In this document: positions 1-64,000 of the stretch, piece by piece
Layout: each line of letters opens with the position of its first letter
Numbering within the stretch: the stretch's first letter is position 1
NCBI RefSeq assembly: GCF_030412785.1
Contig: NZ_CP125296.1
Location: forward strand, 1-64,000
Source: Paraburkholderia sabiae
GTDB taxonomy: Bacteria; Pseudomonadota; Gammaproteobacteria; Burkholderiales; Burkholderiaceae
DNA length: 64,000 bases
Reading direction: 5' to 3'
Translations under genes and position numbers: made by a program
Notes under the pieces: model-generated
What the model was told of the DNA's origin: nothing
Databases searched by the model: none
What the model saw: the letters and a program-made list of their open reading frames with translations, nothing else

Positions 1-3000
1 ATGAATGCGCCCGATCGAGCCGTTTCGTCCGAAGTATCCGAGCTATCCGAACTATCCAGCGTCACGCTGGAGGACAAGTACACGCTGGAAAAAGGCCGCG
101 TGTACATCAGCGGCACGCAGGCGCTGGTGCGTCTGCCGATGCTGCAAAAGGCGCGCGATCTCAAGGCGGGCCTGAACACGGCGGGCTTCATTTCCGGCTA
201 TCGCGGCTCGCCGCTCGGCGCGCTCGATCAGTCGCTGTGGAAAGCGAAAAAGCATCTGCAGGCCAACGACGTCGTCTTTCAGCCGGGCGTCAACGAAGAC
301 CTCGCCGCGACGGCCGTCTGGGGCACGCAGCAGATCAACCTGTGGCCGGGCGCGACGCGCGACGGCGTGTTCGGCATGTGGTACGGCAAAGGCCCGGGCG
401 TCGACCGCACAGGCGACGTGTTCAAGCACGCGAACTCCGCGGGGAGCGACGCGCGCGGCGGCGTGCTCGTGCTGGCGGGCGACGATCACGCGGCGAAGTC
501 GTCGTCGGTTGCGCATCAGTCGGAGCACGCGTTTATCGCGGCGGGCATTCCCGTGCTGTATCCCGCGAACGTGCAGGAGTATCTCGACTACGGCCTGCAC
601 GGCTGGGCGATGAGTCGCTACTCGGGCCTGTGGGTCGCGATGAAGTGCGTGACGGACGTGATCGAATCGACGGCATCGATCGATCTCGATCCCGACCGCG
701 TCGAAATCGTCACGCCGACCGACTACGCGATGCCCGAAGGCGGCCTAAATATCCGCTGGCCCGACTCGCCGCTCGCGCAGGAAGCGCGGCTGCTCGACGA
801 GAAGTGGTACGCGGCGCTCGCCTATATCCGCGCGAACAAGCTGAACCGCGTCGTGATCGATTCCGACAAGCCGCGCTTCGGCATTATCACTGCGGGCAAG
901 GCGTATCTCGACGTGCGTCAGGCGCTGAGCGATCTCGGTCTCGACGACGAGACCTGCGCGAAGATCGGTCTGCGCGTGCTGAAGGTGGGCTGCGTGTGGC
1001 CGCTCGATGCGCAGGACGCGCGCGCATTCGCGACGGGTCTGGAAGAGATTCTCGTCGTCGAAGAAAAGCGCCAGATTCTCGAATATGCGCTGAAGGAAGA
1101 GCTGTACAACTGGCGCGAGGACGTGCGCCCGAAGATCTACGGCAAGTTCGACGAACGCGACAACGAAGGCGGCGAATGGTCGGTGCCGCGCGGCGACTGG
1201 CTGCTGCCCGCGCATTACGAACTGTCGCCCGCGCTGATCGCGAAGGCGATCGCGCGCCGCCTCGCGCGCGCCGATCTGCCCGAAGACGTGCGCGCACGCA
1301 TGCTCGCGCGCGTCGCGATCATCGAGGCGAAAGAGCGCGAAGCGGCGAAGCCGCGCGTCGCCGTCGAGCGCAAGCCGTGGTTCTGCTCGGGCTGTCCGCA
1401 CAACACGTCGACGAACGTGCCGGAAGGTTCGCGCGCGCTCGCGGGTATCGGTTGTCACTACATGTCGATGTGGATGGACCGCAAGACGGAGACGTTCAGC
1501 CAGATGGGCGGCGAAGGCGTCGCGTGGATTGGCCAGATGCATTTTTCCGGTGACAAGCACGTGTTCGTGAATCTCGGCGACGGCACGTATTTCCATTCGG
1601 GTCTGCTCGCGATTCGCGCGGCCATCGCGGCGAACGCCAACATCACGTACAAGGTTCTCTACAACGACGCCGTCGCGATGACGGGCGGCCAGCCCGTCGA
1701 CGGCGTGCTGACCGTGCCGCAGATCGCGCATCAGGTGCATGCGGAAGGCGCGAAACGCATCGTCATTGTCACCGACGAGCCTGAGAAGTATCACTCGGGC
1801 ATCGTGCTGCCGAATGGTGTCGACGTGCATCATCGCGATCAGCTGGATACCGTTCAGCGCACGCTGCGCGACATGCCCGGCACCACCGTGCTGATCTATG
1901 ACCAGACGTGCGCAACGGAGAAGCGCCGCCGTCGCAAGCGCGGCACGTATCCCGATCCGGCGCGCCGCGCGTTCATCAACGACGCCGTGTGCGAAGGCTG
2001 CGGCGATTGCTCGGTGAAATCGAACTGCCTGTCCGTCGAGCCGCTCGATACGCCGCTCGGCACGAAGCGCAAGATCAATCAGTCGTCGTGCAACAAGGAT
2101 TTTTCGTGCGTGAACGGCTTCTGTCCGAGCTTCGTCACGGCGGAAGGGGCGCAGCTTCGTAAGCCTAAAGCTGCCAGCGGCGATAAGAGCGCAGGCAAGC
2201 CGGATTTCGACGCGCTGCCGATGCCTTCGCTGCCCGCGCTCGCCAAACCGTACGGCATTCTCGTGACGGGCGTCGGCGGAACGGGTGTCGTGACGATCGG
2301 CGGACTGATCGGCATGGCGGCGCATATCGAGCGCAAGGGCGTCACCGTGCTCGACATGGCGGGCCTCGCGCAGAAAGGCGGCGCAGTGCTGAGCCACGTG
2401 CAGCTCGCGTCCGCACCCGACGCGCTGCATGCGACGCGCATCGCGACGGGCGAAGCGCGGCTCGTGATCGGCTGCGATGCGATCGTGTCGGCATCGAACG
2501 ATGTGCTGTCGCGCACGCAGCACGGCGTGACGGTGGCCGCGATCAACAGCGGCGCGACGCCGACAGCCGAGTTCGTCAAAAACCCGAAGTGGACTTTCCC
2601 CGGCACGCAGACGGAAGCGGAACTGCGCGACAGCATCGGCGAAGGATGCGCGTTCATCGATGCCAACGCGCTCGCGCTGACGCTGCTCGGCGACACGATC
2701 TACAGCAATCCGCTGCTGCTGGGTTTTGCGTGGCAAAAGGGCTGGCTGCCGCTACAGCTGTCGAGCCTGCTGCGCGCGATCGAACTGAACGCCGTGGCCG
2801 TCGAGAAGAATCAGCAGGCGTTCAACTGGGGCCGCTACATCGCGCAGCATGGCGACGCCGCCGTTCGCGCGCTCGTCAAACCGGCTGCCGCGCCGCAGGC
2901 GATCGTCATGCAGATGCCCGAGTCGCTCGACAAGCTGATCGCGTCGCGCGAAGTGCTGCTGACGGCTTATCAGAATGACGCGTATGCGCGGCGTTATCGG

Positions 3001-3594
3001 CGGGTTGTCGACGGGATTCGCGCGAAGGAAATGGAAATCGGCGGGCATTCGAAGCTGCCGCTGACGCGCGCCGTCGCGACGAATCTCGCGAAGCTGATGG
3101 CGTACAAGGACGAGTACGAAGTCGCGCGCCTTTACGCCGATCCCGCTTATCTGGAGAAATTGCGTCAGCAGTTCGAGGGCGAACCGGGCCGCGATTACAA
3201 GCTGAGCTTCTACCTCGCGCCGCCGATGTTCGCGAAGCGCGACGAACGCGGACATCTGCAGAAGAAGCGTTTCGGTCCGTGGATGCTGTCCGCGTTCCGT
3301 GTTCTCGCACGCATGAAAGGACTGCGCGGCACGGCGCTCGACGTGTTCGGTAAAACGGCCGAGCGTCGTGGCGAGCGGCAACTGATTGCGGACTACATCG
3401 CGCTCGTCGACGAGTTTTGCGCGACGCTCGATTTCGAACGTCTGCCCGTGGCGCTGCAACTGGCCAGCCTGCCCGACGATATCCGCGGCTTCGGCCACGT
3501 GAAGGAGCGCAATCTGCTGGCAGCGGCGACGAAGAAGGAACGGCTGGTCGGCGAGTACCGGAAAACGCCGGAGCAACTGACAGCAAGCGCGTGA
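1..3594 (+). CDS. Indolepyruvate:ferredoxin oxidoreductase, fused subunits
   Basis: A 1197-residue cytoplasmic enzyme that would oxidatively decarboxylate aryl-pyruvates from aromatic amino acid transamination to aryl-acetyl-CoA, passing electrons to ferredoxin. The N-terminal half is the thiamine-diphosphate part, with the conserved 'FCSGCPHNTST' stretch near residue 460. Iron-sulfur cysteines follow at about 663-705 ('CEGCGDCSVKSNC', 'CNKDFSCVNGFC'). The C-terminal part from about residue 750 is the pyruvate/ketoisovalerate oxidoreductase gamma-type domain with 'GVGGTGVVTIGG'. Length fits the fused proteobacterial form. The ATG is the first base of the window, so the upstream promoter and any earlier start cannot be seen. 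A strong hairpin pair follows the stop, so this looks like a single transcription unit. Confidence 0.93.
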   Translation: MNAPDRAVSSEVSELSELSSVTLEDKYTLEKGRVYISGTQALVRLPMLQKARDLKAGLNTAGFISGYRGSPLGALDQSLWKAKKHLQANDVVFQPGVNEDLAATAVWGTQQINLWPGATRDGVFGMWYGKGPGVDRTGDVFKHANSAGSDARGGVLVLAGDDHAAKSSSVAHQSEHAFIAAGIPVLYPANVQEYLDYGLHGWAMSRYSGLWVAMKCVTDVIESTASIDLDPDRVEIVTPTDYAMPEGGLNIRWPDSPLAQEARLLDEKWYAALAYIRANKLNRVVIDSDKPRFGIITAGKAYLDVRQALSDLGLDDETCAKIGLRVLKVGCVWPLDAQDARAFATGLEEILVVEEKRQILEYALKEELYNWREDVRPKIYGKFDERDNEGGEWSVPRGDWLLPAHYELSPALIAKAIARRLARADLPEDVRARMLARVAIIEAKEREAAKPRVAVERKPWFCSGCPHNTSTNVPEGSRALAGIGCHYMSMWMDRKTETFSQMGGEGVAWIGQMHFSGDKHVFVNLGDGTYFHSGLLAIRAAIAANANITYKVLYNDAVAMTGGQPVDGVLTVPQIAHQVHAEGAKRIVIVTDEPEKYHSGIVLPNGVDVHHRDQLDTVQRTLRDMPGTTVLIYDQTCATEKRRRRKRGTYPDPARRAFINDAVCEGCGDCSVKSNCLSVEPLDTPLGTKRKINQSSCNKDFSCVNGFCPSFVTAEGAQLRKPKAASGDKSAGKPDFDALPMPSLPALAKPYGILVTGVGGTGVVTIGGLIGMAAHIERKGVTVLDMAGLAQKGGAVLSHVQLASAPDALHATRIATGEARLVIGCDAIVSASNDVLSRTQHGVTVAAINSGATPTAEFVKNPKWTFPGTQTEAELRDSIGEGCAFIDANALALTLLGDTIYSNPLLLGFAWQKGWLPLQLSSLLRAIELNAVAVEKNQQAFNWGRYIAQHGDAAVRALVKPAAAPQAIVMQMPESLDKLIASREVLLTAYQNDAYARRYRRVVDGIRAKEMEIGGHSKLPLTRAVATNLAKLMAYKDEYEVARLYADPAYLEKLRQQFEGEPGRDYKLSFYLAPPMFAKRDERGHLQKKRFGPWMLSAFRVLARMKGLRGTALDVFGKTAERRGERQLIADYIALVDEFCATLDFERLPVALQLASLPDDIRGFGHVKERNLLAAATKKERLVGEYRKTPEQLTASA

Positions 3595-3606
3595 CGTAAG
3601 TTGAAT

Positions 3607-3669
3607 GACTTCCGGCTTCGGAAGTCGAACCGGAGTGGGTTGCTTAACGGGCAGCCGCTCCGGTTTTTT
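3607..3669 (+). terminator. Double-hairpin terminator after the oxidoreductase gene
   Basis: Two hairpins lie just after the stop codon. The first is a perfect 8-bp stem at 3607-3614/3619-3626 with a GCTT loop. The second has an 8-bp outer stem at 3628-3635/3658-3665, AACCGGAG against CTCCGGTT, with additional inner pairing, and runs into TTTTTT at 3664-3669. The second has the form of a Rho-independent terminator for the oxidoreductase transcript. Confidence 0.8.
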
Positions 3670-3698
3670 GCGTTTACACGCGCTTCGCGAGGTGCAGC

Positions 3699-3842
3699 AT
3701 GTTTCGATTGGGCCTGATCGGTTTGCTGGCTTGCGTGATCGCAGGCTGTTCGGCGATGAGCCAGCCGACGGTAGCGGGACGTACGGAAACGCCTTCGTGC
3801 AGCACGCCGGGCCACTTCTGCGAGACGTTCTTCGGCCCTTAA
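3699..3842 (+). CDS. Small lipoprotein, 47 residues
   Basis: An ATG at 3699 opens a 47-residue frame ending in TAA at 3840-3842. The N-terminus MFRLGLIGLLACVIAGC is a textbook lipoprotein signal: a basic residue, a hydrophobic stretch and the lipobox V-I-A-G-C with Cys17 as the lipidated residue. The mature part is only about 31 residues and carries two more cysteines (34 and 41), which could form a disulfide in the periplasm. The upstream GAGGTGC is a weak ribosome site. It lies between a terminator and a small RNA gene on the other strand. The family resembles entericidin-like or other small Burkholderia lipoproteins only in size, so no function is assigned. Confidence 0.62.
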   Translation: MFRLGLIGLLACVIAGCSAMSQPTVAGRTETPSCSTPGHFCETFFGP

Positions 3843-3872
3843 AACAGCCGTTCGCGCAAAAACCGAGGGGAC

Positions 3873-3937
3873 AAAAAGAAAAGCCCACCAAGGCGGCGGG
3901 CTGAATCCATATCAAGAGGAGACATGGAGGAGACAGT
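3873..3937 (-). ncRNA. Candidate small regulatory RNA with two anti-Shine-Dalgarno repeats
   Basis: On the minus strand a near-consensus promoter is followed by about 65 nt with no coding potential. The transcript would start near 3937 and contain two copies of TGTCTCCTC in an 11-nt tandem (3935-3927 and 3924-3916); both are complementary to Shine-Dalgarno sequence. It ends in an 8-bp terminator stem (3902-3895 with 3889-3882, one G-U pair, GCCTT loop) followed by TTTTCTTTTT at 3882-3873. Single-stranded C/U-rich seeds ahead of a U-tailed hairpin are the usual form of an Hfq-dependent sRNA. Anti-SD sRNAs are reported in Burkholderiales (NcS27 of B. cenocepacia comes to mind), but identity with any named family was not checked. 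Confidence 0.75.
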
Positions 3938-3941
3938 TCTA

Positions 3942-3969
3942 AGTATAAACCCCTATCTCAATAATGCAA
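3942..3969 (-). promoter_or_regulatory. Sigma-70 promoter of the small RNA
   Basis: Read on the minus strand, TTGCAT (3969-3964) and TATACT (3947-3942) are separated by 16 bases. The -10 box matches the consensus at five of six positions. The predicted start, about 5-6 bases below the -10 box, leaves almost no leader before the first anti-SD motif. Confidence 0.7.
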
Positions 3970-4108
3970 GCGCGACGTGTCGCAACAGCAACATCGATTC
4001 GCCGCTCATCCTTCCGAAACCCGCCCACGCCTATCCCGAGCGGCTCCCCGCCTGCTTTCCGCCGTGTTGCATCCAGACAACGCTTTCCAATTCTTCCTGG
4101 GGTAAGTA

Positions 4109-4137
4109 TTGAATTCGCATATGCGAATCATTCTTAT
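4109..4137 (+). promoter_or_regulatory. Promoter with overlapping Fur-box-like site for the TonB-dependent receptor
   Basis: TTGAAT (4109-4114) and TCTTAT (4132-4137) are spaced 17 bases apart. The 19 bases at 4117-4135 match the Fur consensus GATAATGATAATCATTATC at 12 positions, including ATCATT, and cover the spacer and most of the -10. A perfect 16-bp palindrome, ATTCGCATATGCGAAT, lies at 4113-4128. Iron repression through Fur is the expected logic. The match is weaker than that of the second site at 8672. Confidence 0.6.
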
Positions 4138-4257
4138 TTGAATAAAATCCCCCAACCCGCCTGCATCCGTCCTTGCGACGACCGCTTCGCGCCAACAACA
4201 AGTAGCTGACGTCCGCCGTCACTCCCAAAAACAGTTACACCTCAGGGACTGGTCAAT

Positions 4258-6471
4258 ATGCCCACCACCGATTCGTCGCGCCCGCGCGTGCGGCCGCTGC
4301 CTGCCGCTGTCCGTCATCTCTTTGCCTGCGCAGCCGTGCCGCTGACGATGGGTTTCGCCGTCACCGCTCACGCACAGTCCGATGCCGCGCCGTCGAATGG
4401 CGCCGCTGCGAACACGCTGCCCGCCGTCAAGGTGCAAGGCACGGCCGACACGCTGCCCGGCGATTTCGCGCCGACCTATTCGGGCGGTCAGATCGCGCGC
4501 GGCGGGCAGTTCGGCGTGCTCGGCAACCAGAAGCTCAGCGACGTGCCGTTCAGCATGACCAGCTACACGTCGAAGGCGATCGAAGACTCGCAGGCGCAGT
4601 CGGTCGGCGATCTGCTCGCGCACGATCCCGCTGTGCGTCCCGCTTACGGCTTCGGCAACTTTTCGGAAGTGTTCGTGATTCGCGGCTTCCAGCTGAACGG
4701 CGACGACGTGTCGCTGAACGGTCTGTACGGCATCACGCCGCGCCAGCTCGTCTCCGTCGACGTGCTCGAACGCGTCGATGTGTTCAAGGGCGCGAATGCC
4801 TTCCTGAACGGCGCATCGCCGACGGGCTCGTCGATCGGCGGCGGCATCAATCTCGAACTCAAGCGTGCCGACGACAAACCGCTCACGCGCGTGACCGTCG
4901 ACGGCAGCGCATCCGGCCAGATCGGCACGCATGTGGACGTGGGCCGCCGCTTCGGCAGCGAAGGCCAGTTCGGTATTCGTGTGAACGGTTCGATCGACGG
5001 CGGCGAAACCAGCATCGACGACGAATTCCGCCACAACCAGACGACGGCCGTTTCGCTCGACTGGCGCGGCGACAAGCTGCGTCTGTACGGCGACTTCCTG
5101 TATCAGCGCAAGAACATCGACCAGGGCCGCTCGACCGTTTCCGTGACGGGCGACATCGTCCCCGAACCGCCGTCGGCCACGCACAACTTCGCGCAGCCGT
5201 GGACGCAGAGCACGCTCGAAGACACGGTCGGCATCCTGCGCGCCGAGTACGACTTCCTGCCGGGCTGGACGGCCTACGCGAGCGGCGGCGTGCATCGCTC
5301 GCACGAAGACGGCACGTATTCGTCGCCGACGTTCAATGCGGTGACGGGCACGACGGCGTCGCGCGGCGACATCCTGCGCACGACCAACGCGCAATCGGCG
5401 GAAGTCGGCGTGCGCGGGCGCTTCGCGACGGGCCCTGTGACGCATATGGTGTCGGCGGGCGCGGCGATCACGAGCCTCGTCGATCGCGAAGCGTTCGCCT
5501 TCAGCACCTCCTTCCCGACCAGCCTGTACGGCGGCGGCATCGTGCCCGAGCCGGCGACGAACGGCTTCGTCGCCGGCAGCTTCTCGGATCCCGGCCTCGC
5601 GGATCATATCCTGACGCGCAGCGTCGCCCTGTCCGACACGCTCGGATTCCTGAACGACCGCGTGCTGTTCACGATCGGCGCGCGTCACCAGCAGCTGCAT
5701 CAGAACAACTACACGGTCGGCACGGACCAGATTTCGAGCACGTTCGACCAGTCGATCAACACGCCGATCTTCGGTCTCGTCGTGAAGCCGACCAACGAGA
5801 TCTCGCTGTTCGCGAACCGCGCGGAATCGCTCGCTGCGGGTCAGACGGCGCCGTTCGGCGCGGCCAACGTCGGCCAGACGTTGTCGCCGCGCCGCTCGAA
5901 GCAATACGAAGTGGGCGCGAAGTACGACACGAACCACTTCGGCGGCGAACTCGCGCTGTTCCAGATCGAGCAGCCGACGGCCTACACGGACAGCACGACC
6001 AACGTGTTCGGCACGAACGGCACGCAGCGTCATCGCGGGATCGAGTTGTCGGTGTATGGCGAGCCGGTCAAGGGCGTGCGCGTGCTGGCGGGCGCGACGC
6101 TGCTCAACGCGAAGCAGCTCGACACGAACGGCGGTCTGACGGACGGCTATCGTCCGATCGGCGTGCCGTCGTATCTGTTCAATCTGGGCGGCGAATACGA
6201 TCTGCCGTGGGTGCAGGGCCTGACGTTCACGGCTGCCTGGATCCACACGGGCAACCAGTACCTGGACGCAGCGAACAAGCTGTCGATTCCGGCCTGGGAC
6301 CGCTTCGATCTCGGCGCGCGCTACACGACCAGCGTGCTCAAGCACACGACGACGTTCCGCGCGACCGTCGAGAACGTGACCAACAAGGCCTACTGGTCGT
6401 CGACGACGGGCGCTTACCTGACTCAGGGCAAGCCGCGCACGTTCCTGATGTCGTTGACCACGGACTTCTGA
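4258..6471 (+). CDS. TonB-dependent siderophore receptor
   Basis: A 737-residue outer-membrane ferric-siderophore receptor. A signal peptide ends at A-H-A39/Q40. The plug domain spans about 60-190, with 'NFSEVFVIRGF' near residue 145, and is followed by a 22-strand type barrel ending in the canonical C-terminal Phe ('SLTTDF'). The N-terminus has no long secretin/TonB short N-terminal signalling domain, so it is probably a plain transporter and not a FecA-type transducer. The start at 4258 precedes the signal peptide directly. A Fur-like site lies about 120 bases upstream. The 3' end overlaps the convergent PepSY gene by 49 bases, and the ferric-reductase-like membrane operon opposite supports an iron role. 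The siderophore is not evident; the sequence resembles the FhuE/FoxA/Bfr group only in general. Confidence 0.9.
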   Translation: MPTTDSSRPRVRPLPAAVRHLFACAAVPLTMGFAVTAHAQSDAAPSNGAAANTLPAVKVQGTADTLPGDFAPTYSGGQIARGGQFGVLGNQKLSDVPFSMTSYTSKAIEDSQAQSVGDLLAHDPAVRPAYGFGNFSEVFVIRGFQLNGDDVSLNGLYGITPRQLVSVDVLERVDVFKGANAFLNGASPTGSSIGGGINLELKRADDKPLTRVTVDGSASGQIGTHVDVGRRFGSEGQFGIRVNGSIDGGETSIDDEFRHNQTTAVSLDWRGDKLRLYGDFLYQRKNIDQGRSTVSVTGDIVPEPPSATHNFAQPWTQSTLEDTVGILRAEYDFLPGWTAYASGGVHRSHEDGTYSSPTFNAVTGTTASRGDILRTTNAQSAEVGVRGRFATGPVTHMVSAGAAITSLVDREAFAFSTSFPTSLYGGGIVPEPATNGFVAGSFSDPGLADHILTRSVALSDTLGFLNDRVLFTIGARHQQLHQNNYTVGTDQISSTFDQSINTPIFGLVVKPTNEISLFANRAESLAAGQTAPFGAANVGQTLSPRRSKQYEVGAKYDTNHFGGELALFQIEQPTAYTDSTTNVFGTNGTQRHRGIELSVYGEPVKGVRVLAGATLLNAKQLDTNGGLTDGYRPIGVPSYLFNLGGEYDLPWVQGLTFTAAWIHTGNQYLDAANKLSIPAWDRFDLGARYTTSVLKHTTTFRATVENVTNKAYWSSTTGAYLTQGKPRTFLMSLTTDF

Positions 6472-8057
6472 CGCGAGCGGTCGAACCAGACGCTGTCGGT
6501 GCGCCCCATCGACACGCGTCTGGCCGTCGCGCGCCACATCCACGCGTAGCACGCGGCGCCCAGCGTCGCGACGATATCGACGGCAAGCGCGCCTTCGCTG
6601 CCGCCCGCCCACCCGTTCGTCGACGGAAAGAGCCAGCCGGCGAGGCTCGTCAGCGGCAACGCAAGCGTCGTCAACGTAGCGAGCATCAACAGTTCGACGG
6701 CTGCGCGCGGCGCGCCGCGCACGAACGCCCACGCGATGCACGCGAGAAACACCGTGTAGTAGATCGACGCGTGCCACGCGTGCATATCGGCGACATGGCC
6801 GTTTAGCCACTTCGCGGCCACGAGGCTCAACGCAATGCCGTTGATGCAGCCCAGCGCCACGCCCACCGTCAGCGACGCCAGAAAATACGCCGACCGCCGC
6901 TGCGCGACGCTCTGGTTCTCCGCGCGCTGCGTCTTGCGCCGACTCTCGATCCACAGCAGATTGCCCGAATAGAACAGGAACGCGCCTGCGAGCCCGAGCA
7001 GGAAGTAGCCCCATTGAATCGGCGCACCGCCGTAGCTGCCGAAATGCAGCGCGTAGATTGCGCTCGTCGTTGCTGACCAGTTGTCGCCGTTGCCGTCGCC
7101 GGGCAGGAACTTGCGGTTCACGAACTCGCCGCTCACCGGGTCCATCAGCGCGAAGCCGCCGCTGCGCGCGAGGTAATGCGGATCGTCGCCGCGCACGAAT
7201 ACCGTCGCGCCGGGCTGTCCCGCGCGCCGCCATGTCAACTCTTCCGGCTCGAAGCCGGGTGCCTGCGCCCGCACCTTGTCGATCAGTGCGACGGGCGCGA
7301 GCAGTGTCGACGCGTCCTCATCGGGCCTGGCGGGCGCTTTGCCGAAGAACGGATTCTGCGCGACGAGCATCGGTTGCAGCTTGCCGTCGTAGATCAGCTT
7401 GTCCTGCGCGCTGTAGATGTAATCGTGCAAGCCGAAGCCCACCACCGACAGCGCCATCACCAGATGAAACGGCAGACTCAGAATGCCGACCACATTGTGC
7501 GCGTCGAGCCACATCCGCTTCAGGTTCTTGCCGATGCGCAGCACGAACAGATCCTTGATGAGCGTCGGCAGCAGCACGATCACGCCCGACACCAGCGCCA
7601 GCCCGTACAGCAGCGACACCACGCCCATCACGCCCATGCCGACGTTGAAGCCGCCCGGCACGCCCGCCGTCATGTGCAGCACGTTGACGAACTGCGCGAC
7701 ATCGGACGGATGAGTGGTTTCGACGTGAAGCTGGCCGTTCGCATCGAACGTGGCCGTCGCGCGCTCTGTGCGGCCGTGCGTCGGCCATGTGAGCCACGCG
7801 TGATCGCGGTCGTGAAAACGCAGCGACAGCATCTTGCGCGCATCGGGTTGCGTCGCGAGCACCTGCTCGATCAGCTTCGGCGAATCGTCGACGCGAATCA
7901 GCTGACCGACGCGCGCGGGCGGCGTCGTCCAGTCGATCAGCTGATCCTTGAACATCGTGATCGCGCCCGCGTAGAAACAGATGAACAGCGCGAGACCGCA
8001 GATCACGCCCGTCCACGTATGCACGGTCTTGTAGACGCGTAGGAGATCGGTACGCAT
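6423..8057 (-). CDS. PepSY-associated membrane protein (siderophore-iron reductase-like)
   Basis: A 544-residue inner-membrane protein of the PepSY-associated TM helix family, whose members often sit beside TonB receptors and are thought to reduce ferric siderophores. Membrane segments include residues about 12-36 ('VHTWTGVICGLALFICFYAG'), a conserved-histidine pair near 'WLDAHNVVGILSLPFH', and four to five helices in the C-terminal third. Conserved His in the first and later helices could bind haem. The start at 8057 gives MRTDLLRVYKTVHTW; an upstream extension in the same frame lacks family sequence. It starts four bases below the previous gene's stop, making it the last gene of a Fur-linked operon, and its 3' end runs into the receptor gene. 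Confidence 0.82.
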   Translation of the reverse strand: MRTDLLRVYKTVHTWTGVICGLALFICFYAGAITMFKDQLIDWTTPPARVGQLIRVDDSPKLIEQVLATQPDARKMLSLRFHDRDHAWLTWPTHGRTERATATFDANGQLHVETTHPSDVAQFVNVLHMTAGVPGGFNVGMGVMGVVSLLYGLALVSGVIVLLPTLIKDLFVLRIGKNLKRMWLDAHNVVGILSLPFHLVMALSVVGFGLHDYIYSAQDKLIYDGKLQPMLVAQNPFFGKAPARPDEDASTLLAPVALIDKVRAQAPGFEPEELTWRRAGQPGATVFVRGDDPHYLARSGGFALMDPVSGEFVNRKFLPGDGNGDNWSATTSAIYALHFGSYGGAPIQWGYFLLGLAGAFLFYSGNLLWIESRRKTQRAENQSVAQRRSAYFLASLTVGVALGCINGIALSLVAAKWLNGHVADMHAWHASIYYTVFLACIAWAFVRGAPRAAVELLMLATLTTLALPLTSLAGWLFPSTNGWAGGSEGALAVDIVATLGAACYAWMWRATARRVSMGRTDSVWFDRSRQKSVVNDIRNVRGLP

Positions 8058-8061
8058 GGAA

Positions 8062-8376
8062 TTACTTGCAGATTTCGAAGAGCGCCAGCGTCGCGAGACT
8101 CGCGGCGCCAAGCCAGAGCCACGCGAGCAGGCCGCTGCGGAACAGATACGCGACGGAGAAAATGCCCGTCCAGACGAGCGGCACGAACAGCATCGCGGTT
8201 TCGGCTTTAGCGGCGTCGATGCTCGCGCTCGGCGCAAGCCGCACGAGCAGCCCGCTCAACGCGAGCGCAACGATAAATCCGCAGATCACACCCGCCGACG
8301 TCTTGCCGATCCAGTGGCCTTCCACTTTCGCTTTCTTCGCTGCGTCGCGGGTTGGGTCCCGGGTTGCATCGCTCAT
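8062..8376 (-). CDS. Small iron-uptake-associated membrane protein (DUF3649-like)
   Basis: A 104-residue protein with a charged N-terminus, then 'GHWIGKTSAGVICGFIVALALSG' as helix 1 (split here by sense) and two further helices around 'LFVPLVWTGIFSVAYLFRSG' and 'AWLWLGAASLATLALF'. The order W-IGKT-helix, then FRSG-L-AWLWLG, is what I recall for DUF3649 proteins of TonB-receptor/PepSY loci; the family name is from memory and unverified. The start codon overlaps the stop of the upstream gene as ATGA, so the two are translationally coupled, and the PepSY gene follows after four bases. It probably acts with the PepSY protein in the inner membrane. Confidence 0.7.
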   Translation of the reverse strand: MSDATRDPTRDAAKKAKVEGHWIGKTSAGVICGFIVALALSGLLVRLAPSASIDAAKAETAMLFVPLVWTGIFSVAYLFRSGLLAWLWLGAASLATLALFEICK

Positions 8377-8645
8377 CGTGCCGTTCCCGCCGCGCGTCGA
8401 CGCAGAGCCGCGACGAATGGAAACGCGACGAAGCTCGCCATCAAGGTCGTAACGACGATGGAGAGCGTCGAAGCCAGATGTCCCGAAGTGACGCCGGGAA
8501 TCACTGCGGCTATAAGCGCAACGAGCGACGCGCGTCGGCTGAAGCGTGGCCACAGTGGCGCGGCGCGCCATTGCTGACCCGGCGATCCGAGATAAAAGAA
8601 AAGCGCGCTGACGAACGCGAGCGCAACCGGCAAGAACTCGCGCAT
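8373..8645 (-). CDS. Small membrane protein, first gene of the Fur-linked operon (DUF3325-like)
   Basis: A 90-residue protein with helices at about 4-20 ('LPVALAFVSALFFYLGS'), 38-60 and 62-82 and a basic C-terminus. The 'YLGSPGQQ' stretch after helix 1 is like the short iron-uptake membrane proteins (DUF3325) that pair with DUF3649 and PepSY genes, but this rests mainly on context. It is the promoter-proximal gene of the three-gene operon and has a strong Fur box 27-45 bases upstream of its ATG. Its stop overlaps the next start as ATGA. Confidence 0.65.
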   Translation of the reverse strand: MREFLPVALAFVSALFFYLGSPGQQWRAAPLWPRFSRRASLVALIAAVIPGVTSGHLASTLSIVVTTLMASFVAFPFVAALRRRAAGTAR

Positions 8646-8671
8646 AGGCGGAACGCTGGACGATAGAATGT

Positions 8672-8690
8672 CTTAATGAGAATCATTATC
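8672..8690 (-). promoter_or_regulatory. Fur box upstream of the membrane operon
   Basis: CTTAATGAGAATCATTATC matches the 19-bp Fur consensus GATAATGATAATCATTATC at 16 positions. It lies 27 bases upstream of the operon's first start codon, overlapping where its promoter must be, and downstream of the broken AraC gene. This is the best Fur site in the window and indicates iron repression of the three membrane genes. Confidence 0.8.
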
Positions 8691-8735
8691 ATACATCAGG
8701 ACACGCCCAGGCGCTCGTGAAGGGCACTGCTGCAT

Positions 8736-9583
8736 TCAGGCGTCGCTTTCGCGCTTCCGGTACGCGCGCGGCGACACGCCGTAGCAATCCCGAAAGCGTC
8801 GGCTGAAATGCGCGGCGTCGTTGAAGCCGTTGTGATACGCAATCTGCTCGATCGACAAACCGGACAGAATCGGGTTGAGCAATTCATCGCGGCATCGCGC
8901 GAGCCGTTGCTGCAGTACGTACTTGCCGAATGGCAGATCGAGCGCTTCGAACAGCTTGTGCACATAGCGCTTCGAAACGCCGAGCGCCAGCGCGCACGCT
9001 TCGACATCGAGTTCGGGATCGCACAGGTTGGCTTCGATATAGCGCGTCAGTTGAACCCAGCGCAGCGGCTGCGCGCGCTGACGATGCCCGACGACGCGTC
9101 GGCGCGTTGCGGACGAAACGCAGCATGCCGCGACACCGCCTGACCCAGAAATCGCGCGATAGGCAGACGAACGATCAGCAGATGCGTCGGTTCGTCGATA
9201 CGTGCGACGGACGGCACACGCACACGCCGAAACGTAATGTCGCCTTTAGCGAACGGCAGCGTGCAGCCTTGCTGCGTAACGGCGCCGCACCCGGCGAGCG
9301 CCAGCAGCACGACCACATCGTCGCCCGTCAGCCAGCGCAGATGATCGTTGTCGTGCCGCACTTCCTGACGGCCCATGTGCGCCGTCGCCAGCACGCCGCC
9401 GCCCGTCAGACGGCAGGCGCGCAATTCGTCCTGCGCGGCAGCGCCGTCGAACAGCAGCTCGCCCGGCATCACGATGTAATCGAGCGAACGCTTCAGTTCG
9501 TCGATGCCGCTCGTCGGCATCGGGAACAGCTTCGGCGCATAAGGCAGACGAAACGGCAGACGAAACGCGGAACTGTCGGGCAT
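8736..9583 (-). pseudogene. AraC-family regulator broken by a frameshift or deletion
   Basis: The reading frame from ATG 9583 (ribosome site GGGAGGAC) encodes a cupin-type AraC sensing domain of about 170 residues, then runs into unrelated sequence and a stop at about 9047. The DNA-binding part continues in another frame: 'QPLRWVQLTRYIEANL' from about 9068 down, then two helix-turn-helix motifs with 'GFNDAAHFSRRFRDCYGVSP', ending at TGA 8736-8738. Total length is 848 bases, not a multiple of three. The combined parts would give about 282 residues, whereas cupin-AraC proteins of this kind are usually near 310-330, so an internal loss of roughly 100-130 bases between the domains is likely and not a single-base slip. 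It follows the aldolase gene by 86 bases on the same strand. Confidence 0.75.
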
Positions 9584-9669
9584 GGCGAAGTCCTCCCGGC
9601 TTGAACGCCGCTGGAAACTCAGAGTGTTGCAGCCGCCCATTCTCGCACTTGTTCCGCCACACGCGGCGC

Positions 9670-10440
9670 TCAGAAAAGCACGTCCGGCTCCCGTTTGACG
9701 ACACGTCGCGCGAAGAGCGCAAAGCTCGACTTGACGATGCTCGGCAGCAGCAGGAAGTCGTGCGATTCCTTCGCGCGTTCGGGATCGATCGGCTGCAACT
9801 CTCCAAGCGACTGCGCCAGAATCTGGCCGCGCGCCGCGCGTTCGATCAGCACCGACAGATACGCCGACTCTTCGAGCGACGACGTCGCGGCCAGAAAGCC
9901 GTGATTGGCGAGCAGAATCACGCGCTTGTTGCCGAGCGCCGACGAAATGATCTCGCCTTCGCTATCGCCGATCGGCAAGCCGGGCCATTCGCGCAGAAAC
10001 GCGCAGTCGTCGTGGAACGGCGTGGCGTCCATGTGCGCGACTTCGAGCGGACGTCCCGTCATCGACAGCGCGTTCACATACGGCGGATGCGTGTGCACGA
10101 TGCAATTGACGTCGGGCCGCCGCCGGTAGATCCACAGATGAAAGCGGATCGCCGGGTTCGCCATGCCGCGCCCTTCGATCACGTTCATCTCGTCGTCGAT
10201 TCGAATCACGTTGCTGCGCGTCGCCTCGTCGAAGCCGTACGCCATCGCCGTGGTCAGAAACGTGCCGTCGGACTCGCGCACCGTGATCTGACCGGCGAGC
10301 GTTTCCGAATGTCCTTCGTGCGCGAGCATCCGGCACGTCAGCGCGATTTTCTGACGCGAGTCCCACGCGCCCTGATCGAGCTTGCGCGCCATTTCGTCGA
10401 CGAGACCGTCGTTCACTTTGTTGGGGTCCTGTTCACTCAT
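9670..10440 (-). CDS. Class II aldolase/adducin family protein
   Basis: A 256-residue cytoplasmic enzyme of the class II (metal-dependent) aldolase fold. Zinc ligands are visible as 'HTHPPYVNAL' at about residue 117 and a later His in 'LANHGFLAA' near 187; the acid in 'FHDDCAF' may serve catalysis. The ATG at 10440 is preferred because GGAG lies seven bases upstream; an in-frame ATG at 10452 lacks a ribosome site. It follows the MHS transporter gene by 30 bases and so is probably cotranscribed with it. The substrate is unknown; proteins of this type cleave or decarboxylate sugar-phosphate or hydroxy-acid substrates, and the neighbours suggest a carboxylated aromatic or sugar acid pathway. Confidence 0.82.
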   Translation of the reverse strand: MSEQDPNKVNDGLVDEMARKLDQGAWDSRQKIALTCRMLAHEGHSETLAGQITVRESDGTFLTTAMAYGFDEATRSNVIRIDDEMNVIEGRGMANPAIRFHLWIYRRRPDVNCIVHTHPPYVNALSMTGRPLEVAHMDATPFHDDCAFLREWPGLPIGDSEGEIISSALGNKRVILLANHGFLAATSSLEESAYLSVLIERAARGQILAQSLGELQPIDPERAKESHDFLLLPSIVKSSFALFARRVVKREPDVLF

Positions 10441-10470
10441 CAACTGCTCCATTGGAAAGGGTTCGCGGCA

Positions 10471-11799
10471 TTACGCGGAGTGCGCGTCGCTTAGCGGGTT
10501 CGCGCTCATGTCCTGCGCACGATGCGCGGAATCGTCCGGACGTCGCGGCGCGAACAGCGTGAAGCACGCGGCCACGAGCGCGCTCGCGGTGATGTAGGTC
10601 GCCACGCCGTGCGGATTGCCGTGTCCTTGCGCGAGCAACGACGAGCAGATCAGCGGATTGATCCCGCCGCCGACAATCGCCCCGATCGCGCCGATCGACA
10701 CACCCGAAAAGCGCACGCGCACGTCGAACATGTCGGCGAAAAAGCCGCCTTGCGGCCCGTACATCATCGGATGCACGACGCCCAGCGCAATCACCACGGC
10801 AACGCTGATCCACAGCGTGTCGCGCGTATCGAGCAGCGCGAAGAACGGCCACACATAGAGCGCGCACGCGATCAGCCCGGCAAGATAGATCGGCTTGCGT
10901 CCGATGCGATCCGACAGCGCCGCGAACAGCGGCACCATGAACACGCCGAGCGCCGCGCCGCTCATGATCGCGCCGAGAATCACGGATTTCGGCAGCTTCA
11001 GTTGCACCGTGACATACGCGACGGCGAACAGCACGACGAACACGGACCACGTGATTTCACCGAGCCGCGCCATGAAAACGATCGCCACGGCGCGCGTGTG
11101 CTCACGCAGCAAGACGCCAAGCGGAAAGCGGGCGACGCCGTGACGCGCCTGCAACTGCGCGAACTCCACGGTCTCCGGCAAACGCGCGCGGCCAACCAGC
11201 CCGATGACGACCAGCACGGCGCTGAACAGAAACGGCAAACGCCATCCCCACGAAAGAAACGCGGGCTCGGGCAGCAGGGAAGTCAGCAGCAACGCGCCTG
11301 TCGACAGCAGCACGCCGCCGTAGCTGCCCGCGTTGCTCCAGCTGCCGTACAGCGCGCGCCGATGCGCGGGCGCGCTCTCGACGCCGAGCACGATCGCCCC
11401 GCTCTGCTCGCCGCCGATCGCAAAGCCCTGCAGCACGCGCAGCGTCGTCAGCAGGATCGGCGCCCAGATGCCGATTTGCGCGTAAGTCGGCAGACAGCCG
11501 ACGAGCGTCGACGCCACGCCCATCACCAGTAGCGTGACCATCAGCAAGGTCTTGCGGCCGATCCGGTCGCCGAAATGCCCGCAGATCAGCGCCCCCGCGC
11601 CGCGCGCGAAATAGCCGGCTGCGTAAGTGCCGAGCGACGCGATCGTGCCGACGAGCGGATCCAGATTCGGGAAAAAGAGCCGGTTGAACACCAGCGCCGA
11701 GGCCGTGCCATAGAGAAGAAAATCGTACTGCTCGATTGCCGTTCCGAGAAACGCGGAGACGAACACATACGGCCAGCGGGCGCGGGCGGGCGTGGACAT
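10471..11799 (-). CDS. MFS transporter, metabolite:H+ symporter type
   Basis: A 442-residue inner-membrane carrier with about 12 hydrophobic segments. The first helix region 'FLGTAIEQYDFLLYGTASAL' and the loop 'GHFGDRIGRKTLL' between helices 2 and 3 are hallmarks of the MHS (ShiA/ProP/citrate) group, with a second 'LSDRIGRKPIYLAG' in the other half. The start at 11799 has GAGG nine bases upstream, and the in-frame extension beyond it has no family sequence. The gene precedes the aldolase and follows the FAD monooxygenase on the same strand after a 133-base gap, so it probably imports the substrate of those enzymes, a carboxylate. Confidence 0.85.
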   Translation of the reverse strand: MSTPARARWPYVFVSAFLGTAIEQYDFLLYGTASALVFNRLFFPNLDPLVGTIASLGTYAAGYFARGAGALICGHFGDRIGRKTLLMVTLLVMGVASTLVGCLPTYAQIGIWAPILLTTLRVLQGFAIGGEQSGAIVLGVESAPAHRRALYGSWSNAGSYGGVLLSTGALLLTSLLPEPAFLSWGWRLPFLFSAVLVVIGLVGRARLPETVEFAQLQARHGVARFPLGVLLREHTRAVAIVFMARLGEITWSVFVVLFAVAYVTVQLKLPKSVILGAIMSGAALGVFMVPLFAALSDRIGRKPIYLAGLIACALYVWPFFALLDTRDTLWISVAVVIALGVVHPMMYGPQGGFFADMFDVRVRFSGVSIGAIGAIVGGGINPLICSSLLAQGHGNPHGVATYITASALVAACFTLFAPRRPDDSAHRAQDMSANPLSDAHSA

Positions 11800-11932
11800 G
11801 AGAAACCTCGGGCGTGGGGTGCGATGTCTGCAGTATCGTTTTTGACACGCTCGAGAACTTGTCTGCGCGTGAACCGATGTCTTGTTTGCGCGTGTACTTT
11901 TTGTGTCGGCTGATCCTCTACGTGCTTTCACG

Positions 11933-13522
11933 TCAGCCGCGAAGAATCCGTCCCCAGTCGCTGAAGGTCTCGCCCGAGCCATCGCGGCTTCGCCATCCGA
12001 TATGCCCATCCGGACGCACGATCCACAGCGCGCCGCCTGGCGCACGAAACGCCGCTGCGAACTCGCCGCGTGCGTCCGTTACGACGGTCATCAGTTCGTC
12101 GTCGGGCGCATTGCAGCCGGGCGACGCGACGAGCACCGCCGATGCCGCGCCTGGCAGCAGCGCGCCAAACGCGCGACACGCAGCCGTGAAGGCTTCGTAT
12201 TGCCCATCAAGCGCATCGATATAACCGAGCAGGACATGCCGTCCATGACCGATGTACTCGTGCAGCCGTCGTGGATGCCCCACAAAGCGCTGCGACAAGC
12301 CGCCTGCGTCCGGCAGCCGGTCGCCGGGCGCAGGCGATTCCGCATCGGCATCGGTCCAGTTGTCCGCGACGATCGGACTGCCGCGATAGGTGATCAGCAA
12401 CTGCGTCTCGCGCATCGCGGGATTGGCGGCCTGCCGCGCGAGCACGGCATTGAGTGCGGCACGCGTCGATTGAACGACGTCCACGCCGACGGGATGCCGT
12501 TCGGCCGAATAGCTGTCGAGCAACGCCGGATGCGCAAAGCCCTTCGCCACATGCGCCAGTTTCCACGCGAGGTTGTGCGCGTCCTGCAAGCCCGTGTTCA
12601 TGCCCTGCCCGCCGACAGGTGGATGAATATGCGCGGCGTCGCCCGCAATGAACACGCGCCCGCGTCCATACGCGGACGCAATGCGATGACTCACGCGATA
12701 CACCGACGACCAGCGCATCGACGACAACTGCGTGCCTTCGGGCAGCGAGGGCATCAGCAGTTCGCACATCGTGTCGAAGTCGGGCGCAGCGATGCCTGCA
12801 AGCGACGCCGCGCGCTCTTCCGGCACGATCATCGACAGGCGATACCGACGCGCCGATCCACGCACGGGCACCGCCGCAACGCTGGTCTTCGCACGAGCAG
12901 CATCCGTCCATTCGAAGCGATACATCGGCCCGCGCGGCTGCGCCCAGTCGACATCGAGATCGGCGAGGGCAAAAGTCTGCGGAAACTGCGCGCCTTCGTA
13001 CGACAGACCCAACGCCGAACGCACCTTGCTATGCGCGCCGTCACAGCCGACGAGCCAACGGCAGCGCACCGTCTGCGTCTCGCCATCGGAGGCCGTCACA
13101 TGCGCTTCGATCGCGTTGTCCGTTTCGGTAAATCCGTCGAGCGCGAAGCCATAGTTCACACGCCCGCCATGCTCCGCGAAAGCCGCTTCGAGCAACCGCT
13201 CCGTCTCGTACTGCGCAAGCGATAGCGATCCGTACGGCAAGCCCTGCTCGGGCAGATGCATGCTGCGCGCGGGCACCATCGCCCCGTCGACCCACGTCTC
13301 GACGCCCGTGAGCCACACGCCCGCCTCGATGGCGCGATCGACGATGCCCAGATCGTCGAAGATTTCCAGCGTGCGCGGCGTGATGCCCAGTGCCTTGCAG
13401 AAGAACCCTCTAGACGGCATCCGGTCGATCACGCTCACGCCGATGCCGTCACGCTGCAATTCAGTTCCAAGCAGCAGCCCCACCGGACCGGCGCCGACGA
13501 CGAGCACATCCACGTCTTCCAT
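11933..13522 (-). CDS. FAD-dependent aromatic monooxygenase
   Basis: A 529-residue flavoprotein hydroxylase of the PheA/MhpA/PCP-monooxygenase group. It shows the Rossmann dinucleotide motif 'VVGAGPVGLLLG' at residues 9-20, the DG motif 'GCDGAHSKVRSALG' near 170 and the GD motif 'GDAAHIHPPVGGQGMNTG' near 295, followed by a thioredoxin-fold-like C-terminal region. It would use NAD(P)H and O2 to hydroxylate a phenolic substrate. The ATG at 13522 has an excellent AAGGAG seven bases upstream; earlier in-frame codons do not. It is divergent from katG across a 333-base region and upstream of the transporter and aldolase, together resembling a small aromatic catabolic set. The substrate cannot be read from sequence. 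Confidence 0.87.
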   Translation of the reverse strand: MEDVDVLVVGAGPVGLLLGTELQRDGIGVSVIDRMPSRGFFCKALGITPRTLEIFDDLGIVDRAIEAGVWLTGVETWVDGAMVPARSMHLPEQGLPYGSLSLAQYETERLLEAAFAEHGGRVNYGFALDGFTETDNAIEAHVTASDGETQTVRCRWLVGCDGAHSKVRSALGLSYEGAQFPQTFALADLDVDWAQPRGPMYRFEWTDAARAKTSVAAVPVRGSARRYRLSMIVPEERAASLAGIAAPDFDTMCELLMPSLPEGTQLSSMRWSSVYRVSHRIASAYGRGRVFIAGDAAHIHPPVGGQGMNTGLQDAHNLAWKLAHVAKGFAHPALLDSYSAERHPVGVDVVQSTRAALNAVLARQAANPAMRETQLLITYRGSPIVADNWTDADAESPAPGDRLPDAGGLSQRFVGHPRRLHEYIGHGRHVLLGYIDALDGQYEAFTAACRAFGALLPGAASAVLVASPGCNAPDDELMTVVTDARGEFAAAFRAPGGALWIVRPDGHIGWRSRDGSGETFSDWGRILRG

Positions 13523-13650
13523 GTTCTGCTCCTTGCGGGACATTGCATATCGAAAGCGAATCGAAGCGAACCACCGCACGAACTCAAAAAGCATAGGCGA
13601 TCCGACATTGCACAGCAGCAGAAAGCCCACCGTGAACGCGCGGCGCAGCT

Positions 13651-16158
<2,508 letters not shown>

Positions 16159-16370
16159 AAGCGCGCGGCGGCGCGAAGTTCGCCGCTGCCGCGCATCGAT
16201 TACCTCATGTTGTGATATTTACCGTGTATCGCAACGTGGACCCGCCGCTAACTCCGTCGAGAATCCGTGCGTCGTTCCGCACGCTCGAAACCGCGCTGTA
16301 AGGTACATCCATTGCTGCTGCTCGTAGGCAGGACAAGCCCTGCCCCAGTCGTTTCTCACGAGCATCAGTC

Positions 16371-17516
16371 ATGCACGATGTCGCCCCTCCATCCACGCCG
16401 GATGCTACGGATAGTTTTGCCGCGCCCATCACCGGGATCACGGCTGACGCCTACACGATTCCGACCGACGCCCCCGAAGCCGACGGCACGTTCGCGTGGC
16501 ATTCGACCACGCTGATCGTCGTCGAAGTCGAAGCGGCGGGCGTCACAGGTCTCGGCTACACGTACAGCGACGCCTGCGTCGCGACGCTGATACGCAACAC
16601 GCTTGCCGATACGCTGCTCGGTGAAGATGCGTCGCAGTTGCAGCGTCTCTGGCGTCGGATGCAGCAACGCGTGCGCAACATCGGCCGTGACGGCGTGGCA
16701 GCGACGGCAATATCCGCGCTCGACTGCGCGCTGTGGGATCTGCACGCCAAACGGCTGAATGTGCCGCTGGTGAAGCTGCTCGGCCAGGCGCGCGATGCCG
16801 TCCCCGTCTATGGCAGCGGCGGCTTTACGACCTACACGGATGCGCAGATGCGCGAACAGCTGGGCGCGTGGGCGCACAACGACGGCTGCCGCTGGGTGAA
16901 GATCAAGATCGGCAGCGAGCCTGAGCGCGATGTGGCGCGTGTGCATACCGCGCGCGAAGCGATCGGCGCCGACGTCGGCCTGTTCGTCGATGCGAACGGC
17001 GCATTCGACAGAAAGACCGCGCTGCGATACGCGATGGAATTTGCGCAGCACGACGTGCAATGGTTCGAAGAACCCGTCTCTTCCGACGATCTCGCTGGTC
17101 TCCACGCAATCCGCCGCGCAGCGCCCGCCGGCATGAACATCACCGCGGGCGAATATGGCTACACCACCGACTATTTCCGGCAAATGCTCGAAGCCGGCGC
17201 AGTGGACGTGCTGCAAGCGGATGCGAGCCGTTGCGGCGGTATCACGGGATTCATCCAGGCCGCGCACCTCGCGAATGCCTTCCATGTGCCGCTGTCCGCG
17301 CATTGCGCGCCCGCGTTGCACCTGCATGTCACAGCCGCCGTGCCCGGTCTGTATCACCAGGAATGGTTTCATGACCACGCGCGCATCGAGTCGATGCTAT
17401 TCGACGGCGCGCCGCGTCTCGCCGATGGCTGCATTGCGCCGGATCTCTCGCGTCCCGGCTGCGGCCTCGAACTGAAGCGCGCGGATGCGCGCCGCTTCGC
17501 CGTCGATACGTCCTGA
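16371..17516 (+). CDS. Mandelate racemase/muconate lactonizing enzyme family protein
   Basis: A 381-residue enolase-superfamily enzyme. The N-terminal capping domain (about 20-140) is followed by the barrel with the catalytic Lys pair K177-x-K179 in 'WVKIKIG', metal ligands D207 ('VDANGA'), E233 or E234 ('WFEEPV') and E261 ('AGEYGY'), 'ADASRCGGI' near 290 and the catalytic His H311 in 'SAHCAPALHLH'. KxK with a distal His places it in the mandelate-racemase-like group that abstracts a proton from sugar acids or other carboxylates, giving racemisation or dehydration. The exact substrate is not readable. The ATG at 16371 has only a weak ribosome site. It is followed after 55 bases by a putative dehydrogenase cluster that may act on related sugar acids. 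Confidence 0.85.
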   Translation: MHDVAPPSTPDATDSFAAPITGITADAYTIPTDAPEADGTFAWHSTTLIVVEVEAAGVTGLGYTYSDACVATLIRNTLADTLLGEDASQLQRLWRRMQQRVRNIGRDGVAATAISALDCALWDLHAKRLNVPLVKLLGQARDAVPVYGSGGFTTYTDAQMREQLGAWAHNDGCRWVKIKIGSEPERDVARVHTAREAIGADVGLFVDANGAFDRKTALRYAMEFAQHDVQWFEEPVSSDDLAGLHAIRRAAPAGMNITAGEYGYTTDYFRQMLEAGAVDVLQADASRCGGITGFIQAAHLANAFHVPLSAHCAPALHLHVTAAVPGLYHQEWFHDHARIESMLFDGAPRLADGCIAPDLSRPGCGLELKRADARRFAVDTS

Positions 17517-17571
17517 ATGCAACGACGCACGTGAAGTTGCACGAGATTCCCGATCACCCAATCCGCTGACG

Positions 17572-18534
17572 ATGACAAGAACGACCCTATGCATGCTAGG
17601 CGCGCTCTGCGCCGCTTCCGGTGCGATCGCGCTGGCCAATCGCAACGGCGCATTGGCGCGACCGCACCGCCGCCCTTCTCGCCACCCGATCACGCCGCGT
17701 GCCTTGCGGGACAGCGCATCGCTCGTTCATATCGACGCCGCGCGCGGCTTCAATCACAGCTCGGCGTTACTCGCGTTTTCCGCGCTCGCGGATAGCGCGG
17801 TGGAGCACTACCGGGGTTCGTTCGAGAACCCTGCGATGTACACGCCGCTCGTTTCCGCCACATGCTCGCTGGTGGCGGGATTGCATGGCGGCGCCGACCG
17901 CACGCCCGCCGCGCATTCCGTGCGGCATGCCGTCTATTTCACGGCGGCGGCGGCCGGCGTCGCCGGTACGGCATTCCATCTCTACAACGTCACGAAGCGT
18001 CCCGGCGGATTCAGCTGGCACAACCTCTTTTACGGCGCTCCGTTGGGCGCGCCGATGGCGCTGCTGCTGTCGGGCGCGCTGGGCGCAATCGGCGAGCGCC
18101 TGCGCAACGAGCCCGCCGTCGATCCCCGGCTCGCCGGCATGCCCGCGGGAAAGGCGCTCGCGCTCGCCGCCGGTGTCGGGCTCGCAGGCACGATCGCCGA
18201 AGTCGGGCTGCTGCATTTCAGAGGTGCCTTCCAGCATCGCGCGATGTATGCGCCCGTCACCATTCCGCCCGTCGCCGCCGCGATGCTCGCGCATGTCGCG
18301 CTCTCCGCGCCGCGCGAGCACTGGCTCACGCGCGTCTGGTTGCGCGTGACGGCGGCGCTGGGCGTCGTCGGGACGCTGTTTCATGCACGCGGTATCGCGC
18401 GCAGCCAGGGCGGCTGGCGCAACTGGTCGCAGAACATTCTCGGCGGCCCGCCGCTGCCCGCGCCGCCGAGCTTCACCGCGCTCGCGCTGGCGGGCCTCGC
18501 GGCGCTGCGCTTGAGGGAGACCGAAGATGAATGA
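17572..18534 (+). CDS. Membrane protein with internal duplication, unknown function
   Basis: A 320-residue hydrophobic protein with an uncleaved or cleaved N-terminal helix (residues 5-20) and several more membrane segments. Two halves are homologous: 'HYRGSFENPAMYTPLV' at residue 79 aligns with 'HFRGAFQHRAMYAPVT' at 215, and 'GTAFHLYN' at 132 with 'GTLFHARG' at 267, a constant offset of about 135 residues. Each half ends in GG, then N-x3-G-x-P-x2-AP. Conserved His in each unit could bind haem or a metal. I do not recognise a family with known function. The gene overlaps the next by eight bases and so is coupled to the subunit-3-like and GMC genes; it may be their membrane partner. The start is uncertain because no strong ribosome site is seen. 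Confidence 0.75.
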   Translation: MTRTTLCMLGALCAASGAIALANRNGALARPHRRPSRHPITPRALRDSASLVHIDAARGFNHSSALLAFSALADSAVEHYRGSFENPAMYTPLVSATCSLVAGLHGGADRTPAAHSVRHAVYFTAAAAGVAGTAFHLYNVTKRPGGFSWHNLFYGAPLGAPMALLLSGALGAIGERLRNEPAVDPRLAGMPAGKALALAAGVGLAGTIAEVGLLHFRGAFQHRAMYAPVTIPPVAAAMLAHVALSAPREHWLTRVWLRVTAALGVVGTLFHARGIARSQGGWRNWSQNILGGPPLPAPPSFTALALAGLAALRLRETEDE

Positions 18535-19183
18535 CGCCCGCTCGCTTCCCGTCTACGAAGGCTACGACGTGCTCGACAAACGCGACACGCCTTCATGGGA
18601 CGACGCCACGCGCACCGTCATCGACGATCGCATCGGTACGTCCGATGAACCCGCGTGGTGTACGCCCGAACAGTGGCGCACGTTGCGCGCGCTGTGCGAT
18701 GTGATCGTTCCGCAGCACGACGACAGCAAACCGGTGCCGCTCGCGGCGCTGGTCGACCGCAAGATCGCGAAGGGCAAGAGCGACGGGTATCGCAACGCGC
18801 GCCTGCCTGCGTTGCAGGACGCGTGGCGCATCGGCCTCGCTGCAATCGACGACGAAAGCGTGCATCGACACCGCGCCGTCTTTGCCGATCTCGGCGAACG
18901 CGAGCGCGTCGCTCTCGTGCAGGCGCTGGAGCACGGCACCCTGTCGCGCGACGCATGGCAGGGCATGCCGTCGAAGCTGTTCTTCACGCAGCGCGTGCTG
19001 CACGACATCTGCACGACGTACTACTCGCATCCGTCGACGTGGAGTGCCATCGGCTTCGGCGGCCCGGCGAATCCGCGCGGCTATGTGCGCATGACATTCA
19101 ATCGACGCGATCCGTGGGAAGCGCGCGAGACGGGCAACGCAAACAACGTCCAGACGATGAAGGAGAAGCAGCGTGCTCGATGA
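18527..19183 (+). CDS. Gluconate 2-dehydrogenase subunit 3 family protein
   Basis: A 218-residue small subunit-like protein. 'TPEQWRTLRALCDVIVPQHDD' type sequence near residue 45, the mid-protein 'PSKLFFTQRVLHDICTTYYSHP' region (quoted in parts of the family) and 'WSAIGFGGPANPRGYVRM' at the end are typical of the family that partners GMC-type gluconate/alcohol dehydrogenases. Unlike the classical membrane-bound gluconate dehydrogenase subunit, no Tat signal is present at the N-terminus, so it should stay in the cytoplasm. It overlaps the upstream membrane gene by eight bases and the downstream GMC gene by 11, so the three are one coupled operon. Confidence 0.83.
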   Translation: MNDARSLPVYEGYDVLDKRDTPSWDDATRTVIDDRIGTSDEPAWCTPEQWRTLRALCDVIVPQHDDSKPVPLAALVDRKIAKGKSDGYRNARLPALQDAWRIGLAAIDDESVHRHRAVFADLGERERVALVQALEHGTLSRDAWQGMPSKLFFTQRVLHDICTTYYSHPSTWSAIGFGGPANPRGYVRMTFNRRDPWEARETGNANNVQTMKEKQRAR

Positions 19184-20816
19184 TGCGCTCCGTCATCCGC
19201 GTGGCCGGCAGGGCCGCGCACCCGACGTCTTCACGCGCGGCGGCTGGCTGCCCATGCGCGAATATCCGCAGCATGAAGAAGTCGACTTCGCGATCGTCGG
19301 GACAGGCGCGGGCGGCGGCACGCTCGCATGCCGGCTCGCGGAACAGGGCTTCAAGGTGGTCGCGTTCGATGCCGGCGCGTGGTGGCGTCCGCTCGAAGAA
19401 TTCGCGTCCGACGAAACGCATCAATCGAAGCTGTACTGGACCGACGAACGCATCGTCGATGGCGACGATCCGCTCGTGCTCGGCGCGAACAATAGCGGCA
19501 AAGCGGTCGGCGGCAGCACCGTGCACTTCGCGATGGTGTCGCTGCGCTTTCGGCCCGAGTGGTTCAAGTCGCGTTCGCTGCTCGGCTACGGCGCGGACTG
19601 GCCGCTCGACTGGCAGGAGATGTGGCGCTACTACGCGTACGTCGAAGATGCGCTGAAGATTTCCGGTCCCGTGCGTTATCCGTGGGGACCGAAGCGGCCA
19701 CGTTATCCGTATCGCGCGCACGAGATGAACGCGGCGGCGCTCGTGCTGGCGAAAGGCGCCGATGCGCTCGGCATCGACTGGTGTCCGACGCCGCTCGCCA
19801 CGATTTCCGCGCCGCGCGGCAACGCGCATCCGTGCGTCTATCGCGGCTTCTGCGTGTCCGGTTGCGCGACCAACGCGAAGCAGAGTGCGCTCGTCACGTG
19901 GATTCCACGCGCCGTGCACGCAGGCGCCGAAATCCGCGATCTGGCGATGGTCGGCCGCATCGACGTGAATCCGGCCGGTCGCGCGACGGGCGTCGAGTAT
20001 TTCCGCGAAGGACGCTGGCAGTTCCAGCGCGCGCGTCATGTGGTCGTGGCCGGTTACGCGATCGAAACGCCGCGTCTCCTGCTGATGTCGGCCAACGAGC
20101 GCTTTCCCGATGGCCTCGCGAACAGTTCGGGACTCGTCGGTAAAAACCTGATGGTGCAGTCGAATCAGGCCGTGTGGGGCACGCTCGACGACGAGATACG
20201 CTGGTACAAGGGGCCGCCGTCGCTGGCCATTACCGAGCACTGGAACTACACGGACAAGGGCAAGGACTTCTTCGGCGGTTACGCGTACATGAGCCAGGGA
20301 CCGCTGCCCGTCGTCTGGGCGCAGACGCAGATCGGGCGCGGACTCTGGGGACAGCCGCTGCTCGACGAAATGCAGCGGTACAACCATCAGGCCGGGCTGA
20401 AGATCGTCGGCGAAACATTGCCGCAGGAACGCAACCGCGTCACGCTCGCCGACGAAAAGGACCAGTACGGCTTGCCCGTCGCGCGCGTCACGTGGAGCTA
20501 TTGCGACAACGACCGTCGGCTGATTGCGCATGCGCTGCGCTTCATGACGGATGCGCTCGACGCCGCGGGCGGCCGGCAAATCTGGGCGCAGCACGACGAT
20601 ACGTGCCACCTGAACGGCACGGCGCGCATGGGCGACGAGCCCGCGACGAGCGTCGTCAACGCGGATTGCCGAAGCTGGGACATACCCAATCTGTGGATTT
20701 GCGACGGTTCGGTGTTTCCGACCGTGGGCGGCGTGAACCCGTCGCTGACGATCCAGGCCATCGCCTGCCGCACGGCCGACAGGATTGCGGCGCTGGCCGC
20801 GCGCGGCGAGTTGTAG
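19173..20816 (+). CDS. GMC family oxidoreductase
   Basis: A 547-residue FAD enzyme. The ADP-binding motif is 'IVGTGAGGGTLACRLAEQG' near residue 40; the GMC signature region 'NNSGKAVGGSTVHFA' is near 110; the cysteine pair in 'GFCVSGCATNAKQSAL' near 230 is typical of the gluconate/sorbose dehydrogenase branch; the catalytic His-containing stretch 'CHLNGTARMG' and 'GVNPSLTIQAIA' close the protein. It would oxidise an alcohol or sugar derivative, passing electrons to a partner. The GTG start has a near-perfect AAGGAG and lies inside the previous gene. No CXXCH cytochrome subunit is encoded in this cluster, so the electron acceptor is open. Confidence 0.88.
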   Translation: MLDDALRHPRGRQGRAPDVFTRGGWLPMREYPQHEEVDFAIVGTGAGGGTLACRLAEQGFKVVAFDAGAWWRPLEEFASDETHQSKLYWTDERIVDGDDPLVLGANNSGKAVGGSTVHFAMVSLRFRPEWFKSRSLLGYGADWPLDWQEMWRYYAYVEDALKISGPVRYPWGPKRPRYPYRAHEMNAAALVLAKGADALGIDWCPTPLATISAPRGNAHPCVYRGFCVSGCATNAKQSALVTWIPRAVHAGAEIRDLAMVGRIDVNPAGRATGVEYFREGRWQFQRARHVVVAGYAIETPRLLLMSANERFPDGLANSSGLVGKNLMVQSNQAVWGTLDDEIRWYKGPPSLAITEHWNYTDKGKDFFGGYAYMSQGPLPVVWAQTQIGRGLWGQPLLDEMQRYNHQAGLKIVGETLPQERNRVTLADEKDQYGLPVARVTWSYCDNDRRLIAHALRFMTDALDAAGGRQIWAQHDDTCHLNGTARMGDEPATSVVNADCRSWDIPNLWICDGSVFPTVGGVNPSLTIQAIACRTADRIAALAARGEL

Positions 20817-20861
20817 GTAGACACGCGACAAACCGAATCATTCGATCTGGAGGGCATCACC

Positions 20862-21878
20862 GTGCGCTCATCAATACGCAAATCCGGCAAACCCGGAACG
20901 GTCGTCATCACAGGCGCGACGGCGGGCGTGGGCCGCGCCGCGGCGATGGAGTTCGCGCGGCATGGCGCCGATGTCGCGCTGCTCGCACGCGACCCCGACG
21001 CGCTTCAGGACACCGCTCAGGAGATCAGGGCAACGGGCGTGCGCGTGCTGTCGATCAAGGTCGACGTGAGCGACGCCGACGCAGTCGAGGCAGCGGCGGC
21101 ATCGGTCGAATCGCGCCTTGGACCCATCGACGTATGGGTGAACAACGCGATGGTCACCGCATTCGCGCCCATCGACGAACTGGCGCACAAGGATTTCGCG
21201 CGCATCACCGACGTCACGTATCACGGCTACGTGTGGGGCACGATGGCCGCGTTGAAACGCATGACGGCACGCGATCGTGGCGTGATCGTCCAGGTCGGCT
21301 CGGCGCTCGCGTATCGCTCGATTCCACTGCAATCGGCGTACTGCGGCGCGAAGCACGCGATACGCGGCTTCACCGACGCGCTGCGCTGCGAGCTGTATCA
21401 CCGGAAAAGCCGTATTCACGTGACGATGGTTCAGATGCCGGCGCTCAACACGCCTCAGTTCGACTGGGCGGCGAACCAGATGCCGCATGCGCCGAAACCC
21501 GTTGCGCCGATTTTTCAGCCGGAGGTCGCGGCGCGCGCCATTTACTGGGCCGCCACGCATCGGCGCCGCGAAGTGTGGGTCGGTTCATCGTCGATCAAGG
21601 CGATCGTCGCGAACCAGTGGATACCGGGCTGGCTCGATCGCTATCTCGGACGCACAGGAATCGACGCACAGCAGGACGACTCGCGCCCTGCACGTCCCGC
21701 GCAGCCGTCGAACCTGTGGCGGCCCGTCAGCGATCTGCATCGCATGCACGGGCGCTTCGATGCGCAGGCTTCCCCGACGAGTCCCGCTCTCTGGCTCGAT
21801 ACGCATCGCGGGCTCGCGATGCTCGCAGTGGCGGGCCTCGCGGCGCTGTGCGTGGGCGCGGCCCGTCGCCGGTGGTAA
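20862..21878 (+). CDS. SDR family oxidoreductase with C-terminal membrane anchor
   Basis: A 338-residue short-chain dehydrogenase. The cofactor motif 'TGATAGVGRAAA' at about 18, 'NNAMVTAF' near 95 and the catalytic Tyr-Lys in 'YCGAKH' near 160 with Ser in 'VGSALAYRS' are present. It is longer than a classical SDR (about 250); the extra C-terminal part ends in a hydrophobic helix 'GLAMLAVAGLAALCVGAA' followed by R-R-R-W, suggesting an inner-membrane anchor. The GTG start has TGGAGGG upstream and lies 45 bases after the GMC gene, so it is likely in the same operon and may act on the product of that oxidation. Confidence 0.86.
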   Translation: MRSSIRKSGKPGTVVITGATAGVGRAAAMEFARHGADVALLARDPDALQDTAQEIRATGVRVLSIKVDVSDADAVEAAAASVESRLGPIDVWVNNAMVTAFAPIDELAHKDFARITDVTYHGYVWGTMAALKRMTARDRGVIVQVGSALAYRSIPLQSAYCGAKHAIRGFTDALRCELYHRKSRIHVTMVQMPALNTPQFDWAANQMPHAPKPVAPIFQPEVAARAIYWAATHRRREVWVGSSSIKAIVANQWIPGWLDRYLGRTGIDAQQDDSRPARPAQPSNLWRPVSDLHRMHGRFDAQASPTSPALWLDTHRGLAMLAVAGLAALCVGAARRRW

Positions 21879-21898
21879 CGATGCCCCAGACGCGACGC

Positions 21899-22114
21899 CT
21901 AGACGCAATGCTCGTCGATCCACTCCTTGGCCCATTCCGTCGCGAAGGTGATCGCTTCTTTTCCATCCACGAAGTGACCGGGCACCTGGAACTCGTACGT
22001 CTCTGCGGAAATATCTTCAGCGCCGGGTCGATAGATGCGCACGTTCGCGACCACGTTTCCATCCGCGACACCAGCTGTCACGCCGAGGGTGCAAGACGAA
22101 TAGGTTAATTCCAT
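21899..22114 (-). CDS. Small conserved-looking protein, 71 residues
   Basis: A 71-residue frame starting MELTYSSCTLG at 22114, with GGGAG nine bases upstream and an acidic, soluble composition. The middle alternates in a beta pattern ('NVVANVRIYRPG', 'AETYEFQVPGHFV') and the end is helical ('EAITFATEWAKEWIDEHCV'). No signal peptide, helix-turn-helix or metal motif is seen. It lies convergent to the SDR gene with a 20-base gap. I do not recognise the family. An in-frame extension upstream to 22174 has no ribosome site and is disfavoured. Confidence 0.6.
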   Translation of the reverse strand: MELTYSSCTLGVTAGVADGNVVANVRIYRPGAEDISAETYEFQVPGHFVDGKEAITFATEWAKEWIDEHCV

Positions 22115-22383
22115 GTTGCTGCTCCCTTGGTTCGTCAATGATGTTTCTCTGGCCGACGCTTCAGCAATCAGCATGCCGTTCCGCGACGGCTTGAACCGGT
22201 TGCGTGATCGGTTGCGTCAACTTCGCCTCGCCGGATGCTCATGTGAAAACGTCACCAGCGCATGCGGCGTTCCAAACCGGCGAAAGCGCTTCTGTCCGGA
22301 AAGGACCCGTTCCGTCCATCGGATAGTGGTCTGCGGGCAACGGGACATTGCGAGTAAGGGTCTCCTCGCTTGCACATGCATTT

Positions 22384-22418
22384 TTGCACCGTTACCATGA
22401 AACCATATATACGGTTTC
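22384..22418 (+). promoter_or_regulatory. Promoter with palindromic operator upstream of phoU
   Basis: TTGCAC (22384-22389) and TATATA (22406-22411) are 16 bases apart. A 20-bp near-perfect palindrome, GAAACC-N8-GGTTTC, at 22399-22418 covers the -10, so a repressor bound there would block transcription. It does not match the Pho-box direct repeat CTGTCAT. The leader to phoU would be about 85 bases. The rest of the 390-base gap 22115-22503 shows nothing else. Confidence 0.45.
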
Positions 22419-22503
22419 CGATTTCGCGGATGCGCGCGGAACAGGCCGAACAGAGACCAAACCGCATCACATCGTTCAAGCTGCGCGGCAAAGGGGGCGC
22501 ATC

Positions 22504-23211
22504 ATGTCCGACAAGCATCTCTCAAGTCAGTTCGACGCTGCGCTCAATATGCTGTCCACTCATCTTCTGGCAATGGGCGGCATGGTCGAAAGACAGATCA
22601 CCCGCTGTCTGACGCTGATCGACGACTACGATCCCGCGCTCGTGCAGGAAATCCGCGACAGCGAACGCGAACTCAACGCACTCGAGATCGAGATAGACGA
22701 AGAAATACATCGCGTGATTGCGCGCCGGCAGCCTGCCGCACGCGACCTGCGTCTGTTGATGGCGATGTCGAAGTGCGTGACCAATCTCGAACGCATGGGC
22801 GATGAAGCGCGCAAGATCTCGAAGCGCTTGCGGCGCATCGACGAAAGCGGCTCAAGTTCGACCATTCCGCTGACCGAATTGCGAAGTTCGGGCGAAATGG
22901 CGGCGTCCGTACTGCATCGCGTGCTCGACGCGTTCGCGCGCATGGATGCCGTCGCCGCTGCGCAGATCGTGCGCGACGACAAGGCCATCGACGAAGCTTT
23001 TCGCGCGTTCGTCCGCAGACTCGTGGCGCAGATGAGCGAGACGCCTCAAACCGTTTCCGTCGCGCTCGAATATCTTTTCATTGCCAAAGCGCTCGAACGC
23101 ATCGGCGATCATGCGAAAAATATCGCCGAATTCGTCGTGTTCGTCGTCAAAGGCCGCGATGTGCGCCACATTCCACTTGGCGAACTCGAACGCGAGGCGT
23201 TGACCAGCTAA
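22504..23211 (+). CDS. phoU: PhoU-like phosphate uptake regulator
   Basis: A 235-residue all-helical protein made of the two PhoU repeats. Typical residues are 'HLLAMGGMVERQI' near 17, 'EIEIDEEIHRVIARRQPAARDLR' type sequence split around 60-80, 'NLERMGDEARKI' near 97 and the second-repeat counterpart 'ALERIGDHAKNIAEF' near 195, both carrying the E-R-x-G-D metal-cluster motif. PhoU dampens PhoR/PhoB signalling and controls the Pst transporter at the membrane face. No pst or phoBR genes are here, so this is a solitary, possibly second, copy. The start at 22504 has GGGGG upstream. Confidence 0.9.
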   Translation: MSDKHLSSQFDAALNMLSTHLLAMGGMVERQITRCLTLIDDYDPALVQEIRDSERELNALEIEIDEEIHRVIARRQPAARDLRLLMAMSKCVTNLERMGDEARKISKRLRRIDESGSSSTIPLTELRSSGEMAASVLHRVLDAFARMDAVAAAQIVRDDKAIDEAFRAFVRRLVAQMSETPQTVSVALEYLFIAKALERIGDHAKNIAEFVVFVVKGRDVRHIPLGELEREALTS

Positions 23212-23413
23212 ACGCGGGCGCGCAAGCATTTCTCATACCGCGCGCGCGTTATCGCGCGCGCATGGCGCATGTTTGGCCGGTAAAGCCTACAAATTACCGC
23301 TACCCGCTACAGGCCGCGTGTGACGGCGGCACGGCCACGGCTGCGCAGAAAGAAGGCGCGGGCGGGAATACGCGATGCACATAGGTACTCATCGAATACA
23401 GGGAACACTTTCG

Positions 23414-24040
23414 ATGAGCCGCGTATTACTGGTCGAAGACGATGCGAACGTGCGCGATGCACTCAGCGCCGTGCTCGACGGCGCGGGGCACGACGTCACG
23501 ATCGCGCATGACGGTGCGGAAGCGGTGCGACTCGCGCCCGTCGCTCATCCTCAAGTTATTGTGTCCGACGTGATGATGCCCACGATGGACGGCCCCGATA
23601 TGGTGCGCAAAATCAGATCCATGCCTGATTTTCGGCAGGTGCCTGTCATTCTGATGTCCGCGCTGATCACGACGCCATCTGTCCCCGTCGCGGCGATGCT
23701 CCGCAAGCCATTCGCGCCCGCGACGTTGCTGGAAGTGCTCGACAAACTCGGCGCGATCATCGTCGAGCAAGCGAAGGAACAGGCAAAGACCAACGACGAA
23801 GAAAGCGCCTGTCCTGTGGGCGCATGTGAAGCACGCATCCGACGAGGCATCGAACTCGCCGACGATCAGGAAGAGCGCATTCAAAGGCTGCAACGCCTCG
23901 GTTTCGATACGCGTCTCGCCGAACAATTGCACGACTGCATGAAGGGAAGCGTCGCCGCGCTCGTGCGGTTCAAGCGCACGTGTCATTGCAGCGCGACGCC
24001 GCAGCGCGCGCGGGCAAAGCCGTCGAATGTGCGCATGTAA
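23414..24040 (+). CDS. Response regulator, receiver domain with unassigned C-terminal part
   Basis: A 208-residue protein. Residues 1-118 are a CheY-like receiver with the acidic pocket E8-D9-D10, phosphoacceptor D52 in 'SDVMMPTMDG' and the conserved lysine K98 in 'MLRKPF'. The remaining about 90 residues contain no recognisable DNA-binding domain, only a charged helix and four cysteines ('CPVGACE', 'KRTCHC'), so it may act by protein contact. Starting at the ATG at 23414 fits the receiver fold; an in-frame ATG at 23375 would add 13 residues of no known type. No kinase gene is adjacent. It lies 200 bases after phoU on the same strand. Confidence 0.82.
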   Translation: MSRVLLVEDDANVRDALSAVLDGAGHDVTIAHDGAEAVRLAPVAHPQVIVSDVMMPTMDGPDMVRKIRSMPDFRQVPVILMSALITTPSVPVAAMLRKPFAPATLLEVLDKLGAIIVEQAKEQAKTNDEESACPVGACEARIRRGIELADDQEERIQRLQRLGFDTRLAEQLHDCMKGSVAALVRFKRTCHCSATPQRARAKPSNVRM

Positions 24041-24228
24041 GCAGCAGATCGACACGCCCAGCGTCGGCATTCTTCATCCATGCATCGATCTATCCGCGAT
24101 AGCGAACATCGCGCTCGCGTGCCTTGCAGGAAAGCACCGTGGCGCATATGAATAGCTCGATTGCTTTCTTGTCCTGACGTGTTGCGTCGACAAGAATGAG
24201 CGCTCCACGACGACTCCGCGCTCATTCC

Positions 24229-25038
24229 ATGTCGAAAGCACCCAGCCTGCAACTCGATTCCGCCACGCTCGCCGACGAATACGATCGCCTCGGCATTCGC
24301 CAGTTCAATCACGGTCTGCAACTGCTCGACGCGCTCGCACTGCGCGAAGGCGAGCGCGTGCTCGACGTCGGCTGCGGCACAGGTCGTTTGACGGAGTCCG
24401 CTGCGCAGCGCGTCGGTACGCAAGGCGACGTGCTCGGTCTCGATCCGCTGCCGCTGCGCGTCGAACGCGCATTGCAGCGTGCACAAGGACGTTTTGCAGC
24501 GCGTGTCGGCCGGGCGGAAGAGCTCGCCGGTATCGCCGATTCGCACTACGACGTCGTCTATCTGAACAGCGTGATTCACTGGATACCGGATCAGCCCAAA
24601 GCGTTGCGCGAAGCGTGGCGCGTGCTCAAACCGGGCGGCCGTCTCGGCTTCACGACGATGCCCGCCGACGTGCCACACGATCTGCATCGCGTGCTGCACA
24701 CGCTGATTGCCAAAGACACGGACTCGCAGCGCGCGGAAATCGGCGCGCCGAACAAGCTCACGCGCGACAGCGCGGCGAGTTTGCTGTCGACGTTGGGCTT
24801 CGACGTCACGCTCAACGAAATACGCGAATTCGACGATGCCTTCGATAACGTCGACGACGTGCTGACGTTTAGCCGCGCGAGTTCCTTCGGCAACTTCCTG
24901 TCGTCACTGGCCGAGCCGCAAATCGCGCAATTGCGAGAGCGCCTCGCTGATGCACTCGAAGCGCATCGCGGTCCGCGTGGTCTGCAACTCGCGCGCCGCC
25001 TGATCTTCGTGACCGCACGCAAACCGCTTGCGCACTGA
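24229..25038 (+). CDS. Class I SAM-dependent methyltransferase
   Basis: A 269-residue cytoplasmic methyltransferase. Motif I 'VLDVGCGTGRL' lies at about residue 45 and 'DVLGLDPLPLRVERA' follows as motif II; 'DVVYLNSVIHWIPD' gives motif IV and 'LREAWRVLKPGGRLGF' the post-motif strand typical of the UbiE/Methyltransf_11 type. The C-terminal part (about 165-269) is likely the substrate lid. The substrate is unknown. It ends 51 bases before the sulfonate-type binding protein gene on the same strand and may belong to that operon. Confidence 0.82.
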   Translation: MSKAPSLQLDSATLADEYDRLGIRQFNHGLQLLDALALREGERVLDVGCGTGRLTESAAQRVGTQGDVLGLDPLPLRVERALQRAQGRFAARVGRAEELAGIADSHYDVVYLNSVIHWIPDQPKALREAWRVLKPGGRLGFTTMPADVPHDLHRVLHTLIAKDTDSQRAEIGAPNKLTRDSAASLLSTLGFDVTLNEIREFDDAFDNVDDVLTFSRASSFGNFLSSLAEPQIAQLRERLADALEAHRGPRGLQLARRLIFVTARKPLAH

Positions 25039-25089
25039 CATTCCGCGCGCCCCTCTTCGACCACTCCTGACCGCACCTCGCACTCATTC

Positions 25090-26172
25090 ATGAACAACCG
25101 ACTCCGACGAACCTTCACGCTCGTGAAGTCCGTTCTGCTCGCGACCGCGCTCGCTTTCACCGTGCCGCAAGCGCATGCCGACAAACCCGCCGTGATCCGC
25201 ATCGGCGTTGCGCAGCAGGGCGCAGGCGATCCGCCCACGTTCGGCGGCTCGCCCGCGGCGACCGTGCAGCAGTTGCAACTCGTCGAAAAGGAATTCGCCG
25301 CCGACGGCATCAAGGTCGAATGGCTCTTCTTCAAGGGCGCGGGCCCCGCCGTCAACGAAGCGATCGCCGACAAATCGCTCGACTTCGCGTTTCAGGGCGA
25401 TCTGCCCTCCGTGCTCGGCCGCGCGAACGGACTGAAGACACGCATCCTGCTCGAATCGGGCGTGCGCGTCGGCGTGAAAATCGCCGTGCCGCCCGACTCG
25501 TCGGTGCAGTCGGTGAAAGATCTCAAAGGCAAGCGCGTGTCGATCTTTCGCGGCACCAATCTGCAACTCGTCGCGGACAACGTGCTCGCCGCCAATCAGC
25601 TCGACGAACGCGATCTGCGCGTGATCAATCTCGATTCCGCGAGTTCGCTGGCCGCGTTGTCGTCGAAGGGCATCGACGCGTCCGTCAACGACTATCACCT
25701 CTACAAGCTGCGCGATCAGGGCTTGGCCAAGATCATCTACGAATCGCAGACGGACGGGCCGCAGTTCACGCGCCAGTCGCATCTGCTCGTGCTCGACGAC
25801 TTCGATCGCGCGCATCCCGACATCGTGCAGCGCGTGGTGAATGCGTTCGTCAAGGGCGCGCAGTGGTCGTCCGACGAAGCGAACCGCGACGCGCTCTTCA
25901 AGCTGTGGGCGAAGAGCGGCGTGAGCTATGCGTCGTGGCAGGCCGAGTTTGCGAATCAGCCGTTGAAGTCGCGCAATTCGCCGCTCGTCGATCCGTTCAT
26001 CGTCGCGCGCTACAAGGCCGTCGCGAACGACGCGCTCAAGCTCAAGCTGATTCGTCAGCCCGTCGAAGTCGACGGATGGTTCGAGACGCGTTATCTCGAC
26101 AATGCGCTGCGCACGCAATCGCTCGAACACTACTGGACGCGTTACGACGCGCAAGGCAAACCGCTCAGCTGA
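25090..26172 (+). CDS. ABC transporter substrate-binding protein, aliphatic sulfonate type
   Basis: A 360-residue periplasmic binding protein with a signal peptide cleaved after A-H-A30. The fold is that of the SsuA/TauA/nitrate family: 'IRIGVAQQG' as the first strand, 'VEWLFFKGAGPAVNEAI' (in part), 'DFAFQGDLPSVLG' near 100 and 'LKGKRVSIFRGTN' near 155. Such proteins bring alkanesulfonates, taurine or related esters to a two-permease or one-permease importer. The permease, ATPase and a flavin monooxygenase genes follow, which supports an organosulfur role. The exact ligand is not evident. Confidence 0.85.
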   Translation: MNNRLRRTFTLVKSVLLATALAFTVPQAHADKPAVIRIGVAQQGAGDPPTFGGSPAATVQQLQLVEKEFAADGIKVEWLFFKGAGPAVNEAIADKSLDFAFQGDLPSVLGRANGLKTRILLESGVRVGVKIAVPPDSSVQSVKDLKGKRVSIFRGTNLQLVADNVLAANQLDERDLRVINLDSASSLAALSSKGIDASVNDYHLYKLRDQGLAKIIYESQTDGPQFTRQSHLLVLDDFDRAHPDIVQRVVNAFVKGAQWSSDEANRDALFKLWAKSGVSYASWQAEFANQPLKSRNSPLVDPFIVARYKAVANDALKLKLIRQPVEVDGWFETRYLDNALRTQSLEHYWTRYDAQGKPLS

Positions 26173-26183
26173 CGGAGGCCGCC

Positions 26184-27041
26184 ATGAGCAAGGCGATAGA
26201 CCAGTGGCAGCCGCTTTCGAAGCGCGCCACGCAGAACACCGCAAGCGAAGCATCGGAGACAGCGCGGCGCCGCGTACGGGCCGTCGCGTGGCATCTCGCG
26301 CCGTGGCTGCTGCCCGCCGTATTGTTCACGCTGTGGAGCGTCGGCTGTGCGCGCGGCTGGATCGCGCCGCAGATTCTTCCGCCGCCGCAACAGGTATTCG
26401 ACACGTTGCGCGAGCTCGCAACGAGCGGCGATCTCGCGCATCACACGCTGGTCAGTCTGCAACGCGTGCTCGTGGGCTTCGGTGTCGGCACGCTCGCCGG
26501 TCTGCTGATCGGCGCGGCGCTGGGCCTGTCGCGCACCGTCGAAGCCTGCGTGCTGCCCGCGTTCAACGCGCTCGTGCAGATTCCCGTGCTGGGCTGGTTG
26601 CCGTTTCTGCTGCTGCTCGTCGGTGTCGGCGAGCCGCTCAAGTACATCCTGATCGCGCATGCGGCGCTCGTCCCTGTCACTTTGAGCACGATGCAAGGCG
26701 TGCGCAACACGCCTGCGCCGCTCGATGAAGCCGCGCGCGTATTCGGCTACAGCCGCTGGCAACGCGTCGCGTATGTCGTGCTCCCCGCCGCCGTGCCAAC
26801 GCTCGCCACGGGCGTGCGGCTCGCGTTCACGAAGGCATGGCTCGCGCTTGTCGTGGTCGAACTGGTCGCTTCGTCGGAAGGCCTGGGTTATCTGATCGTG
26901 TACGGACGCCAGCTCTTTCAGCTCGATCTCGTGATGGCATCCGTCGTGATCGTCGGCGCCATCGGCTTTGCGATCAACCGTCTGCTCGACGCACTCGAAG
27001 CACGGCTGCGGCGCGGCCAACCGTCCGCATTCCGCGAGTGA
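26184..27041 (+). CDS. ABC transporter permease, sulfonate/taurine type (first)
   Basis: A 285-residue inner-membrane protein of the BPD permease family (SsuC/TauC type) with about six helices. The coupling loop carries the EAA motif 'LDEAARVFGYSRWQRVAYVVLP' in spirit at about 195-215, where it contacts the ATPase. The ATG has GGAGG five bases upstream and lies 11 bases after the binding protein stop, so translation is probably coupled. Confidence 0.87.
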   Translation: MSKAIDQWQPLSKRATQNTASEASETARRRVRAVAWHLAPWLLPAVLFTLWSVGCARGWIAPQILPPPQQVFDTLRELATSGDLAHHTLVSLQRVLVGFGVGTLAGLLIGAALGLSRTVEACVLPAFNALVQIPVLGWLPFLLLLVGVGEPLKYILIAHAALVPVTLSTMQGVRNTPAPLDEAARVFGYSRWQRVAYVVLPAAVPTLATGVRLAFTKAWLALVVVELVASSEGLGYLIVYGRQLFQLDLVMASVVIVGAIGFAINRLLDALEARLRRGQPSAFRE

Positions 27042-27064
27042 ATCTTTCGATCGAGGAACACGTC

Positions 27065-27964
27065 ATGTCTCTCACGCGTTCGTTGTCGCCGTCACGTCTC
27101 TTCGCGCCGCGCAAGGCGAGCGGGCCGCCGCCGTGCAGTTGCGACGCTTCGTTTGAATCGCCGCGCACGTCGTCATTCAGAAAACGTCTTGCCGCATTCA
27201 ACTGGCGCGGTCTCGTCTTGCCGCTCGCGGCGTTTGCGTTGTGGTGGCTCGTGTCGGCGTTGCATGTCGCGAAGAGCGGCTTGCTCGTCAGTCCCGTCGA
27301 TGTCGCGCATACGGCGTGGCAGCAGATTCAAAGCGGGGCGCTGTTGCGTGCGCTGTCGGCATCGCTCGCGCGTGAAGCAAGCGGTTTCCTGATTGGCACG
27401 GTAAGCGGCCTGCTGCTCGGCGCGGCGCTCGGCTTTTCGCGCATCGCCACGCGCCTGATCGGCCCGACCTTCGACACGTTCAAGCAAATCTCGCTGTTCG
27501 CGTGGATTCCGCTGATCTCCGTGTGGTTCGGACTCGGCGATATGGCGAAGGTCGTGTTCCTGTCGCTCGCCGCACTGCTGCCCGTCGCCGCGCATACGTG
27601 CGACGGCATTCACGCGGTGCCGCCGCGCTATGTCGAAGTGGCGCGCGCGTTCCGTTATTCGCGCTTGCAGATGGCGCGTTTCGTGATTCTGCCCGCCGCG
27701 CTACCGTCGATCTTCACGGGCATCTATCTCGCGTTGATCTATTCGTGGCTCGCGACGCTCGGCGCCGAATATCTGCTCGTCGCGGGAAGCGGGATCGGCA
27801 ATACGCTGATCGACGGAAGCGAACAGTTCAGGATGGACCTGGTGCTGTTCGGGATCATCGTCGTGGGTATTACGGGCTGGGCACTCAATGCGTTCGCTCG
27901 CGGCATCGAGCGGCGCGTGTTCGCGCGGCGCACGCGTTCATCGCACGAAAGCGCTGCTGCATGA
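27065..27964 (+). CDS. ABC transporter permease, sulfonate/taurine type (second)
   Basis: A 299-residue second permease, paralogous to the one before it: same size and topology, with its own EAA loop 'VEVARAFRYSRLQMARFVIL' at about 205-225. A Pro/Cys-rich N-terminal tail of about 40 residues precedes the first helix. Ssu and Tau systems usually have one permease gene making a homodimer; here the two products probably form a heterodimer. Its stop overlaps the ATPase start as ATGA. Confidence 0.87.
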   Translation: MSLTRSLSPSRLFAPRKASGPPPCSCDASFESPRTSSFRKRLAAFNWRGLVLPLAAFALWWLVSALHVAKSGLLVSPVDVAHTAWQQIQSGALLRALSASLAREASGFLIGTVSGLLLGAALGFSRIATRLIGPTFDTFKQISLFAWIPLISVWFGLGDMAKVVFLSLAALLPVAAHTCDGIHAVPPRYVEVARAFRYSRLQMARFVILPAALPSIFTGIYLALIYSWLATLGAEYLLVAGSGIGNTLIDGSEQFRMDLVLFGIIVVGITGWALNAFARGIERRVFARRTRSSHESAAA

Positions 27965-28848
27965 CACAACCAACATCACAGGCAACGCATATGACGACGA
28001 CAGTTTCCGAAGGCATCCGCATCCGCGGCGTCAGCAAACGCTACGCGCAGCAAGGCGAAGCAGACGGCGCGCTGCTCGTGCTCGACGACATTTCACTCGA
28101 TATCGCGCAAGGCGAATTCGTCAGCGTGCTCGGCGCGAGCGGTTGCGGCAAGTCGACACTGCTGCGCCTGATCGCCGGACTCGATACAGACTATCGCGGC
28201 GAAATCAGCGTCGATGGCGAACGCGTGCGCGATACGTCGCTTGAGCGCGGCATCGTCTTTCAGGATCACCGGCTGTTTCCGTGGCTCACGGCGTCGCAGA
28301 ACATTCTCGCCGCGTTGCGCAATGCGCCGCTTTCGCAGCAGCAGAAGCGCGAGGCTGTCGCGGAGCATGTCGCGCTGGTTGGACTCGAAGGATTCGAGCA
28401 TGCGTATCCGCATCAGTTGTCGGGCGGGATGGCGCAGCGTGTCGCGATTGCGCGCGGGCTCGTGAATCGTCCGCGCGTGCTGTTGCTCGACGAACCGTTC
28501 GGCGCGCTCGATGCGCTCACACGCGGCCGTCTGCAAAACGAACTGCAGCGTATCTGGCAGCACGAGCGGATCACGATGATTCTCGTCACACACGATGTCG
28601 ACGAAGCGATCTATCTCGGCGACCGCGTCGTGACGATGGCGCCGCGTCCTGGACGTGTGAAGCGCATTGCACAAGTGGATCTGCCGCGTCCGCGCGAGCG
28701 CAGCGACGCGCGTTTCGTGCAGCTGCGCAACCGGATACTCGCGGATTTCAGCGAACTGCCTGCGTCTGACGCTGACAACACGCCTGACGGCGGTCATCGC
28801 GTGAAGGTGCAAGAACCGCGCATCGGCGAATGGCGCCTCGCATGGTGA
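27961..28848 (+). CDS. ABC transporter ATP-binding protein, sulfonate/taurine type
   Basis: A 295-residue ATPase: Walker A 'GASGCGKSTLL' near residue 55, Q-loop 'FQDHRLFPW', signature 'LSGGMAQRVAIARGL' near 150, Walker B 'VLLLDEPFGALD' and the switch His in 'LVTHDVDEAI'. The C-terminal extension of about 60 residues is longer than in SsuB/TauB and has no recognisable domain. The start ATGACA overlaps the upstream stop; a second in-frame ATG at 27991 is possible. Confidence 0.9.
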   Translation: MTQPTSQATHMTTTVSEGIRIRGVSKRYAQQGEADGALLVLDDISLDIAQGEFVSVLGASGCGKSTLLRLIAGLDTDYRGEISVDGERVRDTSLERGIVFQDHRLFPWLTASQNILAALRNAPLSQQQKREAVAEHVALVGLEGFEHAYPHQLSGGMAQRVAIARGLVNRPRVLLLDEPFGALDALTRGRLQNELQRIWQHERITMILVTHDVDEAIYLGDRVVTMAPRPGRVKRIAQVDLPRPRERSDARFVQLRNRILADFSELPASDADNTPDGGHRVKVQEPRIGEWRLAW

Positions 28849-28885
28849 AACCCACATTCTCTCGACGTCGATCAAGGAAACCAAA

Positions 28886-30256
28886 GTGAGCGAAGCACGA
28901 CCACACCAACGACAGATCAGCCTCGGCGCGTTCCTGATGGAAACGGGGCACCACATCGCCGCGTGGCGTCATCCCGACACGCACGCGGCCGGTGGCCTTG
29001 ACTTCAAGCACTACGCGGAACTCGCGCAGATCGCGGAGCGCGCGAAGTTCGACGCGATCTTTTTCGCCGACAGCGTCAGCGTGCGCGACACAAACCTGCC
29101 TTCGCTGTCGCGCACGGCGCGCGCCGATCACTTCGAGCCGTTAACGCTGCTGTCCGCGCTCTCCGTCGTCACGCAGCACATCGGCCTCGTTGCCACCGTT
29201 TCCACGACGTTCAACGAGCCATACAACGTCGCGCGCAAGTTCGCGTCGCTCGATCATCTGAGCGGCGGGCGTTCGGGCTGGAATCTCGTCACGTCGAGCA
29301 CGGAAACGGAAGCGCACAACTTCGGCTTCGATCAGCATCCGGACCACGCGGTGCGCTACGAGCGCGCGAAAGAGTTTCACGACGTGGTGACGGGCCTGTG
29401 GGACAGCTGGGACGACGACGCATTCGTCCGCGACAAGACTAGCGGCGTCTATTTCGATGCCGACAAGCTGCACGTGCTCGAACATCGCGGCAAGCACTTC
29501 AAGGTGCGCGGACCGTTGAACGTCGCGCGCTCGCCGCAGGGGCGTCCCGTCGTCATTCAGGCGGGCGCATCGGATGCGGGCAAGGAACTCGCCGCGCAAA
29601 CGGCTGAGGTGATCTTCGTTGCCCATCAGACGCTCGACGAAGCGAAGGCGTTCTATCGGGATGTCAAAGGCCGGCTCGCGCGCTATGGACGCCGCCCCGA
29701 ACATCTGAAGATCATGCCCGGCATTTTTCCCGTGATCGGCAGGACGCAGCAGGAAGCGCGCGACAAGTTCGATAATTTGCAGAATCTGATTCATCCGACC
29801 GTCGGCCTCGCGCTGCTGTCGAACATGTCGGGCGGTGTCGATCTGTCGAAGTATCCCGTCGATGGTCCTGTGCCCGAACTGCCCGAAACGAATGGCGGCA
29901 AGAGCCGGCAGCGGCTGCTGCTCGATCTCGCCCGGCGCGACAATCTGACGATACGGGAACTGTATCTGCGCATTGCAGGCGCTCGCGGACATCAGCAGGT
30001 GATCGGCACGCCGGAGAGCATCGCGGATCAGTTGCAGCAGTGGTTCGAGGAAGAAGGCGCCGATGGCTTCAACATCATGTCGCCGTGGCTGCCCGGCGGA
30101 CTGAGCGAATTCGCGGAACTCGTCGTGCCGGAGTTACAGCGTCGCGGGCTTTTTCGCACTGAGTATTCGGGGAATACGCTGCGCGATCATCTGGGGTTGC
30201 CGCGACCGGTTAATCAGTTTGCGGTTCGAGAGGCGCAGGTCGCGCAGACAGCCTGA
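28886..30256 (+). CDS. LLM-class flavin-dependent monooxygenase (NtaA/SnaA/DszA type)
   Basis: A 456-residue FMNH2-dependent luciferase-like monooxygenase. 'LGAFLMETGHHIAAWRHP' at the N-terminus, 'FDAIFFADSVSVRD', 'STTFNEPYNVARKFASLDHL' and 'SGGRSGWNLVTS' are characteristic of the NtaA/SnaA/DszA branch, which cleaves C-N or C-S bonds of substrates such as nitrilotriacetate and sulfones, using flavin reduced by a separate reductase. No flavin reductase gene is in this cluster. With the sulfonate-type transporter upstream, a desulfonating or sulfone-oxidising role is likely. The GTG start has AAGGAA upstream, 37 bases after the ATPase gene. Confidence 0.87.
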   Translation: MSEARPHQRQISLGAFLMETGHHIAAWRHPDTHAAGGLDFKHYAELAQIAERAKFDAIFFADSVSVRDTNLPSLSRTARADHFEPLTLLSALSVVTQHIGLVATVSTTFNEPYNVARKFASLDHLSGGRSGWNLVTSSTETEAHNFGFDQHPDHAVRYERAKEFHDVVTGLWDSWDDDAFVRDKTSGVYFDADKLHVLEHRGKHFKVRGPLNVARSPQGRPVVIQAGASDAGKELAAQTAEVIFVAHQTLDEAKAFYRDVKGRLARYGRRPEHLKIMPGIFPVIGRTQQEARDKFDNLQNLIHPTVGLALLSNMSGGVDLSKYPVDGPVPELPETNGGKSRQRLLLDLARRDNLTIRELYLRIAGARGHQQVIGTPESIADQLQQWFEEEGADGFNIMSPWLPGGLSEFAELVVPELQRRGLFRTEYSGNTLRDHLGLPRPVNQFAVREAQVAQTA

Positions 30257-30269
30257 TTCTCCATTTGCA

Positions 30270-30297
30270 ACGAAAGGCGACGCGGGTCGCCTTTCGT
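30270..30297. terminator. Perfect 12-bp hairpin between convergent operons
   Basis: ACGAAAGGCGAC (30270-30281) pairs completely with 30286-30297 around the loop GCGG. No U-run follows on either strand, so it may stop transcription weakly or protect 3' ends. Its place, 14 bases after one operon and 21 before the end of the opposing one, suits a shared termination region. Confidence 0.55.
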
Positions 30298-30317
30298 CAC
30301 GTTGGAAGCCGGCTTAT

Positions 30318-30920
30318 CTAGAGCCGCCCCGGACGCGGATCGGAAACGAAGCCATCGCGATTCGGCATGCGGACGGCCGCCAGAGAATGCGCATCGAGCC
30401 GTGCATCGTCGGGCACGATGCCGTTCTGGTTCAGAATCCACGCGCTGACGGCATACACCTCGTCGGCGCTGAGCGATTGCGGCGCGTTGTACGGCATGGC
30501 GCGTCGGATGTAGTCGAAGAGCGTCGTCGCATACGGCCAGTAGCTGCCGACCGTGCGCTTCGGATTCGCACTCGCGAGCGTGCCGCGTCCGCCTATCAGT
30601 TGATCGCCGATCAGCCCTTCCCCTTTCGCACCATGACACGCCGCGCATTTCGCCGCGAAGACTTTGCCGCCCATCGCGACATCGCCGCTGCCTGCGGGCA
30701 AGCCGCGGCCATCGGGCGCGACGTCGATGTTCCATGCGGCGAGGTCCGTTTCGTTGACGCGCGTGCCGATCGCATCGGCGGATTTGCGCAGCGTTTCATC
30801 GAGCGCGGCTTGCTTCGATGTCGTCAATGATGCCGAGCAGGCCGCAAGCAAAGCCGCCGACAACGACGCACACACGACCCGATGTATTGACCGCGGTCCG
30901 CGAAAACCAGGCTTATGCAT
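30318..30920 (-). CDS. Cytochrome c lipoprotein, partner of the sulfite dehydrogenase
   Basis: A 200-residue mono-haem cytochrome c. The N-terminus has a lipobox, 'SAALLAAC' with Cys28, so the protein is probably membrane-anchored on the periplasmic side. The haem motif is C92-A-A-C-H96 and the distal Met lies in 'RRAMPYNAPQSLSADEVYAV' near 140, the usual SoxD/SorB-like arrangement. It would take electrons from the molybdenum subunit to the respiratory chain. Its start overlaps the end of the molybdopterin enzyme gene by eight bases. It is the last gene of the minus-strand operon. Confidence 0.85.
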   Translation of the reverse strand: MHKPGFRGPRSIHRVVCASLSAALLAACSASLTTSKQAALDETLRKSADAIGTRVNETDLAAWNIDVAPDGRGLPAGSGDVAMGGKVFAAKCAACHGAKGEGLIGDQLIGGRGTLASANPKRTVGSYWPYATTLFDYIRRAMPYNAPQSLSADEVYAVSAWILNQNGIVPDDARLDAHSLAAVRMPNRDGFVSDPRPGRL

Positions 30921-32190
30921 TTTTCACGCTTCCATCGGCGCCGACGCGCCATTGGTGAATGCCGTTGTAGTGGTAGTTCGAATTGAGGCCGCGCGCCTGC
31001 ACGAGAGCCTCGCGCGTCGGCTGCACGTAGCCGGTCGAATCCGTTGCACGCGACAGAATCACGGTAGGCTCGCCGTTCCAGACCCAACCCGAGTGAAAGC
31101 GCGTCAACGCGCGATCGCGTGCCGGTTCGTCGAGCGTTGCGTCTTGCCATGTGGTGCCACCATCCGTCGACACCTCGACCCGCCGAATCGCGCCGCGCCC
31201 CGACCACGCGAGACCGACGATCGGATAAAACCCTTGCACCGTCAGCCGATGCCCCGCCGAAGGCCGCGTAATCACCGACTTCGCATCCATCTCGAACACG
31301 AACTGGCGCGCGCGTCCATCGGGCAGCAAGCCCGTATATTTCGACGTTTCCTCGCGCGTTTCCAGCGGCGCATCGACGAGCTTCAGACGACGCAGCCACT
31401 TCACGTTCGTATTGCCTTCGAAACCCGGCACGATCAGCCGCAACGGATAACCGTTTTCAGGCCGCAGACGCTCGCCGTTTTGCGCATAGACGACAAGCGC
31501 GCGGTCGAGAATGCGTTCGAGCGGCAGACTGCGCGTCATCGACGACGCATCGGCGCCTTCGGCAAGCAACCATTTCGGCGCGCGTCCATCCGATGACGCC
31601 GCGAGTCCGCCCGTCGCTTCGAGCAGTGTCGAAAGACGCACGCCCGTCCATTCGCAGCACGACAACAGTCCGTGCGTGATCTGCACGGGCAGACCGCTCG
31701 GCCCTTTCCATTCGCTCGCGGTGTTGCCCGAGCATTCGAGAAAATGAATGCGCGACTCGGACGGCAGACGCACCAGATCGTCCATAGTGAACAGCTTCGG
31801 TTCGCGCACGAGTCCGTGCACGGCGAGCCGGTGTTCGTCGGGATCGATGTCGGGCACGCCCGCGTGATGACGCTCATAGACAAGCCCGTTCGGCGTGATC
31901 GTGCCGTGCAGATCCGCCAAAGGCGTCAGCGACGACGCTGCGCCCGGCATCGGCCATGCGCGCGCTGCACGCCGCACGACGTTGGCTTCGCGCGGCGAAG
32001 GCTGACCATAAGGATGATCGAGTATCGGCGCGCCAGGCGTTTGCGTCCACGGATCGACGCTCAACGGCCGCAACAGCGTCGCCGCCTTCACGTTCGGTGC
32101 GACGAGCGCGGAGAGCGCCAGCCCGCCGAGCATTCTGCGGCGCGGCGAAGCGGGAGCGGTCTTCGGATCAGGAATCGGCGGATTGGACAT
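30913..32190 (-). CDS. Molybdopterin sulfite dehydrogenase, SoxC/SorA type
   Basis: A 425-residue enzyme of the sulfite oxidase fold. A twin-arginine type leader (R-R-R-M-L near residue 20, then a hydrophobic stretch ending in V-K-A-A) predicts export with cofactor by Tat. The molybdenum-ligating Cys is C153 in 'HFLECSGNT'; 'PGFEGNTNVKWLRRLKL' is the conserved cofactor region and the C-terminal third is the dimerisation domain with 'RRVEVSTDGG'. It oxidises sulfite or protein-bound sulfane sulfur. The ATG at 32190 is chosen because it opens directly into the leader; no clear ribosome site is seen, and the gene overlaps the permease gene by 23 bases, so it is probably translationally coupled. 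Confidence 0.87.
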   Translation of the reverse strand: MSNPPIPDPKTAPASPRRRMLGGLALSALVAPNVKAATLLRPLSVDPWTQTPGAPILDHPYGQPSPREANVVRRAARAWPMPGAASSLTPLADLHGTITPNGLVYERHHAGVPDIDPDEHRLAVHGLVREPKLFTMDDLVRLPSESRIHFLECSGNTASEWKGPSGLPVQITHGLLSCCEWTGVRLSTLLEATGGLAASSDGRAPKWLLAEGADASSMTRSLPLERILDRALVVYAQNGERLRPENGYPLRLIVPGFEGNTNVKWLRRLKLVDAPLETREETSKYTGLLPDGRARQFVFEMDAKSVITRPSAGHRLTVQGFYPIVGLAWSGRGAIRRVEVSTDGGTTWQDATLDEPARDRALTRFHSGWVWNGEPTVILSRATDSTGYVQPTREALVQARGLNSNYHYNGIHQWRVGADGSVKNA

Positions 32191-32908
32191 GAGAGAACCG
32201 GGTGATTCGCGATTGAGCGCCGGAGGTATCGCGACGCCGCCCGCTTTCGAGCAATCGCGTCGCAACGAATTGCAGCGCCGAGCACAGCAACAGATAAACC
32301 AGACCGACGAACAGGAAGATCTGCACGGGATAGACCATCAGGCGGTTGTTGATCTGGTTGGCGAGAAAGGTGAACTCGGGCACGCCGACGATATACGCGA
32401 GCGACGTGTCCTTGATCAGCGACACCCACTGGTTCACGAACGACGGCGTCATGATCCGCACGGCCTGAGGCAACAGCACGTAGCGCAGCGCCTGCCAGCG
32501 CGTCAGCCCGAGCGATGCCGCCGCCTGCTCTTGCCCTGCGCCGACAGCAGCGATGCCCGCATGCACCGAATGCGACAGATACGCGCCGCCGATCAGCGCC
32601 AGTGCGCAGACGACCGTTGCGAGTCCAGGCACGTCGATATGCAGCAGCATCGGCATCAGGAAGAACGTCCAGAAGATCAGCATCAGGACGGGAATCGCGC
32701 GGAAAAAGCCGACAATCGCGATCAGCGCGAGATGCACAGCGCCGCGTGTCATCGACAAGGCGACGCCGCCCGCAAGCCCAAGAACTGCCGACAACAGCGC
32801 CGACGCAACGGACATCACGAGTGTCAAACCCGCACCGCCGAGCGGGCCATTCGGAAACGTGCCGAGCAGCAGATACCGCAGTGTCGGCAGCCAGTCGATT
32901 TCGCTCAT
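32168..32908 (-). CDS. Amino acid ABC transporter permease, GltK/HisM type (second)
   Basis: A 246-residue inner-membrane permease of the polar amino acid family with about five helices. The family signature 'FFRAIPVLMLIFW' follows the third helix, and the EAA loop 'QEQAAASLGLTRWQALRYV' lies at about 130-150, with 'LIKDTSLAYIVGVPEF' near 175. The ATG at 32908 has GGGGGAC upstream. It overlaps the first permease's stop as ATGA and the sulfite dehydrogenase gene by 23 bases. Confidence 0.87.
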   Translation of the reverse strand: MSEIDWLPTLRYLLLGTFPNGPLGGAGLTLVMSVASALLSAVLGLAGGVALSMTRGAVHLALIAIVGFFRAIPVLMLIFWTFFLMPMLLHIDVPGLATVVCALALIGGAYLSHSVHAGIAAVGAGQEQAAASLGLTRWQALRYVLLPQAVRIMTPSFVNQWVSLIKDTSLAYIVGVPEFTFLANQINNRLMVYPVQIFLFVGLVYLLLCSALQFVATRLLESGRRRDTSGAQSRITRFSHVQSADS

Positions 32909-33636
32909 GCCGTCCCCCGCTGCCATGCATGCGCGCTGCGGCGCTTCCAGAGCAGCAATGCGACTTCGATCGCCGCAATCGTCGCGATGTAGAGGACGGT
33001 GGCCGCGCCGAACGCCTGGAAGGTCTTGAACGTTTCGGTGTCGACCTGTCGTGACGTGTACGAGAGTTCAGCGAGACCGATCGCCATCGTCAGCGACGAG
33101 TTCTTGACGATGTTCATGTATTGCCCCGCGAGCGGCGGCGTAGCGATGCGGATCGCCTGCGGCAGGATCACATGGCGGAAGGTGGCAAACGGAGTAAGAC
33201 CCAACGCAGCCGCTGCCTGATACTGCCCGGCTTTGACGCCGCGCATACCCGCGCGAAACTCTTCGCCAATGAACGTCGTCGCGTAGCACGTCAGCCCAAC
33301 CCAGCCCGCGACGAATTCGAACGGCGGCCACGCGAGCGTCAACGCACCCAGCGAAAGCGCATGCGGCGCGTTGAGCCATTCCATCGCTGATTGAGGAAGC
33401 AGCGTCGCCGCGCCGAAGTACCAGAACAGCAGTTGCACCAGCAGCGGCGAGTTACGGAACACGAGCACGTAAAGCGATGCCGCGCGACACACGACGCCGC
33501 TGCGCGCATTGCGCGCCAGCGCGAGCACAAAACCCAGCAGCGTCGCCGTCACGATCACGCACGCAGAAAGCACCAACGTCAGCAGAAAGCCGTGCGCCAG
33601 CCACGCGACGTACTTCGGTTCCAGCCAGCCGTTCAT
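32905..33636 (-). CDS. Amino acid ABC transporter permease, GltJ/HisQ type (first)
   Basis: A 243-residue permease of the same family as the next gene: 'VFRNSPLLVQLLFWYFG' near residue 60, the EAA loop 'AGQYQAAAALGLTPFATFRH' at about 135-155 and 'IVKNSSLTMAIGLAEL' near 180. The longer loop after helix 2 ('AMEWLNAPHALSLG') matches the GltJ-like partner. It begins eight bases below the binding protein stop and probably dimerises with the following permease. No ATPase gene is present in the operon. Confidence 0.87.
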   Translation of the reverse strand: MNGWLEPKYVAWLAHGFLLTLVLSACVIVTATLLGFVLALARNARSGVVCRAASLYVLVFRNSPLLVQLLFWYFGAATLLPQSAMEWLNAPHALSLGALTLAWPPFEFVAGWVGLTCYATTFIGEEFRAGMRGVKAGQYQAAAALGLTPFATFRHVILPQAIRIATPPLAGQYMNIVKNSSLTMAIGLAELSYTSRQVDTETFKTFQAFGAATVLYIATIAAIEVALLLWKRRSAHAWQRGTA

Positions 33637-33643
33637 CGCGCGA

Positions 33644-34462
33644 TCAGCTCTTCTGCGGATCGCCGATCTTGAACAGACGCGGCAGCGGCGCGCGGCTCGA
33701 TGGGCCGAACCACTCGTCGTAGATCTTGCCTGCCGTGCCGTTCGCTTCGAGACCCTTGAGCGTATCGTCGACCACGTTCAGCAGACGCGTCTCGCCCTTC
33801 GGCACGCCGACGCCTTCGTAGTCGTTGGAAATCGTGAACGGCGAGATTTCGTAGTTGCTCTTGTCCGGCACGTTCGCGAGTAGCGCGACGAGCTTCGGGC
33901 CGTCCTGCGTGATTGCCTGCACGTTGCCCGTGCGCAGCGCGGCGAATGCGAACGGCGTGTCGTCGTAAGCAACGATCGTGGCGCCGGGAAATTGCGCGCG
34001 AACCTGTTGTTCGTTCGTCGTGCCCTTGTCCGCGCCGACGCGCAGGCTGTTGAGTTGCTGCGGCGTTTTCAGCACGCCCTTCTTCGCGATGAACTGCGTG
34101 CCCGACGCGAAATACGGCGTGCTGAAATCGACTTCCTTCTTGCGTTCGTCGGTGATCGTGAAGTTCGCGAACACGAGATCGACCTTGCCCGACTTCAGAA
34201 ACGCGATACGGTTGGCAGGATTGGTCGGCTGGATTTCGAGCTTCACGCCCAGCTTGTTCGCCACGGCGCGCGCATAGTCGACGTCGAGCCCGACGATCTG
34301 ATTGCTCTTCGAATCGACGAAACCGAACGGCGGATTGCTGTCGAACGTCGCGACGCGCAGCACGCCTGCTTTCTTGATGTCGTCGAGACGGTCGGCGTGC
34401 GCCGCGCCGGAAACGGCGAGCATCAACCCCATGATGACTGCGCCAGCAAAGCGGATTTTCAT
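33644..34462 (-). CDS. Amino acid ABC transporter substrate-binding protein
   Basis: A 272-residue periplasmic binding protein of SBP family 3. The signal peptide ends after A-A-H-A23. 'GVLRVATFDSNPPFGFVD' at the start, 'GLDVDYARAVANKLGV' and 'GKVDLVFANFTITDERKKEV' (in part) at about 90-110 are the standard ligand-binding segments; 'VGADKGTTNEQQV' begins the second lobe. The polar loop suggests an acidic or sulfur-containing amino acid ligand, but that is inference from the operon, which ends with sulfite dehydrogenase genes. It is promoter-proximal. Confidence 0.87.
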   Translation of the reverse strand: MKIRFAGAVIMGLMLAVSGAAHADRLDDIKKAGVLRVATFDSNPPFGFVDSKSNQIVGLDVDYARAVANKLGVKLEIQPTNPANRIAFLKSGKVDLVFANFTITDERKKEVDFSTPYFASGTQFIAKKGVLKTPQQLNSLRVGADKGTTNEQQVRAQFPGATIVAYDDTPFAFAALRTGNVQAITQDGPKLVALLANVPDKSNYEISPFTISNDYEGVGVPKGETRLLNVVDDTLKGLEANGTAGKIYDEWFGPSSRAPLPRLFKIGDPQKS

Positions 34463-34590
34463 GTTCGAACCTTCTGATGGTTATGCGTGTAGCGAGTTGC
34501 CGCGACTTTAGCAACGCGCTTGCGCGCGACGAACCAATAAATCGTCACGAGCAAAGCGGTACACGTCATATGCGCTGTCTGTGCAGCGCA

Positions 34591-36084
34591 TTACCTCCCG
34601 GAAGATTCCGCCGTCGTCAGTTTGCCGTCCCAGCCGCCGCCGAGCGCTTTCACCAGCATGACGGAGTTTTGCAGCGCCGTGCTGCTGTAGTCGAGCGCGA
34701 TCTTGCGATCCTGCACTTGCGTCAGTTGCGTATCGAGCATGTCGATGCGGCTCGACGTGCCCGCCGCGAAATTGCGCTGCTGGCTCGCGGCGAGTTCGCC
34801 GCTGCGTTGCGCGACTTCATCCGATGCCGCCGCCTGGCGCGATGTGATCTGCACTGCGCTCAAGTAGTCTTCGACGTCCTGAAACGCGCTCAACACTGTT
34901 TGACGATACGCGGCCACTTCCTGATCGTAGTTGGCCTTCGCGTTGCGCACAGAAGCGCTCGTCGCGCCCGCGTCGAACACGGTCTGCGCAACGTCGAGTC
35001 CGAGCGACCAGAAGCGAGTCGGCAGCGACACGAGGTGCGCGAGCGACGTGCCGCTCCAGCCGCCATCGGCGGAAAGCGTAAGCGTCGGGAAATAGCCTGC
35101 CTTCGCAACGCCGATTTTCGCGTTGTACTGCGCGACTGTGCGCTCGGCCTGCACGACGTCGGGACGCCGTTGCAGCAGCGTGGACGGCAACGCCGCCGGC
35201 AGCGTCGGCAGATCGAAACGATAGTCGGCCAGAACCGGTAACGAAAACGCAGCAGGCGCTTCGCCGACCAGAACGGCAATCGCATGCTCGTACTGACGCC
35301 GCGTGAGTTGCGCGGTCGCAATGCTTTCGTCGATGGTTTGCAGCGTGTTGTGCGCCGTCCGCACATCGTCGTAAGAGGACACGCCTTGCTTGTACTTCGC
35401 CTCCGTCAGCGCGAGCAATTCCGCGTCGATGCGGTGCTCTTCCGCGAGAAGCGTGAGATCGGCATCGGCGGCACGGACGGTGAAGTAATCGACGGCGAGC
35501 GTGGCGAGGACGCTCAGGCGTTCGCCCGCAAGCTGCGCATCGGATGCCTGCGCGCTCGCTTCGCTCGCTTCGACGGAGCGCCGTACGCTGCCCCACAGGT
35601 CCGGCTCCCAACTCGCTTCGAGTTGCGCCGACACGCTCTTCGACGCATAGCTGCTCACACTGCCGCTCGACGACACCTGCGTCGTGCTCCCGCTGCCCGA
35701 GCGCGTGCCCGAACCGGCGAACGACACCGTCGGAAACAGACTCGCGCGCGCCGATGCAACCTGTGCGCGCGCCGCACGATACGCCGCGTCGTACTGCGCG
35801 AGCGTCTGGTTCGCTTTCAACGCGCGCTCGCACAATGCGCTCAGCGTATCGTCGTTGAACATCGTCCACCAGCGGCTGTCGAGCGATGCAGCGGGATCGG
35901 GTTGCGCCTGCTGCCACAAACCGCTCGCGTCGGGGCTGTTCATTTCCTTGAACGTTGCGGGCACAGCGACGTCGGGCCGCTTGTAGTCGGGGCCGACCGC
36001 GCAGCCCGCGCACAGCGCTGCAATCGCCGCAGCCACGATCGTTCGATGCAGACGCCGCATCGTGCGCGCTGATGTGTCCATCAT
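34591..36084 (-). CDS. Outer membrane factor of RND efflux, NodT family (MdtABC-linked)
   Basis: A 497-residue outer-membrane channel lipoprotein. The lipobox L-C-A-G-C28 precedes 'AVGPDYKRP', the family's standard mature N-terminus. Two copies of the outer membrane efflux repeat follow, with long coiled-coil helices; 'LPALPSTLLQRRPDVVQAER' type sequence near 290 joins them. It completes the tripartite pump encoded upstream. Its ATGA start overlaps the second RND gene's stop. The last base pairs of the gene border an 8-bp hairpin (34570-34591) without a U-run. Confidence 0.88.
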   Translation of the reverse strand: MMDTSARTMRRLHRTIVAAAIAALCAGCAVGPDYKRPDVAVPATFKEMNSPDASGLWQQAQPDPAASLDSRWWTMFNDDTLSALCERALKANQTLAQYDAAYRAARAQVASARASLFPTVSFAGSGTRSGSGSTTQVSSSGSVSSYASKSVSAQLEASWEPDLWGSVRRSVEASEASAQASDAQLAGERLSVLATLAVDYFTVRAADADLTLLAEEHRIDAELLALTEAKYKQGVSSYDDVRTAHNTLQTIDESIATAQLTRRQYEHAIAVLVGEAPAAFSLPVLADYRFDLPTLPAALPSTLLQRRPDVVQAERTVAQYNAKIGVAKAGYFPTLTLSADGGWSGTSLAHLVSLPTRFWSLGLDVAQTVFDAGATSASVRNAKANYDQEVAAYRQTVLSAFQDVEDYLSAVQITSRQAAASDEVAQRSGELAASQQRNFAAGTSSRIDMLDTQLTQVQDRKIALDYSSTALQNSVMLVKALGGGWDGKLTTAESSGR

Positions 36085-39000
36085 GAGGAAGTTCCGTTAC
36101 GTGAAGCGCGCCGCAATTTGAAGCGGTCGAGCCAGAGATAGATCACGGGCGTCGTGAAGAGCGTCAGCGCCTGGCTGACCATCAAGCCGCCGAGAATCGA
36201 GACGCCGAGCGGATGTCTGAATTCATGTCCGTAACCCGAGCTGACAATCAGCGGCACTGCGCCGAGCAACGCGGCGAGCGTCGTCATCATGATCGGCCGG
36301 AAGCGTGTGAGGCACGCCTGATAAATCGATTCCTGCGCGCTCGCCGCATGGTCGCGTTCGTACGTGACGGCGAAATCGACCATCATGATCGCGTTCTTCT
36401 TCACGATGCCGATCAGCAGAACGATGCCGATCAACGCGATGATCGACAGTTCGTAGCCGCAGACGTACAGCGCGATCAGCGCGCCGAGACCGGCTGAAGG
36501 CAGCGTCGAGAGGATCGTCAGCGGATGGACGAGGTTCTCGTACAGAATGCCGAGCGCGATATAAACGGCCACCAGTGCGCCGATGATCAACAACAGTTCG
36601 CTGCCGCCCGATTGCTGCATCTGCGCGCCTTGTCCCGCGAACGAAGGCAGTACCGTGTTCGGCAGATTCAGCGAAGCGACGGCCGTTTTGATCGCGGCAT
36701 TCGCATCGCTCATCGATACGCCTTCGCGCAGGTTGTACGACAGCGTTACAGCGGGAAACTGGTTGTCGTGCGCGATCGTGACGGGTGCGTGCGACAACGT
36801 GCGGGTCGCGAGTGCGGAAAGCGGCACGAGAGTCGAAGTAGTCGTACTCGTCGTGGTGCTCGTGCTTGCTTTGGTCGCAGGCACGTATAGCGTGTCCAGC
36901 GTCTTCGGATCCTGCCAGTATTGCGGCGCGACTTCCATCACAACGTGGTACTGATTCGCTGGCCCGTAGATCGTTGCGATTTGCCGCTGGCTGAATGCGT
37001 CATTCAACGTATCGTCGATCGATTCGAACGGCACGCCCATGCGCGCCGCCGCATCGCGGTTCACTTGCAGCATCATCGAAAGACTCGCGCTTTGCACGTC
37101 GGCATTCACGTCGCGCAGTTGCGGCAACGCGCGCAGCTTCGCTTCGATGCGCGGCAGCCACGTATCCAGTTCGCTCTGGTTTTCCGCCGTCACCGTGTAT
37201 TGAAACTGCGCCGCGCTTTGCCGCGCGCCGAACATCAGATCCTGCGCGGATTGCAGCAGCAGGCGCACGCCGGGCAGATCGGCCGTTCGGCGGCTCAGAT
37301 CGGCAATGACCTGATCCGCGCTCTGCGTGCGTTCGGACAGCGGCTTGAGCGTGACAAACATCATGCTATTGCTGACGGCATTGCGTCCGCCGACATAGCC
37401 CGCCACCGATTGCACGTTCGGGTTTTGCAGCATGCGTCGATTGATCTCGTCGAACTTCTGCTTCATCGCCTGAAACGAAATGCTCTGCGACGCCTGAATC
37501 ATGCCCATCAAACGGCCCGTGTCCTCGATCGGAAAGAAGCCCTTCGGCATCACGGCGACCATGCCGACGTTCGCGAACAGCAGCAGCACGGTGACGGCGA
37601 GCATCGTCTTCGGATGACGCAGCGCCCAGCGCAGACTCTTGCCATACGCGCGTTCGACGCGCTGCCCGAACGCCGCTTCATCATGCTTCGGAGGTGCGTG
37701 ACGCAGCAGCAAACGGCCAAGCGTGGGCGCGAGCGTCAGCGAAATCACCATCGAAATCATGATCGCGATCGCCAGCGACACGGAGAACTCGCGAAACAAC
37801 CTTCCGACGATGCCGCTCATCATGATCAGCGGCAGAAACACGACCACGAGCGACACGCTGATCGTCAGCACGGTAAAGCCGACTTCGCGCGTGCCGTCGA
37901 GCGCAGCGGCGAGCGGCGTCTTGCCCTGATCCAGATGCCGCATGATGTTTTCGACGACGACGATCGCATCGTCGACCACGAAACCCGTTGAAATCGTCAG
38001 CGCCATCAGCGACAGGTTATTCAGGCTGTAGCCGAGGAAGTACATCGCCGTGAACGTGCCCGCCAGCGCGAGCGGCACGGTGATCGCGGGAATCAGCGTG
38101 CTGCGCCAGTCGCGAAAGAATGCGTACGACACGGCCGTCACCAGCAGCACCGCCGCGAGCAGCGAGATTTCCACGTCGAGTACCGACGAACGAATCGTCT
38201 GCGTGCCGTCGAGCACGACGCCGAGCTTCACCGTCGACGGCAGGCTCGCGGACAACTGAGGCAGCGCGGCGCGAATTGCATCGACGGTCTTGATGACGTT
38301 CGCGTTCGGTTGCTTCGACACGATCAGCAGCACGGCGGGCTTGCCGTTCGCGAGCCCGTAATTGCGCAGGTCTTCCGTCGACTTCACCACTTGCGCGACA
38401 TCCGACACATGCACGACCGTGCCGTCATGCGTGCGGATCACGAGCGGCTTGTAGTCGTCGGGGTTCGGCAACTGGTCGTTCGCGGCCACCACGTAATGCT
38501 GGCCGTTCACGCTGACGGCGCCCTTCGGCAGATCGACGCTCGCATTCGCCAGCGACGTACGCACGGTATCGAGCGCGATGCCGTAGTGGCTCAGCTGATC
38601 GGGATTCAGCTCAATGCGCACTGCGGGAAGCGCGCCGCCGCCGACCGTCACATCGCCGACGCCCGGCACCTGCAACAGCTTCTGCTGCAGCACCGACGAC
38701 GCATAGTCGTACATCTGCCCGACGCCGACCGTATCCGACGTGAGACCTACGATCATCACGGGCGCCGCCGCAGGATTCATCTTGCGATACGTCGGCGTTT
38801 GCGTGAGCGTCGTCGGCAGATTGCTGCGCGCGGCGTTGATGGCCGCCTGCACGTCACGCGCGGCGCCGTCGATATCGCGATTCAGATCGAACTGCAACAC
38901 GATCTGCGACGAGCCCGACGAGCTTTGCGACGTCATCTGCGTCAGGCCCGCAATCGAGCCGAACGCGCGCTCGAGCGGCGCCGTCACGGTCTTCGCGACG

Positions 39001-39173
39001 GTATCGGGATTCGCGCCCGACAGCGTCGCGCTGACCATCACCACAGGAAAATCCACCGACGGCAGCGCGGCCACAGGCAACAGCCGGAACGCGACGATGC
39101 CGAACAGCGCGAGGCCGAGCGCCAGTAGCATCGTGCCGATCGGACGACGGATGAACGGAGCGGACAGGTTCAT
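36081..39173 (-). CDS. mdtC: RND efflux transporter, MdtC-like
   Basis: A 1030-residue proton-driven inner-membrane drug transporter. It begins MNLSAPFIRRPIGTMLL and carries the HAE1-type motifs, including '[18 protein letters not shown]' in TM4, whose Asp pair is the proton relay, and a Lys in TM10 ('VLLIGIVKKNAIMMVDFA'). With the paralogue below it, it resembles the MdtB/MdtC heterotrimer, in which only one member exports substrate. The loop after 'LYVPATKA' (residues about 769-782) is a Ser/Thr run where family members usually have a short charged turn. Overlaps on both sides are ATGA, so the cluster is tightly coupled. Confidence 0.9.
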   Translation of the reverse strand: MNLSAPFIRRPIGTMLLALGLALFGIVAFRLLPVAALPSVDFPVVMVSATLSGANPDTVAKTVTAPLERAFGSIAGLTQMTSQSSSGSSQIVLQFDLNRDIDGAARDVQAAINAARSNLPTTLTQTPTYRKMNPAAAPVMIVGLTSDTVGVGQMYDYASSVLQQKLLQVPGVGDVTVGGGALPAVRIELNPDQLSHYGIALDTVRTSLANASVDLPKGAVSVNGQHYVVAANDQLPNPDDYKPLVIRTHDGTVVHVSDVAQVVKSTEDLRNYGLANGKPAVLLIVSKQPNANVIKTVDAIRAALPQLSASLPSTVKLGVVLDGTQTIRSSVLDVEISLLAAVLLVTAVSYAFFRDWRSTLIPAITVPLALAGTFTAMYFLGYSLNNLSLMALTISTGFVVDDAIVVVENIMRHLDQGKTPLAAALDGTREVGFTVLTISVSLVVVFLPLIMMSGIVGRLFREFSVSLAIAIMISMVISLTLAPTLGRLLLRHAPPKHDEAAFGQRVERAYGKSLRWALRHPKTMLAVTVLLLFANVGMVAVMPKGFFPIEDTGRLMGMIQASQSISFQAMKQKFDEINRRMLQNPNVQSVAGYVGGRNAVSNSMMFVTLKPLSERTQSADQVIADLSRRTADLPGVRLLLQSAQDLMFGARQSAAQFQYTVTAENQSELDTWLPRIEAKLRALPQLRDVNADVQSASLSMMLQVNRDAAARMGVPFESIDDTLNDAFSQRQIATIYGPANQYHVVMEVAPQYWQDPKTLDTLYVPATKASTSTTTSTTTSTLVPLSALATRTLSHAPVTIAHDNQFPAVTLSYNLREGVSMSDANAAIKTAVASLNLPNTVLPSFAGQGAQMQQSGGSELLLIIGALVAVYIALGILYENLVHPLTILSTLPSAGLGALIALYVCGYELSIIALIGIVLLIGIVKKNAIMMVDFAVTYERDHAASAQESIYQACLTRFRPIMMTTLAALLGAVPLIVSSGYGHEFRHPLGVSILGGLMVSQALTLFTTPVIYLWLDRFKLRRASRNGTSS

Positions 39174-42100
39174 CGCGCGTCCTTGGCCCGTGTCGCGAAG
39201 CGATGCAGCGCGAGAAAGATCACGGGCGTCGAGAACAGCGTGAGCAGCTGGCTCACCACCAGCCCGCCGACGATCGCAATGCCGAGCGGCTGCCGCAACT
39301 CATGTCCCATGCCTGTGCCGAGCGCGAGGGGCAGCGCTCCGAACAGCGAAGCGCAGGTCGTCATCAGGATCGGACGGAAGCGAAGTTCACACGCGCGGCG
39401 CATCGCATCGCGCGCGGCGAGACCCAGTGTGCGTTCCTGTTCGAGCGCGAAGTCGACCATCATGATCGCGTTCTTCATCACGATCCCGACCAGCAGCACG
39501 ATGCCGATCAAACCGATGATGTCGAGTTCGCCGCCGCACAGCAGCAACGCGGCAAGCGCGCCACACGCGGCGGACGGCAACGTCGAGAGAATCGTCAGCG
39601 GATGGATGAGGCTTTCGTACAGCATGCCGAGCAGGATGTAGACGGCGATCAGCGCGCCGACCAGCAGCAATGCTTCGTTCCCTAGCGATGCGCTGTACAG
39701 CTGCGCCGCGCCTTCGAGATTCATCTGCACGCTCGCGGGTGCATTCAGCTTTGCTTCGATCGCTTCGATGCGGTCGATCGCCGTGCCGAGCGTCACGCCT
39801 TGCGCGAGATTGAACGACACATCGGCGTAGGGAAACTGCGCCTGGCGTTGAATGGTCAACGGCGCGGAGCCGACTGATGCGCTCGCGATACTCGACAGCG
39901 GTGCGAGCGTAGACGACGTGGTTGTATTTGTCGATGAAGAAGTAGAAGACGATGAACTGCTCGACGTCCCCACATACATTCCATCGAGCAACGCAAGCGG
40001 CGACTCGCCGACCAGCCGCACATCGGCACCCAACGTCACGTGATACTGGTTCACGTGCGTATAGATGGTCGAAATCTGCCGGTCGCCGAATGCATCGTAA
40101 AGCGCGTTGTCGATGTCCTGCGCGGACAGCCCAAGGCGCGACGCCGTCGCACGATCGAAGTCGAACTTCAGCACATTGCCCTGCTGCTGCGCCTGGCTTT
40201 GCACGTCGGTGAAAAGCGGATCGGCGCGCAATGCGGCGAGCAAACGCTGCGTCCATTCGGCGAGTTCAGTGCGATCGGTCGCCTGCACACCGATGCGGTA
40301 ACTGTTCGCGTTGATCTGATCGTCGAGCGTCAGATCCTGCACGGGATGCAGATACAACTTGAGGTCCGCGCGCTGCGCCGCGTCGCGCGTGAGCCTGTCG
40401 ATCACATCGCGGCTCGACGCATCGCCGCTGTCTTTCAGGCTGATCAGCATGCGCCCCTGATTGATCGTCGGATTGTTCTGGTCGATGCCGACGAACGACG
40501 ACACGCTCGCCACTGCGCTATCGCTCGCGATGCGCCCTGCCAATGTGCGCGTCGATGCCGCCATCCGTTCGAACGACGCACGCGGCGAGCCGAGCGAAAT
40601 CCCTTCGACCAAACCCGTGTCCTGCTCGGGAAACAAACCCTTCGGCAGCAGCACGAACAGCACGGCCGTCAGCAACGTTGCAATCGCCACCAGCGCAAGC
40701 ACGGTCAAACGATGCGCAAACGCCCAGTCAAGCGCTCGCAGATAGCCGCGATTCAAACGCGCGAGCCAGTCGTTCGCGTTGGCATCGCTGTCGCTTGCGG
40801 CGTGATCGGCGCGCAGCATGCGGGCGGCCATCATCGGCGTCAGCGTCAGCGAGACCCACGCGGAAATCACGATCGCAATCGCCAGCGTCAACGCGAATTC
40901 GCGGAACAGTCTGCCGATTACATCCGGCATGAAGAACAGCGGAATCAGCACGGCGACGAGCGCGACGGAGATCGACAGAATCGTGAAGCCGATCTGCCGC
41001 GCGCCCTTTAACGCGGCATCGAGCGGCGTCTCGCCGTTTTCGATGTGACGCATCACGTTTTCGAGCATCACGATCGCATCGTCGACCACGAAACCGGTCG
41101 CCACCGTCAGCGCCATCAGCGTGAGGTTGTTGACGGAAAAGCCCAACAGGTAGATGCCCGCGACCGTGCCGACAAGCGCGAACGGCACCGTCACGGCAGG
41201 AATCAGCGTGAATTCGAGGCGGCGCAGAAACACGAACACGACCATCACGACGAGTGCAATCGATGCGGCCAGTTCCATCTTCACGTCATGCACCGACGCG
41301 CGGATCGTCTGCGTGCGGTCGCTCAACACGCTGATTTTCACGGTCGCGGGCAGCGACGCGCGCAGTTGCGGCAACAGCGCTTCGATCCGGTTGACGACCT
41401 CGATCACGTTCGCGCCCGGCTGACGCTGCACGTTGATGATGATCGCGGGCGTCGCGCCGCTCCATGCGGCCTGTCGCGGGTTCTCCGCCGTCTCCGACAG
41501 CTTCGCGACATCCGAGAGCCGCACAGGCGCGCCATTGCGATACGACAGCACGAGGTCCGCGTAATCGGCGGACGAGGTGAGTTGATCGTTCGCGTCGATC
41601 GTGAAGGCCTGCAACGGACCGTCGATCGTGCCCTTCGCGCTGTTCACGTTGGCATCGCCGACAGCCGTGCGCACGTCTTCGAGCGACAGACCCATCGCGT
41701 TCAGTGCGCGCGTGTCGGTTTGCACGCGCACGGCGGGCCGCATGCCGCCCGACAGCGTGACGAGCCCGACACCCGACACCTGCGAGAGCTTCTGTGCAAT
41801 ACGCGTGTCCGTCAGGTCTTCGACGCGCGTCAACGGCAATGCACTCGATGTCACGGCCAGCGTGAGCACGGCCGTATCGGCGGGATTGACCTTGCTGTAG
41901 ACGGGTGGATAAGGAAGGCTCGACGGCAACGTGCTGTTCGCGCTGTTGATCGCGGCCTGCACTTCCTGCTCGGCTTCGTCGAGATTCGTCGAGGTCTGAA
42001 ACTGCAACGTCACAAGCGACACGCCGAGCGAACTCGTCGAATTCATGCGCTTGAGGCCCGCCATCTGCCCGAACTGCTTTTCGAGCGGCGCGGTAACGGA

Positions 42101-42283
42101 CGTGCTGATCACATCGGGCGATGCGCCCGGATACTGCGTGTAGACCTGAATCGTCGGATAGTCGATTTCGGGCAGCGCGGACACAGGCATCAGCCGGTAC
42201 GCGATCAGGCCGATCAGGAGCAACGCGAGCGTCATCAAACCCGTTGCGACGGGACGGCGAATGAACGGGCGGGAAATATCCAT
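39170..42283 (-). CDS. mdtB: RND efflux transporter, MdtB-like
   Basis: A 1037-residue inner-membrane RND protein paralogous to the next gene. 'FIRRPVATGLMTLALLL' opens TM1, 'GFVVDDAIVMLENVMRHIENG' has the TM4 Asp pair and 'IVLLVGIVMKNAIMMVDFAL' the TM10 region. It would work with the MdtC-like product and the membrane fusion protein. Residues 773-792 form an almost pure Ser/Thr stretch in the periplasmic domain after 'DGMYVG'. Bile salts and novobiocin are typical Mdt substrates, but specificity cannot be read here. Confidence 0.9.
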   Translation of the reverse strand: MDISRPFIRRPVATGLMTLALLLIGLIAYRLMPVSALPEIDYPTIQVYTQYPGASPDVISTSVTAPLEKQFGQMAGLKRMNSTSSLGVSLVTLQFQTSTNLDEAEQEVQAAINSANSTLPSSLPYPPVYSKVNPADTAVLTLAVTSSALPLTRVEDLTDTRIAQKLSQVSGVGLVTLSGGMRPAVRVQTDTRALNAMGLSLEDVRTAVGDANVNSAKGTIDGPLQAFTIDANDQLTSSADYADLVLSYRNGAPVRLSDVAKLSETAENPRQAAWSGATPAIIINVQRQPGANVIEVVNRIEALLPQLRASLPATVKISVLSDRTQTIRASVHDVKMELAASIALVVMVVFVFLRRLEFTLIPAVTVPFALVGTVAGIYLLGFSVNNLTLMALTVATGFVVDDAIVMLENVMRHIENGETPLDAALKGARQIGFTILSISVALVAVLIPLFFMPDVIGRLFREFALTLAIAIVISAWVSLTLTPMMAARMLRADHAASDSDANANDWLARLNRGYLRALDWAFAHRLTVLALVAIATLLTAVLFVLLPKGLFPEQDTGLVEGISLGSPRASFERMAASTRTLAGRIASDSAVASVSSFVGIDQNNPTINQGRMLISLKDSGDASSRDVIDRLTRDAAQRADLKLYLHPVQDLTLDDQINANSYRIGVQATDRTELAEWTQRLLAALRADPLFTDVQSQAQQQGNVLKFDFDRATASRLGLSAQDIDNALYDAFGDRQISTIYTHVNQYHVTLGADVRLVGESPLALLDGMYVGTSSSSSSSTSSSTNTTTSSTLAPLSSIASASVGSAPLTIQRQAQFPYADVSFNLAQGVTLGTAIDRIEAIEAKLNAPASVQMNLEGAAQLYSASLGNEALLLVGALIAVYILLGMLYESLIHPLTILSTLPSAACGALAALLLCGGELDIIGLIGIVLLVGIVMKNAIMMVDFALEQERTLGLAARDAMRRACELRFRPILMTTCASLFGALPLALGTGMGHELRQPLGIAIVGGLVVSQLLTLFSTPVIFLALHRFATRAKDAR

Positions 42284-42307
42284 CGGTTTCTATTCGGGAA
42301 GCGCGCG

Positions 42308-43453
42308 TCAGTTGCGAACGATCTTCACGGCGCTGCCGTCGTCGAGCTTGTCCGCGCCGTCGAGCACGATCGCGTCGCCCGCTTTCAGGTTGCCTTGCGC
42401 GATCACGGTGGCGTCGTTGTACGCGACGCCCGCGGTCACGCGGCGCAACGCGACCTTGCCTGCGCCTTTGGTTACGTCAGTGCTGGCCAACGTCAGTACG
42501 AAGTCGCCGGAAGCGCCGTGCTGGATCGCGACAGTGGGCACTGTCAACGCGTCGTTCAATGTGCCAACCGTCATCCGCACATTGACGAAGCGGTTCGGGA
42601 ACAGCTTGCCGCCAGCGTTCGGCGCACTCGCCTTGAGCTTGACGGTGCCCGTCGTCGTGTCGGCCTGGTTATCGATCGCGGCGAGCGTCGCGTGATCGAG
42701 CACGGTGCGCTTGTCGCGCGCGAAAATCTCGACGGGCAACGCGCCCTTGTCGTGGAATGCATCGACGACATCACCCATCCTGTCTTCGGGCAGCGCATAG
42801 ACGACAGTCGTAGGCGAGTCGCTGGTGATGGTCGCGATGCCCGTCGTGTCGCTCGTCGTCACGTAGTTGCCGGCGTCGGTGGAAAGCAGGCCGATCGTGC
42901 CGTCCATCGGCGCGACGATGTCGCAATAGCCGACCTGCACCTGAAGATTCGCGACACTGCCCTGATCCGCTTTCACCGTGCCCTGGTACTGGCGCAGCGT
43001 GGCGCGCTGCGTATCGAGCGTCTGACGCGAAATCGAGCCGCCATCGATCAGCGTTTCATAGCGCTTCAGATCGGCTTGCGCATTCGCGAGCAAGGCTTCG
43101 TCGTGTTCGAGCGTGCCTTGCGCTTCGAGCAGTTGCGCACGCAGCGCGCGCGAATCGATCCGCGCGATCGGCTGCCCCGCTTTCACGCGCTGGCCTTCCT
43201 TCACAAGCACGGCTTCGAGCGTGCCGTTGACCTGCGTTTTCACCGTGACGGTCGCACGCGGCGTGACCGTGCCGAGTGCATCGAGTTGCAGCGGCACGTC
43301 GGCGCGCTTGACCGTGCCGATCGTAACGGGCGTTTCCTGCGCGGGAGGATGCGCCGGTTTGTGGAACGCAGCGTATGCCTGCCACACGATCACGCCGACA
43401 GCGGCCACACCAGCAACAAGCAGAACACGACGGGATGAACGATTGAATTTCAC
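42308..43453 (-). CDS. mdtA: RND membrane fusion protein, MdtA-like
   Basis: A 381-residue periplasmic adaptor. An N-terminal helix (residues about 9-28) without lipobox anchors or exports it. 'VTVKTQVNGTLEAVLVKEGQ' and 'VQVGYCDIVAPMDGTIGL' form the split biotinyl-lipoyl domain around a coiled-coil hairpin; the beta-barrel and membrane-proximal domains follow. The start is GTG at 43453, followed by a basic MKFNRSSRR-like leader. It is the first gene of the four-gene pump operon (adaptor, two RND genes, outer membrane factor). A Rho-independent terminator of the neighbouring pump sits 50 bases upstream. Confidence 0.9.
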   Translation of the reverse strand: MKFNRSSRRVLLVAGVAAVGVIVWQAYAAFHKPAHPPAQETPVTIGTVKRADVPLQLDALGTVTPRATVTVKTQVNGTLEAVLVKEGQRVKAGQPIARIDSRALRAQLLEAQGTLEHDEALLANAQADLKRYETLIDGGSISRQTLDTQRATLRQYQGTVKADQGSVANLQVQVGYCDIVAPMDGTIGLLSTDAGNYVTTSDTTGIATITSDSPTTVVYALPEDRMGDVVDAFHDKGALPVEIFARDKRTVLDHATLAAIDNQADTTTGTVKLKASAPNAGGKLFPNRFVNVRMTVGTLNDALTVPTVAIQHGASGDFVLTLASTDVTKGAGKVALRRVTAGVAYNDATVIAQGNLKAGDAIVLDGADKLDDGSAVKIVRN

Positions 43454-43502
43454 GCGATTGATTTATCGGCGCTCAGGCGCTGAACAGGAAGCGGAAGGAA
43501 AT

Positions 43503-43528
43503 AAAAGGGCGACGCCCGAAGGCGTCGC
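43503..43528 (-). terminator. Terminator of the AmrAB-like pump operon
   Basis: On the minus strand, GCGACGCC (43528-43521), the stable tetraloop TTCG and GGCGTCGC (43516-43509) are followed by CC and TTTTAT at 43508-43503. This is a clean Rho-independent terminator 115 bases below the outer membrane factor stop. It separates the two pump operons. Confidence 0.8.
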
Positions 43529-43642
43529 AGGAAAACGGCACTGCGCCGATCGGAGAAACGGCAAGTGCCATGCAGGTGAGGAGAAATGTAGCAACGCGAA
43601 AGCGCGACCAGGTTTAGCGCGCTTAGCAGATGTTTCGGCGCG

Positions 43643-45154
43643 TTACGGTTGCGAAGCGACGTGCGTGTTCTGTTCGCTTTGCTGCGCGTAGGGCGCATCG
43701 GCGGCACGCGGGGTATCGCCCGAATGTTCGATCCAGCCGCCGCCCAGGTACTGATACAGATCGACAAGATTCGTGAGGCGATTGAGCGATGCCGTAATCA
43801 GCGATTGCTGCGCCGAATACAGATCGTTCTGCGCCGTCAGCACGTTCAGATAGCTGTCGACGCCATTGCGATACCGCAAGTCCGACAGGTCATAGCGACG
43901 CTGCTGCGACTCGACGTTCTCCTGCAACGCCTTGATCTGCCGGTCGTACGTGCCGCGCGCCGCGAGGCCGTCGGCGACTTCGCGGAACGCCGTCTGGATC
44001 GCCTTTTCGTACTGCGCGACAGCAACGTTCGTTTCGAGCTTCGCGAGATCGAGATTCGCGCGGTTTTCGCCGCCCTTGAAGATCGGCACGGAAATCGTCG
44101 GGCCGAAACTCCATGCGAGCTGTCCCGGTTTGAAGAGCGTGCCGAGGCTCGCGCTCGCCGTGCCGAAGTCGCCCGTCAGCGAGATGCTCGGGAAAAACGC
44201 CGCGCGCGCCGCGCCGATGTTCGCGTTCGCGCCGATCAGCGTCGCTTCCGCTTCCATGATGTCGGGACGGCGCGTCAGCAGATCGGACGGCAGGCCCGCC
44301 GGAATATCCGCGAGCAGTTGCTGGCTCGCGAGCGGCAAGCCTTGCGGCAAGTCCGCTGGCAACGGCGCGCCGACCAGCAGCACGAGCGCGTTCTCGGCCT
44401 GCGCGCGCGAACGCTGCTGACTTTCGTAGTTCGCCTGCGCCTGCTGCATCGTGCCCGCCGCTTCGCGCAGATCGAGTTCGGAACCGGTGCCCGTGTCGTA
44501 CTGGAGCTTCGTCAGTTCGTACGAACGGCGCGCCGTGTCGTACGTGTTCTTCGTGCTCTGAAGCATTTCGTCGTAGGCGACGAGCGTCAGATATTGATCC
44601 GCGACCTGCGACACCAGCAGGATTTCTTCGGCCTTGCGCGCTTGCGCCGTCGAGAAATACGTCTGCAACGCCTGTTGCGTGAGGCTGCGCACCTTGCCGA
44701 AGAAGTCGAGTTCCCACGAAGCGCTCGCCGCAACCTGATAGTCGCTGCCGACCGTCGCGCGCCCCGAATACGACAGATCCTTCGGCGTGCGAGTCCGCGT
44801 GCCCGTACCGTCGACGGACAGCGACGGCATCAGGTCAGCGCGCTGAACGCGGTATTGCGCACGCGCTTCGTCGACCTTCAACGCCGACACGCGCAGATCG
44901 CGATTGTTCTGCAACGCGAGTTCGATCAGGCGTTGCAGACGCGGATCGACGAAGAATTCGCGCCAGCCGATGTCGGTGGCGGCTTGATCGTTTGCGGTCC
45001 GCGTGGCCGTGCCTTTCGCGGGCTGGTTGTCGTAGACGCCGCCTTTCGGATAGGTCGCCGCGACGGGCGCGGCGGGCCGTTCATAAGTCGGCGCGAGCGT
45101 GCAGCCGCTCGCGAAGAGCGCGGCAGCGAGCGCCGTCAGTATCGTTCTGTTCAT
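43643..45154 (-). CDS. Outer membrane factor of RND efflux (AmrAB-linked, OprM type)
   Basis: A 503-residue outer-membrane lipoprotein channel. The lipobox F-A-S-G-C18 is followed by 'TLAPTYERPAAPVA', typical of OprM/AdeK proteins. Two efflux repeats are visible, with 'LPSDLLTRRPDIMEAEATLI' type sequence at about 290 joining them, and 'NLVDLYQYLGGGW' near the C-terminus. The ATG at 45154 has AAGG eight bases upstream; an in-frame ATG at 45169, touching the transporter stop, is the alternative. Confidence 0.89.
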   Translation of the reverse strand: MNRTILTALAAALFASGCTLAPTYERPAAPVAATYPKGGVYDNQPAKGTATRTANDQAATDIGWREFFVDPRLQRLIELALQNNRDLRVSALKVDEARAQYRVQRADLMPSLSVDGTGTRTRTPKDLSYSGRATVGSDYQVAASASWELDFFGKVRSLTQQALQTYFSTAQARKAEEILLVSQVADQYLTLVAYDEMLQSTKNTYDTARRSYELTKLQYDTGTGSELDLREAAGTMQQAQANYESQQRSRAQAENALVLLVGAPLPADLPQGLPLASQQLLADIPAGLPSDLLTRRPDIMEAEATLIGANANIGAARAAFFPSISLTGDFGTASASLGTLFKPGQLAWSFGPTISVPIFKGGENRANLDLAKLETNVAVAQYEKAIQTAFREVADGLAARGTYDRQIKALQENVESQQRRYDLSDLRYRNGVDSYLNVLTAQNDLYSAQQSLITASLNRLTNLVDLYQYLGGGWIEHSGDTPRAADAPYAQQSEQNTHVASQP

Positions 45155-45168
45155 ATGTATTGCCTTCA

Positions 45169-48100
45169 TCACTGTGCCGTTTCCTCTTCGACGTCCTGCT
45201 CGGTGCTGCCGGGCGCCGCGCCATCGCGCGAGAACTTCGAGCGGATCACAACGTAGAACATCGGGATCATGAAAACGGCGAGGAACGTGGCCGTCAGCAT
45301 CCCGCCGATCACGCCCGTGCCGATCGCGTGCTGGCTCGACGAACCCGCGCCGTTGCTGATCGCGAGCGGCAGCACGCCGAGCACGAACGCAAGCGACGTC
45401 ATCAAAATCGGACGAAGCCGCAGACGCGCCGCTTCGAGCGCGGCCTGCACGGCCGTCATGCCTTCGTTGATCTGCAATTCGCGCGCAAACTCGACGATCA
45501 GAATCGCGTTCTTCGCCGACAAACCAACCGTGGTCAGCAAGCCGACCTGGAAGAACACGTCGTTTTCGAGCCCGCGCATCGTCACGGCGAGCAACGCGCC
45601 GATCACGCCGAGCGGCACGACGAGAATCACCGCGAACGGAATCGACCAGCTTTCGTACAACGCGGCGAGACACAGGAACACGACGAGAATCGAAATGCCG
45701 TACAGAATCGGCGCCTGCGAACCCGACTGCCGCTCCTGGAACGACAGTCCCGTCCATTCGTAGCCGATGCCTTGCGGCAGCTTCGCGGCGAGCGCTTCCA
45801 TCGCGGACATCGCCTGGCCCGTACTCTTGCCTTGCGCCGCCTGCCCCTGGATTTCGAGCGACGAGATGCCGTTGTAGCGTTCGAGCTTCGGCGAGCCGTA
45901 AATCCAGTGTCCCGACGCCACCGACGTCAGCGGCATCATCGTTCCCGAACTGCCGCGCACATACCACTTGCTCATGTCCTCGGGGTTCATGCGGAATTGC
46001 GAATCGCCTTGCAGATAGACCTTCTTGATGCGGCCATCGGTGTCGAGGAAGTTGTTCACATACGCCGACGCCCACGCAATCGAGAACGTCTGGTCGATGT
46101 CCGACACCGTGACGCCGAGCGCCTGCGCCTTCTCGCGGTCGATATCGACCTTGAACTGCGGCGTGTCCGACAGACCGTTCGGACGCACGAGCGCGAGCGA
46201 CGGATCTTTCGCGGCCATGCCGAGCAACTGGTTGCGCGCCGCCATCAGCGCTTCGTGACCGAGCGCGGCGTTGTCCGTCAGTTCGAAGTCGAAGCCCGAC
46301 GCCGTGCCGAGTTCCGGAATGGACGGCGGATTCACGGCGATCACGGTCGCGTCCTTGTACGACGCGTAGTGACCGAACACGCGGCCCACCAGCGCCTGCA
46401 CCTTCTGGTTCGCGTGCTGACGCGCCGAGTAATCCTTCATCCGCACGAACACGATACCCGCGTTCTGTCCGCGTCCCGCGAAGCTGAAGCCGTTCACGGT
46501 GAACACGGATTCGACGATGTCCTTCTCGTCGTTGAGCAGATAGTCGGTGACGTTCTTCAGCGTGCGCGCCGTGGTCTCCTGCGTCGAGCCGGGCGGCGTC
46601 TGCACGAGCACGAACATCGTGCCCTGATCTTCATCGGGCAGGAACGACTTCGGCAGACGCATGAACAGGAACCCGACCGCGACGATCACGACGAGATACA
46701 GCACGAGCCAGCGCCCAGAGCGGCGGATCACATGCTGCACGCCGCTGTGATACCGATCGCGGCCGTTATCGAAAGTACGGTTAAACCAGCCGAAAAAGCC
46801 CGTCTTCGCGCCGTGATGGCCCTTCGGAATCGGCTTGAGAATCGTTGCGCACAGCGCGGGCGTGAGAACCAATGCGACCAGCACGGACAACACCATCGCG
46901 GCGACGATCGTCAGCGAGAACTGACGATAGATCGCGCCCACCGAGCCGCCCGAAAACGCCACCGGCACGAACACGGCCGACAGCACCAGCGCCACGCCGA
47001 CCAGTGCGCCCGTAATCTGGCCCATCGCCTTGCGCGTCGCTTCTCTCGGCGACAGTCCTTCCTCGGACATCACGCGCTCGACGTTTTCGACGACCACGAT
47101 CGCGTCGTCGACCAGCAGACCGATGGCGAGCACGAGACCGAACATCGACAGCGTGTTGATCGAGAAACCCGCCGCGCTCATGATCGCGAACGTGCCGAGC
47201 AGCACGACGGGCACGGCGATCGTCGGAATCAGCGTCGCGCGCAGGTTCTGCAAGAACAGGTACATCACGAGGAATACGAGCACGATGCCTTCGAGCAGCG
47301 TCTTCACCACTTCCTCGATCGACATCTTCACGAACGGCGTCGTGTCGTACGGATACTTGACGACCAGACCGTGCGGGAAGTTCTTCGACAACTGATCGAT
47401 CTTCGCGCGCACCAGCTTCGCGGTTTCAAGCGCGTTCGCGCCCGTCGCGAGCTGAATGCCGAAGCCGGCAGTCGGCTGACCGTTGTACTTGGTGTCGAAG
47501 TTGTAGTTTTCACCGCCGAGATCGATGCGCGCCACGTCCTTCACGCGCACCTGCGAGCCGTCCTGGTTCACCTTCAGCAGCACGTTGCCGAACTGCTCGG
47601 GCGTTTGCAGCAACGTGGCCTGCGTGATGGTCGCCTGCAACACCTGGCCGGGCACGGCAGGCGTGCCGCCGAGCGAGCCCGCCGCAACCTGCACGTTCTG
47701 GTTGCTCAATGCCGTTTCGACATCGACGGGCGTGAGGCTGTACTGGTTCAGCTTGTTCGCGTCGAGCCACACGCGCATTGCGAACTGCGAGCCGAACAGC
47801 TGCACCGTGCCGACGCCGTTGACGCGGCTCACGGGGTCTTCCACGTGCGACGCGACATAGTTCGCGAGATCGTAGCGGTCCATGCTGCCGTCCGTCGACA
47901 CGAACGCCATCACCAGCAGGAAGCTGCTGCTCGATTTCGTGACCTTCGTGCCTTGTTGCTGCACGGATTCGGGCAGCAGCGGCGTCGCGAGTTGCAGCTT
48001 GTTCTGCACCTGCACCTGCGCGATGTCGGGATTCGTGCCCGCCGCGAAGGTCAGCGTGATCGTCGCGTTGCCGGAGTCGTCGCTCGACGACGACATGTAG

Positions 48101-48327
48101 AGCAGATGGTCGAGGCCGCTCATCTGCTGTTCGATCACCTGCGTGACCGTGTTTTCAACGGTTTTCGCCGACGCGCCCGGATAGGTCGCGCTGATCTGCA
48201 CGGCAGGCGGCGCGATCGTCGGATACTGCGCGATAGGCAGATTGAAGATCGAAGCGATGCCCGCGAGCATCAGGATGATTGCAATGACCCATGCAAAAAT
48301 GGGCCGGTCGATAAAGAACTTTGCCAT
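45169..48327 (-). CDS. RND multidrug efflux transporter, AcrB/AmrB type
   Basis: A 1052-residue HAE1 transporter. It begins [20 protein letters not shown], like AcrB and MexB. TM4 contains '[18 protein letters not shown]' with the proton-relay Asp pair; '[14 protein letters not shown]' in TM10 has the Lys; the periplasmic '[17 protein letters not shown]' and switch-loop regions fit multidrug pumps of the aminoglycoside/macrolide-exporting AmrB/BpeB branch of Burkholderia. Residues are of full length with no gaps. It follows the adaptor gene by 14 bases. Confidence 0.93.
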
Positions 48328-48341
48328 TGCGCGCGCCCTCG

Positions 48342-49574
48342 TTACTGCGCGCTGTGCGCGTCGGACGCGGGCGCTGCTGCTGTCTGCGCGGCCGTCTGCG
48401 TCGCCGTCGTGTCGGCACCCGGCAGTTGCGCTGCGACCGTCTTCACGCTCATGCCGGGACGCACCTTGTCGACGCCTTGCACGATCACGCGATCGCCCGT
48501 TTGCAGGCCGCTTTCGACAACCCAGTTCGCGCCGTACGTGCCCGACGTCACGAGTTGGCGCGTGACAACCTTGCCGTCCGCGCCGACGACGAGCGCCGTC
48601 GGATCGCCCTTCTGGTCATGCGTGATGCCTTGCTGCGGCACGACGAACGCCTGTTCGTTGACGCCTTCTTCGATCTTCGCGCGCACATACATGCCCGGCA
48701 GCAGCACGCGCTGCGCGTTGTCGAACAGCGCGCGCACGGTGACGGAGCCCGTCGTCTGGTCGACGGTGACGTCAGAGAATTCGAGCTTGCCCGTGCCGGG
48801 ATACGGACGGCCGTCTTCGAGAATCAGCGTCACTTTCGCGGCGTTCGGACCGCTCGTCTTGAGACGCCCTTCCTGCGCGTCGCGGCGCAGCTTGAGGCCG
48901 ACGAGACTCGATTGCGTGAGATCCACGTAGACGGGGTCCAGTTGCTGCACGGTCGCGAGCAGCGTGGCCGCGCTCGACTGCACGTACGCGCCTTCCGTCA
49001 CCGACGACTTGCCGATGCGCCCCGAAATCGGCGACGTCACGTCCGTATAGCCGACGTTGATCTGCGCCGTTTCGACGGCGGCCTTGCCTGCTGCGACATC
49101 GGCGGCGGCCTGACCTTCGGAGGCCACGGCGTTGTCGTAGTCCTGCTTGCTGATCGCGTTCGATGCGACGAGCACCTTGTAGCGTTCGGCCTCGGCATGC
49201 GCTGACACGAGCGTCGCCTGCGCCTTCGCAAGCGTCGCCTTCGCGCTGTTCAGCGACGCGACATACGGCGCGGGATCGATCTTGTAGAGCATCTGCCCCG
49301 CCTTCACTTCGCTGCCTTCCGTATAGAGGCGCTTCTGCACGATGCCGTCGACGCGCGCACGCACTTCGGCGACGAGATGCGCGCTCACGCGGCCCGGCAA
49401 CTCGACGGTGACGGGCACGGCGGAAGGCTGGATGGTGACGACGCCGACTTCGGGCGTCTGTTGCGGCGGGGCTGCGTGCTGGTCGCCGCACGCGGCGAGC
49501 AATGGCAACACGGCGGAGATCGCAGCGGTCGCCGCGATCATTCGAAAGTTACGGTTCTTTAATAGCGCAGGCAT
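48342..49574 (-). CDS. RND membrane fusion lipoprotein, AmrA/AcrA type
   Basis: A 410-residue periplasmic adaptor. The lipobox L-L-A-A-C29 anchors it to the inner membrane. '[20 protein letters not shown]' like sequence (residues about 70-90) and '[19 protein letters not shown]' form the lipoyl domain; the hairpin between them and the barrel '[13 protein letters not shown]' are AcrA-like. The C-terminal 30 residues are Ala/Thr-rich. ATG 49574 has AAGG upstream. It is the first gene of a three-gene pump operon and is divergent from a TetR regulator. Confidence 0.91.
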
Positions 49575-49681
49575 CGTACAACCTTGTTTGTATTGAACGG
49601 GGCCGGCGCGCAACGAGCGTTGATCCAACACGCACCGACACGATAAGTGCGTGACGATAGGCGTTGTTCGCCTTGCGCAGG

Positions 49682-49721
49682 TTACAGGCGCCAGGCTGCC
49701 GTAAGACTTGTTAATCCAATG
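49682..49721. promoter_or_regulatory. Pump/TetR intergenic control region: inverted repeat plus direct repeats
   Basis: An imperfect 23-bp inverted repeat at 49682-49704 has outer arms TTAC and GTAA and is a possible TetR operator. It abuts a 10-bp direct repeat, TAAGACTTGT (49702-49711) and TAATCCAATG (49712-49721). The 10-base core GTAAGACTTG at 49701-49710 recurs at 50463-50472 before the two-component genes. TACGAT at 49737-49742 is a -10 candidate for the TetR gene. Confidence 0.5.
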
Positions 49722-49771
49722 CGACGTCGCGCCGACTACGATGGCCGCGAGATTCTTGAGAGGCACCCGTC

Positions 49772-50407
49772 ATGGGACGAACGAAGCAACAGGCGCTCGA
49801 CACGCGGGCGAAGATCATCGAAGCCGCCGAGCGCGTGTTTTTCGTGCGAGGCTTTGCGCGCGCATCGCTGGAAGACATCGCGTCGGAAGCGGGCGTCACG
49901 CGTGGCGCCGTGTACGGGCACTTCAGGAACAAGGAGGCCGTGTTTCAGGCGATCTACGAATGCGCGGACATGCCGCTCGATCCGTTCGTCGTGCAAGCCT
50001 GCGATCAGGACGCCGATCCGTTGCAACATCTGCATGCGCAGTTGCGGCAGCGTCTGCGCGACGCGCTGCATCTGCGGCGCGCGCGGCGTCTGTACAGCAT
50101 CGCGTTGACGAAGTGCGAAGTGACGGCGGAAACGGCGGCGTTTTACGAGCGCGTGTCGATGGCCGCGTTGCGCGCCGAAGCGCAGATCGACGCGGCGTTA
50201 CGCGCGGCGTCCGCGCGCGGACAGTTGCCGCCCGACGTCGACACGCGCGCCGCCGCCGGATTCATTCACGCGGCATTGACGGGGTTTTTGCACAAGCGGC
50301 TGTTGATGTCGGCGGAATCGCGCGCGGATGTGGAGGCCGATCACACGCTTGCGTCGGCGTTGAAATGCGTGGGCGCACAAGCTGCATTCGAACCCGCCCG
50401 CGCCTGA
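49772..50407 (+). CDS. TetR-family repressor, AcrR/AmrR type
   Basis: A 211-residue regulator. The DNA-binding domain is at residues about 10-56: 'IIEAAERVFFVRGFARASLEDIA' type sequence followed by the recognition helix 'GVTRGAVYGHFRNKEAVF'. The C-terminal domain resembles the AcrR-type ligand pocket of repressors that respond to pump substrates. It is divergent from the AmrAB-like operon with a 197-base shared region, the standard arrangement for a local repressor. GAGAGG upstream of the ATG at 49772 is an adequate ribosome site. Confidence 0.89.
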   Translation: MGRTKQQALDTRAKIIEAAERVFFVRGFARASLEDIASEAGVTRGAVYGHFRNKEAVFQAIYECADMPLDPFVVQACDQDADPLQHLHAQLRQRLRDALHLRRARRLYSIALTKCEVTAETAAFYERVSMAALRAEAQIDAALRAASARGQLPPDVDTRAAAGFIHAALTGFLHKRLLMSAESRADVEADHTLASALKCVGAQAAFEPARA

Positions 50408-50453
50408 CCTGAAAGGCCCTGCAAACAGACGTTGCAGAGTCGTTGCAATCCGC

Positions 50454-50514
50454 TAAGACTTCGTAAGACTTGCTAAGTCCCCAGAACCGGGGCCGCACCG
50501 CGTTGCGCTATAGT
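50454..50514 (+). promoter_or_regulatory. Promoter of the two-component operon with three 10-bp direct repeats
   Basis: TAAGACTTCG, TAAGACTTGC and TAAGTCCCCA follow each other at 50454, 50464 and 50474. A -10 candidate TATAGT lies at 50509-50514, but the expected -35 position (50486-50491, ACCGGG) does not match. Repeats at one helical turn just upstream of a promoter lacking a -35 are the usual pattern for activation by an OmpR-type regulator, here probably the one encoded downstream. Two GTTGCA copies lie just before, at 50431 and 50442. Confidence 0.55.
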
Positions 50515-50591
50515 CATACGCAGATCCGATACCCGGCGGCAAGGGCGCTGCCCGTCCCAAGCGGCACAGCCCGGCGCAGCCTGCTCACACC

Positions 50592-51359
50592 ATGCCCGAC
50601 ACGCCCATTCAGGTGCTGCTCGTCGACGACGACGCCGACCTGCGCGACCTGCTTCGCGATTTCTTCCAGCAACGCGGCATCGAATTTTCGGTGCTGCACG
50701 ACGCCACGCATCTTGCGCGCAGACTCGAACGCGAGCGTCCGTCGATCGTCGTGCTCGATCTGATGATGCCCGGCGTCGACGGACTCACCGCGCTCAAGCA
50801 GCTGCGCGCGAGCGGCGACACGATTCCCGTCGTCATGCTGACGGCGCGCGCGGATGGCGTCGATCGCGTGATCGGCCTCGAACTCGGCGCGGACGATTAT
50901 CTCGGCAAGCCGTTCATGCCGCAGGAACTGCTTGCGCGCATTCATGCCGTGCTGCGCCGTCACGCGCTGCATCCCGAAGCGCCGCCCGCCGAGCATCGCG
51001 AGGCGCTCGTGTTCGGACGCTTCCGGCTCGACTTCGCGTCGCGCACGCTCTTTCGCGACAGCGAGCCGATCAAGCTGACGGGCAGCGAATACGCGCTGCT
51101 CGAAGTGTTCGCGCAGCATCCGATGGAAACGCTGTCGCGCACGCGTATCGTCGATCTGTTGCATGGTCCCGATTCCGAAGTGACGGAGCGCGGTATCGAT
51201 GTCCCCGTGTGGCGTCTGCGTCGGCTGCTCGAAGACGATCCCGCTGCGCCACGACGTATCCAGACGATGCGCGGTATCGGCTATATGTTCGTGCCGGGCG
51301 AAACAGGCGACAGCGATGGTGGCGAAAGCAGCAGCGAAGGCAGCGACGCATCGCAATGA
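50592..51359 (+). CDS. OmpR-family response regulator
   Basis: A 255-residue DNA-binding regulator. The receiver has the acidic pocket D12-D14, phosphoacceptor D56 in 'VLDLMMPGVDG' and lysine in 'LGKPFMP' near 107. The winged-helix output domain spans about 140-235, with 'LTGSEYALLEVFAQHP' and the recognition region 'ERGIDVPVWRLRRLLEDDP' ending in 'RIQTMRGIGYMF'. The C-terminal tail is Ser/Gly/Asp-rich. The stop overlaps the kinase start as ATGA. The direct repeats upstream suggest it activates its own operon. Confidence 0.92.
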   Translation: MPDTPIQVLLVDDDADLRDLLRDFFQQRGIEFSVLHDATHLARRLERERPSIVVLDLMMPGVDGLTALKQLRASGDTIPVVMLTARADGVDRVIGLELGADDYLGKPFMPQELLARIHAVLRRHALHPEAPPAEHREALVFGRFRLDFASRTLFRDSEPIKLTGSEYALLEVFAQHPMETLSRTRIVDLLHGPDSEVTERGIDVPVWRLRRLLEDDPAAPRRIQTMRGIGYMFVPGETGDSDGGESSSEGSDASQ

Positions 51360-52609
51360 AGAATCCGTTCAATACGCTGTTGGGCCGTCTCGCGACGATG
51401 ACGGTCGGGCTGATCGTGGCCGTGCATGTGACGTCGCTGTTCGTCGTGGATCGCGAGCGCGGCCAGATCGATGCCGAACATGCGCGCCGCGACGTGATGC
51501 TCGCGGTGCAGGCGAAGCACGATGGCGAAGCGAGCGCACGGCACGTCGCGCAGACGCTCGGCATCGAATATATCGCCGATGCCGATGTGCTCAGTTCCGG
51601 CTGTCCCACGCCGTGCACGGGCACCAATGCGCCGTTCGAACACGATCTGCTGCCGCGCCTGCCGCCCGGCAGCCGCGTCGTGTTCGATCCGCGCACGGGG
51701 TCGCTGTGGATACGTTATGGAAGCGAGCCGTATTGGATGTATATGCGCAACGCCAATCTGCCTGGCATGCGCTTTCTCGGATCGTCGCTGGTGATGCTGG
51801 TGCTGGCCGTGTGCGCGGCGCTGCTCGCCGCATGGCAGTTTCAGCGTCCGTTGCACCGGCTCGCGGGCGCGGCGCGCGAATTCAGAATCGGACGACGCGT
51901 GCCGCCCGTGCCGGAAAGCGGTCCCGCCGAAATGCGTTCGCTGATCGGCGATTTCAACGAGATGATGAGCGAACTCGGCAAGGCCGAGCAGGAGCGCGCG
52001 GTGATGCTCGCGGGCGTCGCGCACGATCTGCGCGCGCCGATCACGCGCATGCAGGTGCGCGCAGACCTGTTGCCGGATGCAGCCAATCGCAGCGGCTTTC
52101 TGCGCGATGCCGAGTCGCTGTCGCGCATCGTCACGCAGTTTCTCGACTATGCACGCGATACCGCCGATCCATCGCCGCAAGCGAACGTCGATGCGCATTG
52201 CCGGCGTCACTATGGCGACGGACTCGACGACGAAGCGCTCGTGCGTCTGCATCTGAATGCGGGCGATGGCTTCAATCTGCCGCTCGTGGATCTCGACCGG
52301 ATACTGTCGAACCTGATCGAAAACGCGATGAACTACGGCGAGCCGCCCGTCGAGATTTCGACGTCCGCGCATAACGGCGTCTACACGCTCACCGTGCGCG
52401 ATCATGGCGTGGGGATTCCGCGCGAACACCTCGAACGCGCGTTGCAGCCTTTCACGCGACTCGACCCGGCGCGTGGCGGCGACGCGCATTGCGGTTTGGG
52501 TCTCGCGATCGTGCGACGGCTCACGCGGTATAACGGCGGACAGTTCGAATGCGATAACGCGCCGGAAGGCGGGTTTCGCGTGACGCTGACGTTTCGTCGT
52601 GAGGGTTAG
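51356..52609 (+). CDS. EnvZ-type sensor histidine kinase
   Basis: A 417-residue inner-membrane kinase. TM1 lies at residues about 8-28, the periplasmic domain (about 30-140) contains a Cys pair in 'SSGCPTPCTGTN' that could form a disulfide, and TM2 is at about 143-163. HAMP follows, then the phospho-acceptor H223 in 'AGVAHDLRAPITRMQ'. The ATPase domain shows the N box 'NLIENAMNYG', 'DHGVGIP' and 'GLGLAIVRRL'. The start at 51356 overlaps the regulator's stop; a frame running in from upstream is not family sequence. Confidence 0.91.
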   Translation: MKNPFNTLLGRLATMTVGLIVAVHVTSLFVVDRERGQIDAEHARRDVMLAVQAKHDGEASARHVAQTLGIEYIADADVLSSGCPTPCTGTNAPFEHDLLPRLPPGSRVVFDPRTGSLWIRYGSEPYWMYMRNANLPGMRFLGSSLVMLVLAVCAALLAAWQFQRPLHRLAGAAREFRIGRRVPPVPESGPAEMRSLIGDFNEMMSELGKAEQERAVMLAGVAHDLRAPITRMQVRADLLPDAANRSGFLRDAESLSRIVTQFLDYARDTADPSPQANVDAHCRRHYGDGLDDEALVRLHLNAGDGFNLPLVDLDRILSNLIENAMNYGEPPVEISTSAHNGVYTLTVRDHGVGIPREHLERALQPFTRLDPARGGDAHCGLGLAIVRRLTRYNGGQFECDNAPEGGFRVTLTFRREG

Positions 52610-52633
52610 CGTCTTCGTTGCCTGCGCGCGTTG

Positions 52634-52663
52634 AAAATGCCGCCCTTCACGGGCGGCATTTTT
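52634..52663. terminator. Bidirectional Rho-independent terminator
   Basis: AAAATGCCGCCC (52634-52645) pairs perfectly with 52651-52662 around the loop TTCAC. The arms supply a T-run on each strand, so it can end the kinase transcript from the left and the RcnB-like transcript from the right. Confidence 0.9.
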
Positions 52664-52669
52664 CATGGA

Positions 52670-53074
52670 TCAGCGATGCGGCGCGAGCAGGATGCTCGAG
52701 ATCACGCCCGTTGCGATCGCGGCGAGGACGAAGTCGCCGTTGACCTGAACCCACTGATAACCCGAAGGCGGCGGCTGCAGATCATGCGCGCGCCAGTCAT
52801 CGACGACATATTGCGAACGGCGATAGTCGGGCGGCAAGCGGTCGCCGCGATGCCAGTCGCGATGCGGCACGGGGCGATGCGCGTCGGGGCCTTGCGGACC
52901 TTGAGGACCTTGAGGCCCTTGCGGACCGCCGGGGCCATCAGGGCCGCCACGCTCGTCGGCGACGGGATGACGGCCCGGGCCGCCATCATCGCCCGGGGCG
53001 TATTGCGCGAACGCCTGGCTCTGCGCGACGACACACGAAACAGCCAACAGCAATACAGGTACAGCTTTTTTCAT
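52670..53074 (-). CDS. RcnB-family periplasmic protein with Gly-Pro-Gln repeats
   Basis: A 134-residue exported protein. The signal peptide ends near A-F-A24. Residues about 40-65 are a collagen-like stretch of G-P-Q triplets. The rest is the RcnB domain, with 'LPPDYRRSQYVVDDWRAH' and 'GYQWVQVNGDFVLAAIATGV' as its hallmarks; the family includes the periplasmic nickel/cobalt homeostasis protein RcnB and CigR, but no metal gene is near, so the role is open. GGGGAG lies eight bases upstream of the start. It is convergent with the two-component operon. Confidence 0.85.
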   Translation of the reverse strand: MKKAVPVLLLAVSCVVAQSQAFAQYAPGDDGGPGRHPVADERGGPDGPGGPQGPQGPQGPQGPDAHRPVPHRDWHRGDRLPPDYRRSQYVVDDWRAHDLQPPPSGYQWVQVNGDFVLAAIATGVISSILLAPHR

Positions 53075-53175
53075 AGAACACTCCCCAAATAAGGTCAGAG
53101 TGTTTTCGGGCGCAACGATTCAAATGGGGTTCTTACTGGGCCTTACTGTGGTTGGGGAACCGAGGCGCGGCACTC

Positions 53176-53838
53176 TCAATCGAGTGTCCGTGTGCGCGGG
53201 TCGCTCATCCTGATCTCCAGCATCCAGTCGGCCCACTGCTCGTCGGCGATGTAGCCGATCGTTTCTTCGCGCGCCTTGCTCAGGAACGCTCGTTGTTGTT
53301 CCAGGGTCCGGCCACGCCAGAAACGTCGCCAGATGTAAATGTCCCAATACTCTTCTGCGCCCTGAGTCAGATGCATGAACGGCCCATGCTCGTACATCGC
53401 AATCCACGGCGGGGCTGGATTGAAATCGGAAGTTTCGATTCGGCGGATAAGCTGGGCATCATTCGATAGCATGCGCACTGCCACGCCACGGAAACGCGAT
53501 TCGGTTGCCAGCAGCGTCGAGACGTTGCGATTTTCTATGCGTCGAAAACACAGCCAATCGGTTTGTTCACTCCCTTCGCGAACAAGATTCAGAAAGCGCG
53601 GGAACTGGTGCGACTCGATGTCGAACACGAGGCTCCACACGTTGATACCCAATCCGCCTTGATACGAGGCGCCCGGATAGTCGCCAAACGATTCCGACTC
53701 GAGCTGTGACGGGCCACCTTCGAAAAGTGCCCGCAACTGTTCGAACGTGCGTCCAAACGTATTTTCAAGCGAGGTGATCGTTTCTTTTTCCGCCCGCTTG
53801 CGTTGCTTCTGTTCCTGATTCTCTTTCCCGAAGAACAC
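53176..53838 (-). CDS. Putative immunity protein of the PAAR module
   Basis: A 220-residue soluble protein with no signal peptide. A GTG at 53838 with AGGAGG eight bases upstream is chosen; it lies only eight bases below the stop of the glycine-zipper gene. The N-terminus is a short highly charged helix (about 6-20, K/E/Q/R-rich), followed by a mixed fold rich in Trp, with 'YWDIYIWRRFWRG' near 165. I recognise no family. Third position after a PAAR gene and a putative toxin is where type VI immunity genes usually lie, so immunity is inference from order. G+C is low for the region: two sampled 60-base lines (53401, 53521) count 33 and 31. Confidence 0.7.
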   Translation of the reverse strand: MFFGKENQEQKQRKRAEKETITSLENTFGRTFEQLRALFEGGPSQLESESFGDYPGASYQGGLGINVWSLVFDIESHQFPRFLNLVREGSEQTDWLCFRRIENRNVSTLLATESRFRGVAVRMLSNDAQLIRRIETSDFNPAPPWIAMYEHGPFMHLTQGAEEYWDIYIWRRFWRGRTLEQQRAFLSKAREETIGYIADEQWADWMLEIRMSDPRTRTLD

Positions 53839-53846
53839 CTGTCCTC

Positions 53847-54776
53847 CTACCTGTCTTGAACATGTCCGGCAATCTCTGCGCCAGCAAAATAGCCGATTGC
53901 GCCGAACAGGATGCCGCCGATCATACCGGTGATAACGGCGCCCGGCCCCAGTTCGATGCCGACGACCGAGCCCGTTGCTGCACCGATGCGTGCGGCCGCA
54001 ACCGCACCCGCCCAACTCCCCGCTGCGCCGCCGCCCCATCCGCCGATCTGCCGGATAGCCTCCTTTTCGATCGGCCGTATGCTCCTCAGCGTGATCCCCT
54101 CGTCAACGGACACGGCGACATCGTAAGCCGTAAGCGCCAGGCCAAACACCTGGACGACACGGGCGTATTTGATCAGACCAAGCGATATGCCAAGCCCTCG
54201 TTGCGAAAATATGCCGGTGGCAGGCACCGACGGTTTTGGTTGTACAAGTACCTCGCTATCGAGCGCTTCGACCTTACGCTTGATATGCCCCGCCCAACGC
54301 CGTCTCTCCGAATTGATGCCAGACTCTGCGTATTGGTCGATGGCCTGAACGATCTCCGCCGTCGTTACCAGCCTGGCGCCGGACCGCTTCGCTGCGGCGA
54401 TATCTACGTAGACGGTCTTTCCCGTGAAGCGTCCGGCGCCGCCCGGATAGTTGGCGCTGGTCGAAGCGTATGAAGTGATCTGTTCGAACTGAAGGACATG
54501 CTCCGCGATAGTCGCCGGCGAGTCTGCAGCACCTCGTGGCCATAGCCCGTATCGCTCCGGAAATGCCTGCCTTGCGTTCCCAAGCGGACCAAGGTTCAGA
54601 TCCACAAGATACGGGTCATTCACGGTCGCGTAAGTGCGCCTGACAAGAAATCCGTCCCTGCCCGGCTCCTCCACAACGACAAAAAAGAACATCCGCGCAG
54701 GCATCAGCGGTCCAACGACGTCCTTCAGGGAGTCTTTTCGCTGGTTCGTCGACGCCCGATATGTGTATGTGCTCAT
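53847..54776 (-). CDS. Putative type VI effector with C-terminal glycine-zipper region
   Basis: A 309-residue protein in two parts. Residues 1-190 are soluble, with 'GPLGNARQAFPERYGLWPRG' near 63-82, a Ser-Thr-Ser at 105-107 and 'FTGKTVYVDIAAAKRSGARL' at 117-136. Residues 199-225 are hydrophobic, and 245-304 are an almost unbroken Gly/Ala/Ile zipper that could insert in a membrane, like pore-forming glycine-zipper toxins such as Tse4. No signal peptide is present, as expected for a T6SS cargo. The start overlaps the PAAR stop as ATGA. No catalytic family is recognised, so effector function is inferred. Confidence 0.7.
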   Translation of the reverse strand: MSTYTYRASTNQRKDSLKDVVGPLMPARMFFFVVVEEPGRDGFLVRRTYATVNDPYLVDLNLGPLGNARQAFPERYGLWPRGAADSPATIAEHVLQFEQITSYASTSANYPGGAGRFTGKTVYVDIAAAKRSGARLVTTAEIVQAIDQYAESGINSERRRWAGHIKRKVEALDSEVLVQPKPSVPATGIFSQRGLGISLGLIKYARVVQVFGLALTAYDVAVSVDEGITLRSIRPIEKEAIRQIGGWGGGAAGSWAGAVAAARIGAATGSVVGIELGPGAVITGMIGGILFGAIGYFAGAEIAGHVQDR

Positions 54777-55324
54777 GATTTCCAGCGCTGCAATGCCTTG
54801 ACTCCCAGCGCAACGTCCAATTGTTGCGCCTCTGTCGTGTACACACGCGAGCAACGTCCGTGCTCGTCTGTCAGGCCCTTGTAGATCGCGCCCGACGCTG
54901 TACGAATGTGGTACGGAACACCGGACAACGGCCTCCCGTCGTGATCGACCACTCGAATCTGTTCGTCGAAGTCGCCTGTCGGGGCGCGCGCCAGTGGCTT
55001 ACCGCTCGCGCCAAAACCCATGGCCTCCAGTTCACCCGTTTCAAAGGACTCGCTCATGGTGTTCTGAGACGCGAGAAGTTCCGGTGAAGGATGGCAGTTG
55101 CACACGCAGATATCGCCGTCCAGTGCGGCATCCTTACCCATAAATGAAAACGGACGTCTGGGACCAGTCGCGACGATCACACCAACCGACCCACACGCGG
55201 AGCACATGACCTTCGCGCCCAGATAACTTAGCGGCGTTCCGTGATGCGTCGTCGTTCTGTCTCCCTCGATTACTACCCCTCCATTCGTTGTCTTGTCACC
55301 CAGCTTGATGTTGTACCGTCGCAT
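54773..55324 (-). CDS. PAAR-domain spike protein with C-terminal transthyretin-like domain
   Basis: A 183-residue protein. Residues about 1-90 are a PAAR repeat fold: 'LGDKTTNGGVVIEGDRTT' at the start, Cys/His ligands in 'GAKVMCSACGSVG' and 'GDICVCNCHPSPELLA', which would bind the Zn that sharpens the tip of a type VI spike. After a linker, residues about 118-183 ('EQIRVVDHDGRPLSGVPYHI', then a G-x-T-D-x-x-G turn) resemble the transthyretin-like extensions used on VgrG and PAAR proteins to carry cargo. GGGAGG stands ten bases before the ATG. It is the first gene of the three-gene module; no tss structural genes are in the window. Confidence 0.83.
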   Translation of the reverse strand: MRRYNIKLGDKTTNGGVVIEGDRTTTHHGTPLSYLGAKVMCSACGSVGVIVATGPRRPFSFMGKDAALDGDICVCNCHPSPELLASQNTMSESFETGELEAMGFGASGKPLARAPTGDFDEQIRVVDHDGRPLSGVPYHIRTASGAIYKGLTDEHGRCSRVYTTEAQQLDVALGVKALQRWKS

Positions 55325-55670
55325 ATCAACCTCCCTGCTTGATGCGTCCGTCGTCCGATCCAGTCCCTATCACGCAATTCTTTCGATCTATTTACTTTGG
55401 TATCCGAACTTTATATCTGACGAATCTTCCTCACGGATTCAAACACACCTCGCGGAGCGCCGATCTCAGAAATGTTTGAAGGCGACGTCAGCCAGATAAG
55501 ATCGTGCTTCGCTCATTTGCGGTGGCGTGTGCCAGCAAGGCCATATCTCTTTCCGGTCAACGCGATCTCCCCGAGGGAACCGGCCAACACCCCTCCTCAT
55601 TCTTCTCTAATTCCCCACCGCTACGATGCACCTCATTCGCTGATCCACATTCCGTCTGAAGGAGGTCATC
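55325..55670. other. Intergenic region between the PAAR module and the DUF6622-like gene
   Basis: 346 bases without a gene. The stretch 55381-55440 has only 22 G+C in 60, the lowest seen in this window, and probably holds the minus-strand promoter of the PAAR operon, though no convincing -35/-10 pair was found. The right end holds an ideal ribosome site, AAGGAGGT, for the next gene. Confidence 0.6.
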
Positions 55671-56195
55671 ATGCCGCTCGCAGCCATCATTCAAGGCACG
55701 CCAATCTGGGTTTGGGTGCTGCTCGTCTACCTGCTCTCGCGCGGGTTCAAGGCCATGAACAGCGGCACCGCGCCGCTTTCGAAACTCGCCATCGTGCCGC
55801 TCATCTTCACGGCGTGGGGCATCCTGCATCTGATCACCGATCCGCTGGCCGGCTGGTCGTCCGTCATCGTCTGGGTGGTCGGCGCGCTGATCGGCATCGC
55901 GGGTGGCGTCTTCATCGCGAGCCGGACGCGCTTCATCGTCGATCCCGCTGCGAACACGGTCATGCTGCCAGGCTCCATGGTGCCGCTCGTGCTGATCGTC
56001 ATCACGTTCGCGGCCAAGTTCTGGCTCGGCGTCGAACTGGCGACCGCGACGAGTCTCGCGGCGCTCGGCGGATACGTGTTGCTGAGCGCGGCAGTGTCGG
56101 GCGTGGTCGCGGGTGTGTTCGGCGGGCGCTTCCTCACGTACTGGAGAGCGATGAGCGCACGCCGAGTCCTCCGGGCATGTTCGCAAGGCGTGTAA
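55671..56195 (+). CDS. Small membrane protein, DUF6622-like
   Basis: A 174-residue inner-membrane protein with five hydrophobic segments: about 10-24, 38-58, 64-83, 100-117 and 128-150. 'WVWVLLVYLLSRGFKAM' near the N-terminus and a strongly basic C-terminal tail ending the last helix are typical of the DUF6622 family as I recall it. Function unknown. The ribosome site AAGGAGGTCATC is one of the best in the window, which suggests strong expression. It runs away from the PAAR module and stands alone. Confidence 0.75.
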   Translation: MPLAAIIQGTPIWVWVLLVYLLSRGFKAMNSGTAPLSKLAIVPLIFTAWGILHLITDPLAGWSSVIVWVVGALIGIAGGVFIASRTRFIVDPAANTVMLPGSMVPLVLIVITFAAKFWLGVELATATSLAALGGYVLLSAAVSGVVAGVFGGRFLTYWRAMSARRVLRACSQGV

Positions 56196-56398
56196 GCGCG
56201 AACTGAAAAGCAGGAAGCCGCACGCATCAATCAGGCACGTCCGTTGCGACCCACGGTTCTCAGGAAATGTCGTCAGACTTGTTACTCCCGGCGCTTCCGT
56301 TCCAGGTCCACACTGTCTCTCGACAATCAGCAAGCGATAAAGCCGCGCCCCATCCACGGAGCGCGGCAGCTTGTTCAAATCAGGAGGTCGCACGAGCC

Positions 56399-57184
56399 AT
56401 GTCATCATCAGACCAGAACGGAACGAAGCGCGAACAGCCCGCGATGCGCACGCCGCCCGTTGTCTCGCAGCAGGATTGGGAGGCAGCGCGCCAGCAGCTG
56501 CTCGTCAAGGAAAAGGCCCACTCCCGCGCACGCGATGCGCTCGCCGCCGAGCGCCGCCGCATGCCATGGACTGCCGTCGATAAGTCATACGCATTCGAAG
56601 GCCCGGCGGGCAAGCTGAGTCTGCCCGACCTGTTCGACGGCAGAAGTCAGTTGATCGTCTATCGAGCGTTCTTCGAGCCTGGCGTATTTGGCTGGCCGGA
56701 GCATGCGTGCCGGGGCTGCTCGATGGTCGCGGATCAGGTCGCGCATCTTGCGCATCTCAATGCACGCGATACGACGCTCGTGTTCGTCTCGCGCGCGCCG
56801 CAAGCGGACATCGCGCGACTGAAGGCGCACATGGGCTGGCAGATGCCGTGGTTCACGATCACCGACAGCTTCGACAGCGATTTCGGCGTCAGCGAATGGC
56901 ACGGCACGAATGTGTTCTATCGCGACGGCGAGCGCGTTTTCCGCACATACTTCATCAACAATCGCGGCGATGAACAGATGGGCGGCACGTGGAATTATCT
57001 CGACATCACGCCGTTAGGCCGCCAAGAGCTGTGGGAAGACTCGCCCGAAGGCTATCCGCAGACGCCGACCTACAAATGGTGGAACTGGCACGACAGTTAC
57101 GTCGAAGATGCGCCGCCCGACAGGAAATGGGTCGAAGTATCGGATGCGGGCGAGGCGGCGTTCAGGAACAAGGAGAACCCGTAA
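56399..57184 (+). CDS. DUF899 (thioredoxin-like) family protein
   Basis: A 261-residue cytoplasmic protein. The DUF899 core starts at about 50: 'RRMPWTAVDKSYAFEGPAG', 'LIVYRAFFEPGVFGWPEHAC' and 'CRGCSMVADQVAHLAHLNAR' in the middle give the modified thioredoxin-like C-R-G-C motif, and 'GTWNYLDITPLGRQELWEDS' is the C-terminal family signature, with Trp-rich 'YKWWNWHDSY' after it. Proposed roles are redox or monooxygenase-like, without a known substrate. AGGAGGT precedes the ATG at 56399 by 11 bases. Confidence 0.87.
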   Translation: MSSSDQNGTKREQPAMRTPPVVSQQDWEAARQQLLVKEKAHSRARDALAAERRRMPWTAVDKSYAFEGPAGKLSLPDLFDGRSQLIVYRAFFEPGVFGWPEHACRGCSMVADQVAHLAHLNARDTTLVFVSRAPQADIARLKAHMGWQMPWFTITDSFDSDFGVSEWHGTNVFYRDGERVFRTYFINNRGDEQMGGTWNYLDITPLGRQELWEDSPEGYPQTPTYKWWNWHDSYVEDAPPDRKWVEVSDAGEAAFRNKENP

Positions 57185-57211
57185 TAAGCCGTGAGGTCAG
57201 GCGGCAGAAAG

Positions 57212-57814
57212 TCATCTGCCAACCTGCTTCATCGTCACGACTTCCGGCCTGCCGCCCGCTTCGCCGCCGCGCAGCTTCACGCGCCAGTTGCCGTAGTCCG
57301 TAAAGGGAAACTGCGCGAACGCGCTTTTGACGAGCCACGGAATCGGATGCAGCGTGTCCGCATTGCGATCCAGGCTCGTGGCCGTGACTTTGTACACTTC
57401 CTTGCCCGTCGACGAATCGAACAGACGCAGCGTCATCGAATGCCGGTACTCGCGCCCGAACAGCGCAAAGCCTGGCTTCGTCGCGCTGCCGCACGCCGCG
57501 TCCGCGCAGTCATCGACGATCACGCCGACGCCCGACGGCCGTGTATCGTAGGCAAGCGACAGCATGTAGCTCGCGCGATCCGCCGCACGATCCACCAGCC
57601 CGTAATTGCCAAGCTCGCTGTGAATCAGCGCCTCGTACTGTTCGCGCGTGGCGTTTGCTTCCTGCGACGGCGTCGGAACGATTGCGTACGTGCGCTCGCC
57701 TTGGAGCACGAGCGGCGTCCCCGACACCTGAACGTCCGTCGTCACGCCCGCACATCCCGCGAGTCCGGCCACGCTCGCAACGACAACGACAGCACCACCC
57801 AGCATTTTCTTCAC
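57212..57814 (-). CDS. DUF4136-like lipoprotein
   Basis: A 200-residue predicted outer- or inner-membrane lipoprotein. The N-terminus MKKMLGGAVVVVASVAGLAGC has a lipobox L-A-G-C21. The mature part contains 'TYAIVPTPSQEANATREQYE', 'GVGVIVDDC' and 'MTLRLFDSSTGKEVYKVTAT', the alternating pattern of DUF4136 proteins. A GTG at 57814 with AGAAG upstream is preferred, since it opens directly at the signal; an ATG at 57859 inside the kinase gene would add 15 residues. Either way it is the last gene of the kinase operon. Function unknown. Confidence 0.8.
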   Translation of the reverse strand: MKKMLGGAVVVVASVAGLAGCAGVTTDVQVSGTPLVLQGERTYAIVPTPSQEANATREQYEALIHSELGNYGLVDRAADRASYMLSLAYDTRPSGVGVIVDDCADAACGSATKPGFALFGREYRHSMTLRLFDSSTGKEVYKVTATSLDRNADTLHPIPWLVKSAFAQFPFTDYGNWRVKLRGGEAGGRPEVVTMKQVGR

Positions 57815-57845
57815 GTTCTTCTCGCTTCGGTCGAAACCAGTTCGC

Positions 57846-60287
57846 TCACGCTGCTTCATCGAGTCCCGGCAACGTGATCGTCAACGCCGTCCCTTTGCCG
57901 GGCGCGCTCTCCACCTGCACGTCGCCGCCATGCCGCGTCACGACGGCTTTCACGAACGCCATGCCGAGCCCCGTGCCCGTCGCTTCGGGACGTTCGACTT
58001 CGTGAAAACGCTGAAAGCGCTCGAAGAGATGCGCCTGGTTTTCGGCGGACATGCCATAGCCCTCGTCGCGGACCGTGCAGCGCACGCGCGGCGGCAGTTC
58101 AGCCGTCGCGCTCCTTTCCTGCGCGACCGTGCACGTAATGCGCGTGTCGGGCGGACTATATTTCACCGCGTTGTTCAGCACGTTGACGAGCGCGCGCGTC
58201 ATCAGCGAACGGTCCGCGTTGATCCAGTGGCCATCGCCCTGTTCGTCGTAGGCCGCTTCGAGGCGAATGTGCCGCGCTTGCGCCTGCGGCCACACTTCAT
58301 CGCTTGCGTCGATCATCAGTTCGACGAGACTCACAGGTTCAAGCGAATAAGCCTGCGATTCGGCGCGCGCCAGTTGCACGAAATCATCGGCGAGCATCAA
58401 CGCGCGCTGCGCATAACGTTCAACGCGGCCCAGCAGATCTCGCATCCGTTCGGATTCCGGCGCGCGTGCGCGTTCGAGTTCGACGAGCGCGAGAATCGAC
58501 GCCTGCGGCGAGCGCATATCGTGCGACAACAGACGCAGCGCATCTTCGCGCAGACGTTCGGCGGCATGCACGGCCGTCACGTCGACGAGACCGGCGATCC
58601 AGCCGATCACCGCGCCTTGCGCATCCGTGCACTTCGCATAGCGCAACAGATGATCGCGCTGATTGCGGTCGCGCACCTCGATGCCCTGCTCCATCATGTC
58701 GGCAAACGCGATTCGCCCCGGATCGAGTATCGCGGGCCAATGCGTGCGTCCGAAACCATCGGCTTCCGCACTGGAGCCGATCGCCTTCACGAAACCAAGC
58801 TCGCCGAGCACGTGACGCATCTGCCTGCCCTCGGGCGCCGCCGCGCCGAGCCGCTCGAAATAGGTCTTCGCCGCGTGATTCGCGATCAGCACGTCGCCAC
58901 GCACGTCGCTGACGAGAATCGGTTCCGGCACGCTATCGAGGCTGCTCCACACGAAGCGCTTCATGTCCTGCACGCGCCGCGCCGCCTGCGCCATCAGCGC
59001 CATCTGCTGCGCGAGCGCATCGCCGCGAAATTCGCGCGTACGCTGCGGCGCTTCGGGCAGCAGATACGGTTCGTCGGCGAGGCGCTGCAGTTCCTTGCGC
59101 AGATAAGACATCGTCATTTCGAGCCGCCGCCAGTTCCAGATCGGATACACCGCAGCCAGTCCGACAATCGCGGGCACGGGCGACATCCACAGCCGCATGC
59201 CGTACAGCAGCGCGGCACTGACGGCGAGCATCGCCGCGCACAGCACGGTCGTCATCAGCAGCGAGCGCAGCGGCGACAACACGAGCAGACCCGCGAGCAG
59301 CACGCCGAGCGGGACCAGCGACACGACACACACCCACACGCCGCTCGCGGGATCGATCGCGCGTCCCGTCACCAGCGTATCGAGCACGTTCGCATGAATG
59401 TAGACGCCGGGCAGCGGGCCGAGCCGGCCGGAGACGGGCGTCGAGAACCGGTCGTACAAGCCGGACGCCGTCACGCCGATTACGACGATCTTGCCGCGCA
59501 GCATGTCGGGCGGCACGTCGCCCGACAGCACGCTGGCGAATGAGACTTTCGGATAGGTCTGCGCAAGCGGACTGAACGGGATCAGCACGCGCGTTTCGCC
59601 GTGCTCCGGCGCGACGCTTGCGTCCGACGCCTGCGCCGCCGCACTCGCGCCGTGCGTGAGCTTCGCCTCGCCTTTCAGGATCGCGCGCCAGACGGGCACC
59701 GTCAGCTGCGGCCAGCGCATGTGCGCGTCGCCTTCGAACAGCGCGACGCTGCGCACGATGCCGTCCGCATCCACTTCGAGGTTGATATGCCCGAGCCCTG
59801 CGGCTGCATCGGCGAGCGGCTCGACGGGCTTGACGGCGATGCGCTCGCCGTTCGGCTGTTCGGGCGACAGGAGAATCGGCAGATAGGTCGGCGTTGCGGC
59901 GATCGCGCGCGCCAGTTGCGCGTCGTCGGCAGAAGGTTCCGTGAAGAGCACGTCGTAGACGACAGCTGCGGGACTCGCTTTCGCGATCTGTTCGAGCAGC
60001 CGCGCATGCACGGCGCGCGGCCAGGGCCAGCGGCCGAGTTGCGCGATGCTCGCATTATCGATTTCGACGACGGCGATATCGGACAGCACAGGATGCGTGT
60101 GAAAGCGCAGCAAGGCATCGTAGACGAGATGATCGACGCTCGCCGTCAGCCTGCCGAGCGAGCCCGCCAGAATCACCGCGATGCCGAGGCAGCCTATGCA
60201 CAGCCATTCGAACAGAAAGCGGCGTCCAACCGGCCGCCCGAGACGGATGCGCGGATCGAAACTCATACGCGGGCCGCGGGTGGTCAT
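57846..60287 (-). CDS. CHASE2-domain sensor histidine kinase
   Basis: An 813-residue membrane kinase. TM1 is at about 25-45 and the extracytoplasmic CHASE2 domain at about 45-310 ('IAVVEIDNASIAQLGRWPWP', 'GKIVVIGVTASGLYDRFSTP'), then three TMs at about 320-385 and a PAS-like region around 440-560. HisKA has the phospho-acceptor H589 in 'LRLLSHDMRSPQ', and HATPase shows 'NVLNNAVKYSPP', 'DEGYGMS' and 'GTGLGMAFVKAVV'. The ATG at 60287 overlaps the LysM-FecR stop (TGATG). CHASE2 ligands are unknown; the genetic link to a peptidoglycan-binding LysM protein suggests an envelope cue. Confidence 0.91.
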   Translation of the reverse strand: MTTRGPRMSFDPRIRLGRPVGRRFLFEWLCIGCLGIAVILAGSLGRLTASVDHLVYDALLRFHTHPVLSDIAVVEIDNASIAQLGRWPWPRAVHARLLEQIAKASPAAVVYDVLFTEPSADDAQLARAIAATPTYLPILLSPEQPNGERIAVKPVEPLADAAAGLGHINLEVDADGIVRSVALFEGDAHMRWPQLTVPVWRAILKGEAKLTHGASAAAQASDASVAPEHGETRVLIPFSPLAQTYPKVSFASVLSGDVPPDMLRGKIVVIGVTASGLYDRFSTPVSGRLGPLPGVYIHANVLDTLVTGRAIDPASGVWVCVVSLVPLGVLLAGLLVLSPLRSLLMTTVLCAAMLAVSAALLYGMRLWMSPVPAIVGLAAVYPIWNWRRLEMTMSYLRKELQRLADEPYLLPEAPQRTREFRGDALAQQMALMAQAARRVQDMKRFVWSSLDSVPEPILVSDVRGDVLIANHAAKTYFERLGAAAPEGRQMRHVLGELGFVKAIGSSAEADGFGRTHWPAILDPGRIAFADMMEQGIEVRDRNQRDHLLRYAKCTDAQGAVIGWIAGLVDVTAVHAAERLREDALRLLSHDMRSPQASILALVELERARAPESERMRDLLGRVERYAQRALMLADDFVQLARAESQAYSLEPVSLVELMIDASDEVWPQAQARHIRLEAAYDEQGDGHWINADRSLMTRALVNVLNNAVKYSPPDTRITCTVAQERSATAELPPRVRCTVRDEGYGMSAENQAHLFERFQRFHEVERPEATGTGLGMAFVKAVVTRHGGDVQVESAPGKGTALTITLPGLDEAA

Positions 60288-61675
60288 CACCGGGCCAGCG
60301 TGAACGAGCGGATGGAACTGCCTTTCTGGTAGAGCTTGCCGTTGTCGAACTGCTCGGCGATCACGGTCCAGTAGTAGACGCCGGGCGGCAAGTCGGACAC
60401 CACGATCTGCCCAGCCGCCAGGTCCGTGCGATCGACGAGCGGCTCGCGCAGATCGGCCGTGGTGGCGAGCACGAAGCGAAAGCGCGTTTCGACGCCCGTG
60501 CGGCTCGCGAGCCAGCGGAACTCGAAGTCGCGGCTCCCCGCGCGCGGTCCCGCCGACACATCGAGCCCGAACTGGCGGCGCTCGAACGCATAGGTCTGCG
60601 GCAAGCCTTCCAGGCCGATGCCGTCGATCGATGCAATGCGCACGAAGTAGTTGCCGTCGGGCAAATCGCCGAACGATGCGTGCGTCATGCTCACGCGCTG
60701 ATCGCGGATCAGGTCGAACAGATCGGCGTCGCGCGCAATCTGCACGCGATACGCGCGTGCATTCGCGTCGGGCACAAGATCGAAGGCGACGTCTTTCTCG
60801 TCCTGCACCTTGCCCGGATCGGCCAACGCGGGCGCGGGCAGCAAGGCCACCGGGCCGCCGACGCCGCCCGTCGAACGCGTCACGCTGCCGTAATGCGCGC
60901 CGATCAGTTGCGTCGATGCCTGCAACGGCACGCCCGGCGCGCGCGGTCGCATGCGCGCTGCATCGACGCCGACTGCGCCGTCGAGCACGCCGACAGCCGT
61001 CGATTGCTCGTCGCCGTCATAGCTCACGCGAAAGCGCGTGCCGCGCACGCCCGCGACGACGGATGGCGAGCGGATCTGGAACCGGTCGTCTTTCTTCGTC
61101 GCGTGATTGACCTCGCTGTCGACTTCGCCCTGCTTCAGTTCGATCACGCGATCCTTCGAGCCCGTCAGCACGGTCTGCCGCAACGTGCCGATTTCGATCG
61201 TGCTGTCTTGCGGCACGGACACGTGCGAGCCGTCGTCGAGTTCCAGCGTCATGAAGCCGTTGTGCCCCGTGCGCACGCGGTCGCCTTCGACGAGCACCAT
61301 GCCGACCGTAACGGGCACAAACGGATTCTGTCGGAACGCGTGCGCCGCCGGTCCGCTCACGGCGACGACGCGCGCGTCGCGTGGCTCCTGCTTCAGCAAC
61401 GCGACGGGCAAGCGCAACTGCGCGCCAGGCTGCAGATGCAAAGGATCAGCGACATGATTCAGCGCGCGCAGCACGGTCCAGTCGCGCGGATCGCGCAGAT
61501 AGCGATCGGCGACGTCGTACAGCGTGTCGCCTGTCCGGGTCGTGTAGATGGCAGTCGCGCCGGATGCATGCGGATTGGATGACTGCGCGTGAGAAACCGT
61601 AGGAAGCAGGCCCAGTGCTGCAAAAAGAAATGGAATGATGCGCGGCAACCTTCTGCGCGGTACAACCCCCGTCAC
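60287..61675 (-). CDS. Secreted LysM and FecR domain protein
   Basis: A 462-residue exported protein. The start GTG at 61675 has AAGGGGG upstream and overlaps the regulator's stop as GTGA. The signal peptide ends near S-H-A-Q at about 33. A LysM domain (about 45-92, 'YTTRTGDTLYDVADRYLRDP') should bind peptidoglycan; a FecR domain follows ('GDRVRTGHNGFMTLELDDGS', 'SVVAGVRGTRFRVSYDGD', residues about 130-215); the C-terminal half has two Fn3-like regions ending in 'GVYYWTVIAEQFDNGKLY'. It may present the periplasmic signal to the CHASE2 kinase. FecR here lacks a TonB receptor or sigma-factor partner. Confidence 0.88.
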   Translation of the reverse strand: MTGVVPRRRLPRIIPFLFAALGLLPTVSHAQSSNPHASGATAIYTTRTGDTLYDVADRYLRDPRDWTVLRALNHVADPLHLQPGAQLRLPVALLKQEPRDARVVAVSGPAAHAFRQNPFVPVTVGMVLVEGDRVRTGHNGFMTLELDDGSHVSVPQDSTIEIGTLRQTVLTGSKDRVIELKQGEVDSEVNHATKKDDRFQIRSPSVVAGVRGTRFRVSYDGDEQSTAVGVLDGAVGVDAARMRPRAPGVPLQASTQLIGAHYGSVTRSTGGVGGPVALLPAPALADPGKVQDEKDVAFDLVPDANARAYRVQIARDADLFDLIRDQRVSMTHASFGDLPDGNYFVRIASIDGIGLEGLPQTYAFERRQFGLDVSAGPRAGSRDFEFRWLASRTGVETRFRFVLATTADLREPLVDRTDLAAGQIVVSDLPPGVYYWTVIAEQFDNGKLYQKGSSIRSFTLAR

Positions 61676-62370
61676 GCATCCCCCTTTTCGAGCCGCTCCA
61701 GCCGATAGCCGTATCCATAGATTGGCGTCAAACGATAACCGTGTTCCGGGCGCAACCCGAGCTTGGCGCGCAGCATCGACACGTGCGTGTCCATCGTGCG
61801 CGACGGAATGTCGACGTCCTGCCGCCAGATGGCTTCGAGAATATGTGCGCGCGACAGCGGCTGGCTCAGATGCCGGAACAGCAGCAACGCCAGTTCGAAT
61901 TCCTTTTGCGTGAGCGTGACGGGCGTGCCGCGCGCGACGACCTGCTTCGCGCCCAGTTCGAACTCGAACTCGCCGAAGCTTTCTTTCGTCGCCGCGTGAT
62001 TGAGCTGATACGCGCGGCGCAGGAGCGACCGGACGCGCGCGAGCAGCACGCTCGTCGCCACCGGCTTCACGACGTAATCGTCGGCGCCCTTGTTCAGCAT
62101 CGATGCGATGTCCGTCTCGCGGCTGCGGCTCGTCATGAACAGCACGGGCAGACGGTCGGAGAGGCTCTGACGCACCCACTTCAGCACCTCTTCGCCCGAC
62201 ATGTCGGGCACGTTCCAGTCGAGCACCAGCAGATCGAATGTCTGACGGCGCAACTGCTTCACGAGCGCGGTGCCTTCGGCGAACGCATGACAATCGTGTC
62301 CGTCGACCGCCAGCGATTGACAGACCAGATCGGCTTGCGCCACATCATCGTCCAGGACTGCAATTCTCAT
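61672..62370 (-). CDS. OmpR-family response regulator of the CHASE2 system
   Basis: A 232-residue regulator. The receiver has D7-D9, phosphoacceptor D51 in 'LLVLDWNVPDMSG' and lysine in 'YVVKPVAT' near 100. The winged-helix output is at about 130-228 with 'LTQKEFELALLLFRHLSQP' and 'SRTMDTHVSMLRAKLGL' as recognition region. ATG 62370 opens at the first receiver strand; a GTG twelve bases earlier lacks a ribosome site. It heads the operon regulator, LysM-FecR, kinase, lipoprotein, which is tightly overlapping. Confidence 0.9.
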   Translation of the reverse strand: MRIAVLDDDVAQADLVCQSLAVDGHDCHAFAEGTALVKQLRRQTFDLLVLDWNVPDMSGEEVLKWVRQSLSDRLPVLFMTSRSRETDIASMLNKGADDYVVKPVATSVLLARVRSLLRRAYQLNHAATKESFGEFEFELGAKQVVARGTPVTLTQKEFELALLLFRHLSQPLSRAHILEAIWRQDVDIPSRTMDTHVSMLRAKLGLRPEHGYRLTPIYGYGYRLERLEKGDA

Positions 62371-62990
62371 AGAACCCCGCACGCGAAAACGTTCATCAAG
62401 CCAATGGCGCGCAGGTAAAACAACGACGATTCAGATCGCTATGCGCCAACTTGCCCCGTTTGCCCGCGAATCGTCATCCGGCAACCGCCTGTTTTTCACA
62501 ATCGAGGGGACAGTATAAAAAGAGGGCGCAATAAAATCATTTAAAGATTGTCAGATCGTGCGGTACGCCTCTTTTCGACATCGGGTGGTCCCCTTGCGCT
62601 GACATATGACTGTCGTATATCGCCCCGTGCGATCGTATGAGTGGGCAGGTAAGCCTTTGTAAGCCCTGCGTGTGGCGCATTCGAAAAGAAATGCGCAATC
62701 GCAGTTTCTCCCTGATTCTGCCTTTTTGAATGACGGACAGCCTTCGTTTTGAAACCGTGCCCGTACTATATGAGATTCATCGCTTGAAATCTTTTAGCAA
62801 TTGTCAAGTGATGAAAACACTCGCCACTGAAAAATACGCTGCACGCATTCAAAACTTCACTAACATTATTTAGCAAACTGACAGACGCAGTTTTGTTAGT
62901 CTGCCGATGTCGGACAAGCAAGGTCGTCGATGAAAAGCGCTGCAACTGATCGCAGCTTGAGCAATGCCACCTGACAATGCGAGGTTCATC
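62371..62990. other. 620-base region without a recognised gene
   Basis: This gap separates the divergent CHASE2 operon and a small gene, and is A/T-richer than its flanks around 62510-62570 and 62800-62900. An inverted pair AAACTG/CAGTTT lies at 62875-62893. A possible 18-codon frame at 62606 has no ribosome site. It presumably contains both promoters, but no -35/-10 pair stands out. Confidence 0.5.
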
Positions 62991-63263
62991 ATGCTGATGT
63001 GGATTGCAAACTGGGCAGCACGCCACGCTCCGACTCCCGAGAAGCAAGCCGAGCGCGCGCTGAATGAGTTGCGCATGGAACTGTTCCGCGCGGAACAGCA
63101 GGTCATGGACGCACAGTTGCGCGCCGAATATTTTCGCGCCCGTTTGCTCTTTCTCGAAGATGTCACACGACAGGGCATCGAAGCCGTATCCGATCAGCGC
63201 AAAGGACAGCAGGAATCGTCGCAACCGTCGCGGCCGGGCCCGCGGCTGAGCGCCGCGCAATAG
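62991..63263 (+). CDS. Small coiled-coil protein, unknown function
   Basis: A 90-residue protein. The ATG at 62991 has GAGG six bases upstream; an in-frame ATG at 62964 lacks one. After a short hydrophobic start (MLMWIANWAARHA) there is a long charged amphipathic helix at about 16-70 ('ALNELRMELFRAEQQVMDAQ'), probably a coiled coil, and a Pro/Ser/Gln-rich end. The N-terminus could be a membrane-associating segment. No family recognised. A terminator-like hairpin lies 35 bases beyond the stop but serves the opposite strand better. Confidence 0.65.
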   Translation: MLMWIANWAARHAPTPEKQAERALNELRMELFRAEQQVMDAQLRAEYFRARLLFLEDVTRQGIEAVSDQRKGQQESSQPSRPGPRLSAAQ

Positions 63264-63291
63264 CATTCATGGACAGCGTTATTCACGGCGC

Positions 63292-63323
63292 AAAAAAAAG
63301 CCGCAGCATCAATCGCTGCGGCT
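63292..63323 (-). terminator. Terminator of the fatty-acid oxidation gene
   Basis: Read on the minus strand, AGCCGCAGC (63323-63315), loop GATTGAT and GCTGCGGCT (63307-63299) are followed by eight T at 63299-63292. This is a strong Rho-independent terminator, 124 bases below the stop of the enzyme gene on that strand. Confidence 0.88.
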
Positions 63324-63446
63324 CTAACAATGCCACTTGCGGTACGGTCACCGCAGATTCATTCTCGGACTTTGCGCCGACTGCATCAACGGCGATTCCG
63401 TCGATTTGACTATCTTTAACACCCGCCGCTCACAGCCACTCGCTCA

Positions 63447-64000
63447 TCACGCAGCCTGATTCAGGCTCGCAAAAGTCGCACCGCGTTCGACGAGTTCCAC
63501 CAGCAGCGGCGACGGCTTCCAGAAGATCGGATCTTCCTTTTCAAACTCGCGGATATCCGCAAGCAACGCAGGCAAGCCGATCGTATCGGCGTAATGCATC
63601 GGACCGCCGCGATACGCGGGGAAACCGAAGCCGTTCATCAGCGTCACATCCACATCGAGCGGTCGCAGCGCAATGCGCTCGTGAATCACGTTCGCGCCTT
63701 CGTTGATCATCGCGGCCATGTAACGGCGCACGATCTGCTCGTCGGTGAATGCGCGCGGCGTCACGCCCGCGCGCTCGCGTTCTGTGTCGATGATCGCTTC
63801 GACTTCGGGATCGGGCATGCCACCGCGCTTGCCTTCTTCATACCGGTAGAAACCACGCGCCGTCTTCTGACCGAACCAGCCGCGCTCGCACAGTCGATCG
63901 GGAATCTGCACATAGCGCGCGTCGGGATTGCGCGTGGCCGCGCGGCGCTTGCGCGTCGCCCAGCCGATGTCGCCGCCCGCGAGGTCGATCACCTGATACG
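63447..64000 (-). CDS. 3-hydroxyacyl-CoA dehydrogenase/enoyl-CoA hydratase, C-terminal part
   Basis: The last 184 codons of a gene that enters the window from the right; the start is outside. The visible part is the C-terminal 3-hydroxyacyl-CoA dehydrogenase repeat: 'GGDIGWATRKRRAA', 'ERGWFGQKTARGFYRYEEG' and 'VIHERIALRPLDVDVTLMNG' followed by 'GFGFPAYRGGPMHYAD' are typical of FadJ/FadB-type bifunctional enzymes of fatty-acid beta-oxidation in Burkholderia. The full protein would have an N-terminal crotonase domain. The frame is open through the right window edge. Confidence 0.9.
   Translation of the reverse strand, partial: YQVIDLAGGDIGWATRKRRAATRNPDARYVQIPDRLCERGWFGQKTARGFYRYEEGKRGGMPDPEVEAIIDTERERAGVTPRAFTDEQIVRRYMAAMINEGANVIHERIALRPLDVDVTLMNGFGFPAYRGGPMHYADTIGLPALLADIREFEKEDPIFWKPSPLLVELVERGATFASLNQAA

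Follow-up and report, generated by a model that had tools for sequence, protein, structure and literature searches.

Three consecutive minus-strand genes of Paraburkholderia sabiae, lying in a window of 64,000 nucleotides (the whole stretch of contig NZ_CP125296.1 that was analysed), encode a PAAR spike protein, a protein with a glycine-rich C-terminus and a soluble protein, and raise the question of whether they act together and, if so, how the second protein would be delivered and what it would do on arrival. The three genes are probably a cargo effector-immunity operon of the type VI secretion system (T6SS), in which a predicted ADP-ribosyltransferase (ART) would be loaded on the tail of the PAAR protein, enter the prey cytoplasm by means of its own C-terminus and be neutralized by the third protein. 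We hold with about even confidence the more specific reading of an Arg-Ser-Glu ADP-ribosyltransferase joined to a C-terminal half-colicin entry domain, loaded on the spike either by the transthyretin-like tail of a PAAR or VgrG protein or in cis by LysM-like domains. Support for the whole reading is computational throughout.

Layout and acquisition of the operon

The coordinates, order and tight coupling of the three genes were given correctly by the first-pass annotation (Table 1). The stop codon of the spike gene and the ATG of the effector gene share 4 bases (ATGA), and 8 bases separate the effector stop codon from the GTG start of the third gene, which is preceded by AGGAGG. The tail of the PAAR protein has a sub-threshold Pfam match to MG4 (E 4.8e-4). 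Homologues of these genes recur together across many genera, and the module is therefore more than a chance association.

Table 1. Coordinates of the operon, its predicted domains and motifs, and the inserted segment, in window positions
Feature	Position	Strand	Remarks
PAAR protein P0001, spike gene, 183 aa	54773..55324	-	PF05488 PAAR_motif, E 1.4e-12, residues 8-77
Predicted effector P0002, 309 aa: ART domain and colicin-like glycine-rich C-terminal domain	53847..54776	-	
Likely immunity protein P0003, 220 aa, soluble, GTG start	53176..53838	-	
Transthyretin/Ig-like C-terminal domain of P0001, residues 119-181, likely cargo adaptor	54782..54970	-	
Predicted ADP-ribosyltransferase domain of P0002, residues 24-190	54207..54707	-	
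R46 codon of P0002, predicted NAD+-binding arginine	54639..54641	-	
H93 codon of P0002, invariant histidine	54498..54500	-	
S105-T106-S107 motif of P0002	54456..54464	-	
D173-x-E175 motif of P0002, predicted catalytic glutamate	54252..54260	-	
Predicted membrane-entry domain of P0002, residues 183-309	53850..54230	-	resembles C-terminal part of pore-forming colicins
Glycine-zipper stretch of P0002, residues 245-304	53865..54044	-	19 glycines
Inserted segment, absent from G310	53147..55589	not assigned	

Comparison with relatives supports the suggestion that the module was acquired horizontally. Among 58 genomes of the genus, source genome included, the flanks are most similar in G310, where the two flanking genes are 88% and 91% identical and lie 164 bases apart versus 2,596 in the source genome; by blastn the insert spans 53147-55589, and G310 has 11 bases in its place. 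The G+C content of the insert is 57.9% versus 63.5% over the whole window, and the dip noted earlier is seen in 500-base windows as ~53-60% over the module versus ~60-70% on either side. Three other genomes (G299, G322 and G323) have ~4.6 kb of other genes at the same place, the translations of which read as probable amidohydrolase-like, PLP-enzyme-like and solute-binding proteins, and in G329 the corresponding flanks are ~38 kb apart. The intergenic site is a variable insertion site, occupied by the module here, empty in G310 and filled with unrelated metabolic genes in three others. On one side it borders a small gene (52670-53074) and on the other a gene for a membrane-protein-like product (55671-56195; window and L131-L134). 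Of 299 genomes of the family, 7 (source genome included) carry near-full copies of the effector, and 5 further genomes give partial or weaker matches (L010-L014).

The tss genes for which the first-pass annotation had proposed a search are present in the source genome (9.9 Mb, 4 contigs). TssK and TssC are each encoded twice, by genes that score above the Pfam cut-offs and form two pairs on the window's contig, ~3-4 kb apart; judged from these TssK and TssC genes, the genome has two T6SS loci. A second PAAR-like protein (G000:C1:5290573-5290851) is 42% identical to residues 1-92 of the PAAR protein, and the match stops short of the transthyretin-like tail.

The predicted enzyme and its glycine-rich C-terminus

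The soluble half of the effector is predicted to have an ART fold, a likeness first raised on the basis of S105-T106-S107, which is present as described. The AF2 model has a pLDDT of 85-95 per ten residues across 41-190 and VIA rows 1-25 for the model are all of the ART fold; Foldseek on the same model returned no significant match. The best PDB profile match of the ART part, a weak one, is the ART toxin RhsF (chain 9zdm_B), in which S105 aligns with pocket residue S1445 and E175 with E1497, both RhsF residues being assigned by spacing. Conservation within the family is nearly complete at the predicted active site: R46 is kept in 29 of 29 sequences in A3 and 64 of 65 in A2, H93, S105, S107 and E175 are kept in all 29 and all 65, respectively, and position 173 is D or E in every case. 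The conserved Arg, the Ser-x-Ser and the [E/Q/D]-x-Glu of the R-S-E class are thus all found, as is, in the predicted structure, the ART fold with its split beta-sheet NAD+ cleft.

The same fold can support a different chemistry, and the N-terminal domain might be an NAD(P)+ glycohydrolase that kills by draining NAD, with no target modified. Tne5 has such an activity on an ART fold, but in the available text of PMC13285283 it depends on Lys and not Glu, whereas the family described here keeps R, S-x-S and [DE]-x-E; combined with a best PDB profile match that is a transferase, this makes the glycohydrolase reading unlikely.

The Gly/Ala/Ile stretch of ~60 residues reported for the effector is real: residues 245-304 include 19 glycines, and the most hydrophobic 19-mer (1.84) falls at residues 280-298. 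For the whole-family profile the first three PDB matches are Colicin B (E 0.0048), Colicin Ib (0.014) and Pyocin S5 (0.23), and hhalign of the whole profile against a seven-colicin alignment gives a probability of 91-92% (score 52.6-53.1); in the control, none of 200 local-window column shuffles exceeded 34.2 and the reversed profile scored 22.7. It should be noted that the whole-profile alignment begins within the ART part, at residue 132, and that on its own the ART part scores only 17.4 against the colicins. The C-terminal part alone reaches a probability of 46%, a score attained by 1 of 100 shuffles, and in the PDB it places Colicin B first, with HipB and PsaL near Colicin Ib. Of the colicin channel domain, the alignment takes in no more than the final ~100 residues. 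The whole PF01024 domain was not found in the effector: PF01024 gave no match at its gene in the source-genome search (E<=10) and none in 29 family members at E<=1. Colicins are absent from the VIA list of the effector, and with the C-terminus modelled poorly this absence excludes nothing. Matches of the C-terminal part to PsaL (down to E 1e-5 in Pfam; found at E<=1 in 11 of 29 members), to HipB, to TraT and to further short or glycine-rich entries were judged compositional. By profile, then, the C-terminal part is likely a distant relative of the hydrophobic end of the colicin channel domain and not a member of that family, and this moderate similarity to pore-forming colicins favors the enzyme-plus-membrane-entry design put forward earlier, with entry itself predicted.

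A colicin-like and glycine-rich C-terminus would also suit an effector that is mainly a membrane-depolarizing pore-former, the ART-like domain being a degenerate scaffold or loading module, and the T7SS glycine-zipper toxin EsxX depolarizes membranes, according to the part of the source available. Invariance of the predicted catalytic residues in 29 of 29 diverse members would be unexpected for a dead scaffold, and only that terminal portion of the channel domain is represented. Further, the third protein has no membrane span, whereas Sip4, the antidote of Ssp4, is drawn with membrane topology in the accessible portion of PMC12669606. We regard a role chiefly as a pore-former as quite improbable.

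Relatives, loading and the candidate immunity protein

The first-pass annotation knew of no family for the second and third proteins, and this is true in part: both have relatives, but neither has a Pfam or NCBIfam model, for which reason genomes list the two families as hypothetical or under the generic name 'glycine zipper family'. Database searches returned 84 entries for the effector (out of 7,995 scored candidates) and 7 for the third protein, in each case including one entry that is its own cluster. Some effector relatives carry the generic NCBI label 'glycine zipper family protein', and the closest named homologue is from Paraburkholderia azotifigens (83% identity). Searches of Pfam, NCBIfam and PADLOC returned nothing of use for either protein; DUF7587 was not used, as it matches 2 of 29 members and its alignment to L040 is below its cut-off. 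A first genome-contig scan with one protein as query gave no match, and the alignment-based scan found at least 43 related loci. Those listed are from Burkholderia, Cupriavidus, Caballeronia, Pseudomonas, Enterobacterales, Vibrionaceae, Oxalobacteraceae, myxobacteria, Bacteroidota and others. Phage records gave no match and plasmid records gave one (Vibrio coralliilyticus), and while E. coli genomes searched by DNA gave no match, the protein search lists one E. coli-labelled protein.

The gene order around the effector supports the proposal of a T6SS effector-immunity module, as do the two T6SS loci of the source genome. Among the matches listed, a spike with a transthyretin-like tail lies directly upstream of the effector at 26 of 43 loci and a whole or partial immunity-family gene lies downstream at 42 of 43, counts obtained with tail and immunity profile models that were built from part of the same 43 loci. 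At the 20 loci outside the tail model the tail was found in three (L018, L020 and L030) and not in 17, and 9 of the 10 loci outside the immunity model match; in a few loci (e.g., L040 and L057) the immunity match spans only part of the gene. The 26 tail-bearing loci have a near-whole effector match without an extra N-terminal domain, although in a few (such as L020, L030 and L035) the frame of the effector or of the spike is broken. The remaining 17 comprise 8 with an extra N-terminal part on the effector and 9 partial copies. LysM scores above its Pfam cut-off in the N-terminal part at L040, L042, L044 and L052, and L039, L043, L050 and L053 have a weaker or other match there. The upstream proteins chosen for ending in a transthyretin-like tail (n = 23, including that of the window) match the PAAR motif in 16 cases and the VgrG OB domain in 7. 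Ten neighbor genes of extended forms were scanned (from L039, L040, L043, L050 and L053): a VgrG is present at both L040 and L043, with a T6SS FHA protein also at L040, and no T6SS domain was found in the four genes scanned from L039, L050 and L053.

Several loci depart from the common arrangement. Two transthyretin-like domains occur in tandem upstream of the effector at L018 (4211-5001) and L019 (600-1393), which suggests duplicated or exchanged spike genes. At L046, L047, L054 and L055 open immunity-family genes adjoin truncated effector genes, possibly orphan immunity genes after loss of the effector. The homologue at L043, from Chryseobacterium, extends the family to Bacteroidota; its N-terminal region is of a different kind, and a VgrG gene precedes it. 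The Litoreibacter homologue, L050, has a weak peptidoglycan-binding match, and of its two scanned neighbors one is a DctM transporter gene and the other an RTX-repeat gene, neither of them a spike gene; it possibly uses another delivery route than the spike.

The candidate immunity protein is modelled with confidence by AF2 (pLDDT 90.8, pTM 0.85). It has no Pfam match, no NCBIfam match above the cut-off and one sub-threshold tautomerase match (E 0.16); its model gave no clear match in the PDB and nothing significant in Foldseek. Glycohydrolase folds, which along with macrodomains mark the ADP-ribosylhydrolase immunity proteins of the Tri1 type, are absent from its VIA list, an absence that excludes nothing. 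A membrane-span-like segment occurs in 1 of 36 family members, while the protein itself and 34 of 35 relatives are without one. Colicin antidotes are located in the membrane. The protein here is soluble, neither an integral membrane antidote of the colicin type nor a membrane-spanning one of the Sip4 type, and because it has no membrane span a cytoplasmic enzyme fits better than a pore. When the window and 17 loci are compared, it shows the lowest conservation of all parts (mean identity 25%, versus 54% for the ART domain, 59% for the C-terminus and 41% for the transthyretin-like domain), and its distances follow those of the effector (r 0.68, p 0.0005), to which shared ancestry contributes. 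Since the ART domain and the C-terminus are tracked equally (partial r 0.31 and 0.33), these distances are silent on which part is bound.

T6SS effectors are often encoded together with their chaperones, and ARTs active on animal cells are among the structural neighbors of the effector; from this the module could be anti-eukaryotic and the third protein a chaperone or adaptor instead of an immunity protein. Against this, the third protein is the most divergent part of the module and yet tracks the effector, it is retained in LysM-fused variants that have no upstream spike tail, and its gene follows the toxin gene, where an immunity gene is usually placed. This alternative is considered highly unlikely.

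Proposed mechanism and relation to known systems

Under the preferred reading, a self-entering ART with a neutralizing partner, the effector would ride on the transthyretin-like tail of the PAAR protein and be left in the prey periplasm, where its glycine-rich C-terminus would insert into the inner membrane of the rival and thereby expose the N-terminal ART to cytoplasmic NAD+. The ART would then modify an essential target, and kin cells would be shielded by the third protein binding the effector. Such an arrangement would work on the principle of two-part animal-cell toxins, a catalytic domain combined with a helical hairpin, except that the type VI spike would replace receptor binding. RNA is a fair first candidate for the target because RhsF modifies RNA in vitro, in the available part of PMC13324451.

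RhsF-CT/RhsFi of Chromobacterium violaceum (PMC13324451; 9zdm_B) pairs an ART toxin of the T6SS with an antidote that is soluble, as is predicted here; within what is available of that source, the VgrG3 of RhsF also carries a TTR-like domain. RhsP2 and TreTu are RhsF-related Rhs ART toxins, and the ART profile of the effector aligns weakly with the EHV, S-T and D-x-E-V-L-I stretches of RhsF. According to the same portion of PMC13324451, RhsF-CT forms the C-terminal end of an Rhs protein and relies on R-Y-E, whereas the effector has its ART domain at the N-terminus, is without Rhs, looks R-S-E and continues into the predicted membrane-entry domain; at 309 aa, it has no Rhs core enclosing a C-terminal toxin. 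The pairing of a predicted enzyme with a glycine zipper is shared with Tde1 of Agrobacterium tumefaciens, the zipper of which is likened to pyocin S5 and colicin Ia and is needed for prey entry (PMC10240207, accessible text). Tde1 is, in that text, a DNase with an N-terminal zipper and is loaded by the adaptor Tap1, unlike the effector, in which the zipper is C-terminal, the enzyme is a predicted ART and the operon has no separate adaptor gene.

Likeness to the pore-forming colicins (B, Ia, Ib, K and S4) and pyocin S5 (PF01024) lies in the last ~100 residues, including a Pro-containing stretch before the hydrophobic region; in contrast to colicins, the effector is without the N-terminal channel-domain helices and the receptor and import domains, and its likely antidote is soluble. 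A transthyretin-like spike tail adjoining a cargo gene recalls the VgrG TTR domain that binds Tle1 (cited in PMC11148199, available part), with the difference that in the present predicted ART family the PAAR and VgrG spikes share a single type of terminal domain. In Serratia marcescens, Ssp4/Sip4 represents another T6SS effector family that is widespread and contains a membrane-active region, but Ssp4 is a pore-former with a membrane antidote, and no ART domain is mentioned in the portion of PMC12669606 available. STox_62, named as a Salmonella T6SS ART in the accessible part of PMC12994826, could belong to the same family or to another ART family. The available text of PMC11148199, PMC13377157, PMC12992299, PMC12994826 and PMC10469887 was not found to describe the effector, and among the papers listed from the accessible literature, to which subscription papers do not belong, no non-Rhs ART with a C-terminal colicin-like entry domain and a PAAR/VgrG tail or fused N-terminal domains was found. 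There are precedents for each of the parts (a T6SS ART, a transthyretin-like spike tail and entry by a glycine zipper); the family would be new, as would the way in which it combines them.

How T6SS enzymes cross the prey inner membrane has been tested in few cases, the Tde1 glycine zipper among them (PMC10240207, in its available part). If the reading is true, a second, unrelated enzyme class would carry a colicin-like segment at the opposite end from that of Tde1, and a general swappable entry module would become directly testable. The occurrence of one spike-adaptor domain on PAAR and VgrG carriers, with fused N-terminal domains in some relatives that are without the adaptor, is a pattern that helps predict cargo from spike sequence.
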